Of a DNA stretch of 64,000 nt, positions 1-64,000 are shown one piece after another (within the stretch, counting starts at the first letter, position 1; each line of letters starts with the position of its first letter). Where the stretch lies: positions 1,364,001 to 1,428,000 of the forward strand of contig NZ_CP044507.1 in the NCBI RefSeq assembly GCF_008831505.1, in the 5' to 3' direction. The DNA comes from Chryseobacterium sp. (GTDB taxonomy: Bacteria; Bacteroidota; Bacteroidia; Flavobacteriales; Weeksellaceae). The translations under genes and the position numbers were made by a program. The notes below the pieces were generated by a model. That model worked only from the letters and a program-made list of their open reading frames with translations, was not told the DNA's origin and did not search any database.

Positions 1-1943
1 ATCTGAAGCTGATGCGGGCCGGCGTTCAGGTGTGTAAGCAAGAGTTTATTACCGTTTGAAAAGGGGAGCCACCCGCCCGCACCAAGTTTATAATAAAGGC
101 CGGACTGATCCAGAAAATCTTTGTCCACCGTCCGGAAAGTGAAGACAGTCTGCATATTGTCCGGTTCAAGTTCCACTTTCTTAAAATAATTTATGATGCG
201 GCCATCCGCTTCAATATATTCCAGAGAAGGGGGCTGAACTTTTTTGCTGGGAATCATTTCGCTCATGGCAAAGACGGAAAGCCTCAATCTGGTTGCGATC
301 ACAAGTTCATCTTTTTCCGGAATATATTTTGCGTAGCTTATGTATGGGCTTCTGCCACCATGCCCTCCAAAGGAACCAAAAGGCTTCAGGCCCGTCGCTG
401 TCTTCTCCATTAACAACGTATTGGTAACTACCCATAAGCGTCCCTGCCTGCAGCGGAATATGCTTTTCACAGAATTTCCTGAAAATCCCTGTTTCCTGCC
501 CAGATTCAGAACCTGCCTGTTATTCACCCTGGCTGTCAGTCCGGAGGGTGATCCAACCCACAAAGTATCTTTTTCACTATAAATATAGTTGATATTGTTG
601 GACTCCAAGCCGTTTTTCCTGCTTACACTGCGCGCTGTCCGGATTGCACTGTCGAACTCAATGAATCCGGATTCATAAGATGTGGCAAAAAAATTTCCCC
701 CGTAACTTTCAAAAACATTTTCAATATTGTTAAAGACTGGTAGCCTGATATTTTTAAAGCCGCGGCCGTTTTCTTTAAAAAGTCCGTTGCCATAAGTTGA
801 AAAGACCAGCTTACCATCGGGAGTTTTAAAGATCTTAGAAATGCCGTCGGTAATGTGAAACATCCTTTCCAGCTTAAGTTTTCCGTTATTGATGACATAC
901 ACCTGCAGCCCGTTGAACGTGCCTGCATATAATCTGTTTCCGTCCACGAACAGCGTAAGCGCGTCCCTTCCAACCTCAAACCTGGATTCTATTTTCTTAC
1001 CGTCCAGCACCAACACCTCACCCCGTGAAAGTACATAATACTTATTATTGCTGAACACAACAGATCTGACTTTGCCGTTTGCCAGCGGATAGGCTTTTCG
1101 CTGACCTTCATTGCGGATATAGGAAAAACCACCGCCCAACGTAGAAAAGTATAAATGACCTTCGGCTGTCTGATGAATATCCGTTAACATATGACTTTCG
1201 AGTCCGTTTCTCTCATTTATGGTGTCCAGGACTTTATCATTAATAGAACGGATGATGCCTGTTCCAAAAAGCACACGGTAAGTAATACCTTTCTGTACTG
1301 CCGGAGCTTTTTCGGTGCGGAAACGGTCGGTAGCAACCAAAAGTTCTTGTCCTTTCACTACCGCAAAATACTTCTTACTGCCTCCATTTTGCCTAATGTA
1401 TGCTGGAAGAATTTTGTAGATCTTTGTCAGGTCATTTCTGCTCACTGCATAAATAAAATCTTCACTCTCACTGGAACATATGACGAAATCCGGATTCACA
1501 TCCGATGGGAAAAGCCCGTAGATCAAACCTTTTTTCCCAATATGACGGTAACGGTGCGTCACCCTATTTCTTTCGGTATTAAAAAAAACCAAATCCTTCC
1601 CTGATGCCCAAACAAACATGCCCGATTTTTGGTCCGGCAACACATGATGGATATAATTCCCGGGCAACCCTCCATTTTCTGCATCATAAATCAGAAATTT
1701 GCCATTGGAATATTTCACCAGACCCTTATCTGTACCAAACCACAAAAAGCCATTGTGATCTTCTGTAATATTAAAGATATAATTGGTGGGTAGACCTTCA
1801 TTCTCGGTAATATTTTCAATTACCGAGGCATATTGGGCATGAAAAAGAGGCGGCCACAGCATGAAAAGCACCAGCATTACAGCTACGAAAAGTTGGCGTC
1901 CGGATAATTTATTTGAGGGAGTAGCAATATTGCCGCTTTGCAT
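1..1943 (-). CDS. Propeller-type sensor (two-component regulator propeller repeats), 5' part, cut by left edge
   Basis: An uninterrupted minus-strand frame runs from ATG at 1943 to the window edge (about 647 codons). A hydrophobic stretch at residues 18-38 acts as signal or anchor. It is followed by repeated strand signatures such as GLPTNYIFNITED, GFLWFGTDKGL and GLESNNINYIY, typical of the Reg_prop beta-propeller of hybrid two-component systems and related LytTR/LuxR sensors. Near the edge the sequence (VFTFRTVDKDFLD.., YYKLGAGGWLPF) looks like the Y_Y_Y immunoglobulin-like domain that follows the propeller. The output domain lies outside the window, so it could be a kinase, an HTH regulator or a LytS-like partner. 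It lies upstream of, and in the same direction as, no other gene here; the next gene (DUF4838) is 187 bp away, also on the minus strand, and could be a target. Confidence 0.85.
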   Translation of the reverse strand, partial: MQSGNIATPSNKLSGRQLFVAVMLVLFMLWPPLFHAQYASVIENITENEGLPTNYIFNITEDHNGFLWFGTDKGLVKYSNGKFLIYDAENGGLPGNYIHHVLPDQKSGMFVWASGKDLVFFNTERNRVTHRYRHIGKKGLIYGLFPSDVNPDFVICSSESEDFIYAVSRNDLTKIYKILPAYIRQNGGSKKYFAVVKGQELLVATDRFRTEKAPAVQKGITYRVLFGTGIIRSINDKVLDTINERNGLESHMLTDIHQTAEGHLYFSTLGGGFSYIRNEGQRKAYPLANGKVRSVVFSNNKYYVLSRGEVLVLDGKKIESRFEVGRDALTLFVDGNRLYAGTFNGLQVYVINNGKLKLERMFHITDGISKIFKTPDGKLVFSTYGNGLFKENGRGFKNIRLPVFNNIENVFESYGGNFFATSYESGFIEFDSAIRTARSVSRKNGLESNNINYIYSEKDTLWVGSPSGLTARVNNRQVLNLGRKQGFSGNSVKSIFRCRQGRLWVVTNTLLMEKTATGLKPFGSFGGHGGRSPYISYAKYIPEKDELVIATRLRLSVFAMSEMIPSKKVQPPSLEYIEADGRIINYFKKVELEPDNMQTVFTFRTVDKDFLDQSGLYYKLGAGGWLPFSNGNKLLLTHLNAGPHQLQ

Positions 1944-2130
1944 AATTAAATTTAACAAAAATTGCGGACAATTAATATAAATTAACGGAAATTTGCTGCT
2001 GTTTTAACTTTACGGATACTATTTTACTTAATCGCTGAATAGAAATGCGTCTAACGAACCGGTAATATCGTTATAATCTTTTATAAACAAACGAATACAG
2101 CTGAATTTCAGCACTATCTTTTTTACTTAA

Positions 2131-4347
2131 TTATTCTACCCAAATCTCATCTATGGCAACCAACGGGCTCTTGCTTGGGTGGCTTTTCCACTCGGGCAAT
2201 TGGGGCAACGGATCAATAGAAATTTTTATGTATTTTATTTTTTTACCTGCAGTAAAAGTGACAGGATAGGATGTAACACTCTTCTTTTGCGTTACCGAGG
2301 ATTGAAAAGAGGACAACTCATTATAGTGCAGGCCGTCCGCCGAAACAGTTATCGAGACTTTTCTAGGAAGAAAAATCCAGTGTCTCTGGTCTTCCAGAAA
2401 ATTCGGAGTAATGGAAGTAACATATGTTTCTTGCCGAAGATCAAGAGTGATTGTATTGCTGCCTTCAAAAAGAAGCCAGTTTAAGCTGAAATCATGCATA
2501 CCGTACATTCCGTCCGTTAAAGTCCGAGTTCCTTTTGCAGGATAATCTTGAATCCAGGGTTTCTCAAAACTAACCGCCGCACCGGTGGCCAGGGTGACCG
2601 GGATTTCTTTTTGAAATATCTGTGACCATTCTTCGATATATGATTGAGCAGTCTGTCCACCTTCTGATAGTTGGGTAATACCTGCGGATTTTAGACTAAG
2701 ACCAAAGTCGTGCACTTTCTTTTTCAGACCAGACCTTATTTCCCATTTTCTGGCGTGACTTTGAGAATAAATCCCGTGGGCATCTTTCCCGAAGAATTTT
2801 GCCTGCTGAAGTCTGGTGTAGTCCAGCGAGAGCCGAAGCTTGCGAATACGGGCACGAATGGTTTTACTGACCGAAGCACTTTCAGCACGATCGAGAAGTG
2901 CCTCATACTGCGCCAGTTGCTTTGACGAAAGGTAAGCATCATGTTCTTTAACAGGATTACCATATATATCAAGCTTCCGGCCGGACTTCTCCACATTTGA
3001 CCTTAAATTCAGAAGATAATCTCTGACAAAAACAGAGACTTCACCATAATATCCTTTAACAAATTCTTCAAAAAGCATCTCATTATCCAGTTCTTCATTC
3101 CATAGTTTTCGAGCAAGGATGTACGATTTCAGTTCAACCTGATCTACGTAATTTTGGTCTCCCAGTTGCGCAAAAACTCCTTTGATTTTATTTTTTTTGT
3201 AGAAATGAACATTGGAACCGGCATTGGGAAAATCCGGGAAGGGCGCGAGATAGTTGGTGAACTGCGTATAGTAATCCCACACGTACACATGAGGAGTGAT
3301 CTGAAGCCAGTCTTTGAGATTGTTCCTGAAAGCAGCCGCCGATTTCCCTGTTTCGACCGGTTCATTCCTGAAAATTTCAATATTACTGAGCAGAATAATG
3401 ACATTAGGAAGTGGTTTGGTACGAAGTGGTGCACGCGCTGTAGCCCCGTAAGAAATAGTGGTGAAGGTTTTTTCCGGATACCGGGCAGCAATAATATTTA
3501 CAAACTGAATGAGGGTACCTTGCGGCCCTCCCTCTACCCTGTTTACAGTACTGCACAGTCCGCATTCGCAGTGACTGCTGTTATCATTGGGACTTATGGA
3601 CCAGAATTTTTTATCAGGATTTTCTTTGAACAGTATTTCAAGTTTCTCAAGGGTAAGCTGCAGGACTTTTGGATGTGACAAACATAATTGCTGCAAAGTC
3701 CTTTTGCCTCTGGATAAAGAAAAATAGTCGGGATGCTTTTTAAAAAATATGTTGGGTACCAGGGTAGAAAAGGAATGCCCCCACAGGCCCCAGTAATCAT
3801 CCAGGCGGTGAAGCTTGTACCAGTCCATATATTCCTCGTCCGATTCCGCTGTTGAATAAACCTCGCGGTAGTCAAACGAAGCCTTTTCAATTATATCTAC
3901 CGGAAGGTTGATACGGATATCCCGGATTTTTGGACATTCCGCAGGCTCATTTGGCGCCCATTTACGGCATTTTAGATAGTTTTCTATAAAATGGTAAACC
4001 GCAAACAAAATACCGCGGTGGCCATTCCCCTCCAAAATTATATTTTTGCCGTTATTCGAAATTGAAAATGTATCGGTGGATAAAACTTCAGACTGAGAAA
4101 CCGTACTGCCAATACTGATCGCAGGCTTATCTCCCGCAACAGTAGAAACAGGCAGTAGTGCACCAGTCACCTTTTGAAAATAACGTTGCAATATTCGCGC
4201 AGCTTTCTTTTCATTTTCCGAAGCCTCTGCCGGAATAATAATAACATATTCAGATTTGCCCGCTTTCACCACGTTGAGTGAGAATTGCTGTGCGGCAGAA
4301 TTACCCCGCATCAGAAACAGGAATATAATAACATACAGAATTTTCAT
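2131..4347 (-). CDS. DUF4838 domain protein, secreted, glycoside-hydrolase-like
   Basis: 738 residues from ATG 4347. Signal peptide at residues 1-19 (ends SAAQ). Residues about 25-150 resemble the N-terminal domain of GH67 alpha-glucuronidases (EASENEKKAARILQRYF, GHRGILFAVYHF). The DUF4838 core spans about 165-450 and includes a CECGLC cysteine cluster at residues 260-265 next to the WSISPND stretch. The last 140 residues look like a discoidin/F5-8C carbohydrate-binding fold (SITPNFLEDQRHW, YIKISIDPLP). DUF4838 proteins are found in polysaccharide-use loci of Bacteroidota; the substrate is unknown. No SusC/SusD pair is nearby, so a role in host or plant glycan use is only inferred. A -7-like box lies at 4364-4371. 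Confidence 0.85.
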   Translation of the reverse strand: MKILYVIIFLFLMRGNSAAQQFSLNVVKAGKSEYVIIIPAEASENEKKAARILQRYFQKVTGALLPVSTVAGDKPAISIGSTVSQSEVLSTDTFSISNNGKNIILEGNGHRGILFAVYHFIENYLKCRKWAPNEPAECPKIRDIRINLPVDIIEKASFDYREVYSTAESDEEYMDWYKLHRLDDYWGLWGHSFSTLVPNIFFKKHPDYFSLSRGKRTLQQLCLSHPKVLQLTLEKLEILFKENPDKKFWSISPNDNSSHCECGLCSTVNRVEGGPQGTLIQFVNIIAARYPEKTFTTISYGATARAPLRTKPLPNVIILLSNIEIFRNEPVETGKSAAAFRNNLKDWLQITPHVYVWDYYTQFTNYLAPFPDFPNAGSNVHFYKKNKIKGVFAQLGDQNYVDQVELKSYILARKLWNEELDNEMLFEEFVKGYYGEVSVFVRDYLLNLRSNVEKSGRKLDIYGNPVKEHDAYLSSKQLAQYEALLDRAESASVSKTIRARIRKLRLSLDYTRLQQAKFFGKDAHGIYSQSHARKWEIRSGLKKKVHDFGLSLKSAGITQLSEGGQTAQSYIEEWSQIFQKEIPVTLATGAAVSFEKPWIQDYPAKGTRTLTDGMYGMHDFSLNWLLFEGSNTITLDLRQETYVTSITPNFLEDQRHWIFLPRKVSITVSADGLHYNELSSFQSSVTQKKSVTSYPVTFTAGKKIKYIKISIDPLPQLPEWKSHPSKSPLVAIDEIWVE

Positions 4348-4363
4348 TTAAAATGCTAAGGGG

Positions 4364-4371
4364 CAAAAATA
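4364..4371 (-). promoter_or_regulatory. Bacteroidota -7 box for the DUF4838 gene
   Basis: Minus strand TATTTTTG matches the flavobacterial -7 consensus TAnnTTTG, 17 bp before the ATG. No TTG was found at the -33 distance, so support is from the -7 element only. Confidence 0.4.
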
Positions 4372-4441
4372 ATATTATAAATGTTACCGGGCGAGAATAT
4401 CATCGTGCGATACCATAGCTTCTACTATCCTAAAAGTTCAA

Positions 4442-4449
4442 TATATTTG
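4442..4449 (+). promoter_or_regulatory. -7 box that decides the yaiO-like start
   Basis: TATATTTG fits TAnnTTTG. Transcription would start near 4456, only about 12 bp before ATG 4468. This makes the upstream ATG at 4381 unlikely as the true start. No clear -33 TTG. Confidence 0.4.
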
Positions 4450-4467
4450 TTTCCGCAAAACACGCCC

Positions 4468-5736
4468 ATGAAGTCATCTTATTTTTCATTTATTTCAGCT
4501 CCCAAAAAAACAATCGCCGTTGCTTCATTTTGTATGTTGCCTTTAAGTGCATTGGCGCAGCAACAGCCAAGTTCAGACGAACTTTTTATTCAGGCCCGCA
4601 CAGCCGCATTTGAAGATAAAGACTATCCGAAAGCCATCTCCCTGGCAAAACAGGCTTTGGAAATCTCACCGGATTACACCGATATTTCCGTCTTTGTAGG
4701 GAGGCTCTATACATGGAATAAGAACGTAGATCAAGCGCGGGCTGTTTTTGCCGAACTTGAGCGTAAGCAGGAAGATGATGCCGATTTCTTTCTGGCATAT
4801 GCCTCTCTGGAATACTGGAATGACAGTAATGGCCGCGCACTGGAAATCCTGGAAAAGGCCACTGCACTTCATCCTGACTCAGAAACATTATGGCTGCTGC
4901 AATCGAAAGTATACTTCAGCGAAAATCAGTATCTGAAAGCAGAAGAAGCGGCAAATAAAGTTTTAACAATTAATCCAGTAAATACTGAAGCACGGGAAAT
5001 GCTTGTAAAGCTAAGAGATCTTACTGCCAAAAATGCGATCGGAATAACTTACAGCTACACTCATTTTGATAAACAGTTTGCTGAAGACTGGCATTTAACA
5101 GGTCTTAGCTACAAAAGGGTAACACCTGTCGGCTCCGTTATTCTGAAAGGAAATTTGGCTAATAAATTTGGCGATACCGGCACTCAGCTTGAACTGGAAG
5201 CTTATCCACGACTTTCTAAAACATTTTACCTGTATGTAGGCGCAGGATATTCAAATGACGTCGGCATTTTTCCAAAATACAGAACCGGCTTATCTCTGAA
5301 TGCAAATCTGCCCAAAAGTTTTGAGGCCGAAATTGGTTATCGCCAGCTTTATTTTTCAGATAATATCTGGCTTTATACGGCTGCAGTAGGTAAATACTAT
5401 AAAAATTTCTGGTTTAACCTTCGAACGTACATTACTCCGGACGAAAAGAATATTTCACATTCCTACACAGGAACCGTAAGATATTACACAAAAGGTGCTG
5501 ACGATTATATCTCCGTACAGGCCGGAACCGGAATAAGTCCCGACGACAGCCGCAATAATTTGCTCGAGAGCGAAAACTATAAACTGAAAACCTTTAAAAT
5601 TGGTGCAGACTATAATTTTGTAATAAACAAAACCAACGTTTTTTCAGTAGGAGCTATGTATTTTAATCAGGAATACAGAGCCAATACCCGTGGGAATCAG
5701 TTTGATCTTTCTTTAGGATATACCAAAAGGTTTTAA
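4468..5736 (+). CDS. TPR-containing YaiO-family outer-membrane beta-barrel protein
   Basis: 422 residues from ATG 4468. A longer frame opens at 4381 but adds 29 residues before a clear signal peptide (MKSSYFSF..ALAQQ), and a -7 box sits inside the extension. After the signal come about three TPR helical pairs (residues 30-170: ARTAAFEDKDYPKAISLAKQ, ALEYWNDSNGRAL-like, YLKAEEAANKVL). Then a barrel rich in alternating aromatic strands runs to a C-terminal FDLSLGYTKRF, ending in Phe as outer-membrane barrels do. The layout matches the YaiO family (TPR plus about 12-strand barrel), often beside GT2 exopolysaccharide synthases; a role as export channel or periplasmic scaffold is inferred. It converges on the GT2 fusion gene, with a hairpin between them. 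Confidence 0.85.
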   Translation: MKSSYFSFISAPKKTIAVASFCMLPLSALAQQQPSSDELFIQARTAAFEDKDYPKAISLAKQALEISPDYTDISVFVGRLYTWNKNVDQARAVFAELERKQEDDADFFLAYASLEYWNDSNGRALEILEKATALHPDSETLWLLQSKVYFSENQYLKAEEAANKVLTINPVNTEAREMLVKLRDLTAKNAIGITYSYTHFDKQFAEDWHLTGLSYKRVTPVGSVILKGNLANKFGDTGTQLELEAYPRLSKTFYLYVGAGYSNDVGIFPKYRTGLSLNANLPKSFEAEIGYRQLYFSDNIWLYTAAVGKYYKNFWFNLRTYITPDEKNISHSYTGTVRYYTKGADDYISVQAGTGISPDDSRNNLLESENYKLKTFKIGADYNFVINKTNVFSVGAMYFNQEYRANTRGNQFDLSLGYTKRF

Positions 5737-5744
5737 TTAAAAGG

Positions 5745-5762
5745 CCCCGTTAATTTACGGGG
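5745..5762. terminator. Hairpin between convergent yaiO-like and GT2 fusion genes
   Basis: Stem CCCCGT / ACGGGG with a six-base loop. On the minus strand it is followed by CCTTTTAATT, on the plus strand by no T-run, so it serves the minus-strand operon best. Confidence 0.5.
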
Positions 5763-5767
5763 TGGAA

Positions 5768-8700
5768 TTACCGGTTTCTGAAAAAATTAGTCACTGTGCT
5801 GTCCGGCATTAGTTTGTTTGATGAGGTGAAACTACTGTTCATAGCCCGGAAATTATTAAAATAACTCAATATTCTTTTACGCTCTTTTGCATCATATACA
5901 GGGTCCTCCTGCATCTTTGTTAAGTGAAAAACCTGCTTGTCCTGCAAGTGATAGTTTCCGAAAACAAAATTCTGGAGTTGGTCCTTACTTTTCATGATAG
6001 GAATCCCCGCCGCATTTGTACTCTGAGTACTTTTAAGACCTTCACCTACCCATGCGACGGTGGACGGCGTTTTCAGGTTATAATTTCTGCGGTAATAGGA
6101 AAGCAGTGAGGGTGCCACATCAAAATGACTTACAATGGTATTAAAACGTTTAGGTTCTTTGATTAAACTTGAATAAATAACCAATGGAACACGGAACCGG
6201 TCAATTTTAGACTGCAGCATAATCTCCGGCATACTGTGATCTCCGGTAATTACAAAAATGGTGTTTGCAAAATCTGCACGTTTCTGGTACTCTTCAAAAA
6301 AACCTTTCAATGCATCGTCTGCATTCAGAATTGCGGTTAACTGTTTTTTATGCTCAGTGGCAAGTTGTTTTTGCTGCGGATTCAATTTTCCGGAATTCAA
6401 AATCCTAAAGAATTGCTTTTCATAATAGCCCGCCTTGTTAATGAGGAAAGGACTGTGTGTTGAAAGTGTAAATAGCGTATTAAAATAGGGACGGTTTTGT
6501 TCTTCCTGAAAGTGAAGCATTTTAGAAAATACGGCCTGATCCTCATAACCCCAGCTTTGCCCATTTTTTGATGGCAGTTTTAAATAACCCCGTCCAAAGG
6601 ACTTTTCATCAATAATATGTTCTACTTCGCTATATTTTAGGTACTGGTCCATCTTGTCAAAATGACTGTCACCCCCATAATAAAACCCTGTACTGAAACC
6701 GTTCCGCTGCAATACATTATAAAGGTTAAAGTGCGGCGGTATTCTCTCGAGTTCCAGAAAACCGTTCTGCGCGAAAGGAAGTGATCCCGTGAGCGTGGGC
6801 AAAGCCGCAAATGTACGCCCGGAAGAACTGAGGGCATTTTCCCAGGATAGCCCTTTAGAAGACAGCTTGTCTAGAAAAGGTGCAAAATTACCAATATAAC
6901 CTTCCGGCGAGGTATATGCATGACCAAACCCCTCCATTACAATTAGAACGAGATTGGGAACTTTTTCTGACTTATTTAGCAGAGGTCCCAGGAAATCCTG
7001 TGTATCTTCTTTTTTCCAAAACGGATAATTTTCATCCAGCATTTCTGAATGCAAATTAAACTTACCTCCATTGCCTAAGAGTTCTGAAATTTCAGGACGG
7101 GCAAGCACATTGTTCATATTTGAACTGAAGAAATATTCCCATTTACTCTTTGCGGCGGCTTGTCCGAATTCGTTAATTTTATCCGTATCGATAAGATGTC
7201 TGGGGATGAGGAACGAAACAAGTCCTACGGACAGAATTACAATACCGGCAAGCGGCGATTTAAAAGCAGTTCTGCCTGCTAAGTAAAAAGGGATTACCGC
7301 GATTACAGTAAGAATTAGCATCAGCGCCATATTCTTCATAGTGAGCATTCCACTGGCATCCAACGTTTGCTTCATTTCAGCCTTGGTGTAATACTGTACA
7401 TCGGCACCAAGCATGTTGCCGGATTCCGAAAAATAAATAAACAGGACGAACTGGAAAATAATCATGGCACTGAAAAGAATCAGCGCGAGATTACGGGCCC
7501 ATCCGGTTTTTACAAAATTTAACAGCAGATAAATAATACCAGTACCAAACAAGATTTTGAAAAGGAACAGCGTATTATCCAAAAGAAGACTCAGTACGAT
7601 AAGATGCGATTCAAAACTTTCTACTGCATACCTGTACCAGGCCCATTCGGCAGCCACTGAAATTAAAAACATGAGTACAAACACAGCAGCAGTTACCCCC
7701 CAGGACCTTAGTCCAAATTTCAGGATAGCCAGCATCCTTTTTCCCCACGGAAGGTTTTTTGTTTCCTGACTGAAACCCTGCCTGGTCATTTCGCCCCATG
7801 AATGTGATTTTTTAAAATAATCGATAAAACCTTTAACACCTGCCTTCACTACAATAGGATGAAAGTAAAATGGTTCCAGAAGGGCCGTCCCTATTAAGGA
7901 AAGAAAGTCCTTTCGCTTGGTGTAGACCTGCCTGCTCACCAGATCAACAAGAATGGCATAGAATGAATAGAGGAATCCGGCTGAGATAACGAGAGCACAG
8001 AGAATCAGAAAGAATGACCAGTTGATAATGCCGAGGATGAGGAAAAGGATGAAAAAGAAATATCCCGCAAATTCAATGATTGGTCCTAAAAATTCAAAAC
8101 TGAACCAATACGGAAGGCTTACCGTGCCTAATTTGCCGTACTTGGGATTGAACATCATCCGGCGGTGCTTCCAAAGTGTTTCCATAGTCCCGCGCATCCA
8201 TCGGTTACGCTGTTTTACAAGAATTTCTTTGGATTCCGGAGCTTCGGTCCAGCACAGGGGGTCCGGAATGGTAATCACTTCATAAGGTTCATTGCGCTCC
8301 TCCATATACTGACGCATGCGCACCACAAGTTCCATATCTTCGCCCACTGTGTTCTTATCATATCCTCCACAGGCCAGAACAATTTTCCTGTCGAAAACGC
8401 CGAAGGCGCCTGAAATCAGAATAAGTCCGGAGGCTCGGGACCACGCCATGCGTCCGAGAACGAAAGCACGGATGTATTCCAGGACCTGTGTTTTACCAAG
8501 CAAAGTTCTCGGCAGATTGACTTCCACCACTTTACCGTTCTCAATCCGGCAGTTGTTGGCCAGACGGATTACTCCGCCGCAGGCGATGAGTTTCTTATCA
8601 GTTTGCTGAAGAAAAGGTTTCGCCAGTTTAAGTATTGAGTCCTGCTCCAGAATACAGTCTACATCAATACAAACCAGGTAATCTCCGCTGGAAATATTTA

Positions 8701-9181
8701 CACCTACATTCAGCGCATCGGCTTTACCTCCGTTTGCCTTATCCACGACTATGAGTTTATGAAATGCCGGGTTTTTACTTTTATAGATTCCGCGCACCTC
8801 CGCCGTAGGTATATTGCCCTGAATAAAAAAAGCCACAGACTCAAGTTCATAGGCATCGATGAGTTTCTGAATGGAATCGTCCTTACTGCCGTCATTAACG
8901 ATAATAATCTCAAGATTATGATAATACAGGGACAGCAGGGAACGAACATTTTCCACAATCGTCATCCCCTCATTGTATGCCGGGGCAATTAAGCTGAAAA
9001 CAGGGGCATTGGGATTGGATGCAATAATATTGTAATCTGTAAATGTGTTTTCCCTCTTATAGCGCAGGATAGCTCCAAGTGCATATATTCCCATCCAACT
9101 GTACACCAGCAGAACGCCACATGCATAAAGCAGGAAAAACCATATTACAACCTCATAAACAATGTGGGAAAACTCTGTCAT
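5768..9181 (-). CDS. Fusion of GT2 polysaccharide synthase and LtaS-type phosphoglycerol/phosphoethanolamine transferase
   Basis: 1137 residues, polytopic inner-membrane protein. Residues 60-340 are a GT2 synthase domain of the BcsA/PgaC/HAS type: D97 in VNDGS, DVD at 173-175, GED at 280-282 and QRNRW at 324-328 are all intact. Membrane helices lie at about 8-30, 360-415, 490-515, 530-590 and 617-660. Residues 740-1015 are an alkaline-phosphatase-superfamily domain like LtaS/OpgB: E750 (MEGFG), candidate nucleophile T790 (SGRTF), H909 (THSPF) and D981-H982 (GDHS), so all key residues of LtaS are matched. It overlaps the HEAT gene upstream by 4 bp (ATGA), meaning coupled translation. Inferred job: make a membrane-extruded beta-linked polymer or glycolipid and decorate it with a phospho-group. 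Unusual to have both on one chain. Confidence 0.88.
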   Translation of the reverse strand: MTEFSHIVYEVVIWFFLLYACGVLLVYSWMGIYALGAILRYKRENTFTDYNIIASNPNAPVFSLIAPAYNEGMTIVENVRSLLSLYYHNLEIIIVNDGSKDDSIQKLIDAYELESVAFFIQGNIPTAEVRGIYKSKNPAFHKLIVVDKANGGKADALNVGVNISSGDYLVCIDVDCILEQDSILKLAKPFLQQTDKKLIACGGVIRLANNCRIENGKVVEVNLPRTLLGKTQVLEYIRAFVLGRMAWSRASGLILISGAFGVFDRKIVLACGGYDKNTVGEDMELVVRMRQYMEERNEPYEVITIPDPLCWTEAPESKEILVKQRNRWMRGTMETLWKHRRMMFNPKYGKLGTVSLPYWFSFEFLGPIIEFAGYFFFILFLILGIINWSFFLILCALVISAGFLYSFYAILVDLVSRQVYTKRKDFLSLIGTALLEPFYFHPIVVKAGVKGFIDYFKKSHSWGEMTRQGFSQETKNLPWGKRMLAILKFGLRSWGVTAAVFVLMFLISVAAEWAWYRYAVESFESHLIVLSLLLDNTLFLFKILFGTGIIYLLLNFVKTGWARNLALILFSAMIIFQFVLFIYFSESGNMLGADVQYYTKAEMKQTLDASGMLTMKNMALMLILTVIAVIPFYLAGRTAFKSPLAGIVILSVGLVSFLIPRHLIDTDKINEFGQAAAKSKWEYFFSSNMNNVLARPEISELLGNGGKFNLHSEMLDENYPFWKKEDTQDFLGPLLNKSEKVPNLVLIVMEGFGHAYTSPEGYIGNFAPFLDKLSSKGLSWENALSSSGRTFAALPTLTGSLPFAQNGFLELERIPPHFNLYNVLQRNGFSTGFYYGGDSHFDKMDQYLKYSEVEHIIDEKSFGRGYLKLPSKNGQSWGYEDQAVFSKMLHFQEEQNRPYFNTLFTLSTHSPFLINKAGYYEKQFFRILNSGKLNPQQKQLATEHKKQLTAILNADDALKGFFEEYQKRADFANTIFVITGDHSMPEIMLQSKIDRFRVPLVIYSSLIKEPKRFNTIVSHFDVAPSLLSYYRRNYNLKTPSTVAWVGEGLKSTQSTNAAGIPIMKSKDQLQNFVFGNYHLQDKQVFHLTKMQEDPVYDAKERKRILSYFNNFRAMNSSFTSSNKLMPDSTVTNFFRNR

Positions 9182-10239
9182 ATTTTTTCCTGTAAAACGT
9201 GTTTAATAATTGAAACCAATTCTGAAGGGGAACAGGACTTTGAAGCTAAGGACTGCAACTCTCCGGACAGATTAAGTCCGTGTAGACCTTTTGCGGCACC
9301 AATCCTTGCTGCTACAGAGTCATTACCCAATAGTTTTTGCCTGAAAAAGTCGGCCGCGCGAATGTCGGACATTTTACAAATTGAATTTATGATTTCAACT
9401 TTCACCTCATCAGGCTGGGTTTCGTATGATGAAAAATAATCCGACAGTGTTTCTGCATTCTCCAGTGTTTGCAGAGTTTCCACGGCCTGAAGCCGGATTT
9501 GTATGTTTGGATGACTGAAAAGGGCTAATACATCAGCATACATATTAAGCAATTGATATTTGCTGATGATCCGCAGTACAAAAACAGTCACAGATGGATT
9601 TGCACTTTGCAGCCACTCGCGCAGCATGCCTTCAGAATCCGGCGGAACCTCCGGTATGGAATTGAGCAGCCGCAACTGCTGCCATTCCGACAGTATTCCC
9701 TGAGCATCATTTAAAAAATTCAGACCTTCAAAACCATTGAAAGTCACTACAGAATACTGTGCCTCCTGATACACCTGAGGTGACGGGTGATGCAGCAGCC
9801 GTGAGATGGCCGGCAAAGCCTTTCCTACCCTCATTGCGGTAAGCTCCAGTATGCCACCCGCAATAAGATGCGTCCGCTTTTGGCCAAGTTTACTTAAACT
9901 TTCCTTTTCCAAACCATTTTCATTAAAAAGCGACCGTATGATGAGGCCTGCGCCGCCGGAAAACTTCTTTTCGGCGCTGATTAATTTTTCCAGCATGAGC
10001 CTCCGGTAGGCAGGACGCTGGGCAATTCCGGAATTATTGATTCGACCGGGGACCTCGCCTCCATTTACAATCGCCCCGGCAATTACAGCGTCAATCTCTG
10101 CAGACCACGATTCAATGCTAACCTGCTTTCGGTACTGCAGCAATCCATAAAGCAGTACAGCAAAAATAAGCAGCAACACCACAGCAAGCAGGCTGATGAG
10201 TACTATGACGAGAAAATGGAGGGAAATACTAAGCAACAT
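9178..10239 (-). CDS. Membrane-anchored HEAT-repeat protein
   Basis: 353 residues from ATG 10239. One strong N-terminal membrane helix (residues 5-35, LVIVLISLLAVVLLLIFAVL) is followed by an all-helical cytoplasmic region. From residue 120 it shows HEAT-like helical pairs (KALPAISRLLHHPSPQVYQEA, NPSVTVFVLRIISKY, HPNIQIRLQAVETLQTL, DSVAARIGAAKGL). No catalytic motif. It sits 2 bp after the receiver gene and overlaps the GT2 fusion gene by 4 bp, so it is probably a scaffold connecting the phosphorelay to the synthase. This link is inference from gene order. Confidence 0.8.
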   Translation of the reverse strand: MLLSISLHFLVIVLISLLAVVLLLIFAVLLYGLLQYRKQVSIESWSAEIDAVIAGAIVNGGEVPGRINNSGIAQRPAYRRLMLEKLISAEKKFSGGAGLIIRSLFNENGLEKESLSKLGQKRTHLIAGGILELTAMRVGKALPAISRLLHHPSPQVYQEAQYSVVTFNGFEGLNFLNDAQGILSEWQQLRLLNSIPEVPPDSEGMLREWLQSANPSVTVFVLRIISKYQLLNMYADVLALFSHPNIQIRLQAVETLQTLENAETLSDYFSSYETQPDEVKVEIINSICKMSDIRAADFFRQKLLGNDSVAARIGAAKGLHGLNLSGELQSLASKSCSPSELVSIIKHVLQEKI

Positions 10240-10241
10240 AA

Positions 10242-10598
10242 TCAGGATGCCGCTAATCTCTTCACCCTAAGCATCAGTTCGTTAGGGCTAAAAGGTTTTA
10301 CAATGAAATCGGCTGCTCCCAAACCAAAAGCGTTCAGGATTACATCTTCCTGGCCCATGCTGGAGAGCATAATTACAGGAATGTTCTTACCTGCGGATTT
10401 TATAGCTGCAAGTATTTCAACCCCGGAAGCAAAAGGCATCATAATATCACTAATGACAAGGTCTACATTCCTCTCCATAACTGTATCAATTGCCTCCTTT
10501 CCGTTTCTGGTGAGAATCACTTCGTAACCTTCCTTCTGCAGTTTGTGTTCAATAGTTCTTAAAATAAGTTCATCATCCTCAGCTATTAAAATAGTCAT
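10242..10598 (-). CDS. Stand-alone response-regulator receiver domain (CheY-like)
   Basis: 118 residues, a single REC domain with no output domain. Acidic pocket D8/D9 (AEDDE), phosphoacceptor D51 (VISDIMMP), switch S79 and K101 (VKPFS) are present. It lies 8 bp downstream of the hybrid kinase and 2 bp upstream of the HEAT gene. Without a DNA-binding part it probably acts by protein contact, perhaps on the HEAT protein or the membrane synthase. Confidence 0.92.
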   Translation of the reverse strand: MTILIAEDDELILRTIEHKLQKEGYEVILTRNGKEAIDTVMERNVDLVISDIMMPFASGVEILAAIKSAGKNIPVIMLSSMGQEDVILNAFGLGAADFIVKPFSPNELMLRVKRLAAS

Positions 10599-10606
10599 AG
10601 TCTGGT

Positions 10607-13600
10607 TTATTTTATTAATCTTTTTATTGTTTCTAATCCCTTTGTTATTGCCTTTGCGATCTCACTGTCCAGAGCGATGAAATCCGGATTACGGTCTACG
10701 GTATTTTCCCATCTGGCAGCGGTATCAGCGAGACTGAACAATCCGGCAGTGCCCGCGGTGCCTTTTAGTTTATGGAGAATCTTTTTTACTTCATCTGCGT
10801 TTCCTGCCCTACAGGCCTCAGCAAGTGCCTTTCCCGAAGTTTCCGTTTCCTGAATTACCAGATTAAGAAACATTTCACGAAAGTCTTTGTCATCCCCTAT
10901 TTGCTGTTCCAGATGATTCATATCCAGATAGAGGTCCGATTCTTCCCCATTTTGCCAGTCTGCAGCCTTATCATAAATATGTGTTTTCAGTGCTTCCAGA
11001 AGCTCTGCCTGTCTTAACGGTTTTGTCAGGAAATGATCCATACCCGCGTCCAGGCATTTTTCCTTTTCACCCAAAACGTTACCGGCTGTGACGCCTATTA
11101 TTACTGGCTGTTGGCCCGGCAGTTGCCGAATCATCCTGGTTGCCTCAATTCCGTCCATCACCGGCATCTGCACATCCATCAGGATGAGGTCAAAGAACTG
11201 ACTGTGGCAGAGCTCTAAGGCCTGCTTACCGTCGGTAGCCTCAGTAAAAACCGCTTCAGGCACCAGGGACTGCATCATTCGGTTGTTGAGGACCATGTTC
11301 ACGGGGTTGTCATCTACCAACAGTACCTTCAGACCTGACAGAGTTACCTCATCCTTTTCGGTTTTTACATTTACAGCCTGTTGATCCAACTGATGTACAG
11401 CCTGTTTCAGCGTATGATAAAGATCCCGGGATTTTATGGGTTTAAGCAGGCAGAAACTGTTCTCATTCTTTCGGAAGGAGTTAATCACTTCATGTTCCTC
11501 CGAAGAAGTATGAAGCACTACCAATGGCGAAACTTCTTCCTTTTCTTTAAAGAGTTCACGAATCTTGTCGATGGTTTCAATGCCCGATATTACCGGCATA
11601 TGATAATCCATCAATATGACATCAAACCGTTCGCCTGCCATTAGAATCTGAAGCGCTTCCATCCCGTTCGAGGCAAGTCGGGAATTAATACCTTTAAAAG
11701 CGAGCATGTGCTGAAGGATCATCCTGTTGTTTTCGTTGTCGTCTACAATAAGTACTCGCTCAATACCCAGGGCGGCTATATCCTCCTCATCATTGATATT
11801 ACCTTCCTCATACGGCACTTCTATATCAAAATAAAACTCGGATCCCTCTCCCAGGGTGCTTCTTAGTGACAGCGAAGTTCCCATATACTTCAGTATATTA
11901 TTGGAAATAGTAAGTCCCAGTCCGGTACCTCCATACTTCTTGCTTACAGAACTGTCTTCCTGGGTGAAAGCATCAAAGATACGCTGCTGCTTGTGTTCAG
12001 GAATTCCGATACCGGTATCACGGACAGAAAATCTTAGTTTAATGCGGTCCGGATCTTTGTCCAGTTGCTGTACCTTAAGTTCAATTTCGCCACGGTCTGT
12101 GAATTTCACTGCATTACCCAGCAGATTGATAAGAATCTGGCGCACACGGGATTCATCCATTAAAACTATTTGTGGCAGCCCGGGCTCAATATTTAACAGC
12201 AGTTCAAGATCCTTTTTCTGGGATTGGTACAGGATAACGTTCATCACCTGACTAACCAGGTCGTATAATTGAGTCCGGTCAATCATAAGTTCCAGTTTGC
12301 CCGATTCAATCTTAGAAAAATCCAGGATATCATTAATGATAGAAAGCAAACTTTCACCCGACTCATTAATATAATTGAGGTATTGGGTCTGCATTTCATT
12401 CAGGGGCGTGCGCAGCAGGAGGTCGGAGAATCCAATGACACCGTTGAGTGGCGTTCGGATTTCGTGGCTCATATTGGCCAGAAATTCAGATTTTGCTTTG
12501 TTGGCAAGAATAGCAGTTTCTTTGGCAGTTTTCAGTTCCTGCGTAGTTTTAACCCGCTGGGTGACATTCTGTACGGTGACTATGATACCTCCAATTACCT
12601 CATCAGACAGGTACCAGGGTCCAACCTGCAGATTGTAATTCTGAGGTTCCTCTTTATTGGACACGGGAACGGTTAAATTTTCATTACTGTAGGATTTTCC
12701 GACAAGGGCTTCCTTGTAGATCTGTACACGATCTTCAGGAATGTTCGGAGAAATTTGAAAAATATTTTTACCGATAATGAAATTGGGGTCCATGGAAAAT
12801 TCATCTGTCCAGCACTTGCTAACTGAGAGGTAATTGAGGTCATTATCGAACATCGCAATGGCTACAGGAACATCGCTGATAAAAGACTGTAGCATCGCTT
12901 CCTTCTTCTCAAGCTCCATATAGGTTCTTTTAGCCTGGTCTATATCCTGAACAATCCCGAAAACTTTACGGCAAACGCCGTTTTCAAATTCCGGAATACC
13001 TATGGACCGAATCCAAATGCACCGGCCCTGAGGCAGCTGGAGTTGCAGTTCCTCATCATAGGGTTCTCCCATACCCACAGCGCGGTTGAAGAGCGTGGTT
13101 GCTCTTTCCCGGCTTTCCTCCGTATAAAAAGCAAGTGCCGAATCCAGGTCCGGCTCGTAATCCGGTGGTACCATATGAATCTCCCGCGTGGTGTCGGACC
13201 AATAAGTTTTCTGTGTAATAATATTGACTTCCCAGCCGCCTACTCTGGCCGCGGCACTGGTCTGTTCCAGAATTTTCTTGGTATAAACAAGATCTTTTTC
13301 CAGGGCCATTTTATCAGTCACGTTCAATGCAGTACTAAGCACGTAGGGCATCCCATTCTCATCAGTCTCTACCATATTGTGGTACATCCAGATAAATTCC
13401 TGTCCCTCCCGGGAATGTAAGACCATGTAACCGGAATCTTCGCCGTTTTTCTTTATCCTGTCCAGATATTCGGAGAGCTCAACCCACCGCGTTTCGGGTA
13501 CAAGGTCACGCAGGTTGAGTTTTTTCGCCTCCTCTGAACTGTAGTTTAACATCTGACGTCCTTTTTCATTCACCGCCAGAATATTTCCTTCCATATCATG

Positions 13601-14503
13601 CATGCTCATCAGGCCAATGGCATTTTCAAAGAAACTCCGGAACTTCTTTTCCGATTTTTCCAAACGCTGTTTCTCCTGAACAAGCTGTGTGATATTCCTG
13701 CCAAAACAGAAAACTTCTGTGCCGCTGTTGTTACTTTTAATCAGCCATTCAATAATGGTTGTTTCCCCGGAATCGGAGCGCAGGTAACCCCTGAAGGAGT
13801 ATTCGCCGTTATCGTTAAGCAGCAAATCTTCTGGTAGGGGCCTACTGCCGTGCGCCTTCAGAATATCCAGAAAATTTTGACCCTTAACGTCGGATTTAAG
13901 CTCCAAAGTGCGGGAAAATGCCGCATTTGCATCCTTCAAAATATAATCATTGTCGGTAACGCAAATAAGATTATTTGTTACTGAAAACAATTGCTCGAAA
14001 TACTCTGCATTTGTCTGCTTACGCCTGGCCATCAGCTGTACGGCAGCCGCCTGGCCAATCTTCTCCAGTGCCGCAACCTGACGGGCAGTCAATGTCCTGG
14101 GTTCAAAGTCAATAACACAAAGCGTTCCCAGTACAAACCCCTCATCGTCCAGAAGTGGAGTTCCTGCGTAGAATCTGATGCCCCCTGCGACAATCAGTTC
14201 GTTTGAAGACGTCCGTTCGTCGGAAAGCGTGTCATTAATCACAAGTGTTTTTCCGCTTTCAACGGTATACTGACATACGGTGTTCCGGCGGTCTACACAC
14301 TGGAATTCAAGACCGACACAACTCTGTATGGTTTGTGCATCCCGCTCCATCATTCCAATAAGTGATGCCGGACAATCAGTAACAAGGCAGGCAGCCTCGG
14401 AAAACACATCGAGATCCTGATCTTTTGCCATATTAAGCAGATCATAATAGGCCAGTTTATTCAACCTTGCCTCTTCGTTTTCAGTACGGGGAAAATTTTT
14501 CAT
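10607..14503 (-). CDS. Soluble hybrid histidine kinase, GAF-PASx4-HisKA-HATPase-REC-REC-HPt
   Basis: 1298 residues, no membrane helices, so it senses cytoplasmic signals. Order: GAF (about 20-160), four PAS-type modules (about 165-275, 283-400, 410-530, 535-650), HisKA with H680 ([11 protein letters not shown]), HATPase with N-box ([10 protein letters not shown]), G1 DTGIG (829-833) and GGTGLGL (858-864), REC1 with D966 (LMDYHMP), REC2 with D1110 (LMDVQMP) and an HPt with H1244 (HKLKGTAG). The full His-Asp-His chain can feed the lone receiver encoded 8 bp downstream. The 84 bp to the DegT gene upstream has no evident terminator, so the transcript may start before that gene. Confidence 0.93.
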
Positions 14504-14587
14504 TTAAAATGGTTTGATAAGGCTACGCGGCCTGATATGACAGCAATTATGTGTCCCTGATTTCAATTATTTTACTATTGAGTCTGC

Positions 14588-15724
14588 CTAATCCTGAGCG
14601 GTTGACAGAAACTCCAGTACTGAATCGGTGATGAATTTGAGTTGCTCTTCCTCCAACTCGGTATGCATAGGCAGTGATAAAACCTGATCCAAAAGCAGGT
14701 CGGTGTTCACGAAATCTTCCGGATTGCTTTCCTGATAATAGGCTTTCTGTTTCCTTAACGCAACAGGGTAATAGATCATGGCAGGTATTTCTCTTTCAGC
14801 CAGGAACTGCTGTAACGCATTCCTCTGTCCATTCAGTATCCGGAGCGTGTACTGATGAAATACATGTGTGGAGTAATCTGTCCTTTTGGGTATAAGAATC
14901 TGTGGATGGTTGCCGAAGGCTTCATCGTAATAGTCTGCTGCTTTTCTGCGGGCTTCATTATATCCATCCAAATGCGGCAGTTTTTTGCGCAGAATGGTTG
15001 CCTGAACGCTGTCAAGCCTTGAATTAACACCTACTTCATCATGATAATATCTTTCATACATTCCATGATTTACGATGCCGCGGAGCTTATGCGCCAGTTC
15101 GTCACTGTTGGTAAAAACAGCTCCTCCGTCGCCATAGCACCCTAAATTCTTAGACGGAAAAAAGGAGGTTGTTCCCATCGTTCCCATCGTTCCCGCCTTG
15201 CGTACGCTGCCATCAGAAAATGTAAATTCAGATCCGATTGCCTGGGCATTATCTTCAATCACCTCCAGTTTATGGGCTCTGGCCACTGAAAGGATTTCTT
15301 CCATATTGGCACATTGACCAAAAAGATGTACAGGAATGATTACTTTGGTGCGTGGTGTAACAGCCGCCCTGAGCTTTTCTGTGTCAATTGTAAAGGTGTC
15401 ATAATCTACATCTACCAGAACAGCCTTAAGTTTCAGCAGATGGATCACTTCAACGGTTGCGGCAAATGTGAAATCTGCGGTAATCACTTCGTCACCTTCT
15501 TCCAGACCTAACGCCATCAAGGCAATCTGAAGGGCATCCGTACCGTTGGCACAGGGAATTACATGTTTTACATCCAGATAGTTTTCCAGTTCAGTCTGAA
15601 AGGATTTAACCTCCGGGCCGTTAATAAACGCGGCCGACTCCAGCACATTAAGGACTGCATTGTCTACGTCGCTTTTTATTTTAAAATACTGCGTTTGCAG
15701 ATCTACCATCTGAATTTTCTTCAT
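14588..15724 (-). CDS. DegT/DnrJ/EryC1/StrS-family sugar aminotransferase
   Basis: 378 residues, full family length. PLP enzyme that transaminates a nucleotide-linked keto-sugar. Conserved features: CANGTDALQIAL, VIEDNAQAIG, and the PLP lysine in FFPSKNLGCYGDGGA. A 9-bp unit is repeated nearly three times at about 15174-15200, giving GTMGTMGTT in the protein just before the active-site lysine; related proteins usually have a similar GTxGTTS, so this is not damage. It lies upstream of and codirectional with the kinase/GT2 operon, so it could supply an amino-sugar precursor for that polymer. The exact sugar substrate cannot be told. Confidence 0.9.
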   Translation of the reverse strand: MKKIQMVDLQTQYFKIKSDVDNAVLNVLESAAFINGPEVKSFQTELENYLDVKHVIPCANGTDALQIALMALGLEEGDEVITADFTFAATVEVIHLLKLKAVLVDVDYDTFTIDTEKLRAAVTPRTKVIIPVHLFGQCANMEEILSVARAHKLEVIEDNAQAIGSEFTFSDGSVRKAGTMGTMGTTSFFPSKNLGCYGDGGAVFTNSDELAHKLRGIVNHGMYERYYHDEVGVNSRLDSVQATILRKKLPHLDGYNEARRKAADYYDEAFGNHPQILIPKRTDYSTHVFHQYTLRILNGQRNALQQFLAEREIPAMIYYPVALRKQKAYYQESNPEDFVNTDLLLDQVLSLPMHTELEEEQLKFITDSVLEFLSTAQD

Positions 15725-15777
15725 ACTAAATACAATATGGCGTAAATTTACATATATTTAAATATCTAAAGAAATTT

Positions 15778-17382
15778 ATGAAAAAGTTTAGCTGTACCCT
15801 TATTTTGCTCCTGTCTGTCAGCATTTATGCGCAGTCCGAACTTGTTTTTGTATACTTTGCGGACAAGCCCAACAAAGCAACATTTTATGCCAACCCGCTG
15901 TCTGAACTCACGCAGAAATCCTTGGACCGCCGGCTCGCCCAGGGTATTGTGCTTAACGACCAGGATGCACCCGTGGAGCCCGCTTACCTGCAGAACATCC
16001 AGAACCTCGGATTCCCGATTTCAGATTATTCCAAGTGGCTGAATGGCGTTGCCGTGCTGGCCACTCCGGCACAAATCGCACAGCTTCAAACCCTGCCTTT
16101 TGTACAGTCTGTACAAAGTTTTGCCAGAAATGCTCATGCCACGGTAAAAGGCCTGGTACCTCAGGATAAATTCGCGACAACAGCAAAAACACCTGCCTTC
16201 AATTTTAATTACGGTACTGCACTGGTCCAGACAGAACAGATCAACCTCAAGAATCTCCATTTGGCGGGCTATACGGGTGCCGGAATCACAATTGCGGTTC
16301 TGGATACCGGATTTCCCAGCGTTGATACAGGTACAGCCTACCAAAGGCTTTGGACCAACGGTCAAATAAAAGGCGGATATAACTTCATCAGCAAGACTAC
16401 CGATATTTATAATACTGCCCTAAACTCACATGGTTCCTATGTACTGGGTGTAATAGGTGGATATCTGGATCAGGCGTTTGTGGGCGCCGCACCGGATGCC
16501 GACCTTTATCTGTATGCCACAGAAGATGCCTCAGTAGAAATTCCGCAGGAAGAAATTTACTGGATTATGGCTGCTGAAGAAGCCGACCGTAAAGGTGTTG
16601 ATGTCATCAACTCTTCCCTGGGTTACACTACTTTTGACGACCCCAGATACAGCTATACCTACGCCGATATGAACGGAACCACTTCCTTCATTGCGCGCGG
16701 CGCACAGATCGCGGCCGAGAAGGGGATATTCGTGGTTTCGGCCGCCGGCAATTCCGGTTCACAGACATGGCATTACATTGGGACACCGGCCGACAATCCG
16801 AAAGTTTTCACCATTGGCTCTGTAGATGCGAGTGGCAACCCCTCTCCCTTCTCTTCCTACGGACCCAACGCGGCGGGCGTGGTGAAACCTGATGCAAGCG
16901 CCCGCGGAACGGCCACGGCAACCGTTTACAACAGCAGCACAACTGCCGCAAACGGAACCTCCCTGGCCTCGCCCCTGGCGGCAGGTGGTGTTGCATGTTT
17001 GCTGCAGGCAGTCGCACCCGGTACCTCCCGTGAGTACCTGCGCACGCTTCTGAGGCAGACGGCCTCTCTTTACCCAAATACGAATGTACAGATGGGTTAC
17101 GGAATCTTAAATTTTGGAAATGCCTTTCAGCAGTACCTGGCTACATCATCAGCACATTTGAATACTGTGAAACTCTATCCAAATCCTGCAACGGACCGGA
17201 TCTATTTCAGCACTTCTGAAAAATTGCTTAGCGTGCAGATTTACGATCCCGCCGGGCGTCTGGTAATGACCTCAAATCCTATCCACAAAATTATGGACGT
17301 CAGCAGCCTGCAGCCCGGAGTCTATTTAATTACCGTAAAAACCGACAAAAGTCACTTTACGGAGAAACTTATCAAAAAGTAA
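15778..17382 (+). CDS. S8 subtilisin-like serine protease with T9SS sorting domain
   Basis: 534 residues. Signal peptide 1-18 (ends IYAQ). The N-terminal part to about 130 resembles a prodomain. Catalytic triad D176 (VLDTG), H218 (NSHGS) and S395 (GTSLASP), with oxyanion Asn in SAAGNSGS (N325). The last 75 residues are a type A type-IX secretion sorting domain (KLYPNPATD..LQPGVYLITV..EKLIKK), so it is exported across the outer membrane by T9SS and is surface-bound or released. Its stop codon is directly adjacent to the stop of the convergent nuclease gene (17382/17383), with no spacer. Confidence 0.95.
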   Translation: MKKFSCTLILLLSVSIYAQSELVFVYFADKPNKATFYANPLSELTQKSLDRRLAQGIVLNDQDAPVEPAYLQNIQNLGFPISDYSKWLNGVAVLATPAQIAQLQTLPFVQSVQSFARNAHATVKGLVPQDKFATTAKTPAFNFNYGTALVQTEQINLKNLHLAGYTGAGITIAVLDTGFPSVDTGTAYQRLWTNGQIKGGYNFISKTTDIYNTALNSHGSYVLGVIGGYLDQAFVGAAPDADLYLYATEDASVEIPQEEIYWIMAAEEADRKGVDVINSSLGYTTFDDPRYSYTYADMNGTTSFIARGAQIAAEKGIFVVSAAGNSGSQTWHYIGTPADNPKVFTIGSVDASGNPSPFSSYGPNAAGVVKPDASARGTATATVYNSSTTAANGTSLASPLAAGGVACLLQAVAPGTSREYLRTLLRQTASLYPNTNVQMGYGILNFGNAFQQYLATSSAHLNTVKLYPNPATDRIYFSTSEKLLSVQIYDPAGRLVMTSNPIHKIMDVSSLQPGVYLITVKTDKSHFTEKLIKK

Positions 17383-20094
17383 TTAAATCTCAAAAGTTTC
17401 ATGCACCGATTCGGTAAAGGGAATTTCCGGATTTAAGATTTCAAGGATGAGATTCCGTATGGAAACCATGGCGTCCTGAAGTTCCCCTTTCTCAAAATGA
17501 AGCGGAATAACACCCTTACCTACTTCCGCAAAACTCCAGATGCCTGTTTGAATACTGCGCCCAGCAAACTGCGGGAGCCGCTGCATGACATAATTATATA
17601 TGCAAAGCTGGAGTGCCTGTTTTTTGGAGTCATTAAAGAAGAAATCCTCGCGGTTTTTGTCTTCTATTGAAACTTTAAGCTCCTTACTCTTCCCTGTTTT
17701 GTAGTCAATGATTCTCAGCACGCCGTCCAGCTCATCAATGCGGTCGATAAACCCGTAAAAGGAAACTTTATCTGTTCTGTCTTCGTCCAGGTAGAAATCC
17801 ACATCCTGAAATTCATGTTCCAGAGCTATAATACGCAGTTGACGGCCGCTTCTTATCAGTTCAAGATCGTGCTGCACCACCTTTTTCACCGCACGCAGGG
17901 CCACATTCTTATGGATATAGTTCATCCCTTTGTCGTAGAATTCAGGCTGATGGTTCAGATTTTCGATGGAGATATTAATCACTTCAAGAAACTGATCGTC
18001 TGTCAATGCCAGATCCCCCTCGTGAAGCACCTCATTGCCTACACCTTCATAAATGACCTGCAGGGCATAATGCACAAGGTTTCCGTAATTCATGACAGAA
18101 AGTTCTTCCTCAATCTGGCTGGCCTCCCTGGTCTTCAGTATTTTGGTCAGGTAAAAGTCAAGTGGATTATACAGATAACCCGTAAGATGAGTTGCTGAGA
18201 TGCGTGTTTTCCAGACTTCAAGCTGATCCAGCACCGCCTGCGTCTTTTCAATGATAACCGGCTGCTTGCTCATGGGATTAGAAGCGTTCTCGATCACTAC
18301 ATGCTCAATCTGATGGAAGTGATCTTCAAATTCTAGTTGGGTGATAAACCTGCTTTTTTCGCCGGTATTCACACCGGAACTCAGCGCATTATACAGAAGA
18401 TGTACATTTTCCGCATCCTGAAGCAAACGGTAGAAGTGATAAGCGTAAATACTGTCGTTTTCCAGAAAGGTGTGAAGGTTAAAATGAGTCCTTACATCAA
18501 AAGGCAGATAGGAATTCTGAGTATTTCCCAGCGGCAGTTTGCCCTCATTCACGGAAAGCAGAATAATATTTCTAAAATTGAGCAGCCTCGTCTCCAAAAG
18601 CCCCATTACCTGCAAGCCCTGTAAGGGTTCTCCCTGAAAATCGATAGCTTCCGAATTCACCAACTGATTGACCAACACCTCCAATGTTTCCATCTTTACC
18701 GGAAAACGGTAGGGCGCCAACTGGTTGCGGATCACACGGAAAGACTTTTCAAAATGGGAGATGTTTTCATACTGAATATCGTCCAGTTCGTTAAATTTAA
18801 GTTTAAAGCAAAACTCAATAATCAGGTCCAGAAACGCATTCACATCGGATGCGGGAAGGAAAAGCCCGAAATAAGAAAGGTTTTTCAGATGTTCGCTAAC
18901 GAGTCGTCCGGACAGATAAACAATATTCCGGGACTCTACAAATGATTTGAAATCTGAAATTATTCTGAGGTCACCGTCGGAATTGGGCAGTTCCTCCAGA
19001 ATTGAGAACAGGTCGTTATAGTAGTAAGAACCCGGTTTTGATTCCAGTTGCTTATGCAGATGGAAAAGGTGTTTCACCGCGTTACTGAAACCTAAATTTC
19101 TGAGCGGAAAACCCATAGTAATATTCAGGATCTCCACTTCAGCGAGTGCGTCCAGGGTGGCGGGCAAAAGATTTTCATCCAGCAGAACAACGGCGGTATC
19201 GGAAAGGTCTGTTTCTCGGTCTTTTATCCCACGCAGAATTCCCGGAAGGATTTTGGTTTGAGAAACATTTCCGGAAACTTCGTAAACTTTAATTTTTTTG
19301 GACTCCCGGAAATCATTTTCAATCCAGCGGAAATCACGGTTGTTATTGAATTCCTTCCATTTACGGTGCTCCCTCAGGAATTTTCCCGCTTCCTGTTTCT
19401 CATCATCCACATAATAGGCATCACCCTGGAAAAATACCTGACCCCTGTCCCACTGAAGCAGGCTGCGCACAAGCTGCTCCTCAACTTTTGTAAATGCATT
19501 GAAGCCACAAAACACAAATACCTTTGACGTTTCCTGCGCAAAGGGTTCAATCTTACTTCTCACTGCCTCATGTATCATACCGGATGTCGCCCAGTTCCGT
19601 TCGCGAAGTTTCTGCTTCAAGACAGGAAGAAACACATTCATATTCCTCCAGAAGGTGAGGTATTTCTTACGCGGCAATTCTTCCTGCTCACCCAAATCCT
19701 GAGCCCAGGCTTTTATGCGTTCCTCATCAAACATATACTCAAGTACTGCGCTGTCACTGTCGGAGAACTTCAGGATATCATCCCAGTCCTTCAGTACAGT
19801 AGGAAACCACTTCACGAAGCCTGCAAAATCGTCCTTCGGACTAAGGTTAAGTTCACTGTACACCTCGTAGGCAAAGAGCCAAAGACCAATGCCCTGCAAA
19901 CGCTGCATCCCCGATATTTCAAGAATCAGGTCTTCTATGGTATGGAAAGCAGGCAGAAATCCTGAATAGCCTTTTTCCATCAGGATCCTTTTGATGAAAA
20001 CAATTGGCCTTTTACCCGGCAGGACAATATTAAACCCTGATAAATCAGGGTTTTGTTCCAGAAGCTCTGTTAATATTTTATCCAAAAAGCGCAT
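17383..20094 (-). CDS. AddB-like PD-(D/E)XK nuclease/inactive helicase
   Basis: 903 residues. The N-terminal 600 residues resemble the helicase-like fold of AddB/RexB but show no intact Walker A (NIVLPGKRPIVFIKR stands in its place). The C-terminus is a RecB-type nuclease: GNLVHYALQ helix, FIDRID, and the catalytic IIDYKTGKSKE (D..DxK). Bacteroidota often encode this protein as partner of a UvrD-type AddA helicase elsewhere on the chromosome; the AddA partner is not in this window. Probable role: processing of DNA double-strand ends for recombination. rsmG ends 17 bp upstream, so both may share the rsmG promoter. Confidence 0.8.
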   Translation of the reverse strand: MRFLDKILTELLEQNPDLSGFNIVLPGKRPIVFIKRILMEKGYSGFLPAFHTIEDLILEISGMQRLQGIGLWLFAYEVYSELNLSPKDDFAGFVKWFPTVLKDWDDILKFSDSDSAVLEYMFDEERIKAWAQDLGEQEELPRKKYLTFWRNMNVFLPVLKQKLRERNWATSGMIHEAVRSKIEPFAQETSKVFVFCGFNAFTKVEEQLVRSLLQWDRGQVFFQGDAYYVDDEKQEAGKFLREHRKWKEFNNNRDFRWIENDFRESKKIKVYEVSGNVSQTKILPGILRGIKDRETDLSDTAVVLLDENLLPATLDALAEVEILNITMGFPLRNLGFSNAVKHLFHLHKQLESKPGSYYYNDLFSILEELPNSDGDLRIISDFKSFVESRNIVYLSGRLVSEHLKNLSYFGLFLPASDVNAFLDLIIEFCFKLKFNELDDIQYENISHFEKSFRVIRNQLAPYRFPVKMETLEVLVNQLVNSEAIDFQGEPLQGLQVMGLLETRLLNFRNIILLSVNEGKLPLGNTQNSYLPFDVRTHFNLHTFLENDSIYAYHFYRLLQDAENVHLLYNALSSGVNTGEKSRFITQLEFEDHFHQIEHVVIENASNPMSKQPVIIEKTQAVLDQLEVWKTRISATHLTGYLYNPLDFYLTKILKTREASQIEEELSVMNYGNLVHYALQVIYEGVGNEVLHEGDLALTDDQFLEVINISIENLNHQPEFYDKGMNYIHKNVALRAVKKVVQHDLELIRSGRQLRIIALEHEFQDVDFYLDEDRTDKVSFYGFIDRIDELDGVLRIIDYKTGKSKELKVSIEDKNREDFFFNDSKKQALQLCIYNYVMQRLPQFAGRSIQTGIWSFAEVGKGVIPLHFEKGELQDAMVSIRNLILEILNPEIPFTESVHETFEI

Positions 20095-20111
20095 GTCAAT
20101 GTAATCTAAAA

Positions 20112-20747
20112 TCAGGAAGCAAAATTGCCTTTGGATAAATATACCACTTTTTTGGTCTCAAAGAATTCTTCTTCAAAATGGTCTTTCAAAGAATGGACTT
20201 CGCAGCGCAAACCGGCCAGTTCCTCGCCCAAATCGCCGCCTTTCAGATACAGTACGCCATTGTGTTTTCTGTTAAACTGCTCTTTTTCGAATTTACCCCG
20301 CAACCAGCGAAGGAATTCGGGCATCTGAGTGACCGCCCGGCTCACCACGAAATGAAATTTTTCTTTCAGTTTTTCGGCACGTTCATGAACTGCCGTCACG
20401 TTCTCAAGTTGCAGGGCTTCAGCAACTGCGCGCACTACAGTGATTTTCTTACCGATGCTGTCTATAAGTGTAAACTGAGTTTCGGGGAACAGAATAGCCA
20501 GCGGGATGCCCGGAAACCCTCCCCCGGTGCCGATATCCAAGACTTTGGTACCCGGGGCAAACTCCATTATCTTGGCGATACCCAGTGAGTGCAGCACATG
20601 TTTCTCATACAGCGAGTCGGTATCTTTTCGGGAAATCACATTGATTTTTTCATTCCATTCGGCATATAGGCCTTCCAGCTTTTCAAACTGCTTAATCTGA
20701 GTGTCAGTGAGATCCGGGAAATATTTGATGATAAGGTCTGCAGGCAT
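20112..20747 (-). CDS. rsmG: 16S rRNA (guanine527-N7)-methyltransferase RsmG
   Basis: 211 residues, the usual length. SAM-binding motif I DIGTGGGFPGIPLA, followed by TLIDSIGKK and the family mark VVSRAV. It methylates G527 of 16S rRNA, and in many bacteria its loss gives low-level streptomycin resistance. A well-spaced promoter (TTG, 19 bp, TATTTTTG) precedes it. The nuclease gene follows after 17 bp. Confidence 0.96.
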   Translation of the reverse strand: MPADLIIKYFPDLTDTQIKQFEKLEGLYAEWNEKINVISRKDTDSLYEKHVLHSLGIAKIMEFAPGTKVLDIGTGGGFPGIPLAILFPETQFTLIDSIGKKITVVRAVAEALQLENVTAVHERAEKLKEKFHFVVSRAVTQMPEFLRWLRGKFEKEQFNRKHNGVLYLKGGDLGEELAGLRCEVHSLKDHFEEEFFETKKVVYLSKGNFAS

Positions 20748-20764
20748 TATTTATATTCTTCGCA

Positions 20765-20794
20765 CAAAAATACTTTTCCTTTTGCGGCCGGCAA
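20765..20794 (-). promoter_or_regulatory. Promoter for rsmG (-33 TTG, -7 TATTTTTG)
   Basis: On the minus strand TTG (20794-20792) and TATTTTTG (20772-20765) are 19 bp apart, a full match to the Flavobacterium consensus TTG-N17-23-TAnnTTTG, about 18 bp before the ATG. Confidence 0.65.
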
Positions 20795-20810
20795 AATAAT
20801 TTACAAAACC

Positions 20811-20818
20811 TATCTTTG
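20811..20818 (+). promoter_or_regulatory. -7 box for the aspartate aminotransferase gene
   Basis: TATCTTTG, 20 bp before ATG 20839. The nearest TTG (20782-20784) is 26 bp upstream, slightly too far, so the -33 part is weak. Divergent from the rsmG promoter. Confidence 0.5.
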
Positions 20819-20838
20819 TATGAACCACAAAATTTCCA

Positions 20839-22062
20839 ATGGACAGACTATCCAACCGGCTTAAACGCCTGGGCTATTCCCAAACATTTGTAATGAGTAA
20901 TAAGGCACGCGAAATGCGTGCAAACGGTACGGACGTCATAAGCCTCACCCTGGGTGAACCCGATTTTGATGTGCCTGAAAATATAAAACAGGCTGCACAC
21001 GACGCGATCGACCAGAATTTCAGCCATTATTCGCCGGTACCGGGTTTTCTGGAACTTAGGGAAGCTATTGCTGCAAAACTTAAGCGCGACAACAACCTGG
21101 ACTACAAGCCTACTCAAATTTGTGTGTCCAATGGTGCCAAGCAAGCCATCCTGAATGTGCTTGCTGCGGTACTGAACGAGGGCGATGAAGTAATACTGCC
21201 TGCACCTTTTTGGGTGAGCTATGATGAGATGGTGAAAATGATGGACGGAACATCTGTGATCATCAATACAGCCTACGAAAACGATTTCAAGATTACGGCA
21301 GAGCAGCTTGAAGAAGCGATCACACCCCGCACTAAGGTCCTGCTGTACAGTTCACCGTGTAACCCTTCAGGAAGCTATTACACTTATGATGAGTTACGTT
21401 CGCTGGCTGAAGTAATAGCCAAACACCCGCAAATCACCGTGATTTCTGATGAGATTTATGAATACATCAACTACGAAACCAGCACCAAATCAATTGCAGC
21501 TTTTGACGAAATTTATGATCAGGTAGCGGTCATCAACGGCATGTCCAAAGGATTTGCCATGACGGGGTGGCGCATAGGTTACTCCGCATGTCCCGAATGG
21601 CTGGCCCGTGCATGTGAAAAGATACAGGGACAGATGACCAGCGGACCCAATACCGTAGCTCAGCGTGCAGCCATGACTGCCCTGAAGACGGATCCTGCCG
21701 AATACAAATATATGATTGACGAATTCCGCAAAAGAAGGGATCTTTTTTATGATTTGATGAAAGAAATTCCGGGTTTCAAAGTTCTGTTGCCCAAATCAGC
21801 TTTCTATCTGTTTCCCGATGTATCATATTATATCGGGAGAACACTGAACGGTCGGAAAATTGAAAATTCAGACGACCTTGCCATGTATCTCCTTGAAAAC
21901 GCACATGTGGGTTCAGTGGGTGGCGTATCTTTTGGCAGCCCAGATTGTCTCAGATTTTCCTACGCGGCATCAGAGCAGGATCTTAGAGAAGCGATGCGCC
22001 GGATAAAAAGATGCCTGGAGGAAACAGTGATAAGTTCAGTAGAAGAAATAAATCCTTCCTAA
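20839..22062 (+). CDS. Class I PLP aminotransferase, aspartate aminotransferase type
   Basis: 407 residues. Family marks: GEPDFDVP, HYSPVPGFLELR, SNGAKQAI, PAPFWVSY, SSPCNPSGSYY, and the PLP lysine in GMSKGFAMTGWRIGY. These fit the subgroup I-beta aspartate/prephenate aminotransferases (AspC/AspB of Bacteroidota), which move the amino group between aspartate and 2-oxoglutarate. Substrate range beyond aspartate cannot be read from sequence. Monocistronic by context: own -7 box, and a separate promoter follows for the peroxiredoxin. Confidence 0.92.
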   Translation: MDRLSNRLKRLGYSQTFVMSNKAREMRANGTDVISLTLGEPDFDVPENIKQAAHDAIDQNFSHYSPVPGFLELREAIAAKLKRDNNLDYKPTQICVSNGAKQAILNVLAAVLNEGDEVILPAPFWVSYDEMVKMMDGTSVIINTAYENDFKITAEQLEEAITPRTKVLLYSSPCNPSGSYYTYDELRSLAEVIAKHPQITVISDEIYEYINYETSTKSIAAFDEIYDQVAVINGMSKGFAMTGWRIGYSACPEWLARACEKIQGQMTSGPNTVAQRAAMTALKTDPAEYKYMIDEFRKRRDLFYDLMKEIPGFKVLLPKSAFYLFPDVSYYIGRTLNGRKIENSDDLAMYLLENAHVGSVGGVSFGSPDCLRFSYAASEQDLREAMRRIKRCLEETVISSVEEINPS

Positions 22063-22094
22063 TCACCTTGATAGTTTTTATAAATGAATATCTA

Positions 22095-22125
22095 TTGTTT
22101 TAATAGACAAAACTGTGTACATTTG
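22095..22125 (+). promoter_or_regulatory. Promoter for the peroxiredoxin operon
   Basis: TTG at 22095-22097 and TACATTTG at 22118-22125 with 20 bp between them; leader of roughly 30 bp to ATG 22161. Good consensus match. Confidence 0.65.
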
Positions 22126-22160
22126 TATTACGAAATTAACAACAATAAATAATTAAAATT

Positions 22161-22799
22161 ATGTCATTAGTAGGAAAAAAATTTCCAAGCATCACTGTAG
22201 ATGCGATGTCTGAGATGGGTGATGATCTGAAGATCAACATTTTTGAAGAAGCTACAAAAAACAATGAGAAGATCCTGCTTTTCTGGTATCCGAAAGATTT
22301 CACTTTCGTTTGCCCTACAGAATTACATGCATTCCAGGATGCGCTTGGCGAATTTGAAAAAAGGAATACAAGAGTGATCGGTGCTTCCTGCGATACCAAT
22401 GAAGTTCACTTTGCCTGGCTGAACACAGCAAAGGAAAACGGAGGAATTGAAGGGGTAACCTACCCGATTCTGGCTGATACGCACCGTCAGCTGGCTAATA
22501 CTCTTGGAATTGTGGATCAGGATTTTGAATACGATGAGGAAGGTAACGAAACTTTCACAGGCTCTAATGTAACCTACAGAGCAACATATCTTGTAGATGA
22601 AACCGGGAAAATTTTCCATGAGTCCGTAAACGATATGCCTCTTGGAAGAAACGTAAAGGAATACATCAGACTTATTGATGCTTACACGCACGTACAGAAA
22701 CATGGTGAAGTTTGCCCTGCCAACTGGGAGGAAGGTAAAGAAGCAATGAACGCCAACCGCGAATCTACTGCAGAATACCTGGCAAAGCACCAGAACTAA
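22161..22799 (+). CDS. Typical 2-Cys peroxiredoxin (AhpC/Prx1 type)
   Basis: 212 residues. Peroxidatic C51 in FTFVCPTE, with the conserved Thr two residues earlier and the GASCDTNEVHFAWL segment; resolving C185 in GEVCPANW near the C-terminus. It reduces hydrogen peroxide and organic peroxides as an obligate dimer. No AhpF is next to it; instead a thioredoxin-like gene follows after 20 bp, the probable electron donor. Confidence 0.95.
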   Translation: MSLVGKKFPSITVDAMSEMGDDLKINIFEEATKNNEKILLFWYPKDFTFVCPTELHAFQDALGEFEKRNTRVIGASCDTNEVHFAWLNTAKENGGIEGVTYPILADTHRQLANTLGIVDQDFEYDEEGNETFTGSNVTYRATYLVDETGKIFHESVNDMPLGRNVKEYIRLIDAYTHVQKHGEVCPANWEEGKEAMNANRESTAEYLAKHQN

Positions 22800-22819
22800 T
22801 ATTTTAAATTTTTGAAGAC

Positions 22820-23128
22820 ATGTATACAGAACTAACTGAAGACATCCTTCAGGAAAAAATTGCAGAACACGATAAAGTAGTAGTGCAGTATGGTGCCACA
22901 TGGTGCGGTAACTGCCGGATTATGAAGCCTAAGTTTAAGAAACTGGCTGCTGAAAACGAAGACATTCCGTTTTACTACGTAGATGCTGAAAAACTGCCGG
23001 AGAGCCGGAAATTAGCCAAGGTGGACAATCTGCCTACTTTTGCGGTGTTCAAAGCTGGAGAGCTCGTTAATCAGGTACAGACTAACCAGCAGGACAGCCT
23101 AATTAACCTTTTTAAAGAATTAGCGTAA
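22820..23128 (+). CDS. Thioredoxin-family protein
   Basis: 102 residues, single thioredoxin fold without signal peptide, thus cytoplasmic. Redox motif WCGNC (C29, C32) differs from the standard WCGPC: Asn replaces the Pro that lowers redox potential. The cis-Pro loop is in VDNLPTF. Its TAA overlaps the ATG of the next gene by one base. Likely reductant for the peroxiredoxin upstream, by operon context. Confidence 0.92.
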   Translation: MYTELTEDILQEKIAEHDKVVVQYGATWCGNCRIMKPKFKKLAAENEDIPFYYVDAEKLPESRKLAKVDNLPTFAVFKAGELVNQVQTNQQDSLINLFKELA

Positions 23129-23376
23129 TGAAACTACCGGTAATAAGACAGTTCTACCAGAATCAGACTCCTGAAAAACTGGAGGCCACACTGGAAGTCC
23201 TGGAATCTTTTTCAGAATTCAGAGGTACTTCCGAGGAGGACCTTAATGTAGTTGGGGAACTGATCACCAATATCTGCGGGGCTCTGGAAGCACATGCCAA
23301 TGTTAAGAACGGTATGAGCGAGAAAGATGCACTGAACAGTTTTGCCCAGAAAGTGATGGGCTCAATCGATAAATAA
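23128..23376 (+). CDS. Small DUF6952-like protein
   Basis: 82 residues, all helical, acidic, no signal or membrane segment. Recognised as the small family that follows peroxiredoxin/thioredoxin genes in Flavobacteriia (DUF6952-like); function unknown. The 1-bp overlap with the thioredoxin gene and the terminator 20 bp later show it is the last gene of a three-gene redox operon. It has one Cys only (NICGA), so a disulfide exchange role would need a partner. Confidence 0.75.
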   Translation: MKLPVIRQFYQNQTPEKLEATLEVLESFSEFRGTSEEDLNVVGELITNICGALEAHANVKNGMSEKDALNSFAQKVMGSIDK

Positions 23377-23397
23377 TTCACTTAAATAACAGAAAGA

Positions 23398-23430
23398 AAG
23401 GACTTCAGCGTTTGCTGAGGTCCTTTTTTA
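23398..23430 (+). terminator. Terminator of the peroxiredoxin-thioredoxin operon
   Basis: Stem AAGGACTTCAGC / GCTGAGGTCCTT (one T-G pair), loop GTTT, then a T-run. Strong intrinsic terminator. Confidence 0.85.
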
Positions 23431-23452
23431 AATTTTTCAAAAGTAATTTAGT

Positions 23453-24487
23453 TTAGATAACCTCCAGAAAGCGCATTGTATCCACATTATCCGCATAGGT
23501 ATCCAAACCCGGACTCTGTGCTTCGCCAAAACCAATTGAGTTAAGTCCCAGTTCTGCCTTAGCCACCACGGTCTGAATATCCTGCTCATTAGCGGCCAGG
23601 AACTTTTTTACTTCATCCAGATCAGAATAGCGGGAAACATTGATCACAGAAAGTGGCGAGAACAGCTTGTCGTCTTCCTTCAGCATAACAAAATTGTTGT
23701 CCCAGAACTTTTCGAGATTCAGCAGATAAACTGCACGGTTGTACTCGTAATTATTAGCGTACTTGTTATGGTTAATTACGTCACTGAAACCTATGAAATT
23801 TTCAAAAAGCCTGTCTACCATAAAACCTTCAGGCATCAGGATACGTGTTACATTACGGCACCCCAGACCATAGTAGCGGAAAATATCCTCTGCCAGAAGC
23901 TGAAGTTCTTCATCACTTTCATCCCCTTTCAGAACAGCTACAGAAGTGCGGTTCTTTCGGATGATGCTGAGGTGGTCTCTGAAATAATATTCAAGATACC
24001 TTGCCGTATTGTTGCTGCCCGTGGCAATAACAGCATCAAAATCCTGTAGTTTTTCTACTGTTTCATATTGCACCTCACCACCGGACTTCTTATTCCACAA
24101 ACGAAGCAGGAACGGTAGCATCTGTCTGTCTTTAGAGGATAATTTGATTACGGGAATATGATTACTCAGCACAACGGCCAGTACATCATGAAAGCCAACC
24201 ATTGGTATATTTCCTGCCAGAATAAGACCTACTCTTTTGGGTTGCGCAGCAACACGGTATGCCGAGAGCCATGCCCTTAATTTTGCTTCGGTCAGCAGCA
24301 AACTCCACTGCTTCATTGCAAAACGCTGATTTTCCTGTGTAAACCACGGATTTTCATTTTCTGATTTGCTCAGTACGGTTTCAAATTCGAGATCTGTTTC
24401 GTTAAAGGAGGCCGGATCCTTTTCCAAAAAATCCTGAATATATTTACCCACGGCACACAGTCCTGCAATCTGCTTCTCTTGATTCAT
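23453..24487 (-). CDS. LuxC-like acyl-CoA reductase
   Basis: 344 residues from ATG 24487 (MNQEKQIAGLC). The frame stays open to a TTG at 24535, but that extension looks non-coding. Aldehyde-dehydrogenase-like nucleotide-binding segments: LILAGNIPMVGFHDV, VIKLSSKDRQ, DAVIATGSNNTARY, and a Cys in YGLGCRNVTRI as the expected acyl-thioester nucleophile. The family (LuxC, PF05893) reduces acyl-CoA or acyl groups to aldehydes, but no LuxD/LuxE acyl supply genes are near. In Flavobacteriia this gene is kept next to a ferredoxin gene and serC, as here. The physiological substrate is unknown. Confidence 0.85.
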   Translation of the reverse strand: MNQEKQIAGLCAVGKYIQDFLEKDPASFNETDLEFETVLSKSENENPWFTQENQRFAMKQWSLLLTEAKLRAWLSAYRVAAQPKRVGLILAGNIPMVGFHDVLAVVLSNHIPVIKLSSKDRQMLPFLLRLWNKKSGGEVQYETVEKLQDFDAVIATGSNNTARYLEYYFRDHLSIIRKNRTSVAVLKGDESDEELQLLAEDIFRYYGLGCRNVTRILMPEGFMVDRLFENFIGFSDVINHNKYANNYEYNRAVYLLNLEKFWDNNFVMLKEDDKLFSPLSVINVSRYSDLDEVKKFLAANEQDIQTVVAKAELGLNSIGFGEAQSPGLDTYADNVDTMRFLEVI

Positions 24488-24680
24488 TTTGATATTATTG
24501 CGGGGCCAAATAGTTTCAACCCGTTCCGGCTGCAAAAATAACCAATTTGAAGCGAAACGTTCGGAATTATAGCTTCAGTTTCCATCACAGTTTATTAAGC
24601 CTTATTAAAGTTACTTTGAGTAATGGTGAAAAATCAGCTGCACACTTTGGTTTTCCCCCGCGGTATGCGCTATTTTTTCT

Positions 24681-24688
24681 TAACTTTG
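24681..24688 (+). promoter_or_regulatory. -7 box for the ferredoxin gene
   Basis: TAACTTTG, 26 bp before ATG 24715. No TTG in the right window; the nearest TTTGG (24646) is 30 bp upstream. Confidence 0.5.
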
Positions 24689-24714
24689 CACCAAATTTAA
24701 AATAAGTAATAGCT

Positions 24715-25065
24715 ATGGCTATCAAAATAACTGATGAATGTATAAATTGTGGCGCCTGTGAACCGGAATGCCCTAATAATGCAATCTATGAAGGAGCGGT
24801 GGATTGGAAGGCTTCCGAAGGAACTTCCCTTTCCGGCCGAGTGGTATTGAAATCCGGTCTTACTGTAGACGCTGATGCGCCCCAGGAACCGGTAAGTGAT
24901 GATGTTTACTTTATTGTGACTGACAAGTGCACCGAGTGTATAGGCTTCCACGAGGAGCCCCAGTGTGCTGCCGTTTGCCCTGTAGACTGCTGCATACCGG
25001 ATGAGGATCATGTAGAGTCGGAAGAAAGTTTACTGGAGAAAAAAGCTTTCCTGCACGGAGAATAA
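24715..25065 (+). CDS. 2[4Fe-4S] ferredoxin
   Basis: 116 residues. Cluster ligands CINCGACEPECP near the N-terminus and CTECIGFHEEPQCAAVCP near the C-terminus, the two-cluster layout of YfhL/FdxA-type ferredoxins with a long insert between the halves. It lies divergent from the LuxC-like reductase and upstream of serC, with its own terminator. Electron carrier; partner not evident. Confidence 0.93.
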   Translation: MAIKITDECINCGACEPECPNNAIYEGAVDWKASEGTSLSGRVVLKSGLTVDADAPQEPVSDDVYFIVTDKCTECIGFHEEPQCAAVCPVDCCIPDEDHVESEESLLEKKAFLHGE

Positions 25066-25071
25066 TTACAG

Positions 25072-25098
25072 GCCCGCTCATTTTTGGTGGGCTTTTTT
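25072..25098 (+). terminator. Terminator after the ferredoxin gene
   Basis: Stem GCCCGC / GTGGGC around a loop, directly followed by seven T. Confidence 0.7.
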
Positions 25099-25148
25099 TA
25101 GCCCGCTCCAGCATTAAAGAAACATAAATACACAACCAAAAATACTAA

Positions 25149-26210
25149 ATGATGAAAAAACATAACTTCAGTGCAGGTCCCTGCATTTTACCTCAGGAAG
25201 TTTTCACCAAATCAGCAGAAGCCATTCTGGACTTTAACGGTATGGGGCTTTCACTCCTTGAAATCTCACACCGCAGCAAAGAATTTGTAGCGGTGATGGA
25301 TGAAGCAAGGGCCATCGTAAAAAGACTGATGAATTTGGGCGACGATTATGAGGTTCTTTATCTGGGCGGTGGTGCCAGCCTGCAGTTTGCAATGGTACCC
25401 TTCAACCTGATGAAGGCTGAAAATGGTAGGGCTGCGTACTTGGATACCGGAACCTGGGCAGCTGGAGCCATTAAGGAGGCAAAGAAATTCGGAACTGTAG
25501 ATGTCATCGGATCATCCAAAGAGTCCAATTATTCGTTTATTCCAAAAGACTATACTGCCGACAGCAGTTATGATTACTTTCACTGCACCTCCAACAATAC
25601 CATTTACGGAACTCAGATGAAAGAATTCCCAAAAGTGGACACACTGATGGTTTGCGATATGAGTTCTGACATCTTCTCCCGTGTAGTAGATTATTCCCAA
25701 TTTGACCTGATCTACGCAGGGGCTCAGAAAAATATGGGTCCTGCGGGTGTTACGCTCGTTGTGGTTAAGAAAAGCATCCTGGGTAAAAGTGGTCGCGATA
25801 TTCCTTCAATTCTCGATTATGAGCAACATATCTCAAAGGAATCCATGTACAATACTCCACCGGTTTTCCCGGTATATGCTACCATGCTTACGCTTCAGCA
25901 TTTGGAGAACAATGGTGGTATAGCTGCGGCTGAGGCCCGAAACAACGCTAAAGCCGAACTGCTTTACAGTGAAATTGACAGAAATCCGCTCTTTGAAACG
26001 TTCTGCGTACCTGAAGACCGTTCGGTGATGAATGTTTCATTCAAACTTGTGGACGAATCCAAAAAAGAACAGTTCGACAGTGCCTGGAAAGCAGCCGGCA
26101 TCAGTGGACTGAACGGCCACCGCAGCCTGGGCGGATACCGTGCCAGCATGTATAATGCAATGTCTTTGGAAAGTGTGCAGGTGCTTGTTGATGTAATGAA
26201 AAGCCTGTAA
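25149..26210 (+). CDS. serC: Phosphoserine aminotransferase
   Basis: 353 residues. Starts with the family mark NFSAGPCILP; PLP lysine in AGAQKNMGPAG; C-terminal HRSLGGYRASMYNAM. Converts 3-phosphohydroxypyruvate to O-phosphoserine (serine route) and may also act in pyridoxal phosphate synthesis. Two ATGs occur in tandem (25149, 25152). The serA-like dehydrogenase follows after 40 bp and DUF1015 after 2 bp more, a conserved Bacteroidota operon. Confidence 0.97.
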   Translation: MMKKHNFSAGPCILPQEVFTKSAEAILDFNGMGLSLLEISHRSKEFVAVMDEARAIVKRLMNLGDDYEVLYLGGGASLQFAMVPFNLMKAENGRAAYLDTGTWAAGAIKEAKKFGTVDVIGSSKESNYSFIPKDYTADSSYDYFHCTSNNTIYGTQMKEFPKVDTLMVCDMSSDIFSRVVDYSQFDLIYAGAQKNMGPAGVTLVVVKKSILGKSGRDIPSILDYEQHISKESMYNTPPVFPVYATMLTLQHLENNGGIAAAEARNNAKAELLYSEIDRNPLFETFCVPEDRSVMNVSFKLVDESKKEQFDSAWKAAGISGLNGHRSLGGYRASMYNAMSLESVQVLVDVMKSL

Positions 26211-26250
26211 ACACGATAAATTTTAACTTACCCTCTAATTTCCAAGAATA

Positions 26251-27213
26251 ATGATAGTTTTAGCTAACGACGGAATTTCCAAGGCAGGAGAAAATAAACT
26301 GAAGGAAAACGGTATTGAGCTCTTAGATGCCAGGGTTTCACAGGAACATCTTAGCGGTTTTATTAACGAGAATAACGTGGATGTGCTATTGGTGCGCAGT
26401 GCCACTAAAGTAAGACAGGATCTAATTGATGCCTGCCCGTCACTGAAGATTATTGGACGCGGCGGTGTAGGCATGGATAATATTGATGTTGAATACGCAA
26501 TTGAAAAAGGTCTGTACGTAATCAATACGCCTAACGCGTCTTCGCGTTCCGTGGCCGAACTCGTTTTTGCTCACTTTTTCAGCCTTGCAAGATTTCTGCA
26601 CGAATCCAACCGGATGATGCCGCTGGAAGGTGATACACAGTTTAATGCGCTCAAGAAATCATACAGCAACGCCAGCGAGCTTGAAGGGAAGACCCTGGGC
26701 GTAATCGGATTTGGCGGCATCGGTCAGGAAGTGGTTAAGATGGGAATTTCCCTGGGAATGAAGGTGAAGGTACTCACCAGAAAGCCGCGGACGGAAACAC
26801 TCAGCCTGAGTTTTTTTGACGGTCAAACTGTAAAATTTGAAATAACTTCAACAACTGATTACAGCGGGTTCCTGAAAGATACCGATTTCATCAGCATCAA
26901 TACGCCGAAAACAGAGGGCTATGTACTGGATACGCCTCAGTTTGAGATGATGAAAGACGGTGTTTATATCGTGAACACTGCCAGAGGTGGTGTAATTAAT
27001 GAAGTAACGCTTCTGGATTTCATTGAATCCGGCAGGATTGCCGGTGCAGCCCTGGACGTTTTTGAAAACGAACCTACACCTGAACTGCCGTTACTGATGA
27101 ATCCTAACCTTTCGCTTACACCGCACCTTGGAGGCAATACACTGGACGCACAGGAAAAAATTGGCACTGAACTGGCGCAGCAGATCATCGCAATTAAGAA
27201 CTCAATTGTCTAA
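26251..27213 (+). CDS. D-3-phosphoglycerate dehydrogenase-type 2-hydroxyacid dehydrogenase
   Basis: 320 residues, the short form without an ACT regulatory domain. NAD-binding GFGGIGQEV (Rossmann), catalytic Arg in TARGGVINE, Glu in ENEPTPE and His in TPHLGGNT. By position between serC and DUF1015 it is the serine-pathway dehydrogenase (serA role) that makes 3-phosphohydroxypyruvate. The lack of an ACT domain suggests no serine feedback through that domain. Confidence 0.92.
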   Translation: MIVLANDGISKAGENKLKENGIELLDARVSQEHLSGFINENNVDVLLVRSATKVRQDLIDACPSLKIIGRGGVGMDNIDVEYAIEKGLYVINTPNASSRSVAELVFAHFFSLARFLHESNRMMPLEGDTQFNALKKSYSNASELEGKTLGVIGFGGIGQEVVKMGISLGMKVKVLTRKPRTETLSLSFFDGQTVKFEITSTTDYSGFLKDTDFISINTPKTEGYVLDTPQFEMMKDGVYIVNTARGGVINEVTLLDFIESGRIAGAALDVFENEPTPELPLLMNPNLSLTPHLGGNTLDAQEKIGTELAQQIIAIKNSIV

Positions 27214-27215
27214 CG

Positions 27216-28457
27216 ATGCCGATATTTAAGCCTTTTCGCGGTATACGTCCGCACCAAGACTATCTGGATGTATTTCCAACGCATCCGCTGGACAATTTTA
27301 CACAGGAAGAAATCAACAGAAAAGCGCAGGAAGACTTTTCCTACGTACAGATGATCAAACCCTATGTGGTGAGTAAATCCAAAGATATAGACCGCAACCT
27401 CAGGAAAATAAGGACCAATTTCGAGGAACTCCTGGAGGATAAGAAACTCATACAGGACGCCTCCTCTTATTATTTGTATGAGCAGATCAAACCCGACAAA
27501 ACCGTCTTCCGCGGTCTGCTCGGCCTGGTCTCTGTAGAGGATTTCTGGGACGGGAAAATCAAGAGACACGAAAGCACCATTCCGCAAAAGAAAGAAAAAC
27601 TTGCCCAATACCTGGACAAAGTGGGTCTGCAGGCGGAACCCGTACTCCTGACGTATCCGGCCAATTCGAAAGTTGAACTCCTGATGAATCATGAGGAAAA
27701 GAATGTTCCCCTGCTTAATTATTATGACAGCCGCGGCATTCGTCATAAGGTTTGGAAAATAGACAACCGCCTGAAAATGCAGCAGTTTAAGGAAGTACTG
27801 GAGCAGATAGACTCTTTCTACATTGCCGACGGGCATCACCGTATAGGTTCCACCGCTCTGAACGCCAGAAATCATAAGGAGAAAAATAAGAAGCATAAAG
27901 GTACAGAGCCCTACAACTATATTTTCAGCTTCATTGTTTCCAACCAGTCCATTAAAATTCATGATTACAACCGGGTCGTTAAAGACCGTAACGGACTTTC
28001 GTCAGAGGAGATTTTAGCGAAACTGGAACAGTGTTTTGATATTCATGTTAAAGGTGAAGAACCGTACTATCCTTCGCAGAAATTTCATATTTCAATGTAT
28101 ATGGACGGGCTGTTCTACTCCCTGCATGTGAAGCACAGTTTACGCAATCCCGAGATTTCCAAAGACAACCTGGACCACCATCTGCTGGACAAATATATAT
28201 TAAGAGACATCCTCGGAATAGAAAATACCGACAGCTCGGAGCAGATAAGATATGTGAAAGGGAACTCCTCAGTTGAAGGCATATTAAAAATGAAAGCCGA
28301 AGTTGACTTACATGAAGGTCAGATCGGATTCGGGGTATATCCTGTCAGCTTTAATGAGATGCTTAAAATTTCGGACAACCGGATCAGCATGCCACCCAAA
28401 TGCACTTACATTGAGCCCAAACTCATTACAGCGCTGGTCATGTATGACATGAAGTAA
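27216..28457 (+). CDS. DUF1015 family protein
   Basis: 413 residues, 2 bp after the dehydrogenase gene. Opens with IFKPFRGIRP, and holds the family's FYIADGHHRIGST core with an HH pair (about residue 207) and LLDKYILRDILGI. DUF1015 (formerly called SerC-like by error in some databases) is nearly always linked to serA/serC in Bacteroidota and Firmicutes. The DGHH pattern suggests a nucleotide- or phospho-binding ParB/Srx-like fold, related to ADP-dependent serine kinases; this last point is inference. Confidence 0.9.
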   Translation: MPIFKPFRGIRPHQDYLDVFPTHPLDNFTQEEINRKAQEDFSYVQMIKPYVVSKSKDIDRNLRKIRTNFEELLEDKKLIQDASSYYLYEQIKPDKTVFRGLLGLVSVEDFWDGKIKRHESTIPQKKEKLAQYLDKVGLQAEPVLLTYPANSKVELLMNHEEKNVPLLNYYDSRGIRHKVWKIDNRLKMQQFKEVLEQIDSFYIADGHHRIGSTALNARNHKEKNKKHKGTEPYNYIFSFIVSNQSIKIHDYNRVVKDRNGLSSEEILAKLEQCFDIHVKGEEPYYPSQKFHISMYMDGLFYSLHVKHSLRNPEISKDNLDHHLLDKYILRDILGIENTDSSEQIRYVKGNSSVEGILKMKAEVDLHEGQIGFGVYPVSFNEMLKISDNRISMPPKCTYIEPKLITALVMYDMK

Positions 28458-28463
28458 ATTTCT

Positions 28464-28471
28464 TATTTTTG
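28464..28471 (+). promoter_or_regulatory. -7 box for the M28 peptidase gene
   Basis: TATTTTTG, 20 bp before ATG 28492, starting just after the DUF1015 stop. No clear -33 TTG. Confidence 0.4.
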
Positions 28472-28491
28472 AGTCCTGAAAGGAAATAAAA

Positions 28492-29874
28492 ATGAAGAAA
28501 ACCCTAATAATCATTCCACTCTTTTTGGGTGGAATTTTATTTTCTCAGCGTAAGCCTTCATCCCAGCCAAAAACGGATTTCGCCGGCGAATTCCGCAGGA
28601 TTTCCGATGAAATTATGCTGAACAGCAATGCGTATGAGAACCTGCGCGAACTTGTGAAAGGAATTGGCCCCCGCTTTGCCGCGACGCCCGCCTACGACAA
28701 AGCTGTTGTTTGGGCCGAAAAAAAATTTGCAGAGAACGGCGGTTCCAATATTCGCAGACAGGATGTGATGGTGCCTGTTTGGGAGCGCGGCCGCGAAAGC
28801 GTTCAGATAAAAACGGCGGGCGGGAACTGGAAAAGCATACCGGCACTGGCTTTGGGTACCTCTGAGGGTACGGGAGGAAAAGACTTAACCGGTGAAATCA
28901 TTTTCGCCAAAGACCTGGCAGAATTTTCACAGATGTTTCCAAGCGATGTAAAGGACAAAATTGTTTTCTTTAATTACGCGTTCGACCAAACTATCATTAA
29001 CCCAAATGAAGCCTATCTTATTGCAGGCAAGTACCGCTGGTCCACACCCTCTCTGGCCAGCCGCAAAGGAGCCAAAGCAGTACTTACCCGTTCGGCAACC
29101 TCCGCTTCAGACGATCTGCCCCATACCGGAAGTGTATATTACGACGTACTGGACAAGAACAGGATTCCGGCACTGTCAATTGGTGCACGCAGCGCCGATG
29201 AACTGGAACAGTTAGTTAAGAAACAGCCTGTCATGGTTAAGATTAACACCACCTCCGCTACAAAAGGCGAAAAGATTAATCATAACGTGATTGCTGAAAT
29301 TCCGGGGAATAAGGACAACAGTGTCATCGTGATAGGTGCACATCTGGATTCCTGGGATATTTCCGAAGGAGCACATGACAATGGTGCAGGTGTGGTGCAG
29401 GTACTGGAAGTACTTCGCGTCTTTAAAAAACTTGATATCAAGAACAGACATACTTTACGTTTCGTTCTTTTTGCCAATGAAGAAAACGGCGTTCATGGCG
29501 GCGAGACATATGCTGCTGCCGTTAAGAAATCAGGCGAAAAACATATCTTTGCGATAGAGAGCGATGCCGGCGGATATTCTCCACGCGGGATTTCACTGGA
29601 CATGATTCCGCAGCGGCGCAGGCTGGTCTTTGCCTGGAAAAACTTTTTCCTGCCTTACGGAGTGTACGATTTTACGCAGGAAACTTCCGGACAGGACATA
29701 GCGCCACTGAAAAAGCTGGGTATACCTTTGGCAGAACTGGTTCCGGATATGCAGCGCTATTTCGATATCCACCATACCAGTCAGGATACTTTTGATAAAG
29801 TAAACCGGCGTGAATTAAACCTCGGCGCCGTGGCTATGGCTCAAATGGTTTATATGATCGACCAGAACTGGTAG
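28492..29874 (+). CDS. M28-family zinc peptidase, secreted (carboxypeptidase Q-like)
   Basis: 460 residues. Signal peptide 1-18 (GGILFSQ). A PA-like inserted domain at about 130-250 precedes the M28 metal core: HLDSWD (H, D), AHDNGAG (bridging D), ANEENG (catalytic E and ligand E), ESDAGG (D) and the C-terminal HHTSQDT (H). Domain order matches plasma glutamate carboxypeptidase relatives, acting on dipeptides or peptide ends in the periplasm. Separate from the serine operon by its own -7 box. Confidence 0.9.
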   Translation: MKKTLIIIPLFLGGILFSQRKPSSQPKTDFAGEFRRISDEIMLNSNAYENLRELVKGIGPRFAATPAYDKAVVWAEKKFAENGGSNIRRQDVMVPVWERGRESVQIKTAGGNWKSIPALALGTSEGTGGKDLTGEIIFAKDLAEFSQMFPSDVKDKIVFFNYAFDQTIINPNEAYLIAGKYRWSTPSLASRKGAKAVLTRSATSASDDLPHTGSVYYDVLDKNRIPALSIGARSADELEQLVKKQPVMVKINTTSATKGEKINHNVIAEIPGNKDNSVIVIGAHLDSWDISEGAHDNGAGVVQVLEVLRVFKKLDIKNRHTLRFVLFANEENGVHGGETYAAAVKKSGEKHIFAIESDAGGYSPRGISLDMIPQRRRLVFAWKNFFLPYGVYDFTQETSGQDIAPLKKLGIPLAELVPDMQRYFDIHHTSQDTFDKVNRRELNLGAVAMAQMVYMIDQNW

Positions 29875-29909
29875 ATTACACAACTTCATTATCTTTTCAA
29901 ATAATCAAC

Positions 29910-29940
29910 AAAAAAAGGCTGTCTCCTTGCGGGACAGCCT
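29910..29940 (-). terminator. Terminator of the cyclophilin-FKBP gene
   Basis: Minus strand AGGCTGTC / GACAGCCT stem followed by seven T. No T-run on the plus side, so it serves the minus-strand gene. Confidence 0.8.
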
Positions 29941-29961
29941 GTATGTATTATTCTGTTCTGA

Positions 29962-31071
29962 TTACTTGATCTTCACCAGTTCCACATCGAAAACCAACCA
30001 TGCATTTGGCGGAATTACACCACCTGCACCGTTCGGTCCGTAGGCAAGTTCCGAAGGAATAAGCAGAGTGGCGGTTTCACCCTCCTTTAGCATCAGGATA
30101 CCTTCGTCCCAACCTTTTATTACACGTCCTGTTCCTACCGGAAATTCCAGTGGCTGATTTCTTTTGTAAGAGCTGTCGAATTCTGTTCCGTCCACCAGGC
30201 GGCCGGCGTAATGTACGGCTACCATATCACCTGCTTTTGGCTCCTTGCCCGCAGCAGTTTTAGTGATCTTATAGTAAAGACCGGAAGCAGTTTTTTGCAT
30301 ACCGGCTGCCATCTCATCAACCAGTCTTTGCTGATTGGCTTTGAACTCAGCTTCTTTTTTTGCCTTTTCCTCCTCCATTTTGCTAAGGTAGACCTTGTTA
30401 TTTTCCTGAATTTTATCCTTACCAGTTTCAAAAAGTTTTGCTGCATCGTAGTTCTTATAGCTGTCGCCTTTGCTGAAGATGGAAACTTTCTCCAGTACAA
30501 CGTCTGTTTTAGGCTTATCCTGTGGTCCTTTTTCTACAGCTGCTATTGTATCTATCACTTCAACACCGTTCACTACTTTCCCGAATATGGTATGTTTACC
30601 GTCCAGCCAGGGTGTTGGTACCTGAGTAATGAAAAATTGAGATCCGTTGGTATTCGGACCGGAGTTCGCCATTGAAAGAACACCCTTCACATCATGTTTC
30701 AGATCGTTCTTCTCATCAGCAAACTTATAGCCGGGGTCGCCCATTCCTGTTCCCTGCGGATCTCCGCCCTGGATCATAAAATCTGAAATTACGCGGTGAA
30801 AAATGGTACCGTCGTAGAAAGGTACCCCTTTTCCTTTGGACTTGTTGGGAATGCTACCTTCTGCAAGGCCAACAAAATTAGCAACTGTTACAGGCGATTT
30901 TTCATCCTCCAGTTTTACAATCATGTTCCCTTTTGTGGTTTGAAGGTGCGCATAAAGCCCGTCATTCAAACCTTCGTACGTTTGTTTGTCTACATTCATC
31001 TTTTTATATATTGGTGTACAGCTAAATAGCGTTAATCCTGCTATTGCTAAAATTGAGTATTTTCTGAACAT
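29962..31071 (-). CDS. Lipoprotein with fused cyclophilin and FKBP peptidyl-prolyl isomerase domains
   Basis: 369 residues from ATG 31071, which gives a clean lipoprotein signal (LAIAGLTLFSC, Cys18). The frame is open to 31152, but the added 27 residues precede the signal and are unlikely. Cyclophilin domain at about 40-205: FHRVISDFMIQGGDP, NGSQFFIT, WLDGKHTIFGKV. A charged helical linker (EEEKAKKEAEFKANQQ) joins an FKBP domain at about 270-369: VHYAGRLVDGTEFDSS, VIKGWDEGI, IPSELAYG. Both active sites look complete. Anchored in the envelope, it likely folds secreted and outer-membrane proteins. Confidence 0.93.
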   Translation of the reverse strand: MFRKYSILAIAGLTLFSCTPIYKKMNVDKQTYEGLNDGLYAHLQTTKGNMIVKLEDEKSPVTVANFVGLAEGSIPNKSKGKGVPFYDGTIFHRVISDFMIQGGDPQGTGMGDPGYKFADEKNDLKHDVKGVLSMANSGPNTNGSQFFITQVPTPWLDGKHTIFGKVVNGVEVIDTIAAVEKGPQDKPKTDVVLEKVSIFSKGDSYKNYDAAKLFETGKDKIQENNKVYLSKMEEEKAKKEAEFKANQQRLVDEMAAGMQKTASGLYYKITKTAAGKEPKAGDMVAVHYAGRLVDGTEFDSSYKRNQPLEFPVGTGRVIKGWDEGILMLKEGETATLLIPSELAYGPNGAGGVIPPNAWLVFDVELVKIK

Positions 31072-31133
31072 TACTGGTTTATTATTGTTAATGCGGTGAG
31101 CATGGCGAAAATACGGAATTCGCCCCAAATAAT

Positions 31134-31164
31134 AAAACAAAAAGTCAGGCAACTAAGCCTGACT
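31134..31164 (-). terminator. Terminator of ilvE
   Basis: Minus strand AGTCAGGC / GCCTGACT stem, six-base loop, then TTTTTGTTTT. Confidence 0.8.
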
Positions 31165-31185
31165 CTAATCTGTAAATTATATGGA

Positions 31186-32259
31186 TTATACTGTCTGAAG
31201 AACGTCTTTTTCAACCTTCTCTCTCCAGCCAAACGGATCTTCGGCCGCATTGGTCTGAATATCAACAAGGGCTTTCTTAAGAGAAAGAGCATAACTCTCT
31301 TGTTCTGAAAGTACAGGAAGTTCAAAATTCCGGCCCTGATAACCGAAGGATTTGAATGCAGTCGTTACGACAGCAGTACCTACTCCCCAGATTTCCTTAA
31401 GCGTTCCGTCTTTGTGAGCCGCCAGAACATCTTTCACAGCGATTGGCTCTACCCTAACGTCAATTCCTTTATGCTTAGCCAGAGTAATGAAACTGTCTCT
31501 TGTAACCCCATCCAGGATTTTTTCAGATGTTGGAGGTGTATAGATGGTATCACCAATCCTAACAAAAACATTCATGGTGCCACTTTCTTCAAAATACTCA
31601 TGCGTACTGTCATCGGTCCAGATAATCTGCTCATAACCTTCCTCATTAGCCAGCTGGGTAGGATAGAAAGATGCCGCATAGTTACCGGCCGCTTTGGCAA
31701 ATCCAACTCCGCCACTGGCAGCACGTGAATAATAATCCGAAATCTTCACCGACACCGGTGCGCTGTAATAGCTGGTAGCCGGTGCAGCCACAATTGCGAA
31801 CATATATTTGTTGGAAACCCTTGCTTTCAATCCTTCTTCGGTAGCGAAGATCAGCGGACGGATGTACAGTGATTTACCTTCTCCGGTAGGAATCCAAGCT
31901 CTGTCTATGTCCATAAGTGCTTTCAGACCACCAACAAAAACCTCCTCAGGAATCTCGGGCATCGCCAGACGCTTGGCTGACTTGTTAATCCTTTCAAAAT
32001 TTTTATTTACACGGAAAAGATAAACTTCGTCATTACTGTCTTTATATGCTTTCATACCCTCAAAACAGGCCTGACCGTAATTAAACGCCATATTGGAAGG
32101 TGAAAAAGGCAGCGGACCGTAAGGCATGAGCTTCGCCTCACCCCAGGCACCATTTTCATATTCACATATAATCATATGATCCGTGAAGTGGTCTCCGAAT
32201 GAGTAATTTTCTGGATCAAAGGAAGAAATCCTTGAATTTTCGGTTTTTTGGATTATCAT
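31186..32259 (-). CDS. ilvE: Branched-chain amino acid aminotransferase
   Basis: 357 residues, the eukaryote-like BCAT2 size common in Bacteroidota. Marks: NYGQACFEGMKAY, YIRPLIFATE, PLP lysine in GGVGFAKAAGNYAAS, and LDGVTRDSFITLA. It transaminates valine, leucine and isoleucine with 2-oxoglutarate. Divergent from mnmD, sharing a 70-bp AT-rich spacer. Confidence 0.96.
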   Translation of the reverse strand: MIIQKTENSRISSFDPENYSFGDHFTDHMIICEYENGAWGEAKLMPYGPLPFSPSNMAFNYGQACFEGMKAYKDSNDEVYLFRVNKNFERINKSAKRLAMPEIPEEVFVGGLKALMDIDRAWIPTGEGKSLYIRPLIFATEEGLKARVSNKYMFAIVAAPATSYYSAPVSVKISDYYSRAASGGVGFAKAAGNYAASFYPTQLANEEGYEQIIWTDDSTHEYFEESGTMNVFVRIGDTIYTPPTSEKILDGVTRDSFITLAKHKGIDVRVEPIAVKDVLAAHKDGTLKEIWGVGTAVVTTAFKSFGYQGRNFELPVLSEQESYALSLKKALVDIQTNAAEDPFGWREKVEKDVLQTV

Positions 32260-32323
32260 TTCTTAATTTTTTTAAACGTGTTTTACAACTCTAAATAATT
32301 TTTTAAATATACATATTTTAGTT

Positions 32324-32331
32324 TAAATTTG
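32324..32331 (+). promoter_or_regulatory. -7 box overlapping the first TTG of mnmD
   Basis: TAAATTTG fits TAnnTTTG and contains the TTG at 32329 that would be the more upstream start codon. Transcription would begin near 32338, so translation from 32329 is excluded if this box is used. Confidence 0.45.
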
Positions 32332-32343
32332 AAAAAAAATAAG

Positions 32344-33033
32344 TTGAAAAGAGAGGTTAAAGTCACATCTGACGGCAGTAAGACACTGTTTATCAATGAA
32401 TTGAATGAAGGCTATCATTCACATCACGGTGCGCTTCAGGAAGCAAAACACGTATTTATTGATAATGGACTAAAATTAGTTAATGATTACGAAATTAATA
32501 TTTTAGAACTGGGTTTTGGAACAGGATTGAACGTTTTAGTCACTATTGATGAGTTTTTAAAAACTGACAAAAATCATAAAATAAACTTTTATACCCTTGA
32601 AAAATATCCCATAACTGAAGCGGAGATTAAAGAGTTGGACTACAGTGACCTTTTTTCAAACAGTGAACTGCAGGAAATGTACCTTAAAATTCATGAATCC
32701 GACTGGGAAGTTCCTGTTGAAATTCTGCCGAATTTCAGTCTTCAGAAAATACAGGTTGATTTCCACGCTTTGCCTTCGGTTGAAATCCCTAAAATCAATT
32801 TAGTATATTACGACTGTTTCGGCGCACGTGTGCAGCCGGATCTTTGGGAGGAATCTCTATTTGCATCTGTGGCCGAAAAAATGTCTGAAGGCGGACTATT
32901 AACGACCTATTCCAGCAAAGGTTCTGTGCGCCGTATCTTAAAGGCCCTGGATTTTGAAGTGGAGAAGAAAGCCGGACCGCCGGGAAAACGTGAGATGCTC
33001 ATCGCCTGGAAAAACTCATTAACAAAAAAATAA
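32344..33033 (+). CDS. mnmD: tRNA U34 (mnm5s2U) methyltransferase MnmD, TTG start
   Basis: 229 residues from TTG 32344, or 234 from TTG 32329. There is no in-frame ATG before the conserved KREVKVTSDGSKTL start. The -7 box and family alignment both favour 32344. Core: YHSHHGAL, the SAM motif ILELGFGTGLNVL, and a C-terminal SSKGSVRRILKALDFEVEKKAGPPGKREML, as in the MnmC(m) half of E. coli MnmC. It methylates the aminomethyl group on wobble uridine of certain tRNAs. The oxidoreductase half (MnmC2) is absent, as usual for stand-alone MnmD. Confidence 0.88.
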   Translation: MKREVKVTSDGSKTLFINELNEGYHSHHGALQEAKHVFIDNGLKLVNDYEINILELGFGTGLNVLVTIDEFLKTDKNHKINFYTLEKYPITEAEIKELDYSDLFSNSELQEMYLKIHESDWEVPVEILPNFSLQKIQVDFHALPSVEIPKINLVYYDCFGARVQPDLWEESLFASVAEKMSEGGLLTTYSSKGSVRRILKALDFEVEKKAGPPGKREMLIAWKNSLTKK

Positions 33034-33059
33034 TGTATTTTTAATCCAAACTTCTATAC

Positions 33060-33494
33060 ATGATCAACAAAACCAACGTCCGCATCTATGCCTGTGCAGT
33101 TAAAGACCGAAGTGTACTTGTACTACATGAAGAGTACGCAGGCCAACACCTGATGAAGTTCCCCGGCGGCGGACTGGAGTATGGCGAAGGCGTTCTGGAC
33201 TGCCTTCACCGCGAATTTGAAGAGGAACTGAATGCGAAGATCCGGATCATAGAACACTTATATACCCAGGAAAACTTTGAGGTTTCGCGGTTCCGCGACA
33301 ATGAGCAGCTGCTTACCATCTACTACATCGTGGAGATAGTGGACGAAACTGACTTTCTTATTCTGGATCCCTGTATTGAAAAAGTGGAATGGTTGTCTAT
33401 AGACTCGGAGAATATCTTCCCCCTGCCTATCGATAGGATTGCCTTTGAAAAGTTAAGGGAGAAAATGACCAGCAATCATTTTCTGACCTTATAA
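33060..33494 (+). CDS. NUDIX hydrolase
   Basis: 144 residues. Nudix box spans GGGLEYGEGVLDCLHREFEEEL (split here only by length: G-x5-E-x7-REFEEEL), residues about 36-58. Acts on a nucleoside diphosphate linked to another group; substrate not predictable. Its 3' end overlaps the convergent DUF4294 gene by 19 bp. Confidence 0.9.
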   Translation: MINKTNVRIYACAVKDRSVLVLHEEYAGQHLMKFPGGGLEYGEGVLDCLHREFEEELNAKIRIIEHLYTQENFEVSRFRDNEQLLTIYYIVEIVDETDFLILDPCIEKVEWLSIDSENIFPLPIDRIAFEKLREKMTSNHFLTL

Positions 33495-34177
33495 TGTAGA
33501 GCACCGGGATAGGGCTGCAGGTAGCCGTAATTCCAGTTGGAATGCAGCAGTGACTCTATATACAAATCGGTACGGTTGCGGTAAGGGTCATAAGGCTCCT
33601 TTATATCAACTTCGGCAATATTGCCCTTCACATTCCACCAGAAGGCGCTCCAACCCCCGCGAAGTTCCTTAATAATCTCAAAAACCGTTTTTCCCGTGCC
33701 ACGGTGCATCAGCTTCGCAAAAACACGACCTTCAGTGGTTGTCAGATCGCGCAGCTGCTTTTCGTACTGGTTTGCAAGATTCGACTGGCGTTCCCGGATA
33801 TATTTCTTCTGTGAGTTCCGGTCCATGTTCGCGATATCACTCTGGATTCCATTGTACTGCGCAAGTGCTGTAACAAAAAGAGGATAGACGCGGGCCAGTT
33901 TCTTATTCAGGAAAAAGTAATAATTACGGTCCAGTTGATTGTTAAATCCGGGCCCCTTTCTCAGGACCAGTTCATCCATGATCACCACAGTTTCGCCGTT
34001 GATTTCATAAATTTTAGCCTTCTGCTTTTCATCATAGAAGTATTTCTGTCCGAATTCATCTACCTTAAGCTGATCCTGGGGATATTCACTTAAAGGCTTT
34101 ACCATAACCGTATCCTGCGCCTTCACCGATACGGTAACAAAGAGAAGAAAGACCAAAAGGGTCTGATATATTTTCAT
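33476..34177 (-). CDS. DUF4294 protein, secreted
   Basis: 233 residues from ATG 34177, which begins a signal peptide (MKIYQTLLVFLLFVTVSVKAQ). A longer frame to 34231 would collide with the M42 start. Conserved family segments: NGETVVIMDELVL, LVQYNGI-like LAQYNGIQSD, RGTGKTVFEIIKELRGGWSAFWW, and DPYRNRTDLYIE. No catalytic motif recognised. A conserved periplasmic protein of Flavobacteriia, often next to the M42 peptidase as here. Function unknown. Confidence 0.85.
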   Translation of the reverse strand: MKIYQTLLVFLLFVTVSVKAQDTVMVKPLSEYPQDQLKVDEFGQKYFYDEKQKAKIYEINGETVVIMDELVLRKGPGFNNQLDRNYYFFLNKKLARVYPLFVTALAQYNGIQSDIANMDRNSQKKYIRERQSNLANQYEKQLRDLTTTEGRVFAKLMHRGTGKTVFEIIKELRGGWSAFWWNVKGNIAEVDIKEPYDPYRNRTDLYIESLLHSNWNYGYLQPYPGALHYKVRK

Positions 34178-34230
34178 TATTTTTACTGTCTCAAAAATCC
34201 ACAAACTAACGCAAATTTTATTCCCTTTCA

Positions 34231-35313
34231 ATGAATTTCAGCAAGAAATCTCTTAAGTTTTTAGAATCTTACCTAAACCAATCATCCCCAACGGGTTACG
34301 AACATGACGGGCAAAAAATATGGATGGACTACATAAAGCCTTATGTTGATAAAATTGATTTTGACCATTACGGAACCTGCTATGGCATCGTAAATCCTGA
34401 AGCTCCCTTCAAAGTTGTGATTGAAGCCCATGCCGATGAAATTTCCTGGTACGTTAATTATATCACTGACGACGGACTTATCTATGTAATCCGCAACGGC
34501 GGGTCGGACCAGATGATTGCCCCCTCCAAAGTGGTACACATTCACGGTGAAAAGGGAATAGTGAAAGGGGTTTTCGGATGGCCGGCTATTCACACTAGAG
34601 GTATCAGCTCAGATGAGCCGGTTCCAAAACTTGAAAATATATTCATTGACTGTGGTGCTACTTCGAAAAAAGAAGTGGAAGAACTCGGTGTTTTTGTAGG
34701 CTGTATGATTACCTATCCGGATGAATTCTTTGAGCTTAATGACCGCTATTTCGTTTGCCGTGCCCTGGACAACAGGATTGGCGGCTTTATGATCGCGGAA
34801 GTTGCTCGCATGCTGAAGGAAAACGGAAACAAGTTGCCCTTCGGTCTTTACATCACCAATTCAGTACAGGAAGAAGTGGGACTGTACGGCGCACATATGA
34901 TTGCGGAAACACTGAAGCCCAACATCGCCATTGTAACAGATGTGACGCACGACACCACCACGCCGATGATTGAGAAGAAGAAGGAAGGTGACCAAAAATG
35001 TGGTGACGGACCGGTGGTATTTTATGCGCCAAGTGTTCACCACAACATCCGCCAACTTATTGTGGATACCGCCAAACTGAAGGAAATACCGTTCCAGCGT
35101 GCCGCTGCCAGCCGTGCAACAGGAACCGATACCGACGCCTTTGCCCATTCTAACGGTGGTGTACCGTCGGCTTTGATTTCTTTACCGCTGCGCTATATGC
35201 ATACCACGGTAGAGATGGTATCTAAAGAAGATGTAGCCAATGTGATACAGCTCATCTACGAAACCTTACTCCGCATAGAACCTGAAATGAACCTGAAATA
35301 TCACGCTAAGTAA
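34231..35313 (+). CDS. M42-family zinc aminopeptidase
   Basis: 360 residues, cytoplasmic. Two-metal site residues: EAHADE (H, D), RALDNRIGG (bridging D), VQEEVGL (catalytic E, ligand E), VTDVTHD (D), MHTTVEMV (H). These are TET-type glutamyl/leucyl aminopeptidases that form dodecamers and trim short peptides. rpe follows after 6 bp, so they are likely cotranscribed. Confidence 0.93.
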   Translation: MNFSKKSLKFLESYLNQSSPTGYEHDGQKIWMDYIKPYVDKIDFDHYGTCYGIVNPEAPFKVVIEAHADEISWYVNYITDDGLIYVIRNGGSDQMIAPSKVVHIHGEKGIVKGVFGWPAIHTRGISSDEPVPKLENIFIDCGATSKKEVEELGVFVGCMITYPDEFFELNDRYFVCRALDNRIGGFMIAEVARMLKENGNKLPFGLYITNSVQEEVGLYGAHMIAETLKPNIAIVTDVTHDTTTPMIEKKKEGDQKCGDGPVVFYAPSVHHNIRQLIVDTAKLKEIPFQRAAASRATGTDTDAFAHSNGGVPSALISLPLRYMHTTVEMVSKEDVANVIQLIYETLLRIEPEMNLKYHAK

Positions 35314-35319
35314 AATAAA

Positions 35320-35970
35320 ATGAAAAACAAGATGATTGCCCCTTCCCTGCTGTCCGCAGATTTCGGAAATCTGGAAAGGGATATTAATATGCTGAACAAT
35401 TCCCAGGCAGACTGGCTGCATATCGATATTATGGACGGCCGCTTTGTACCCAATATCTCCTTTGGTTTCCCGGTGATGAAGACGGTGCAGCAGCATGCAA
35501 AAAAGTTTGTGGATGTACACCTGATGATTGTTGAGCCGGAAAAATATGTTGAAGAATTCATTACACACGGCGCCGACCTGGTTTCAGTACATTATGAAGC
35601 ATGCGTGCATTTGCACCGTACCATCAGACTTATCCAGGACAGCGGTGCCAAGGCGGGCGTAGTGCTGAATCCCTCAACACCCGTTCTGATGCTGGAAGAT
35701 ATTATCTCTGAAGTGGACCTGGTATTGCTGATGAGTGTGAATCCAGGATTCGGCGGTCAGAAATTCATAGAAAACACCTACAAGAAAATTTCTGAAACCA
35801 AAGACCTTATTCTTAACAACAATTCCACAGCTCTTATTCAGGTAGACGGCGGTGTAAACCTGGACAATGCATCCAGACTGTTTGACGCTGGTGCCGATGT
35901 GCTTGTGGCCGGTAACGCTGTTTTCAGCAGTGAAAACCCTGAAAAAACGATAGAACTTCTGAAGATTTAG
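35320..35970 (+). CDS. rpe: Ribulose-phosphate 3-epimerase
   Basis: 216 residues, TIM barrel. Marks: APSLLSADFGNLERDI, HIDIMDGRFVPNISFG (H, D), VHLMI, MSVNPGFGGQKF, QVDGGVN and AGNAVF. Interconverts ribulose-5-P and xylulose-5-P in the pentose phosphate path. Six bp after the M42 peptidase. Confidence 0.97.
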   Translation: MKNKMIAPSLLSADFGNLERDINMLNNSQADWLHIDIMDGRFVPNISFGFPVMKTVQQHAKKFVDVHLMIVEPEKYVEEFITHGADLVSVHYEACVHLHRTIRLIQDSGAKAGVVLNPSTPVLMLEDIISEVDLVLLMSVNPGFGGQKFIENTYKKISETKDLILNNNSTALIQVDGGVNLDNASRLFDAGADVLVAGNAVFSSENPEKTIELLKI

Positions 35971-36044
35971 GACATCCTGTCAATGTAATGTTTTACACTG
36001 TAACTTAAACATTTGAACAAGCGTATAATCTATAAACAGGTCTT

Positions 36045-36344
36045 ATGTTTGCTAAATTCATTGAAAGTTACTCCTTCTTCAAAATCGTTCTTTCACCATT
36101 AATTGCCGGAACTGTTTTGGGATTCGCGCTGTACCAATACCTGGACCAAGGCCAGACTGGAGCTGTAGTCTTTGGAATCTGTATCATTTTAGGCTTGATT
36201 GGAGGTATCATCTGGGCCATACAGATCAGCGGTAAATATGGCGCGCACCATTTTATCTCGCGCACTGAGGCAAGCGAAGATATAAGCGAGGCCGTAAGAG
36301 CAGACTCGGAAAAGAGCGAAACTGAAGACACAGACAAGCAATAA
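36045..36344 (+). CDS. Small two-helix membrane protein of unknown function
   Basis: 99 residues. Two predicted membrane helices (about 12-30 and 38-60) joined by a short loop, then an acidic, hydrophilic tail (EASEDISEAVRADSEKSETEDTDKQ). I do not recognise the family. It ends before a strong bidirectional terminator shared with ndk. Real by codon use and its placement between rpe and the terminator. Confidence 0.7.
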   Translation: MFAKFIESYSFFKIVLSPLIAGTVLGFALYQYLDQGQTGAVVFGICIILGLIGGIIWAIQISGKYGAHHFISRTEASEDISEAVRADSEKSETEDTDKQ

Positions 36345-36388
36345 AGCAGATTAATTTTTCAGCATTTTGCCTGAATTTTATTGTCAAA

Positions 36389-36427
36389 AAAAAGCCGTAC
36401 TGTTGATGGAGAACAGTACGGCTTTTT
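36389..36427. terminator. Bidirectional terminator between the small membrane protein and ndk
   Basis: Perfect 16-bp stem with A-run on the 5' arm and T-run on the 3' arm (AAAAAGCCGTACTGTT and its complement), seven-base loop. Works on both strands. Confidence 0.9.
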
Positions 36428-36444
36428 ATTTACCAATTATTTAC

Positions 36445-36861
36445 TTAGAATATTTCTCTGCCTGAAAAATGGAACTGAGCTTCAATAAGTGCATTTTCAT
36501 CAGAATCTGAACCATGTACCGCGTTCTCGCCTACACTTCTTGCGAACATTTTTCTGATGGTACCTTCTGCAGCATCAGCAGGGTTGGTAGCACCAATAAG
36601 CGTTCTGAAATCTTCAACCGCATTATCCTTCTCCAAAACCGCAGCAACAATAGGACCTGAACTCATAAATTCCACAAGTTCTCCGTAAAAAGGACGCTCG
36701 CTGTGAACTTCGTAAAATTTCTTAGCATCACTCAGAGTAAGCTGAGTAAGCTTCAATGCTTTTATTTTGAATCCGGCTTCAGCAATTTTTCCTAAAATTG
36801 CGCCTATGTGCCCGTCTGCAACTGCATCTGGCTTGATCATCGTAAATGTGATTCCTGACAT
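36445..36861 (-). CDS. ndk: Nucleoside diphosphate kinase
   Basis: 138 residues. [15 protein letters not shown] start, and the catalytic His in NAVHGSDS. Balances NTP pools by a phospho-His intermediate. A -7 box lies 25 bp upstream of the ATG. Confidence 0.97.
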
Positions 36862-36886
36862 ATATCTATATATTTATTTTCGAGTG

Positions 36887-36894
36887 CAAATTTA
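36887..36894 (-). promoter_or_regulatory. -7 box for ndk
   Basis: Minus strand TAAATTTG, 25 bp before the ndk ATG. No -33 TTG. Confidence 0.45.
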
Positions 36895-36947
36895 CGCTTT
36901 TAATTAATTCCTGAGAAGAAAAGTTTATTTAAACGTTTTTCAACTTT

Positions 36948-36963
36948 TGGCACGCGACTTGCT
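36948..36963 (+). promoter_or_regulatory. Sigma-54 (RpoN) type promoter
   Basis: TGGCAC-GCGAC-TTGCT is an exact match to the -24/-12 consensus TGGCAC-N5-TTGCW. Expected start near 36973. It is in an intergenic space and points to a 9-codon ORF and a terminator, not to a known gene. rpoN itself is outside the window. Confidence 0.7.
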
Positions 36964-36981
36964 TACTAAAATCAGATTCTC

Positions 36982-37011
36982 ATGTTTAATTTGAGTTTTC
37001 ATGGTTATTAG
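36982..37011 (+). CDS. Possible 9-codon peptide ORF in a sigma-54 transcript
   Basis: ATG at 36982 encodes MFNLSFHGY then TAG. It begins about 9 bp after the predicted sigma-54 start and ends 5 bp before the terminator stem, so it nearly fills a transcript of about 70 nt. Whether it is translated or the RNA itself is active cannot be told. It does not overlap the flanking minus-strand genes ndk and rsgA. Confidence 0.35.
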   Translation: MFNLSFHGY

Positions 37012-37016
37012 TTTTT

Positions 37017-37041
37017 ACCCAGCTTCGGCTGGGTTTTTTTG
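37017..37041 (+). terminator. Terminator of the short sigma-54 transcript
   Basis: ACCCAGC-TTCG-GCTGGGT with a UUCG tetraloop, then seven T. No conventional plus-strand gene lies between it and the bidirectional terminator at 36.4 kb. Confidence 0.85.
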
Positions 37042-37043
37042 TG

Positions 37044-37976
37044 CTAAAAACCTTCCTGCTCCAGCGCATCTGCTTCCTCCATGAGTTTGAGATAGGTGGA
37101 ATACCTGGTTTCTTCGATTTCACCAGTCTCAAGGCCTGCTAAAACCGCACATTTTGGTTCATTGATGTGCAGACAGTTATAGAACTTGCATTCATCCGAC
37201 TTCCGGAAGATATCCGGAAAATAGTGCTGCACCTCCTCCTTAAGTACATCAATCATAGCGAACTCCCGTACACCGGGCGTATCGATTACGCTTCCGCCAA
37301 AATCCCAAAAATGCATCTGTGCGAAAGTGGTCGTATGTTTACCTTTCAGATGAGTTTCGGAAATTTCCGAGGTTTTAAGGTTCAAACCGGGCTGAAAAGC
37401 ATTGACTAAAGTAGACTTTCCGGCACCTGAATGTCCGAAGAATACCGAAACCCTGTCTTTAAGCCTCTGCTGCAGCAAATCCAGATTCAGTTTGGTATAA
37501 GAGGACACCTGAAGCGTTTCGTAGCCAATATTGTGGTACATCTCTTCAATGTTCCGGATTATTTCCGCTTCATCTTCGTTCAGGGTATCCATCTTACTCA
37601 TCAGGATGAGTGGCTCAATATTATACGCTTCGCAGCAAGCCAGGAAACGGTCCAGAAAACCCAGGGATGTCTCCGGAAACTTTAGCGTATAGATAAAACA
37701 GGCAATATCAATATTGGATGCAATGATATGTGCTTCTTTTGAAAGGTTTACAGACTTCCGGATCAGGTAATTGCGGCGGGTTTCAATTTTTGTGATCCAG
37801 GCTACACTGTCCTTTTCCAGCTGAAACTCCACATGGTCCCCCACGGCCAAAGGATTCGTTAATCGTGTTTTTATGAGTTTAAACTTACCTCTGATCCGCG
37901 CCTCGTACACCTGCCTGGTGTCATGCTCCATCACCTGATACCAGCTGCCGGTGGATTTTATCACAAGTCCTTTCAT
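37044..37976 (-). CDS. rsgA: Ribosome small-subunit GTPase RsgA
   Basis: 310 residues. OB-fold N-terminus, circularly permuted GTPase with MSKMD (G4) before GHSGAGKST (G1) and DTPGVREF (G3), then a zinc knuckle CKFYNCLHINEPKC (Cys-Cys-His-Cys). Helps late 30S maturation. The DAHP synthase gene ends 9 bp upstream. Confidence 0.97.
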   Translation of the reverse strand: MKGLVIKSTGSWYQVMEHDTRQVYEARIRGKFKLIKTRLTNPLAVGDHVEFQLEKDSVAWITKIETRRNYLIRKSVNLSKEAHIIASNIDIACFIYTLKFPETSLGFLDRFLACCEAYNIEPLILMSKMDTLNEDEAEIIRNIEEMYHNIGYETLQVSSYTKLNLDLLQQRLKDRVSVFFGHSGAGKSTLVNAFQPGLNLKTSEISETHLKGKHTTTFAQMHFWDFGGSVIDTPGVREFAMIDVLKEEVQHYFPDIFRKSDECKFYNCLHINEPKCAVLAGLETGEIEETRYSTYLKLMEEADALEQEGF

Positions 37977-37985
37977 ACAATGCGT

Positions 37986-39065
37986 TTATTTGCTTTTCAT
38001 GATGTCATTCTGCACCACTACAGACTGCTCATGAATGGTCTTGAATATGCGTTCGATAAATTCCTGCGACATTCCCGTTTCTTCAGCTTTCCTTTTAGCG
38101 TATTCTGTAACGGCTTTCCAGCGGTCAGGCTGAAAAACGGTCAGGTTATTGTCACTCTTCAGCATTCCGATTTTTTCAGAAAGTTTCATCCGTTGCGAAA
38201 GTAGATCAATGACCTGATAATCTACGTCAGAAATAAGGGTGCGGTACCTTTCAAGTTCCTCGTCAAAACCCGCACACTCCTCATTCCTGACAATAAGTCC
38301 TTTCAACAGCGCGGCGAGGGTTTCCGGTGTAATCTGTTGCCTCGCGTCGCTCCAGGCTTCGTCCGGATTGCAGTGAGTCTCGATCATCACGCCCTGATAT
38401 CCCAAATTCAGGGCTTCCTGAGCTACTGACGACAGTCCGGTACGGTTACCGCAAATGTGGGAGGGATCGATTATCAGCGGAATATTGGGCAACTGGTTTT
38501 TAAAATCAAGCGCAATCTGCCAGTTGGGAATATTGCGGTAGTTTGTTTTCCTGTACGTGGAGAATCCGCGGTGTATAGCCCCAAGATGTTGGATACCGGC
38601 ACCGGCAAGGCGCTCCAGCGCGCCAACCCATAGAGCCAGGTCGGGATTTACGGGATTCTTAACCAGCACGATCCGGTCTGTACCTTTCAAAGCATCGGCA
38701 ATTTCCTGCACAGCAAAAGGATTTACAGTGGTGCGTGCGCCAATCCAAAGAATATCTACATCCGCATTTACGGCTGCCTGTACATGATGCATATTGGCCA
38801 CCTCGGTTGCAGTCTTGTAGCCGAATTCTTCCTTTACTTTCCTCAGCCAGCCCAAGCCAATGGTTCCCACGCCTTCAAAGCCGTTAGGTTTGGTACGCGG
38901 TTTCCAGATACCGGCACGAAATACAGAGACCGAAGCCCCGGATTCTTTCATCCGGCCGGCAGTTTCCAGCATTTGGGTCTCACTCTCGGCGCTGCAGGGC
39001 CCTGCGATGATTAGCGGATGATTGAACTGTGAAATCCAGTCGTTATTTATATCGGTTAACTGCAT
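37986..39065 (-). CDS. Bifunctional DAHP synthase / chorismate mutase
   Basis: 359 residues from ATG 39065 (MQLTDINNDW). The frame is open to a TTG at 39089 that overlaps the dnaX stop. Residues 1-265 are a type I-beta DAHP synthase (AGPCSAESE, WKPRTKPNGFEG, IWIGARTTVNPF, DPSHICGNR). Residues about 275-355 are an AroQ-type chorismate mutase (RYRTLISDVDYQVIDLLSQR, LSEKIGMLKSDN). It makes the first shikimate-pathway step and turns chorismate to prephenate; the CM domain likely gives feedback control, as in related fusions. Lies directly after dnaX. Confidence 0.94.
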   Translation of the reverse strand: MQLTDINNDWISQFNHPLIIAGPCSAESETQMLETAGRMKESGASVSVFRAGIWKPRTKPNGFEGVGTIGLGWLRKVKEEFGYKTATEVANMHHVQAAVNADVDILWIGARTTVNPFAVQEIADALKGTDRIVLVKNPVNPDLALWVGALERLAGAGIQHLGAIHRGFSTYRKTNYRNIPNWQIALDFKNQLPNIPLIIDPSHICGNRTGLSSVAQEALNLGYQGVMIETHCNPDEAWSDARQQITPETLAALLKGLIVRNEECAGFDEELERYRTLISDVDYQVIDLLSQRMKLSEKIGMLKSDNNLTVFQPDRWKAVTEYAKRKAEETGMSQEFIERIFKTIHEQSVVVQNDIMKSK

Positions 39066-39085
39066 GGGTTTGTAAAATGGGGTTA

Positions 39086-39676
39086 TCAACTAAGGTCAAG
39101 TTTAAAGAGGTCATCAAGTTCTTTCAGTACCGGGTTAATCTGTACATACTTTTCGAAGAGACTGCGTTTGGTCACGATTTCTTTCTTCAGGTTTACCGCA
39201 TCCATCTTATATTCCACACGGAATGTATAATTGTGTACTTTGTGCCGAAAGTGGTTCAGGAAATCATGGGATACTTTATCAAATTCAGATTTGGCAGTAT
39301 CTGAAGGATAGAAGATGCGGATCAGGTCTTCGTCCTCCTTATGGACTTTAAAACCGCTGATGGCATTGTAAATGACAATATCTTTTTGCTGAATCTGATT
39401 CAGGAAGGCTTTCCATTCAGTCTGCAGATCGGTTTCCGTAAAGTGGCTGTTGGGAAGTTCTTCCTTATCTGCCTGAATCACCGTATCTTTCTCCTCCTCT
39501 TCCTCAACGGTAAGCTTGCGCGCAATGCTGAACCGCGAGGGCGTAGCCGGTTTGGACTTCACTACAGGAGTTACCGCCTTTTGAACGACCGCTGCTTCCG
39601 GCACAGCCGGTATCTCTTTTGGTTTTTCAGACGCGGGAGGCGGAAGCTGCTCAAGCCGGGGGGCTAAAATCAGGAA
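39086..39676 (-). CDS. dnaX: dnaX tail (tau-type C-terminal part) in the -1 frame, no start codon of its own
   Basis: This frame continues the DnaX protein after the A11 run at 39677-39687. From the run it reads K-F-L-I-L-A-P-R-L-E-Q, then a proline-rich linker, an acidic stretch and a folded C-terminal domain (WKAFLNQI, IYNAISGFKVHKEDED, FDKVSHDFLNHFRHKV), as found at the C-terminus of Bacteroidota DnaX. The first possible start is a GTG at 39604 inside the linker, with no promoter. So it is either made as a tau-like product by -1 frameshift or slippage in the A run, or the gene is broken or mis-sequenced. Confidence 0.8.
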   Translation of the reverse strand, partial: FLILAPRLEQLPPPASEKPKEIPAVPEAAVVQKAVTPVVKSKPATPSRFSIARKLTVEEEEEKDTVIQADKEELPNSHFTETDLQTEWKAFLNQIQQKDIVIYNAISGFKVHKEDEDLIRIFYPSDTAKSEFDKVSHDFLNHFRHKVHNYTFRVEYKMDAVNLKKEIVTKRSLFEKYVQINPVLKELDDLFKLDLS

Positions 39677-40755
39677 TTTTTTTTTTTGACGGAATTATTT
39701 GCTGCGGTTAGGCTGGCAAGCTGCATCAAAGCAATCTCCACCATCAGCCTGGGATTCTTCGAATTTTTATAGTTAATATCTGCATGGTTACAGATTTCAA
39801 TGCCGTCAATAAGCTGCTGCGGCGTCCATTTCTGGCTCTGGGCGCCGAAACGTTCCTTCGTCTTCTCGCCTACTTCAATAAGTGAAAGCGTAACAGGATT
39901 CTGCGCCATCATAAGATCGCGGAAATGGCTGCCCAATCCGGCGATGAAAAGATGCGGGTCAAATCCCTTTTTTACAATTTCGTTAAAGGCGGTGAGAATC
40001 TCAGGAATCTTATTTTCGTGCGCAAGGTCGGCAACAGTAAGATACTGGTCATAATCCAGGATATTAAGGACTTCAGCCGCTTTCTGGAGCGTAATATTTT
40101 TCTGGGTAAAGGTGGAGAGCCTGTCAAAGATGGATAATGCATCACGCAGGGCACCATCGGCTTTTTGCGCTACCAGGTAAAGTGCGTCGTCATCATACCG
40201 GATGTTTTCAGCTTCAGCAATCTTGCGAAGGTGCTGCTGGATATCCTCAATGGTTATCCTTTTGAAATCATAAATCTGACATCTGGATAGAATCGTCGGT
40301 ATGATTTTATGCTTCTCTGTGGTAGCCAGAATAAAGATCGCGTGCGCGGGCGGTTCCTCCAGGGTTTTTAGGAAGGCGTTAAAAGCGGCAGACGAAAGCA
40401 TATGCACCTCGTCTATGATATACACCTTGTAGGTACCAACCTGTGGTGCGAAACGTACCTGGTCTATCAGCTCGCGAATATCATCTACCGAATTATTGGA
40501 AGCGGCATCAAGTTCATGGATATTGTAGGTAAAGCCATCTTCCGAAGTGGCACCATCTCTTTCGTTGATCTTGCGGGCCAGAATCCTGGCGCAAGTGGTC
40601 TTGCCCACCCCACGCGGACCGCAGAAAAGCAGTGCCTGGGCAAGCTGGTTTTCTTCTATGGCATGCTCCAGTGTGTCCGTAATATGCGTCTGCCCAACAA
40701 CAGTATCAAACTCCTGCGGACGGTATTTTCGGGCTGAAACAACGAAGTTTTCCAT
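39670..40755 (-). CDS. dnaX: DNA polymerase III gamma/tau, ATPase part (gamma-like product)
   Basis: 361 residues from ATG 40755. RecA-type clamp-loader ATPase: Walker A GPRGVGKTT, Walker B IIDEVHML, sensor 1 LATTEKHK, SRC motif SRCQIYDF, then the helical domain III to about 355. It ends KKKNS at TGA 39670, three codons after an A11 run (plus-strand T 39677-39687), so it would be a complete gamma-type protein. A -1 shift in the run enters the 39086-39676 frame and gives a tau form of about 557 residues. The usual four-Cys zinc module after Walker A is missing (ARKINERDGATSEDGF has no Cys), as in other flavobacterial DnaX. Confidence 0.93.
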   Translation of the reverse strand: MENFVVSARKYRPQEFDTVVGQTHITDTLEHAIEENQLAQALLFCGPRGVGKTTCARILARKINERDGATSEDGFTYNIHELDAASNNSVDDIRELIDQVRFAPQVGTYKVYIIDEVHMLSSAAFNAFLKTLEEPPAHAIFILATTEKHKIIPTILSRCQIYDFKRITIEDIQQHLRKIAEAENIRYDDDALYLVAQKADGALRDALSIFDRLSTFTQKNITLQKAAEVLNILDYDQYLTVADLAHENKIPEILTAFNEIVKKGFDPHLFIAGLGSHFRDLMMAQNPVTLSLIEVGEKTKERFGAQSQKWTPQQLIDGIEICNHADINYKNSKNPRLMVEIALMQLASLTAANNSVKKKNS

Positions 40756-40856
40756 GGGGTCAAAAATAAGCGAAATAATGTGAAATACAAAACCCCTGGT
40801 AAAAAAGCGGTTGCTGGGAATTTCATGGTACGAATGCTCCGCATAAGTATAGTCAT

Positions 40857-40881
40857 AAAAAAAGCGGCCTATGAAAGCCGC
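40857..40881 (-). terminator. Terminator of the YdcH-like gene
   Basis: Minus strand GCGGC / GCCGC stem with eight-base loop, followed by seven T. Confidence 0.7.
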
Positions 40882-40905
40882 CTGAAATAATTGTAATCCG
40901 GAAAA

Positions 40906-41142
40906 TCAATTGGTGTGCAGATAAGAATAAATATCATCCTTCAGATACAGTCTTCTCTTGCGAAGTTCAGTCAGGTGTTCATCTGTAGTGTGATTTACTT
41001 CGCCGTCTTCATAATGCTGAATAAGGGCATTCACCTCCTCATAGTTGACGTACATTTTACGGAATGTATCGTCATTTGTTTTCAGCTCTGCGATTTTCTG
41101 CACATACTCAGGAAACTCGTTAATAAGAATGTGGTTTTCCAT
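40906..41142 (-). CDS. YdcH/DUF465-like small coiled protein
   Basis: 78 residues, highly charged, two helices: FPEYVQKIAELKTNDDTFRKMYVNYEEVNALI-type first helix and LTELRKRRLYLKDDIYSYL second helix. This heptad layout with K+R-rich second helix fits YdcH (DUF465). Function unknown. Followed by its own terminator. Confidence 0.75.
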   Translation of the reverse strand: MENHILINEFPEYVQKIAELKTNDDTFRKMYVNYEEVNALIQHYEDGEVNHTTDEHLTELRKRRLYLKDDIYSYLHTN

Positions 41143-41356
41143 GGTGTAAACTATTTGTGGATTATTACAGACTAAAGTTAAACACTTTTTAGGCGTCAGT
41201 CAATATGAAACATATCATCAGGAAAAAATAGCTGAATTTTGGGAGGACTCCGTAAAGTGCAGACTTCATGTACCGGATAACTGGTGAACCGCACTTCAAC
41301 CCGAAAGCGGCGGACTTTAATGAAGTACTATAATGCAATTTTGGTGAATTAATCCT

Positions 41357-41386
41357 TTGAAAAACTTAAGCATTTTCTTACTTTTG
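41357..41386 (+). promoter_or_regulatory. Promoter for the CPA2 antiporter gene
   Basis: TTG at 41357-41359 and TACTTTTG at 41379-41386, 19 bp apart; about 22 bp to ATG 41409. Full consensus match. The 215 bp upstream of it (41143-41356) hold only a doubtful 21-codon ORF (41268-41333, MYRITGEPHFNPKAADFNEVL). Confidence 0.65.
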
Positions 41387-41408
41387 GGAAAATACACATT
41401 TACGCCAA

Positions 41409-43667
41409 ATGGGACACCTACCGAAACTGATAGAGGATTTAGCATTGATATTGATAGTGGCAGCTTTTGTCGTTATTATTTTCAGGAAAATCAAGCAGCC
41501 TCTTGTACTGGGATATATCATTGCTGGTTTCCTGGTGAGCCCAAACCTGAACATTTTTCCGTCCGTGGTGGACAGTGCCAATATTAAAACCCTGGCGGAG
41601 ATCGGGGTGATATTCCTCCTGTTCAGTCTCGGACTGGAATTCAGTTTCAAGAAACTGATGAACGTGGGAGGCTCGGCCTCAGTGACAGCCTTTGTGGAGA
41701 TTATTTTCATAACCATAGCCGGTTACTATACGGGGCGCTGGCTGGGCTGGAGCATCATGGACAGTATGTTTCTGGGTGGTATGCTGGCCAGCTCGTCTAC
41801 CACCATCATTATCAGGGCATTCGATGAGCTTGGAGTGAAGACCAGGAACTTCGCAAAGACGGTCTTTGGTGTTCTGGTGGTAGAAGATATCGTGGTGATC
41901 CTGCTTATGGTACTTCTCTCCACCATTGCGGTGACAAAAGAATTTGAAGGCACACAGATCCTGTTTACTGTTGTTAAATTGCTGTTCTTTCTCATTTTAT
42001 GGTTTCTGTTGGGCATCTTCCTGGTGCCTACCCTGCTCAAGAAAATAAAACCTTTGGTTGATGATGAAATCCTGCTTATCCTTTCCATCGGTCTCTGTCT
42101 GGGCATGGTGCTTATCGCGGTGAACGTTGGTTTCTCGGCAGAGCTTGGCGCTTTTGTTATGGGATCCATCATCGCTGAAACTACCGTGGCTGAAAAAGTG
42201 GAGCATACGTTGAAATCTGTAAAAGATCTTTTTGCAGCCGTGTTCTTTGTCTCGGTAGGTATGATGATAGACTATGAAGCCATGATCACCTATGCCTGGC
42301 CCATCTTCATCGTAACCATATTGACCATAGTGGGTAAACTTTTCAGTTCTGCGTTAGGTGCGCTGATCTCCGGACAGCCACTGAAACAGTCTATTCAGGT
42401 CGGGATGAGTATGGCGCAGATCGGTGAATTTGCCTTTATTGTGGCTACGCTTGGACTCTCACTGGGTGTAATATCGGATTTCCTCTTTCCGGTGGCGGTG
42501 GGTGTTTCGGCCATCACTACGTTCACTACACCTTATCTTATCAAACTCTCGGAACCGTTTTATAGCTGGCTGGTACGCGTGGTTCCGCCCAAATATATTG
42601 AGAAAATCAACCGCTATTCCTCCAACACGCAGAACATACAGGCCGAAAACAGCTGGAAGACGATACTTACAAACTATGTTCGGATTATCGTGATCAACGG
42701 AATCATCATCATGGCCATTTATCTGCTTTTTGCAAACTTTATCATTCCCGCCATCAACGATAACCTGGAAAGCAACAGTCTGAAAAACATCATTGGCAAT
42801 GCCTTACCGGTGCTTTTCATCCTTCCCTTCCTATGGGCGCTGATGGTAAAACGGCCAAATTCCGTGGCTTACCGCGAACTGTGGACCAAGACCAAATACA
42901 GCCGCGGTCCGCTGCTGATTATAGAAATTATCCGTTTTTCAATCGGTATCGGAATCTTAGGCTTTTTTCTGGACCGGTTCGCCTCCACAACGATCTCTTT
43001 CTTCATCACCATTCCGGTGGCAATCGTGCTGATGGTCATCTTCTCCAACAGGCTCAACAAGTTTTACAGCCGTATCGAGAGCAGGTTTATCACCAACCTC
43101 AACGACCGTGCTGAAATGGGCGATGCGCAGGCGGTAACCACCCTTGCAGGCACTTCCAATATTAAAGAAAGCCTGGCAGCCTGGGATGTACATATCATTG
43201 AACTGGAAGTAAAACCACTGGCGGAATATATTGGAAAGAGTCTGGTAGACCTTCAGTGGCGGGAGAAATACGGCATTAACATCGGATATATACGCCGCGG
43301 CGGCAAACTTATCCATACGCCGGACCGCTATCAGGTGCTGATGCCTTATGACAAGGTTGGCATCATTGCGACCGATGACCAGTTCCAGATCTTTAAAGAA
43401 GTATTTGACAGTCAGGAAGTCATAGAAGAGGAAAATATTGACCATATTAAACTCGGCAAGATCCTCATCAATCATCATTCACCTAAAAAAGGACTTACCA
43501 TACAGGAATCGGGCATACGGGATAAAACGGACGGACTTGTGATCGCCATCCGGCGGGGAGATGAGCGCATCCTGAATCCTGAATCATCTGAAATCCTGCA
43601 GCTGGACGATATTGTTTGGGTGGTAGGTAACCGTAAGAAAATTGAAAAACTGAATGTGGAAATCTAA
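41409..43667 (+). CDS. CPA2-family cation:proton antiporter with TrkA-C domain
   Basis: 752 residues. About 12-13 membrane helices in residues 8-395 with the KefB/CPA2 core (GYIIAGFLVSPN, FLLFSLGLEFS, SSSTTIIIRAF, GAFVMGSIIAET). A second membrane part at about 420-560 is followed by a soluble RCK/TrkA-C-like region at 600-752 (LAEYIGKSLVDLQWREKYGINIGYIRRGGK, DKVGIIATDDQFQIF). It exchanges Na+ or K+ for H+ across the inner membrane; the TrkA-C part likely gates by ligand. The HD-domain gene starts 3 bp after its stop. Confidence 0.92.
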   Translation: MGHLPKLIEDLALILIVAAFVVIIFRKIKQPLVLGYIIAGFLVSPNLNIFPSVVDSANIKTLAEIGVIFLLFSLGLEFSFKKLMNVGGSASVTAFVEIIFITIAGYYTGRWLGWSIMDSMFLGGMLASSSTTIIIRAFDELGVKTRNFAKTVFGVLVVEDIVVILLMVLLSTIAVTKEFEGTQILFTVVKLLFFLILWFLLGIFLVPTLLKKIKPLVDDEILLILSIGLCLGMVLIAVNVGFSAELGAFVMGSIIAETTVAEKVEHTLKSVKDLFAAVFFVSVGMMIDYEAMITYAWPIFIVTILTIVGKLFSSALGALISGQPLKQSIQVGMSMAQIGEFAFIVATLGLSLGVISDFLFPVAVGVSAITTFTTPYLIKLSEPFYSWLVRVVPPKYIEKINRYSSNTQNIQAENSWKTILTNYVRIIVINGIIIMAIYLLFANFIIPAINDNLESNSLKNIIGNALPVLFILPFLWALMVKRPNSVAYRELWTKTKYSRGPLLIIEIIRFSIGIGILGFFLDRFASTTISFFITIPVAIVLMVIFSNRLNKFYSRIESRFITNLNDRAEMGDAQAVTTLAGTSNIKESLAAWDVHIIELEVKPLAEYIGKSLVDLQWREKYGINIGYIRRGGKLIHTPDRYQVLMPYDKVGIIATDDQFQIFKEVFDSQEVIEEENIDHIKLGKILINHHSPKKGLTIQESGIRDKTDGLVIAIRRGDERILNPESSEILQLDDIVWVVGNRKKIEKLNVEI

Positions 43668-43670
43668 GTG

Positions 43671-44114
43671 ATGACGAAAGAAGAACTTCTGAATAAGGCG
43701 GTCAGGATTGCCACCAAAGCCCACCGTAACCAAACCGATAAATTCGGTGCACCCTATGTGGGCCATGTTATGCGGGTGATGGATTACGGTAAGACCTATG
43801 ATGAAAAAATTGTAGGAGTCCTGCATGATACCATAGAAGACTGTCCGGAAATTACGCTGGATTACCTTTTGCAGGAAGGCTTTCCCAATCACATCGTTTT
43901 CGCAGTTGAATGTCTGACGAAAAATCCGCCGGATCAGGATTACACCGAATTCATAAAACAAACTGAAAAGTCACACTTGGCAGTGGCGGTAAAGCTCAAC
44001 GATCTGCGGGACAATATGGACCTGCGGCGGTTCACCAGACCAATGACGGACAAAGATATGAAGAGGCTCAACAAATACCTGAAAGCCTACCTTTACCTAA
44101 AGGAAAAATACTGA
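43671..44114 (+). CDS. HD-domain phosphohydrolase, SpoT/RelA hydrolase-like
   Basis: 147 residues from ATG 43671 (a GTG at 43668 abuts). HD core: AHRNQTDKFGAPYVGHVMRV, VLHDTIED with the metal-binding HD pair, and VKLNDLRDNMDL (second Asp). This is the (p)ppGpp hydrolase fold without synthetase or regulatory domains, like small Mesh1-type enzymes. Substrate not proven; candidates are (p)ppGpp or other nucleotides. Linked to the antiporter by 3 bp. Confidence 0.85.
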   Translation: MTKEELLNKAVRIATKAHRNQTDKFGAPYVGHVMRVMDYGKTYDEKIVGVLHDTIEDCPEITLDYLLQEGFPNHIVFAVECLTKNPPDQDYTEFIKQTEKSHLAVAVKLNDLRDNMDLRRFTRPMTDKDMKRLNKYLKAYLYLKEKY

Positions 44115-44129
44115 ATCTTTGAAAGCTGC

Positions 44130-45938
44130 TTATAAACCAATGCGGTAGTTAAACCCCAGCTGAAACCACCGTCCGGGCATAGGCACACCAAAGGTCTCCG
44201 TATACTTAGTGGAAGTAAGGTTGTTGATGGCCAGGAATAAATGTAAATCACTATAACGGTATTTCAGCTTGAGATCTATTAACTGGTAGCTTCCCGTAGA
44301 AACCCGCTCATTATACCGGTATACCCATTGTGCTGTGATTCCCTTCAGCAACCTGTTTTCCATTTTAGCTACCAGTTGATGCTTTAGGTTTTCCATCACA
44401 TAGCGTGATAACAGATTTGCCGGTTGTTCTGCCCTGCTGTTCAGAAAAGTGTACCCCAACGACCAGGACTGAATAAATGATTTAAGTTGCTGCCGCAACT
44501 CAAGTTCCATACCTTCCGTATAGATGCTTCCAATATTTTCGGCACGCCAGAGTTCGTTTTCGCCGGCTTTAATCCAGTCAATTGAATTGTCTGAATCCCG
44601 CAAAAATCCGCTGATTTTAAGGTCCACACCTTTCCGGTGATACCGGTATCCAATTTCCGCCGAAACCGCCTCTTCAGGTTGCAGAGATGGGTTGCCTGAT
44701 TCTGTTTTACTCAGGTAATAAAGGTCTGTAAAGGTAGGGATGCGGCTTACTCTGGACACGTTTCCGTATATTTTATGGTTTGGGTCCAGGTCAAATCCCA
44801 CATCAATGCCCGGATAATAAAAATTTCCTTCGCGGTCATAAGCAGACCATGAAATTCCGGGTGAAACATCCAGCCTGTCATTAAAAAAAGAAAAATGATG
44901 CTCCAGAAAAAGTTGGGTAATAAAACGTTCCCGGTGGCCAAGGTTATTGCTGGCCAGAAATTCCTTACGGATTTCAGCGCCAACACCTGTTGTTCCTAAT
45001 ACCGAAAATAAGGTAGTGTTAATCTCGCCGCCAATATTATTGCCGATGTGAATATTGCGGTACACTTCAGGCTTTCCGCGTACATATTCGTAAATGTCCT
45101 GCCCTCGGCGCCAGTAAATATTGGAGTTCAGGGTCCAGCGGTCCCATTTCCTGTCGGCACTTAAGCTTACAACAGAGGCCTGGGTTTCTTCATACTGGTC
45201 TTTAGCTGCGGCAGTGGCGTAAAAACCGTTGGCGCCGAATTTCTTTTCCTGGATCCCGGCCTGAAAGCGCATATTTACATTTGCCGCACGAAATTGATTC
45301 TGATAAAAAATATTATTGATCGAATAATCAGTGTTGTACCTGTAGCCTTCGGAAACGGAAGAATTAATCTGGACGAAATGGCCCACCTGCTCTGAATTCA
45401 GATGAGCGCCCAGGCCCAGTGAATAAGCGGCGAAATCGCCGCCGCTGGCAGAGACGGTAGCCGCATCCTCTGCAGCAGGTTTTGTGACGATGTTAATTAC
45501 TCCTGCATACGCATTCTGGCCGAACCTTCTGGCGGCGGGACCTTTAATGACTTCTATTCTTTCTACAGATGCCAGATCAAAAGGAACACTCATGGAGTTA
45601 TGCCCCGTTTGGGAATCGTTCATCCGCACACCATTTACGAGGATCAATACCTGTTCAAAGCTGCTGCCACGCAGTGAAATATCTGCCTGCACACCGTTAC
45701 CGCCTCTCCTTCTGATATCGAAACCTGTGATTTGAGCCAGAACTTCTTCCACACTTGTAGCTGGAGAACTGCGTATTTCTTCTCTGTTAATTACAGTAAT
45801 GTTCTCACTCACCTTTGTAACCGGCAGATCCAGGAACTTGCCGTGGATGAAAACTTCACTTATTTCAGATTCTCCGGTTTGGGCTGAAATCTGGCTTATC
45901 ATACCGAGGCACAGAAATCCAAAATATTTTAACCTCAT
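44130..45938 (-). CDS. TonB-dependent outer-membrane receptor, BtuB-like size
   Basis: 602 residues from ATG 45938, where a signal peptide starts (MRLKYFGFLCLGMISQISAQ). ATG 45977 would add 13 residues. Plug domain at about 40-165 (ENITVINREEIRSSPATSVEEVLAQITGFDIRRRGG, ISLRGSSFEQVLILVNGVRMND, IEVIKGPAARRFGQNAYAGVINIVTK) and a 22-strand barrel ending in WFQLGFNYRIGL. Short and without carboxypeptidase-like N-terminal extension, hence not a SusC protein. It resembles vitamin B12 or siderophore receptors; ligand uncertain. No clear cobalamin riboswitch was found upstream. Confidence 0.9.
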   Translation of the reverse strand: MRLKYFGFLCLGMISQISAQTGESEISEVFIHGKFLDLPVTKVSENITVINREEIRSSPATSVEEVLAQITGFDIRRRGGNGVQADISLRGSSFEQVLILVNGVRMNDSQTGHNSMSVPFDLASVERIEVIKGPAARRFGQNAYAGVINIVTKPAAEDAATVSASGGDFAAYSLGLGAHLNSEQVGHFVQINSSVSEGYRYNTDYSINNIFYQNQFRAANVNMRFQAGIQEKKFGANGFYATAAAKDQYEETQASVVSLSADRKWDRWTLNSNIYWRRGQDIYEYVRGKPEVYRNIHIGNNIGGEINTTLFSVLGTTGVGAEIRKEFLASNNLGHRERFITQLFLEHHFSFFNDRLDVSPGISWSAYDREGNFYYPGIDVGFDLDPNHKIYGNVSRVSRIPTFTDLYYLSKTESGNPSLQPEEAVSAEIGYRYHRKGVDLKISGFLRDSDNSIDWIKAGENELWRAENIGSIYTEGMELELRQQLKSFIQSWSLGYTFLNSRAEQPANLLSRYVMENLKHQLVAKMENRLLKGITAQWVYRYNERVSTGSYQLIDLKLKYRYSDLHLFLAINNLTSTKYTETFGVPMPGRWFQLGFNYRIGL

Positions 45939-46011
45939 TTTACACCTGCATTTATAATATAGTGACAGATTCCGCATCTTTACCTGCGGAACAGCCCTGA
46001 ATTGGAAGCGG

Positions 46012-46019
46012 CAAAGATA
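46012..46019 (-). promoter_or_regulatory. -7 box for the TonB receptor gene
   Basis: Minus strand TATCTTTG with following GCC, 74 bp before ATG 45938 and 35 bp before ATG 45977. No -33 TTG. Confidence 0.4.
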
Positions 46020-46164
46020 AATAAAGTTGGGTGATCCTGAATACAGGAAATACCGCAGATATAAATTTAACAGTACTAATTCCCACCGAATTGGATACCG
46101 TTCCTGCGACGGTTTACCCTTTTCTGTTGCCTAAAGTCAGGAACGTTTACACCTAAATTTTATG

Positions 46165-46172
46165 TAATTTTG
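46165..46172 (+). promoter_or_regulatory. -7 box for uvrA
   Basis: TAATTTTG, 18 bp before ATG 46191. No exact TTG at -33 (TTTAC present). Confidence 0.45.
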
Positions 46173-46190
46173 TAGTCCTCAAATTCATAC

Positions 46191-48977
46191 ATGGATACAT
46201 CCGAAAATATAGATATCAAGAAAGAGATTTTTGTTAAGAATGCACATCTCAACAACCTAAAGCATATTGATGTACGCATTCCTAAAAACAAACTTGTGGT
46301 TATTACCGGAGTCTCGGGCAGCGGGAAATCTTCACTGGCTTTTGACACCATCTATGCCGAAGGCCAGCGCCGTTATGTAGAGAGCCTGAGCTCCTACGCC
46401 CGGCAGTTCCTCGGCAAACTGGAGAAACCCAAGATTGACAGCATTAAAGGGCTGGCACCTTCCATCGCCATCCAGCAGAAGGTCATTTCATCCAATCCGC
46501 GGTCCACAGTAGGGACATCAACCGAAATTTACGATTATATAAAACTGCTCTTTGCCAGGATAGGACATACATTTTCGCCGGTTTCGGGCCGGGAAGTGCG
46601 CAAAGACAGCGTAACGGATGTCATCAACTTTATAAAACAGGCTAAAGGTACTGCTTTTCTGCTTCGGGCACCCCTGCAGTTCAGTCCGGACAGTTTTACT
46701 CAAACCCTGAACTCGCTGAAAGTAACGGGTTTTACAAGGCTTGAAGTAAACGGCAATGTGGCTGGTATTGAGGATCTGGAGAGTTTCGGCTTCACGCCTG
46801 AGAAAGACATGGAAATCCATCTGGTGATTGACCGGTTTGTGTATGAGGAAGACGAACATTTCCTGCAGAGACTTGCCGACTCCATACAGATGGCTTTTTA
46901 CGAAGGTCACGGTTATTGTTCACTTAAAAATATTGATTCCGGCGACGTATACGACTTCTCCAACAAGTTTGAGCTGGACGGAATGGAGTTTATGGAACCC
47001 AATGTCCATTTCTTCAGTTTCAACAATCCCTACGGTGCCTGTCCGCAGTGTGAGGGTTATGGAAAAGTGATCGGCATTGACGAAGACCTGGTAATTCCAA
47101 ATAAAAATCTGTCGGTTTTTGAGGATGCTGTGGCGGCCTGGAAAGGCGAGAGCATGGGCGAATGGAAGAAATCCTTCATAAAATGGGTGGGCGGAGATTT
47201 TCCTATTCACAAACCATATCACCAGCTGACTAAAGAACAGCGCAATTTGCTCTGGAAAGGCGACGGTTCTGCCAATTTCCCATCCATCAACGCCTTCTTT
47301 GCAATGGTGGAGGGCAACCTTTATAAAATACAGTACCGTGTCATGCTCTCCAGGTACCGCGGTAAAACGCTTTGCCCTACCTGTGAAGGTCTTAGGGTTC
47401 GTGAGGAAACGCAATGGGTGAAAATTGACGGACACAATATACAGTCCATGATTGAACTGCCGCTGGACGAACTTTTGCCGCTGGTAAAATCGCTGAAACT
47501 AAGTGCCCATGATGCGGAAATCGCAAAAAGGCTGCTTTATGAAATTACCACCCGTCTGGAGTTCCTGGATAAAGTGGGACTGGGTTATCTTACGCTGAAC
47601 CGGACCTCCAATACGCTCTCGGGTGGTGAGAGCCAGCGTATTAACCTGGCCACCAGTCTGGGCAGTTCACTGGTGGGTTCCATCTATATCCTGGATGAGC
47701 CCTCCATCGGTTTGCACAGTAAGGACACTGAAAATTTGATCGGTGTACTTAAGAATTTAAGGGATTTGGGAAATACCGTCATCGTTGTGGAGCATGACGA
47801 AGATGTGATGCGCGCAGCGGATTATATCATTGACATCGGTCCCGAAGCAGGTTATCTGGGCGGTGAGTTGGTTTTTGCCGGTCATTTTGACGAACTGCAG
47901 ACCTCAGATTCGCTTACCGCGCAATACCTTACCGGCAAGCTGGAGATTAAGACACCCGCTAAACGCCGTAATGCCAAGGAGTTTATTGAGATAAAAGGTG
48001 CGCGGGAAAACAACCTGAAGAACATTGATGTGAGTGTGCCGCTGGAAAGTCTGGTGGTAGTTTCGGGCGTTTCAGGTTCAGGAAAATCGACTCTGATGAA
48101 GGAAATCCTGACCAATGAGATCCAGATCCAGTTGGGCATGGGTGGCAAGAAAGGCGATTACGACAGTGTAGACTTCCCCAAAAAGCTGGTAAAGAATATT
48201 GAACTCATTGACCAAAATCCGATCGGTAAATCGTCACGCTCCAATCCTGTAACTTACCTGAAAGCCTATGATGACATCCGTGAGCTTTTCACGAAGCAGA
48301 AACTTGCCAAAATGATGGGTTATAAGGCGAAGCATTTCTCTTTTAATGTGGACGGAGGCCGCTGCGAGGAGTGTAAAGGTGAAGGTGTCATCAATGTATC
48401 GATGCAGTTTATGGCCGATATTGAGCTGGTTTGTGAAAGCTGCAACGGTACCCGTTTCCGAAGTGAGATCCTGGAAGTAAAGTTTGACGACAAGAATATC
48501 TCAGATATCCTGAACATGACTGTGGATGAGGCGCTGGAATTCTTTACAGATAATAAAGAAACAAAAATTGTAACCAAGATACAGCCGCTGCAGGATGTCG
48601 GCTTGGGCTATCTTCAGTTGGGACAGAGCTCTTCTACCCTTTCCGGTGGAGAGGCGCAGCGTATAAAACTGGCTTCGTTTCTGGTGAAAGGATTTACAAC
48701 GGATAAAACCCTGTTCATTTTCGATGAACCTTCCACCGGACTTCATTTCCACGATATCAATAAACTGCTGGTTTCACTTCAGGCTTTAATTGAACTGGGA
48801 CACTCAGTCATCGTCATTGAGCATCAGCCGGACATAATAAAGTCGGCAGATTATATCATTGACATTGGTCCCGATGCGGGAAAGCACGGTGGTGAGGTGG
48901 TTTTCGCAGGCACGCCGGAAGACCTTGTAAAAGATAAAAAATCCCATACGGCCAGGTTTCTGAAGGAAAAACTGTAG
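46191..48977 (+). CDS. uvrA: Excinuclease ABC subunit A
   Basis: 928 residues. Two ABC ATPase halves: Walker [10 protein letters not shown] (about residue 40) and GVSGSGKST (about 627); signature LSGGESQRI and LSGGEAQRI; Walker B ILDEPSIG and IFDEPSTG. Zinc modules [14 protein letters not shown] and [16 protein letters not shown]. It is the damage-recognition subunit of nucleotide excision repair. The CPBP protease gene starts 1 bp after its stop. Confidence 0.97.
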
Positions 48978-48978
48978 A

Positions 48979-49881
48979 ATGATAAACGATATAACCAAAA
49001 CAATTAAGGCTTTTTTACATTTTTTAAAAAGTCCCAGGGACCGCTTTTCAGAGCCGGTAAATGCCACCGACCGCTACAGGATCTTCACGGTGCTGTTTTT
49101 TGCCGCGATTCTATTCAACGTAATTGTAATACTGCCGGTGCTCAGTCTGGTTGATTACTATGTGCTTGATGTTGAACATAAGGGAAGGCTGCGTCCACAA
49201 ACAATTTGGTTTATGCTGTTTCTGGCAGCCGTTGCAGCACCTCTTTGGGAGGAATTTGTCTTCAGATTTCCACTGAAAACAGAAAGGAACTATCTGGTGC
49301 TCTTGGCCGATAAGATAGCGCGCCGACCTTTGTTCTCTTCCTTCTGGCAAAGGAATTTTAAAATCATTTTCTATCTGGTTGCTGTTTTGTTCGGCTTGAT
49401 TCATTCATTAAATTTTGAAAATGAATGGAACTGGCTGTTTATCTTGCTGCTGCCCATACTTATACTTTCGCAGTCGGTGACGGGCCTCTTTCTGGGTTAT
49501 ATCCGTCTGCGTCTGGGATTCATCTGGGCTGTCATTTTTCACGCATGTTTCAATTTTGTTCTAATTACTGTACCCTATCTTGTGTACCAGAACACTGAAC
49601 TCATCAACATCAAGACCGCCAATTATGAACTGCGCATAGAGGGACTTTTTTGTATGGACAGTGATACATCTTCTATAACACATGATAAGCATAATGATAA
49701 AATCTTCATGATCAAATCCACTAATACTGATTTACAATTTCTTATAGAGGCAACTATTGGTCAAGGATATGATGTTAAAGATGATGAACTTGTGCATTTT
49801 TATTTCAAATCTGAAAAAGGTATGACAGAACAGGAACTGATTAACCTTCTGAAGAAGGAATTTGAAATTTCGGAAAAATAA
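48979..49881 (+). CDS. CPBP-family intramembrane glutamic protease with soluble C-terminal extension
   Basis: 300 residues. Five or six membrane helices in residues 35-210. CPBP motifs: EEFVFR (EExxxR, about 94-99), FGLIHSLNF (H) and VIFHACFNF (H). Rce1-like membrane protease. From about 215 a soluble tail follows (IEGLFCMDSDTSSITH..GMTEQELINLLKKEFEISEK) with alpha/beta character that I do not recognise. Translationally adjacent to uvrA (1 bp gap). Target unknown. Confidence 0.85.
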   Translation: MINDITKTIKAFLHFLKSPRDRFSEPVNATDRYRIFTVLFFAAILFNVIVILPVLSLVDYYVLDVEHKGRLRPQTIWFMLFLAAVAAPLWEEFVFRFPLKTERNYLVLLADKIARRPLFSSFWQRNFKIIFYLVAVLFGLIHSLNFENEWNWLFILLLPILILSQSVTGLFLGYIRLRLGFIWAVIFHACFNFVLITVPYLVYQNTELINIKTANYELRIEGLFCMDSDTSSITHDKHNDKIFMIKSTNTDLQFLIEATIGQGYDVKDDELVHFYFKSEKGMTEQELINLLKKEFEISEK

Positions 49882-50050
49882 TGCCTGTCGAAAATACAGA
49901 GTTATCCACAAAAAGTTGTTAGTAAAATGTGAATTTTAACACTTTGTTCATATTCCGTATTGATTTAAATCCTACATTTACAATAAATTAATAGGAAGTA
50001 GGAGCACCAGGCACTTTTTGGATTGAAACTATTAAACTTAATATATTTTG

Positions 50051-50078
50051 AGAGAAGCACCGTCGGCTTCTCTTTTGT
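50051..50078 (+). terminator. Terminator downstream of uvrA-CPBP
   Basis: AGAGAAGC / GCTTCTCT stem then TTTTGTTGTTG. 170 bp after the protease stop, so it may end that operon or an unseen small RNA. Confidence 0.65.
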
Positions 50079-50218
50079 TGTTGTCTAATTAAAAAATGAG
50101 ATGTCTTTATCTGCTGAATCCGTTCCTAAAGAGCGGATTCTTCTATTTTGATATAAAGTTGGAGACCGCTGGTCGCAAACTTTAACCCGGAATGACACCT
50201 GCGTTTTCAAAACTTTTG

Positions 50219-50226
50219 TAAATTTG
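50219..50226 (+). promoter_or_regulatory. -7 box for tRNA-Arg
   Basis: TAAATTTG, 12 bp before the tRNA 5' end. No TTG at -33. Confidence 0.5.
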
Positions 50227-50237
50227 CGCTCCACACG

Positions 50238-50307
50238 GCCTCATAGTTCAACGGATAGAATAGAAGTTTCCTAAACTTTAGATCCAGGTTCGATTCCTGG
50301 TGAGGCT
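50238..50307 (+). tRNA. tRNA-Arg (anticodon CCT)
   Basis: Cloverleaf readable: acceptor GCCTCAT with GTGAGGC (one T-G pair), anticodon loop TTCCTAA giving CCT, T-arm CAGG-TTCGATT-CCTG. CCA is not encoded. Reads AGG codons. Followed by a terminator 11 bp later. Confidence 0.93.
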
Positions 50308-50317
50308 ACAAACACAG

Positions 50318-50352
50318 AAGCCGTTTCAGCAAATGAAACGGCTTTTGTTTTT
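50318..50352 (+). terminator. Terminator of tRNA-Arg
   Basis: AAGCCGTTTC / GAAACGGCTT ten-bp stem, seven-base loop, then TTTGTTTTTG. Confidence 0.85.
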
Positions 50353-50369
50353 GAAATTGATATGGGCTT

Positions 50370-51374
50370 TTATTTATCCACCACAATCCTGTCCTCACGG
50401 TTGGCCAGTTCCCAGGCGGTTGCATACACCAGTTGGGTACGTTTACGCAGCAGTTTGTAATCAATCTTGTCTGCATCATCAGTTGGCTGATGATAATCTG
50501 CATGCACTCCGTCAAAATAAAAGGCTACAGGAATACCGTTTTTTGCAAAATTATAATGGTCGGAGCGGTAATACAAACGCTGCGGGTCATTAGGGTCGTC
50601 ATATTTATAGTTAAGTTCAAGTTTCTGCGTGGCATTGTTGGCGGCCTCGTTTATCACCTTCAGCTGAGTTGACAGCATTTCGGAGCCAATGACATACACA
50701 TAATCCTTTCCCTCATTATCCGGATCGCTGCGACCGATCATATCAATATTGAGGTTCACTACTGTGTTTGCCAAAGGGTATACAGGATTGTCGGCATAAT
50801 ATTTTGAGCCCAGGAGACCATGCTCCTCGCCGGTAACATGCAGGAACAGGACAGACCGTTTCGGCGATTTACCCATTTTCTGCGCTTTTTTAAAGGCCTC
50901 AGCAATTTCCATTAAAGCCACTGTACCGCTGCCGTCGTCATCGGCACCGTTGTAAATCTGGCCGTTCTTGATTCCAACATGGTCATAATGTGCGGAGATC
51001 ACGATGATCTCTTCCGGCTTTTCGCTGCCTTTTATAAATGCCAGTATATTTTCAGAATCGGGCAATGTGCTGCGGCGGCTGTTCAGTGCCTCCTTGGGAA
51101 CTTTCTGGTAATAATCCTTCAGCACCTCCGGATGAGACACTCCCATTTTCCTGTACTCTGCTATCATATACCGCCCGGCTTTTTTTTGACCTTCAGATCC
51201 TGTTTCGCGGCCTTCCATCTCGTCTGATGCAATAACATAAAGATGTCTTTTCAGATCCGCCTCAGTAATGGTTTCCGAGCTGCTCCTGAAGGCGCGCCCT
51301 TCATAGCTAAGATTTGCCGTGGCGCAGGAGGTAAGCACAAATGCTGCAAAAATTGCCGGGTAAGCTTTATTCAT
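50370..51374 (-). CDS. M28-family zinc peptidase lipoprotein
   Basis: 334 residues. Lipoprotein signal (FAAFVLTSC, Cys17). Metal core: AHYDHVG (H, D), ADDDGSG (bridging D), TGEEHGLLGS (E, E), IDMIGR (D), and C-terminal YHQPTDDAD (H). No PA insert, so a short aminopeptidase-type M28 enzyme anchored in the envelope. A paralog in family only of the enzyme at 28.5 kb, not a close copy. Confidence 0.92.
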   Translation of the reverse strand: MNKAYPAIFAAFVLTSCATANLSYEGRAFRSSSETITEADLKRHLYVIASDEMEGRETGSEGQKKAGRYMIAEYRKMGVSHPEVLKDYYQKVPKEALNSRRSTLPDSENILAFIKGSEKPEEIIVISAHYDHVGIKNGQIYNGADDDGSGTVALMEIAEAFKKAQKMGKSPKRSVLFLHVTGEEHGLLGSKYYADNPVYPLANTVVNLNIDMIGRSDPDNEGKDYVYVIGSEMLSTQLKVINEAANNATQKLELNYKYDDPNDPQRLYYRSDHYNFAKNGIPVAFYFDGVHADYHQPTDDADKIDYKLLRKRTQLVYATAWELANREDRIVVDK

Positions 51375-51528
51375 TGTCTTTAAATTTTTCTAAAGATAAA
51401 AAAATATCAGAAATCACATACGATGCGCAGCATAACTTCTGTATTGAATTCCAGGCAATTAGATGACTATAAATCAATCCGATTGAGATTTTTAACTACC
51501 TTTATAAGTAATATGAAAAAAATTTACT

Positions 51529-52713
51529 GTGGCCATTGAATTTAAGGACCGGCATTCGGGCAATGATCTGAATATTTTCTCGGAGCTTGCCGCGAAAGCA
51601 GAACAGCACGGCGCCATTAATCTTGCGCAGGGTTCACCTGATTATGCGCCGGACAGCAGGCTGACTGAATTTTTGCAGCAGGCCATCCATCATGATATGA
51701 ATGCCTATGCTTCAGCCTGCGTACTGCCCCTTATGCAGGAGAACCTGATCAGGTTTAATCTGAGCAGGCCCAAACCAATTTCTGTTACCGAAGATGAAGT
51801 AACGCTGGTTCCGGGAGCCACCTACGGAATGTATGTGGCCTTTGCAAGCTTTCTGGAACCCGGCGATGAGGTGATCATTATTGAGCCCTGTTACAATACC
51901 TACGTTCCGGCGGTGGAAATCAGGCGCGCGCAGCCGGTTTTTGTACAGATGCCCAATTCAGAAATTCCCTGGGAGCTTATACAGCAAGCCATCACTCCCC
52001 GTACAAAAGCCATCATCGTCAATTCACCTAATAATCCGACCGGTAAGGTTTGGGATCCGACCGACTGGGATCTCCTTTGGGAGCTCATTAAGGATACGGA
52101 TATCATTGTAATTTCTGATGAAGTGTATGACCTCTTGTGCTATGACGGCCGCGAATTCCTGAGTGCCTGGCACCATCCTGAAATTTCAAAACGGTGCTTC
52201 AGCATTTACTCCTTTGAAAAGATGTTTCATATTTCCGGCTGGAAGGCCAGCTACATCATCGCACCGCCAGCGTATATAACAGCCTTCAGAAAGATTCACC
52301 AATACCTCACATTCACAGTGAATGCACATGCGCAGTATGCGCTGGGAAGTTTTCTGGTAGTTTTTGATGCAAATAAAAACAGGGAATTGTTCCTGGCAAA
52401 GCGTGATCTGTTTTGTGAACTGCTTACAGGATTACCTCTTGAAATTATACAAAAAGCCGAAGGCGGTTATTTTCAAACCGTAAGTTTCTGCCGGCAAAAG
52501 TTTCCTTATACCGACCGGGAGTTTGCGGAACTGCTGATCCGTGAGGCAAAGGTGGCCTGTGTACCCTACTCCGCTTTTTATCATGACGGCAGGGACACGG
52601 GACACTTAAGGTTTTGCTTTGCAAAGAATGATGAGACGCTGATCCAGGCAGCAGAACAGCTGAAAATTTTCTTTGTGAAATATTTAAGCGCCGCAGCGAT
52701 TGTAAAGCAATAA
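51529..52713 (+). CDS. Class I PLP aminotransferase, methionine/kynurenine type, GTG start
   Basis: 394 residues from GTG 51529 (MAIEFKDRHSG). The nearby ATG at 51513 is in another frame and ends at TGA after 8 codons. Marks: INLAQGSPDY, LVPGATYGMYVAF, EPCYNTYVP, NSPNNPTGKVW, PLP lysine in SFEKMFHISGWKASY. Belongs to the YbdL/KAT group that transaminates methionine, phenylalanine or kynurenine. The active-site SFEK differs from the more common SxGK. Confidence 0.87.
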   Translation: MAIEFKDRHSGNDLNIFSELAAKAEQHGAINLAQGSPDYAPDSRLTEFLQQAIHHDMNAYASACVLPLMQENLIRFNLSRPKPISVTEDEVTLVPGATYGMYVAFASFLEPGDEVIIIEPCYNTYVPAVEIRRAQPVFVQMPNSEIPWELIQQAITPRTKAIIVNSPNNPTGKVWDPTDWDLLWELIKDTDIIVISDEVYDLLCYDGREFLSAWHHPEISKRCFSIYSFEKMFHISGWKASYIIAPPAYITAFRKIHQYLTFTVNAHAQYALGSFLVVFDANKNRELFLAKRDLFCELLTGLPLEIIQKAEGGYFQTVSFCRQKFPYTDREFAELLIREAKVACVPYSAFYHDGRDTGHLRFCFAKNDETLIQAAEQLKIFFVKYLSAAAIVKQ

Positions 52714-52838
52714 AAAGTATCACCAAAAAATGTGAAGCTTCTGATAGCCTGCTGACTTCGCGCTTTTAATAAACTGAGTTTCTGTAAAACAGAAAGGATT
52801 GACTTTGGGGAATCTTCGATTTTGCTGGGCAGCGGGAG

Positions 52839-52903
52839 ATTTGTAACATTGTAGCCACGCGATAGGAATCGCGCCGCAGCGGGGGGACAAGATTGCTACA
52901 AAT
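52839..52903. repeat. Palindromic repeat related to the 296-bp repeats
   Basis: ATTTGTA at the left and TACAAAT at the right bound a GC-rich core with CCACGCGATAGG and GCAGCGGGG, two blocks that also occur in that order inside R1-R3. Length about 65 bp. Probably a shorter relative of the same repeat family. Confidence 0.5.
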
Positions 52904-52993
52904 ATTCGAATTTGTATAAATACGATGTAAATTATCGCTTGTTTTATTTAAAATAATTCTGAAAAAGTCTATCTTAATTATGGCTTCACTTTT

Positions 52994-53001
52994 TATTTTT
53001 G
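52994..53001 (+). promoter_or_regulatory. -7 box for the small membrane-anchored protein
   Basis: TATTTTTG, 15 bp before ATG 53017. No -33 TTG found. Confidence 0.4.
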
Positions 53002-53016
53002 TTAAAAAGTTCTCTT

Positions 53017-53367
53017 ATGAAAAAACTAATCTATTTCCTTATTGCGCTTTCCGTATTGGTTTTAATGGGCTACAAACTCTTCAATCAAAAAGAGTTTTTA
53101 CGGTCTGATGTAAGTCCCCATGGATTATTTCGAGCGGATTTATATATTGAAAAACCTTTTTTTGCACTGCCCGGTGGAGGAGGAATAACTAGTAAAAAAA
53201 TTTATATCGAAGTTTTTGATAAAAATGACAATTTGATAGGTGAAACTAATAATAAATGTAGTGTTTTTCTCTCAGATGTTGAAATACGATGGGACTTGAA
53301 GCGTAATATTTTAAGATTTGCACCTGCAAGAACAATTAATCTAACCAATGGGCGATGTGATTTATGA
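53017..53367 (+). CDS. Small membrane-anchored periplasmic protein, DUF6201-like, possible immunity protein
   Basis: 116 residues from ATG 53017 (the open frame starts at 52999). One N-terminal membrane helix (residues 3-20), then a small beta-rich domain: SPHGLFRADLYI, LPGGGGITSKKIYIEVFDKNDNLIGE, VEIRWDLKRNILRFAP. This order (S-P-G-Y/F-x-A-x-Y, PGGG, hydrophobic strand, W) recalls the DUF6201 type of small proteins found near secreted effector loci. AT-rich compared with the core genes. First cassette before repeat R1; an immunity role is inferred from context only. Confidence 0.6.
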   Translation: MKKLIYFLIALSVLVLMGYKLFNQKEFLRSDVSPHGLFRADLYIEKPFFALPGGGGITSKKIYIEVFDKNDNLIGETNNKCSVFLSDVEIRWDLKRNILRFAPARTINLTNGRCDL

Positions 53368-53848
53368 CAAATAGTTTTGCTCTATTTTTCCTAATTGGAA
53401 AAGGCTTACCTCCCCGCTGCGCAAAGTCTGACTTCGTCGAATCTTCGATTTCCTGACTTTGAGCCGTTCCAAATGTCTTCTCACTTCTATACCTCATAAT
53501 TGTTAAAATTTCACACTCATACTGGCCTTCCACTACGTGAAAAAGTTACGGATAATCTTCGATTTCATGTCTTAACCACGCGATAGGGTTAGCTTCATCT
53601 AATCTTCTATTACGCTTGGCAGCGGGGCTGTGCTTTGATCAAAGATAAACCTTTATGAAATTTTAAGGAGAAGAAATTTGCGCAAAGTCAGGAGACTTTG
53701 CGCAGCGGGATAGCGGGGATTCTACACAAACTAAAGAGCATTTTAAAATGCAAAAAGAAAATGATACAATTAAAATAATAGCATATAGATTGGACTTTGA
53801 TGTTGTTCCAAAAAAATAAGAGTAACCAAATCCAGTTACTGTTATTTT
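53368..53848. other. Gene-free spacer dominated by repeat R1
   Basis: Holds R1 (53413-53709) and, right after it, a 23-codon plus-strand fragment at 53748-53819 (MQKENDTIKIIAYRLDFDVVPKK) that looks like the tail of a lost gene. No other coding signal. Confidence 0.45.
53413..53709. repeat. 296-bp-class repeat R1
   Basis: 297 bp bounded by inverted ends CCCGCTGCGCAAAGTCT (left) and AGACTTTGCGCAGCGGG (right). The left end carries the long form of the inner palindrome (extra GACTTCGTCGAATCTTCGATTTCC segment), the right end the short form. Close in sequence to R3, more distant from R2. The interior contains, on the minus strand, a decayed peptide AKRNRRLDEANPIAWLRHE with a TAA a few codons later. 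No transposase inside. Confidence 0.85.
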
Positions 53849-54178
53849 TCAGTCTTCATAGCAGTGCCATTCATGGCTTATTATAGTGTCTTGTTTGTGA
53901 ATATTAAAGGTCAGCTCTCCTTCCTTTTTGACAATTGTATCTCCTACTGCAATCTCATTATTATATTGATTCCACCAATTACTTACACTTTCACACTTTA
54001 TTGATTTTTGAGTTACAGGATCATATCCTGTAACCTCGAATAATTTCGTATTGGGGGTTGGAAGACCTTTAACCACAATGATACACTTCTCTTTAGCAAT
54101 CCCTTTAGTAAACTCTTTGCAATTAACACATGATGTTACAGTTAAAAATATTAGTAAATAGAACATAATTTTTGCCAT
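53849..54178 (-). CDS. Small lipoprotein of a repeat-bounded cassette, possible immunity protein
   Basis: 109 residues. Lipoprotein signal MAKIMFYLLIFLTVTSC (Cys17). The mature part is short, with a CKEF, a beta-rich middle (CIIVVKGLPTPNTKLFEVTGYDP) and acidic, Trp/His-rich end (ISHEWHCYED). I do not recognise the family. Its ATG follows the stop of a start-less coding tail (54181) by 2 bp, so the two were one unit: tail plus lipoprotein, the arrangement of toxin C-termini with immunity proteins. Confidence 0.6.
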   Translation of the reverse strand: MAKIMFYLLIFLTVTSCVNCKEFTKGIAKEKCIIVVKGLPTPNTKLFEVTGYDPVTQKSIKCESVSNWWNQYNNEIAVGDTIVKKEGELTFNIHKQDTIISHEWHCYED

Positions 54179-54180
54179 AC

Positions 54181-54423
54181 CTAAGGAAATTGCGGATTGT
54201 GTCTAATCCATCTGAATTGTAAAAAACGATTGAATGCAGGGGTTAAATCTTTGGTATTACCTCTTGTCATTCCTCCTTCATAACCCGCATTTAGATTGAT
54301 ACTTCTAACCGTTGTCCCGCTGCGCAAAGTCTGACTTCGTCGAATCTTCGATTTCCCGACTTTGAGCCGTTCCAATATCTTCTTACTATCTATAGTTCCT
54401 AATTGTTGTATTTTCGCATTCAT
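54181..54423 (-). pseudogene. Displaced coding tail (toxin C-terminus-like) fused to repeat R2 sequence
   Basis: Open frame of 80 codons. Residues 1-36 come from R2 itself; the unique part (54181-54315) encodes SINLNAGYEGGMTRGNTKDL followed by a Phe/Arg/Trp-rich end NRFLQFRWIRHNPQFP. No promoter, and no complete domain. It stops 2 bp before the lipoprotein gene. Read as the last exon-like piece of a larger secreted protein that was moved here without its N-terminus. Inference. Confidence 0.45.
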
Positions 54424-54611
54424 ACTGGCCTTGCACTACGTGAAATGGTAACGAATAATCTTCGATTTCATGTCTTAACCACGCGATAGGGTTAGCTTCA
54501 TCGAATCTTCTATTACGCTTGGCAACGGGGCTGTGCTTTGATCAAAGATATGGTTTTATGTAATATTAGGCGATAAAATTTGCTCAAAGTCAGGAGACTT
54601 TGCGCAACGGG
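54316..54611. repeat. 296-bp-class repeat R2 (diverged copy)
   Basis: 296 bp, ends CCCGCTGCGCAAAGTCT and AGACTTTGCGCAACGGG. Long inner palindrome at the left, short at the right, as R1. In this copy the minus-strand frame at 54386-54541 is open for 51 codons (SKHSPVAKRNRRFDEANP.. to ..TTIRNYR), whereas R1 and R3 have a stop inside it. So R2 is nearest to the coding ancestor. Confidence 0.85.
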
Positions 54612-54864
54612 GGTTGATCACCTTAATGTTTTTGATCCAAAAGATCCAGTCCAAACCAGCGGAGGTAATTCTATTGTCATTGGGACAGGAAAACAAATGC
54701 CTTATACCGGAGAATTCGGCAAAGCAAAAAGAGTTTATAACACACCAAATACCACCAATATTGAAGTAAACAATCCGCAAGGAATGACAGGTGATTTTCA
54801 CAATAGCCACAATAGGACGAATGATTGGCAAAAAAAGGTAGAAAATATTAACCATAAAAAGTAA
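54612..54864 (+). pseudogene. Displaced coding tail (toxin C-terminus-like) starting at the R2 boundary
   Basis: From the right end of R2 the plus frame reads VDHLNVFDPKDPVQTSGGNS, then IGTGKQMPYTGEFGKAKRVY and ends NRTNDWQKKVENINHKK. No start codon of its own; the frame only reaches a TTG inside R2. Polar, Gly/Asn-rich composition fits a secreted toxin tail more than a cytoplasmic enzyme. Six bp later a lipoprotein gene starts. No nuclease motif can be named with confidence. Confidence 0.45.
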
Positions 54865-54870
54865 AGGGTT

Positions 54871-55299
54871 ATGAAAATGGAATCAAACTTAATGTCACAT
54901 TTAGTATTGCTGTTATTATTTTGTTTTTCCTGCAAATCAGAAGTGAATATCGAGAATTTCTCTCACCGTGAATTGAAATATACACAATTACCTGTAGAAA
55001 TTAAGATATTAATTCGTGATATCTCCGAAGGAGAGAATAATTTAATAGATAATAATCTTATAGTACTTGGGGAAACGACGAATTATGAATTGGAGGTGGT
55101 TAAGACTGGACCTTGGGTTGCCCATTCTTTACTTCACAAAAAGGGTCAAAATTCAGCAATTAAAATACCAAGAGGTTTTCCACATCCGTATATAATATAT
55201 AATAATAGGCTGTACTTTCCTACAAATTATAATATCATAAGCCGTAATAATTACGAAAATATTATAAGTTCATCATATTTAGAGTATATGTTAGAATAA
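54871..55299 (+). CDS. Small lipoprotein of a repeat-bounded cassette, possible immunity protein
   Basis: 142 residues from ATG 54871 (ATG 54892 also possible). Lipobox LLFCFSC. The mature part is Asn/Tyr/Ile-rich: KYTQLPVEIKILIRDISEGENN, VAHSLLHKKGQNSAIKIPRGF, and ends NIISSSYLEYMLE. Low GC and heavy AAT/ATA use unlike the core genes, pointing to transfer. Family not recognised. Follows the start-less tail by 6 bp, matching the other cassette. Confidence 0.6.
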   Translation: MKMESNLMSHLVLLLLFCFSCKSEVNIENFSHRELKYTQLPVEIKILIRDISEGENNLIDNNLIVLGETTNYELEVVKTGPWVAHSLLHKKGQNSAIKIPRGFPHPYIIYNNRLYFPTNYNIISRNNYENIISSSYLEYMLE

Positions 55300-55322
55300 C
55301 CATAATTAAAAATGTAGCTTTC

Positions 55323-55618
55323 CCCGCTGCGCAAAGTCTCCTGACTTTGAGCAGTTCCCAATGTCTTCTCACTTATATACCTCATAATTGTTATATTTTC
55401 ACACTCATACTGGCCTTCCACTACGTGAAAAAGTTACGGATAATCTTCGATTTCATGTCTTAACCACGCGATAGGGTTAGCTTCATCTAATCTTCTATTA
55501 CGCTTGGCAGCGGGGCTGTGCTTTGATAAAGATAAACCTTTATGAAATTTTAAGGAGAAGAAATTTGCTCAAAGTCAGGAAATCGAAGATTCGACGAAGT
55601 CAGACTTTGCGCAGCGGG
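55323..55618. repeat. 296-bp-class repeat R3, with ends exchanged
   Basis: 296 bp. Interior nearly identical to R1 and in the same orientation, including the stop in the minus-strand peptide. But here the short inner palindrome (CAAAGTCTCCTGACTTTGAGC) is on the left and the long one (with ATCGAAGATTCGACGAAGTC) is on the right, the reverse of R1 and R2. Confidence 0.85.
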
Positions 55619-55632
55619 TGTCGCAACGGGTT

Positions 55633-55659
55633 AAAAAAAGCGTCACCAAAAGTGACGCT
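55633..55659 (-). terminator. Terminator of the membrane pyrophosphatase gene
   Basis: Minus strand AGCGTCAC / GTGACGCT stem, then a run of seven T. Confidence 0.85.
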
Positions 55660-55682
55660 CCTTAAACAATATTCAGTTAATT

Positions 55683-58442
55683 TTAAAGTGCCAGTGCACG
55701 GATATCTACCCTGCGGTTCAGCGCCTTACATTCGTCGCTGTCGTCTGTGGAACAAACCGGGAACTGAGGTCCGTAACCTTCTGTTTCAATACGGTCGGCA
55801 GCAATACCTAATTCCATCAGCTTCAGCTTTGCAGTATCGGCTCGGAGTTTAGACAGTCTCATATTCGTGTCTTCATTGCCGGTATTGTCGGTATAGCCGC
55901 CCATCTTGATTTTCAGATTGGGGTACGCTTCCATGATCTTGAAGATATTCTCAATGGCCTCCTGAGATTCCGGTTTTAAATCACTGCTGCCGCTTACGAA
56001 ATACAGGTTTTCTACGGTAAACCAACGGTTTTCATCCAGCAAGGTGCGGTCATTTTGCGCGAGTCCCTGAGCAAAATAGTTCAACCGGCTGTTTTCACCC
56101 AAATTAATTACTTGGCCATTTGGTAAGGTTACCGGTGTGATGTTACCCGTATCATAAACAAAATCACCATCGGCATTAAGCATTCCTGTAGGCTCAGGCA
56201 TTACGGCAACTACGCCCGGCGCTCCGGGCACCGCAGGTGCCACCACATGTGCGCCGTTAACAGCAGTACCGTTGGTGGCCAGTTGCAGTGCCTGTAATTT
56301 AGCCGCACGGTTATCGCGGATCTGATCGGCATGCATGGTTGCAAGTGTTGGTGCGATAACCAGCGAAACAATGGACATCAGTTTGATCAGGATGTTCATG
56401 GACGGTCCGGAGGTGTCCTTAAACGGATCTCCTACAGTATCTCCTGTTACGGAAGCTTTGTGCGGTTCCGAACCTTTGTAGAAAGTCTTACCGTTGATGT
56501 CAACACCTTTTTCAAACGATTTCTTGGCATTGTCCCAGGCGCCACCGGCATTGTTCTGGAACATTCCCATAAGTACACCGGAAACGGTTGCTCCCGCCAG
56601 GAATCCTCCCAAAACTTCAGGTCCGAAAATAAACCCTACCAGTAGTGGTGAAACAATTGCAATAGCTCCGGGAAGCATCATCTTCTTAATGGATGCATCG
56701 GTGGAGATCGCTACGCACTTCTCATACTCAGGCTCACTGGTACCTTCCAGGATTCCCGGAATTTCGCGGAACTGACGGCGCACCTCCTCCACCATCGCCA
56801 TGGCGGCCTGGCCTACGGCTGTAATGGCAAGCGAAGAGAATATAAAGGGAATCATAGCGCCTACAAACAGACCGGCCAGTACGTCTGCACGGTAAATATC
56901 AATGCCGTCAATTCCTGCAATACCTACAAAGGCTGCGAAAAGTGCAAGTGCTGTAAGCGCGGCAGAGGCTATGGCAAAACCTTTTCCGGTAGCCGCAGTT
57001 GTGTTCCCTACGGCATCCAGTATGTCAGTTCTCTCGCGGACTTCCTTCGGAAGGTCACTCATTTCGGCGATACCACCGGCATTATCGGCAATTGGACCGA
57101 ACGCGTCAATGGCAAGCTGCATAGCTGTTGTGGCCATCATACCGGCAGCTGCAATAGCTACACCGTAAAGTCCGGCACAAAGGAAAGAGCCGTAAATACC
57201 ACCGGCCAGCACAATGATGGGCAGCAGCGTACTTTCCATACCTACGCTAAGACCTCCTATGATATTGGTTGCATGTCCGGTGGAGGATTGCCTTACGATA
57301 CTGCTCACCGGGCGCTTGCCCATGGCGGTATAATATTCTGTGATGATGCTCATCAGCGTACCTACCACCAAACCTACGATGATGGCACCGAAAACACCCA
57401 TCTTTGTAAACTCATGTCCACGCAATACCATCGTGTCCGGTAGAAGATAATTTACAAGGAAATAAGAGGAAATAGCTGTTATGACGATACTTCCGTAGTT
57501 ACCCAAATTAAGAGCGCTCTGAACGTTGGAGGTAGATGCGCCGTCGTTATCGTTAATCTTAACGAACAATGTTCCCAGCATTGAGAAGATGACACCGGTA
57601 CCGGCGATAAGCATGGGCAGTAAGATCGGTGCAAAACCACCAAAAGCATCCTGAGAGAAGGTTTCGCGTCCGAGAACCATAGTCGCAAGCACCGTGGCAA
57701 CGTAAGAACCGAAAAGGTCGGCACCCATACCGGCCACATCGCCTACATTATCACCTACGTTATCGGCAATCGTGGCCGGGTTACGCGGATCATCTTCAGG
57801 TATCCCGGCTTCTACCTTACCTACTAGGTCGGCGCCCACGTCGGCAGCTTTGGTGTAAATCCCACCGCCTACTCTGGCAAAAAGTGCAATACTTTCGGCA
57901 CCCAGGGAGAAACCTGTCAGTATCTCGATGGTACGTTCCATCTCGTGGCTGTCGACACCGGAATCGGGCGCAAATATCTGTCTTAGTATAATAAAAAGAG
58001 TACCTAAACCTAAAACGGCAAGTCCGGCCACACCCATTCCCATTACCGAACCACCGGTAAAGGAAACTTTAAGAGCTTTGGCAAGGCTGGTTTTGGCAGC
58101 TTCGGCAGTCCTAACGTTGGCTTTGGTAGCGATCTTCATTCCTATGTATCCGGCGGCAGCACTGAGTATGGCGCCAATTATAAATGAGATCCCGATGGTC
58201 CAGTGGGAATTACTGTTGGAAAAACCCATCAGTGCCAGAAGAATGGCCACAATAATTACGAAATAGGTTAAGATCCTGTACTCGGCATGCAGAAATGCCA
58301 TGGCCCCATCGGCGATGTGGCCGCTGATCGTTCGCATGCGCTCGTTACCGGCATCCTGCCTGCTCACCCAGGTGCTCTGAAGAAAAGTGTAAATCAGGGC
58401 AATGATGCCGAAAATAGGCACCAAATAAAACAAATCCATCAT
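55683..58442 (-). CDS. hppA: K+-dependent membrane pyrophosphatase (H+ or Na+ pump) with C-terminal OmpA domain
   Basis: 919 residues from ATG 58442 (tandem ATG 58439). The frame is open to 58553, but that extension runs through the ppa terminator. Residues 1-740 hold about 16 membrane helices and the PPi site [19 protein letters not shown], plus [18 protein letters not shown], in which A and G at the diagnostic positions mark the K+-dependent class. Residues about 800-919 are an OmpA-like peptidoglycan-binding domain ([55 protein letters not shown]). Pumps ions using PPi and, through OmpA, may be tied to the cell wall. Faces the soluble ppa gene. Confidence 0.93.
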
Positions 58443-58538
58443 ACTTATTATTTTTAATGTTTGGTTAATAAGATTAAAGATAATAAAAACATGATAACAG
58501 TGGTATAATTCGTAAAAGATATGTGACGGCCAACCAAT

Positions 58539-58564
58539 AAAAAAGACAGGCATAACACCTGTCT
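58539..58564 (-). terminator. Terminator of ppa, upstream of hppA
   Basis: Minus strand AGACAGG / CCTGTCT stem, loop of seven, then six T. Lies inside the extended hppA frame, which argues for the 58442 start. Confidence 0.8.
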
Positions 58565-58589
58565 ACAACTTATTCTATATGGTTAAAAA

Positions 58590-59201
58590 TTAACCGCCAA
58601 ACTTGCTGGCATAATCTCTTCTGGAAGCTTCCACCACTTCTTTTGCGTGTGCGGCTCCGTATACTTCCTGAATCCTGCACTTTGCCGGCTCATCCGGAAG
58701 GTTCTTATATGTTAGGAAATAGTGCATCAAACGCTTTACCTCGGCCTGCGGCAACTCCGCAATATCGCGGAAGTGACCGAAGGCGTGATCGCCCACCATC
58801 ACAGCTACAATCTTGTCATCCGCTTCACCTTTGTCAATCATCTTGAAACCACCGATCGGAATGGCCTCCATCAGCATACCTCCGGCATGAATATTATGGG
58901 AGCTCAATACACAGATGTCCAATGGGTCATGATCGCCCATGGTAACGTCTTCAGCACCACTTTCCAGCGCCAGTTTCAGTACCTCATTATGACAGTAGGT
59001 CCGTGGAACAAATCCGTAAAGCGCGGGAATAATGTTTGAAAACTGCTGCGGACGGTCAACCTTCAGGTAACCGCTGGCCTTATCGACCTCGTATTTTATG
59101 GTATCACTCGGAACAATCTCTACGAAAACGTTTACAACGTTTGGAGCGTCGGCACCGGCAGAGATGCCATGCCATGGATGTGCTTTAAAATTTGGTATCA
59201 T
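58590..59201 (-). CDS. ppa: Soluble inorganic pyrophosphatase, family I
   Basis: 203 residues. Marks: HPWHGIS start, YEVDKASGYLKVDRP, YGFVPRTYC, GDHDPLDICVL (metal-binding acidic run) and KGEADDKIVAVMVGD. Hydrolyses PPi and so draws biosynthetic reactions forward. Next to the PPi-driven ion pump, which competes for the same substrate. DUF7935-like gene lies upstream (22 bp gap). Confidence 0.95.
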   Translation of the reverse strand: MIPNFKAHPWHGISAGADAPNVVNVFVEIVPSDTIKYEVDKASGYLKVDRPQQFSNIIPALYGFVPRTYCHNEVLKLALESGAEDVTMGDHDPLDICVLSSHNIHAGGMLMEAIPIGGFKMIDKGEADDKIVAVMVGDHAFGHFRDIAELPQAEVKRLMHYFLTYKNLPDEPAKCRIQEVYGAAHAKEVVEASRRDYASKFGG

Positions 59202-59223
59202 TATTAATTATCTTAATGTAGTA

Positions 59224-59751
59224 TCAGGTCACCAGAAGAACTTCTCTTCTCAGTGCGTCTATATTTTCAGAAATGAAATCGGGACCGTTCATGTAATTCA
59301 TGAGGAATACGGTCTTAAAATCCGACAGGTCAGCATTTTCACCTAAACTTTCATAAGTGTCATGCAGCATTTTCAGTATAGCATTTTTCGATGCTACCGT
59401 GTCCTGCCAGGAGTTGGCGGTGATGTAAATCTGTTGTGATGTATTGTACTCAAACTCTTCGTTAATGGATTTTTCCAGCAGGTAAAGGTATTCGTGCCTG
59501 GCCAGGCCGCTGTCAAATTTCGTCACCAGATTTGCAGGTTTCAGTCTTTCCAGAAAGAGTACCATACGCTCGTAAGCCTGGCTTTTGTTCTGGGCATTGC
59601 CTTTTACTGAAAGCATCTTGAGTTCCTGGTTCTTCATCTTAATATACTCAAATACGAACTGCCTGAGCAGAACGAGAAAAGGTATAGCCAGCACCACCGT
59701 AAACAGATAGGGAAAGTACGGTGAATTAATATAACTGCCGAAGTTGAACAT
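59224..59751 (-). CDS. DUF7935-like membrane-anchored protein
   Basis: 175 residues. One N-terminal membrane helix (about 14-36), then a helical cytoplasmic region with ERMVLFLERLKPANLV, a EYLYLLEKSINEEFEYNTSQQIYI segment, and NSWQDTVASKNAI. A flavobacterial family without known role. Own -7 box upstream; ppa follows after 22 bp, so the two may be cotranscribed. Confidence 0.75.
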   Translation of the reverse strand: MFNFGSYINSPYFPYLFTVVLAIPFLVLLRQFVFEYIKMKNQELKMLSVKGNAQNKSQAYERMVLFLERLKPANLVTKFDSGLARHEYLYLLEKSINEEFEYNTSQQIYITANSWQDTVASKNAILKMLHDTYESLGENADLSDFKTVFLMNYMNGPDFISENIDALRREVLLVT

Positions 59752-59769
59752 CCATTAAATTTGAGACTG

Positions 59770-59777
59770 CAAAAGTA
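59770..59777 (-). promoter_or_regulatory. -7 box for the DUF7935-like gene
   Basis: Minus strand TACTTTTG, 18 bp before the ATG. No -33 TTG. Confidence 0.5.
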
Positions 59778-59854
59778 AGAAATAAATGGTAGATTTTACC
59801 AGATGTAATCGGTGAAAATTCGCAGGAGTATTATAATAGACAGAGGGCCGGCAA

Positions 59855-60622
59855 TCATTCTTTTGTAACCAGATAAATCACTTCCCGCTGTCCGTTACCC
59901 AGCGCCATATGCTGCCTTTCAGAACCGGCAAAATGAAGCCGGTAGTCAATCCTCTCCACTGTCACTTCTTCTGCTGCAATCCTTTCTGAAAAATCATTTC
60001 CGTACAGCCTCTCCAGGTCCTTTTCACCATAATGGCGAAGTTTCTTTTCCGGGGTTTTGAATTCCGGATTTTCCACGGTGAGCTGCGCATCAGGATCCAT
60101 AAGTGACATCAGGTATAAGCTTCCCCCACTTTTAAGGACACGGTAGAGCTCGTGCAGTGCCTTCCGCTCGTTTGGAACATGACCTAAGACGTGCGAACAG
60201 ATGATAAAATCAAAATGATTATCCGGAAACCTAATGTCCGTAATGTCCATCTGATGAGTGGCCAGATTGGGATTGAGGTCCGCGTCTGTATAATTGGGAT
60301 TCGCTGCAAAATGCACTTTAAGGGCGTCTTCGGGCGCAAAATGTAAAATAGAGGGATCATTCAGAAAGATATTGGTTTTATCTTTCAGATATAAATAAAG
60401 CAAACGGCTGCGTTCCAGCGAACCACAGTGCGGACAGACCGCATTGCTGCGAACTTCAATGCCGTTCCCCTTCTCCAGGAAGCGTCTGGCCGACTTACCG
60501 CAACAGGGACAGTAAAAGTTGTTTCCTGAAAGAAAAAATGCTTTGGCTTTCCGAAGACTGATATGGAAATTATAGCGCGTCTTCTCCGAAAATATCCTTT
60601 GATATAAAGATTTAATCATCAT
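59855..60622 (-). CDS. Class I SAM-dependent methyltransferase with N-terminal zinc ribbon
   Basis: 255 residues (ATG 60622, second ATG 60619). Residues 37-70 form a zinc-ribbon CPCCGK..CPHCGSLERSR. Methyltransferase type 11 core follows: ILHFAPEDAL, DADLNPNLATHQMDITD, HFDFIICSHVLGHVP, ELYRVLKSGGSLYLM. The motif I glycines are replaced (HFAPED), as in this zinc-ribbon subgroup. Substrate unknown. Last gene of a radC / FemAB-like / methyltransferase run (27 bp gap to the previous gene). Confidence 0.8.
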   Translation of the reverse strand: MMIKSLYQRIFSEKTRYNFHISLRKAKAFFLSGNNFYCPCCGKSARRFLEKGNGIEVRSNAVCPHCGSLERSRLLYLYLKDKTNIFLNDPSILHFAPEDALKVHFAANPNYTDADLNPNLATHQMDITDIRFPDNHFDFIICSHVLGHVPNERKALHELYRVLKSGGSLYLMSLMDPDAQLTVENPEFKTPEKKLRHYGEKDLERLYGNDFSERIAAEEVTVERIDYRLHFAGSERQHMALGNGQREVIYLVTKE

Positions 60623-60649
60623 TTAACAGGTCTTAATTTGGCCATAAAA

Positions 60650-61537
60650 TTACCTCACCAGCGATTTTATACAGTTAAGTGCCAGTTCTTTTTTTGAAAA
60701 TTGAATTACCGGATACTCCTGGAGGTCCGCACCGAAGCTGCTGTTAAAGATGCCGATACTGCGAACATTGCTTCCCATGAAACTGAAATTGCGGCTGCCA
60801 ATATACTTTTCAAGAATTTTATCAACCAAAAAAGAAGTTGGATTCTCATTCCTGAATTTTTCATCGGTAACCAGCGCCAGCAAATATACTGATGTTCCGT
60901 CGTCAATTAGTGCCGAAACAGTAAGTAGCTGCCCTTCAAGGTACGCACCATACAGCCTAAGCATATTTTTTTTCTCCAGAAAATTCATAAAACTGATCAT
61001 TGTCTCCAGATCCGACTGCTTGGCCAGCCCTTTGTGGAATTTCCTCACAAAATTAAGGGTTTCACTGTTTTGTTCAACCTGTTTAAACTTTAGGTGGCCC
61101 GCGGACTTAACTGCGGATTTTCTGCCTTTCGAATATTTCCGGCGCTGCCGTTCATACAGACCGATGGGGATAAAATAGTTTTTTCTAAAAGTTAAATTTT
61201 TGCGTAAAGTGTTTCCTGTGTTAAAGGAGTACAGATAGGTTTTGTAATTCTGTAGGGTATAATCAAAAAACTCTTCGTTTATTTCCGGATTGTCATCGGG
61301 ACCGAAAATCCCAAGTTGCTGACAAAAAATGGGACATGTAATAAATTTCTGACCCAAACGGCTTTTCAGGGGCAAAGGCATTACATACTTATAATCATCA
61401 TACACCAGCAGTTCCCAGCTTTCACATAAAAAATCCAGGACTTCTTTTTGCGCAAAAACATTGCTTTGCAAAGCATCTGCAAGACATTCAGCATATTTAA
61501 CAAAATCAATTTCGGGGTATGTAAGCCGTTTTATCAT
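60650..61537 (-). CDS. FemAB/GNAT-like acyltransferase-fold protein
   Basis: 295 residues. Shows the FemX-like order: a substrate segment YVMPLPLKSRLGQKFITCPIF, then NLTFRKNYFI, and a GNAT-type half with LRLYGAYLEGQLLTVSALI and SFMGSNVRSIGIFNSSFGA. Such enzymes use aminoacyl-tRNA or acyl-CoA to modify peptidoglycan or other envelope molecules. Its ATG overlaps the radC TGA by 4 bp (ATGA). Product identity not known. Confidence 0.7.
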   Translation of the reverse strand: MIKRLTYPEIDFVKYAECLADALQSNVFAQKEVLDFLCESWELLVYDDYKYVMPLPLKSRLGQKFITCPIFCQQLGIFGPDDNPEINEEFFDYTLQNYKTYLYSFNTGNTLRKNLTFRKNYFIPIGLYERQRRKYSKGRKSAVKSAGHLKFKQVEQNSETLNFVRKFHKGLAKQSDLETMISFMNFLEKKNMLRLYGAYLEGQLLTVSALIDDGTSVYLLALVTDEKFRNENPTSFLVDKILEKYIGSRNFSFMGSNVRSIGIFNSSFGADLQEYPVIQFSKKELALNCIKSLVR

Positions 61538-62211
61538 AATATACCCTCGTCTGAAAAGCTGAAATACGAATTTTGGTTGATGATTAAATGATCGATCAGG
61601 TTTACATTCAGGAGCTTACCCGCCTCAGCAACCTGTTTGGTAATTTTCTTATCCTCCTCACTGGGTCTCAGATTGCCCGAGGGATGGTTATGTGCTATGA
61701 ATATCCCTGTGGCAAACTGTTCCAAAGCCGTTTTGAAAAGGATCCGTACATCTACCACCGAATAATTGATGCCGCCACTCGTTAGTTGGCAGAAGTGCAG
61801 CACTTTGTTGTTTTGGTTCACGAAAACGGCCCAGAATTCCTCCGTTTGCAAATCGCCAAGGTAAGGTTTAAGAAAAAGGAAAGCCTCGTGGCTGCTGGCC
61901 AATTGCTTACGGTCCGGAACTTCCTGCGCGGCACGCCTTCGTCCTATTTCGAGCGCCGCAGAGATTGAAATGGCTTTAGCCTCACCCACCCCATTGAATT
62001 TGCAAAGGTCAGCAATGCTCAGTCGGCTCAGGTCGTGCCAGTTTTCACCCACCGATTTCAGGATGCGTCTGGCGAGGTCTACAGCGCTCTCATCGCGGTT
62101 GCCACTGCCCATGATGATGGCCAGAAGTTCGGCATCCGAAAGGGCATTTTTACCTTTCAGCAGAAATTTTTCGCGCGGCCGGTCGTCTTCAGCAAGGTGT
62201 TTAAGAGACAT
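61534..62211 (-). CDS. radC: RadC/YsxA-family JAB-domain protein
   Basis: 225 residues. Helix-hairpin-helix N-terminus (FNGVGEAKAISISAALEIGRR) and JAB/MPN metal site: E (TEEFWAVF), HNHPSG and D (PSEEDK). RadC proteins are named for repair but a direct role is disputed. First gene of a three-gene run. Confidence 0.93.
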   Translation of the reverse strand: MSLKHLAEDDRPREKFLLKGKNALSDAELLAIIMGSGNRDESAVDLARRILKSVGENWHDLSRLSIADLCKFNGVGEAKAISISAALEIGRRRAAQEVPDRKQLASSHEAFLFLKPYLGDLQTEEFWAVFVNQNNKVLHFCQLTSGGINYSVVDVRILFKTALEQFATGIFIAHNHPSGNLRPSEEDKKITKQVAEAGKLLNVNLIDHLIINQNSYFSFSDEGIL

Positions 62212-62234
62212 TTTGTTGAAACCTGTAACTTAAT

Positions 62235-62264
62235 TAAAGATATAAAGTTATCAAATTAAATCAA
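62235..62264 (-). promoter_or_regulatory. Promoter for the radC operon
   Basis: Minus strand TTG (62264-62262), 19 bp, TATCTTTA (62242-62235). The final G of the -7 consensus is A here. 24 bp to the radC ATG. Confidence 0.45.
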
Positions 62265-62285
62265 GTTTTGCGCGGTGTTTCAGAA

Positions 62286-62954
62286 TTAATACAGGATTTG
62301 TCCGTCCTTCATAAGCAGTTTACGGTCTGTTATTTCCGCCAGGTTCGGGTTGTGCGTAACAATCACAAAAGTCTGGTTGTACTTATCCCGAAGGTCAAAG
62401 AACAGTCGGTGCAGATCATCCGCATTTTTGGAGTCCAGGTTTCCTGTAGGCTCATCGGCAAAAATAATCTTAGGCGAATTGATAAGTGCCCTCGCCACCG
62501 CGGCACGCTGCGCTTCACCGCCGGACATTTCACTGGGCTTGTGGTGAATGCGGTCTGCAATATGGAGGTCTTCAAAAAGTCTGTATGCTTTTTCCAGGCT
62601 CTCCTTTTCATTACGGCCTGAAATGCGTGTAGGCAGCAGTACATTCTCCAGCGCCGTAAATTCCGGCAGGAGCTGGTGAAACTGAAAAACGAAACCGATG
62701 TTCTGATTCCGGAAGCGCGAAAGTTCGCGGTCATTCATATTGATGTAGGACTGACCGTCCAGAGCGATCTGAGTACCGTATTTATCTGGCGACGAAGGCA
62801 TATCCAGTGTTCCCAGGATTTGCAGAAGCGTAGATTTTCCGGCACCGGATTCACCGACGATGGAAACTACTTCTCCTTCCTTAATATGAATGTCTACTCC
62901 CTTTAAAACCTCCAGGTCGCCGTAGGATTTATGAATATTCTTTGCTCTGATCAT
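62286..62954 (-). CDS. ABC transporter ATPase, LolD/MacB type
   Basis: 222 residues. Walker A GESGAGKST, Q-loop FVFQFHQLLPEFTALENV, signature MSGGEAQR, Walker B IIFADEPTGNLDS, H-loop VTHNP. The FTALENV..LLPTRISGR stretch and size fit LolD, which drives lipoprotein release from the inner membrane; the LolCE permease is not adjacent, so MacB/FtsE-like alternatives remain. Own -7 box (62960-62967). Confidence 0.88.
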   Translation of the reverse strand: MIRAKNIHKSYGDLEVLKGVDIHIKEGEVVSIVGESGAGKSTLLQILGTLDMPSSPDKYGTQIALDGQSYINMNDRELSRFRNQNIGFVFQFHQLLPEFTALENVLLPTRISGRNEKESLEKAYRLFEDLHIADRIHHKPSEMSGGEAQRAAVARALINSPKIIFADEPTGNLDSKNADDLHRLFFDLRDKYNQTFVIVTHNPNLAEITDRKLLMKDGQILY

Positions 62955-62959
62955 GGTTT

Positions 62960-62967
62960 CAAAAATA
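62960..62967 (-). promoter_or_regulatory. -7 box for the LolD-like gene
   Basis: Minus strand TATTTTTG directly 5 bp before the ATG, giving almost no leader, so a near-leaderless mRNA would result if used. Confidence 0.35.
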
Positions 62968-62990
62968 CTTATATTTTTTGGAATGTTTGT

Positions 62991-63025
62991 AAAAAACCCT
63001 CCAGGATAAGGAACCAGGAGGGTTT
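62991..63025 (-). terminator. Terminator of the E2 acyltransferase gene
   Basis: Minus strand AAACCCTCC / GGAGGGTTT stem with inner CCTGG pairs, then six T. Confidence 0.85.
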
Positions 63026-63047
63026 ATAAGTTTATCTAAAATTACTT

Positions 63048-64000
63048 TTACAGCAGTAGAGTTAGCGGCTGCTCCAGATAAGTTCTCAGCGTTTGCAGGA
63101 ACTGAGCTCCGGTTGCACCGTCCACAACCCTATGGTCACATGCCAGTGAAAGCTTCATTGTGTTTCCTACAACGATCTGTCCATCCTTCACCACCGGTTT
63201 CTCAATAATTGCCCCCACGGAAAGAATCGCTGAGTTCGGCTGGTTGATGATGGAGGTAAAGGTTTCTATACCGAACATTCCGAGGTTGGATACAGAGAAG
63301 GTGGAACCTTCCATCTCATTAGCTTTCAGACCTTTGGATTTTGCTCTGGATGCCATATCCTTCACTGCGGAAGATATCTGCAGATAGTTCATATGATCCG
63401 TGTTACGGAGCACAGGTACCACAAGACCGTCCGGAATTGCCACTGCCACGCCAACGTTGATGTCGCCATGGTGAATGATCTTGTCGCCGGCCCAGGAAGA
63501 ATTGACCTGCGGATGCTTACGCAATGCCATAGCCGTAGCTTTGATGATCATATCGTTAAACGAAATCTTTGTATCGGGAAGTGAATTGATTTCCTTACGG
63601 GCTTCAATCGCTTTATCCATATTGATCTCCACCATCAGGTAATAATGCGGCGCCGAGAATTTACTTTCTGACAGACGCTTGGCAATGATATTACGAACCT
63701 GTGAGTTTGGAGTTTCAGTGGTCTCGCCTGAAACGAACTCAGCAGCCACTCTCGCTGCAGGAGAAGCCTGAGGCGCCGCTTTTTCCTGACCAGACGTAGA
63801 CGGCTGTTTTGAAGGAGTGAAGGATTCCACATCCTTTTTCACAATCCTGCCGTTTTCACCGGATCCCTGAAGCTGTTTAAGGTCTATACCTTTCTCGGCC
63901 GCCATTTTTCTGGCCAGAGGCGAAATAGCCAGTCGGCTGCCATCATTATTCTGCGCTACTTCCGCTTTTACGGTTTCCTCTTTAATTTCCTGTGGCTTTT
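63048..64000 (-). CDS. Pyruvate dehydrogenase complex E2 (dihydrolipoyl acetyltransferase), 3' part, cut by right edge
   Basis: The frame continues to the window edge. The visible 317 codons begin in a Lys/Glu-rich linker, then a peripheral subunit-binding domain (RLAISPLARKMAAEKGIDL, GSGENGRIVKKDVESF), an Ala/Ser/Pro linker and the CAT domain (RNIIAKRLSESKFSAPHYYLMVEI; catalytic CDHRVVDGATGAQFL). The lipoyl domain(s) lie outside. The start at an internal Met (63905) is not the real one. Likely pyruvate-type E2 because of the linker and PSBD sequence, though 2-oxo acid E2 paralogs exist. Confidence 0.92.
   Translation of the reverse strand, partial: KPQEIKEETVKAEVAQNNDGSRLAISPLARKMAAEKGIDLKQLQGSGENGRIVKKDVESFTPSKQPSTSGQEKAAPQASPAARVAAEFVSGETTETPNSQVRNIIAKRLSESKFSAPHYYLMVEINMDKAIEARKEINSLPDTKISFNDMIIKATAMALRKHPQVNSSWAGDKIIHHGDINVGVAVAIPDGLVVPVLRNTDHMNYLQISSAVKDMASRAKSKGLKANEMEGSTFSVSNLGMFGIETFTSIINQPNSAILSVGAIIEKPVVKDGQIVVGNTMKLSLACDHRVVDGATGAQFLQTLRTYLEQPLTLLL

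Follow-up and report, generated by a model that had tools for sequence, protein, structure and literature searches.

An apparently undescribed small RNA family of Weeksellaceae with a predicted RpoN-driven founder copy between ndk and rsgA

The locus considered here lies in a stretch of 64,000 nucleotides of Chryseobacterium sp. DNA (NCBI RefSeq assembly GCF_008831505.1, contig NZ_CP044507.1, positions 1,364,001 to 1,428,000, forward strand; hereafter the window). The host has a genome of 2.76 Mb and belongs to the Weeksellaceae, a family with Chryseobacterium, Kaistella, Bergeyella and Cloacibacterium among its members. Within about 90 bp between two minus-strand genes, a sigma-54 promoter motif is followed by a nine-codon open reading frame (ORF) and a terminator, which raises the question of whether this unit specifies a peptide signal, a regulatory RNA or nothing at all. 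The original prediction had described the promoter, ORF and terminator between two minus-strand genes, and the unit is located as it described (Table 1). The element is much larger than was visible to that first reading. It belongs to a small RNA (sRNA) family that is real and, it appears, previously undescribed, for which sequence comparison suggests an RpoN-driven founder copy at the window locus.

Table 1. Features of the predicted sRNA locus and a related gene (window coordinates unless a contig or locus is given).
Feature	Position	Strand	Remarks
Sigma-54 promoter TGGCACGCGACTTGCT (TGGCAC-N5-TTGCT)	36948-36963	+	-24 TGGCAC 36948-36953; -12 TTGC 36959-36962
Predicted small RNA, ~66 nt	36974..37040	+	Predicted start (+1) placed 12 nt past the C of -12 (36962)
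5' hairpin CUCA-N9-UGAG	36979..36995	+	Fold; outer-pair covariation across genera
Single-stranded seed UUUUCAUGGUUAUUAGUUUUU	36996..37016	+	Invariant; complementary to AAAAACTAATAACC-ATG-AAAA start-codon regions
Intrinsic terminator ACCCAGC-UUCG-GCUGGGU + U7 (DNA ACCCAGC-TTCG-GCTGGGT + T7)	37017-37040	+	Compensatory changes in the stem
Nine-codon ORF ATGTTTAATTTGAGTTTTCATGGTTATTAG (MFNLSFHGY*)	36982-37011	+	Incidental, not a conserved gene
ndk, conserved upstream neighbour	36445-36861	-	Adjoins 146/149 promoter-bearing loci
rsgA, conserved downstream neighbour	37044-37976	-	Found in 110/149 promoter-bearing loci
mini-RpoN gene	G000:C1:1775595-1776014; locus L004 1246-1929	+	PF04552 match

The promoter string by itself is not beyond chance; exact copies of TGGCAC-N5-TTGCT number two in the genome versus two for a reversed control. 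The sole other genomic copy (G000:C1:1522698-1522713, plus strand, in L002) lies about 190 bp upstream of an ORF starting with MVNHDYPKPANYDMIVFCHLRWDF. That the unit is real follows instead from the conservation of the transcribed block and of its spacing to the promoter. From +1 to the terminator, the core is 98-100% identical across genera, the surroundings diverge, and the distance to the -24/-12 element is fixed. The element is kept in 81 of the 104 distinct loci with an identical core, and of 60 distinct RpoN-type copies, 50 share a spacing of 14 nt between the G of the -12 element and the core. Across 60 distinct promoter-bearing copies, the upstream columns carry little information outside the -24 and -12 elements. 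At the G that immediately follows the predicted +1, the value per column climbs from less than 1 bit to about 2 bits, and it remains high through the seed. Such a conserved block, starting at the predicted +1 and keeping a fixed distance to the -12 element, is what marks a sigma-54 transcript. A chance promoter is rejected on the strength of this family-wide block and its spacing.

The suggested RpoN control presupposes an rpoN gene, and a full one is present in the genome (Sigma54_DBD, 1.8e-51, in a 496-aa open frame). Beside it stands a stand-alone mini-RpoN of 227 aa, which contains the sigma-54 DNA-binding domain alone (PF04552, 1e-21) without any other sigma-54 region. The window sRNA has the predicted hallmarks of sigma-54 transcription, namely -24 GG and -12 GC at fixed spacing with a putative start about 12 nt downstream. 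On sequence grounds, the case for RpoN control of the predicted sRNA is strong.

In BLAST searches with the intergenic region, all four genomes of the genus (4/4) gave a match; for two of these the conserved part is limited to 36975-37040, which is 100% identical. Family-wide, the sRNA is found in about 279 of 320 Weeksellaceae genomes; BLAST matched 282, of which G010, G214 and G219 (among the g3/g11 matches) are spurious. Conservation in relatives had been named as a check, and motif and RNA core are indeed kept across genera, with the ORF not conserved. The chromosomal copy is flanked by ndk and rsgA across genera, the counts in Table 1 referring to 149 loci with a promoter-bearing copy in a redundant set. 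A single copy occurs in the window's own genome, and many other genomes hold one copy only, while two further genera (g3 and g24) carry diverged forms. Neither the R1 nor the R2 search gave a convincing match outside Weeksellaceae genomes, the candidate L434 excepted, and the remaining weak R2 matches outside the family resemble chance or gene starts. L434 (~1480-1575, family f7) is a candidate distant homolog with a TGGCAT..TTGG promoter (TGGCATGATGATTGG), GAGUUUUCAUAGUUUUGGCUUUU / GAGTTTTCATAGTTTTGGCTTTT and a terminator. The sRNA was not found in PLSDB plasmids or INPHARED phages by 'distant' BLAST. No Rfam family reached its gathering score, the only match in the window being a tRNA elsewhere, and a known Rfam family is rejected, as cmscan gave no match to the sRNA. 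Likewise, no description of it was found in the literature on sRNAs in Chryseobacterium, Riemerella and Elizabethkingia or on links between RpoN and sRNAs in Bacteroidetes.

The predicted fold (z = -3.5) comprises a 5' hairpin (CUCA..UGAG), an unpaired seed and the terminator. Between genera, the outer pair of the hairpin changes from C-G to U-A in a compensated manner, so that pairing is kept in 100% of its cells; over all cells in the covariation analysis the paired share is 97%. The terminator stem varies freely in sequence among copies, with compensatory changes at 5/5 modelled pairs. The seed, invariant in 40 diverse copies, is retained even where the 5' hairpin and terminator are swapped out. 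Its constancy while scaffold, promoter and location change marks the seed as the object of selection. The predicted transcript is free-standing, terminated and non-coding and exposes an accessible conserved seed, as is characteristic of trans-acting base-pairing sRNAs. Taken as a prediction, the RNA reading of the unit is strong: the comparisons support its promoter, RNA anatomy, conservation, family distribution and non-coding nature.

Chryseobacterium genomes contain several paralogs each, and the terminators differ among them. Some paralogs have sigma-A-like TAnnTTTG promoters immediately upstream, and others have a variant promoter, with consensus tTGGCACgATtTTTcaATata, in which the -24 element is kept and the usual -12 TTGC is replaced. 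This variant lies just upstream of paralogs at L084, L085, L101, L118, L133 and other loci, and is perhaps read by a different form of sigma-54. In genus g3, which BLAST missed, the sRNA forms tandem arrays of up to 10 copies with a terminator and a diverged seed, UUUUCAUAGUAGUUAGUUUU; the array copies mostly have their own TGGCA[CT]..TTG (-24/-12) promoter. Arrays of 4-10 copies, mostly with a sigma-54 promoter, were observed at L308-L316 and L327, and in several species such arrays lie near a nicotinamidase-like gene (named from ORF reading). A third version of the seed, UUUUCAUGGUACUUAAGUUUU, occurs in g24.

The exact core is also present in ten IMG/VR contigs. Read by sequence, all ten have directly upstream of it either the 3' end of a tRNA or a tRNA followed by a short hairpin; the tRNA-finding programs recognise some of these tRNAs and not others. 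Prophage and phage copies lie either immediately 3' of a tRNA gene or behind a sigma-A promoter. ORF reading indicates prophage gene content at L239, and in further viral contigs the seed is combined with 5' hairpins that differ strongly, among them GGCUGGCC..GGCC. A hairpin with a variable stem and a conserved loop, GTTAAACTACAGGAAATTG, was noticed between phage tRNA genes and the sRNA (L238, L240, L241, L165, L066). One tentative scenario, which we regard as possible and hardly more, is that an RpoN-gated, family-wide stress sRNA has been copied by temperate phages. The same seed would then be expressed as a tRNA 3' trailer or from sigma-A promoters, which would take the host regulon out of RpoN control, and one genus would answer or amplify this with its arrays of up to 10 copies.

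Clues to function come from the seed. Its reverse complement, AAAAACTAATAACC-ATG-AAAA, reads as a start-codon region, and several partial BLAST matches are reverse-complement sites at gene starts or in 5' untranslated regions (UTRs), which suggested that such sites may be targets. Targets were sought by pattern searches. With up to three mismatches allowed and the sRNAs removed, the window's genus has 36 sites versus 5 for reversed controls, among them csgF of curli (PF10614, 1e-16), patatin-like orthologs in two species, a TonB-receptor-like gene and lipoproteins. Eight Chryseobacterium genomes contain 44 exact 15-mer sites, divided into 24 sRNAs, 10 starts of ORFs of at least 40 aa (several being copies of one lipoprotein gene and others RiPP-like precursors) and 10 other sites. 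Predicted duplexes of the seed with candidate sites have energies of -21 to -30 kcal/mol versus about -8 for shuffled seeds. The exact 15-mer complement is absent from all genomes of genera without the main-type seed, a count in which related genomes are not independent samples, and the reversed control gave 3 matches in 320 genomes. The picture is mixed, with enrichment in the main lineage and in Chryseobacterium and none in g3 or the viral contigs. In g3, a swapped test found about 37 sites of its own type versus 34 in controls, which is no excess, and 54 versus 32 for the foreign type; this two-way test did not confirm target co-evolution there. Viral contigs have 9 start sites versus 3-11 for permuted controls, and the excess there is due to sRNA copies.

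The best explanation of the locus, and one that we consider probable, is a free-standing, sigma-54-driven sRNA gene whose seed pairs with translation initiation regions. Sigma-54 RNA polymerase, together with an enhancer-binding protein, would start at about position 36974, and transcription would end at the UUCG terminator to give an RNA of about 66 nt. The 5' hairpin may protect or present the fixed 21-nt unpaired seed, which holds an anti-start-codon CAU with flanks complementary to AAAACTAATAACC-ATG-AAAA. Given this complementarity, the seed would most likely base-pair with the translation initiation regions of mRNAs, chiefly those for exported and envelope proteins, and keep the ribosome from entering. 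Duplication has carried the seed into sibling RNAs, some of them behind sigma-54, variant -24 or sigma-A promoters and some on the 3' side of phage tRNAs. Anti-start-codon pairing is thus the likely, leading mechanism and is short of established, since the seed type of g3 is not enriched in its own genus and viral start sites stay at the level of permuted controls. Transcription itself, RpoN dependence, pairing partners, repression and physiological role are what we infer from this picture; our guess that the RNA trims envelope or secreted proteins fits both the sites and the known sigma-54 regulon of the order.

Other readings of the unit have to be weighed against this one. The original prediction had offered a regulatory RNA or a peptide signal under RpoN control, and it is the regulatory RNA that promoter, +1, core, terminator, rpoN and conservation support well. 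An ATG, nine sense codons and a stop do all fall inside the predicted transcript, as would be expected if the unit encoded the signalling or leader peptide MFNLSFHGY. However, 29 of the 60 distinct cores with a -24/-12 site (most of the 29 being array copies from one genus) do not encode it, as the start is lost, the hairpin rebuilt or the sequence wholly different. Among orthologs, the start is lost in L050 and L061, one-base indels in the hairpin break the frame in L059 and others, and the g3 and g24 types share no common ORF. Invariance is no lower outside the ORF than within it, the changes follow no synonymous or codon pattern, and a peptide gene is therefore rejected as very improbable. 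Equally slight is the chance that prophages spread the sequence as an integration (att) site or mobile DNA element, its terminator being incidental. The copies do adjoin tRNA genes in prophage contigs, but terminators and flanks differ among them, no common ends are seen, every copy has a promoter or tRNA-linked expression signals, and in one genus after another the chromosomal copy has kept its place between ndk and rsgA; this reading, too, is rejected.

More weight, though still a minor share, goes to the view that the invariant stretch serves above all to bind a protein, either an RNA-binding or a ribosomal one. The RNA would then act as a titrator or decoy, with CsrB- or 6S-like logic, and its complementarity to start regions would be secondary. 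Such a site would account equally well for a stretch more invariant than most seeds with evolving targets and held by phages and paralogs in differing scaffolds; a tandem copy number of up to about 10 suits titration, and genomes with a single copy mostly have no second perfect 15-mer complement. On the other hand, one copy suffices in many genomes, and the stretch is a good antisense of a start region, with its CAU in register and sites at real Chryseobacterium starts. An unlikely explanation overall, it ranks behind the base-pairing sRNA.

The logic proposed for this sRNA has parallels in known systems. In enterobacteria, the sigma-E sRNAs MicA and RybB link an alternative sigma factor to the silencing of envelope-protein mRNAs near their starts. 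The window sRNA would resemble them in all three elements, alternative sigma factor, sRNA and envelope mRNAs targeted near the start, and it differs in its sigma factor and shows no sequence relation to them. The sigma-E sRNAs are described in PMC1804206. The closest analogue is the FopS sRNA family of Bacteroides, where FopS and GibS are multicopy paralogous sRNAs with an unpaired seed that pairs near SusC (envelope) start codons, with one phage occurrence (PMC11697453). Common to both are several copies in Bacteroidota, a short unpaired seed plus terminator, phage copies and, here as candidates, start-codon sites at envelope genes. Unlike FopS, which has a canonical sigma-ABfr promoter and belongs to Bacteroidaceae, the window RNA is a Weeksellaceae RNA with a 5' hairpin and a -24/-12 rather than a sigma-ABfr-type promoter, although some paralogs have the TAnnTTTG type. 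Several paralogs with one seed, a FopS/GibS trait, occur in Chryseobacterium and g3, and the window's own genome has a single copy; binding by the RRM-1 protein RbpB is a further trait of the FopS/GibS family. In cmscan, no FopS/GibS match appeared up to E = 10, in an Rfam copy that may not hold a FopS model. Because the promoter type differs and there is no such Rfam match, the sRNA is not classed as FopS.

Within the same order, sigma-54 promoters of Flavobacterium psychrophilum serve genes for chaperones, the envelope and gliding, together with a single putative regulatory RNA (Rfp36); functions in protein quality control and envelope stress, as well as exported proteins, fall within the sigma-54 regulon there (PMC9723704). 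Rfp36, with its sigma-54 SM4 promoter, is likewise a putative sigma-54-driven sRNA, and a relation to the window sRNA is possible. Rfp18 (PMC9723704) is similar as a conserved sRNA of the order with secreted-protein targets (candidate sites here); however, it has at least three stem-loops and pairs via the third, whereas in the window RNA a single small 5' hairpin is followed by the unpaired seed and the terminator.

The family is apparently new for Weeksellaceae, where no described sRNA of this kind was found. An RNA conserved to this degree is usually a central regulator. Little is understood of what RpoN does in Bacteroidota, and the family ties it to a likely post-transcriptional arm. The preservation of the seed across three expression modes (sigma-54, sigma-A and downstream of phage tRNAs) offers a clean natural experiment on how phages may reuse a host regulatory RNA. 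This reading makes sharp predictions, namely that the 5' end lies at 36974, that the RNA depends on RpoN and that it pairs at the start-codon sites named above.

Seed-complement sequences also turned up in further settings. Small RiPP-like precursor genes (MKNKKLEELSKKIT...) at L397 and L422 begin with the exact complement AAAACTAATAACC-ATG, and the precursor sequences tested from these two loci had no Pfam or NCBIfam match. Just upstream of a gene, L070 (949-1042) and L071 have three such sites in tandem, and every one of them comes with a mini-ORF, for example ATG AAA ATT TAA. Also noticed was a repeated 5' UTR sequence, AAAAACTAATAACCAAGAAAACTTAAG, which precedes several small genes of a cassette array in L069 (~1187, 1343, 3364 and 5386). 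In another family (f3), the start of a lipoprotein gene at L433 (~1501-1549) is perfectly complementary to the g3-type seed over 22 nt.
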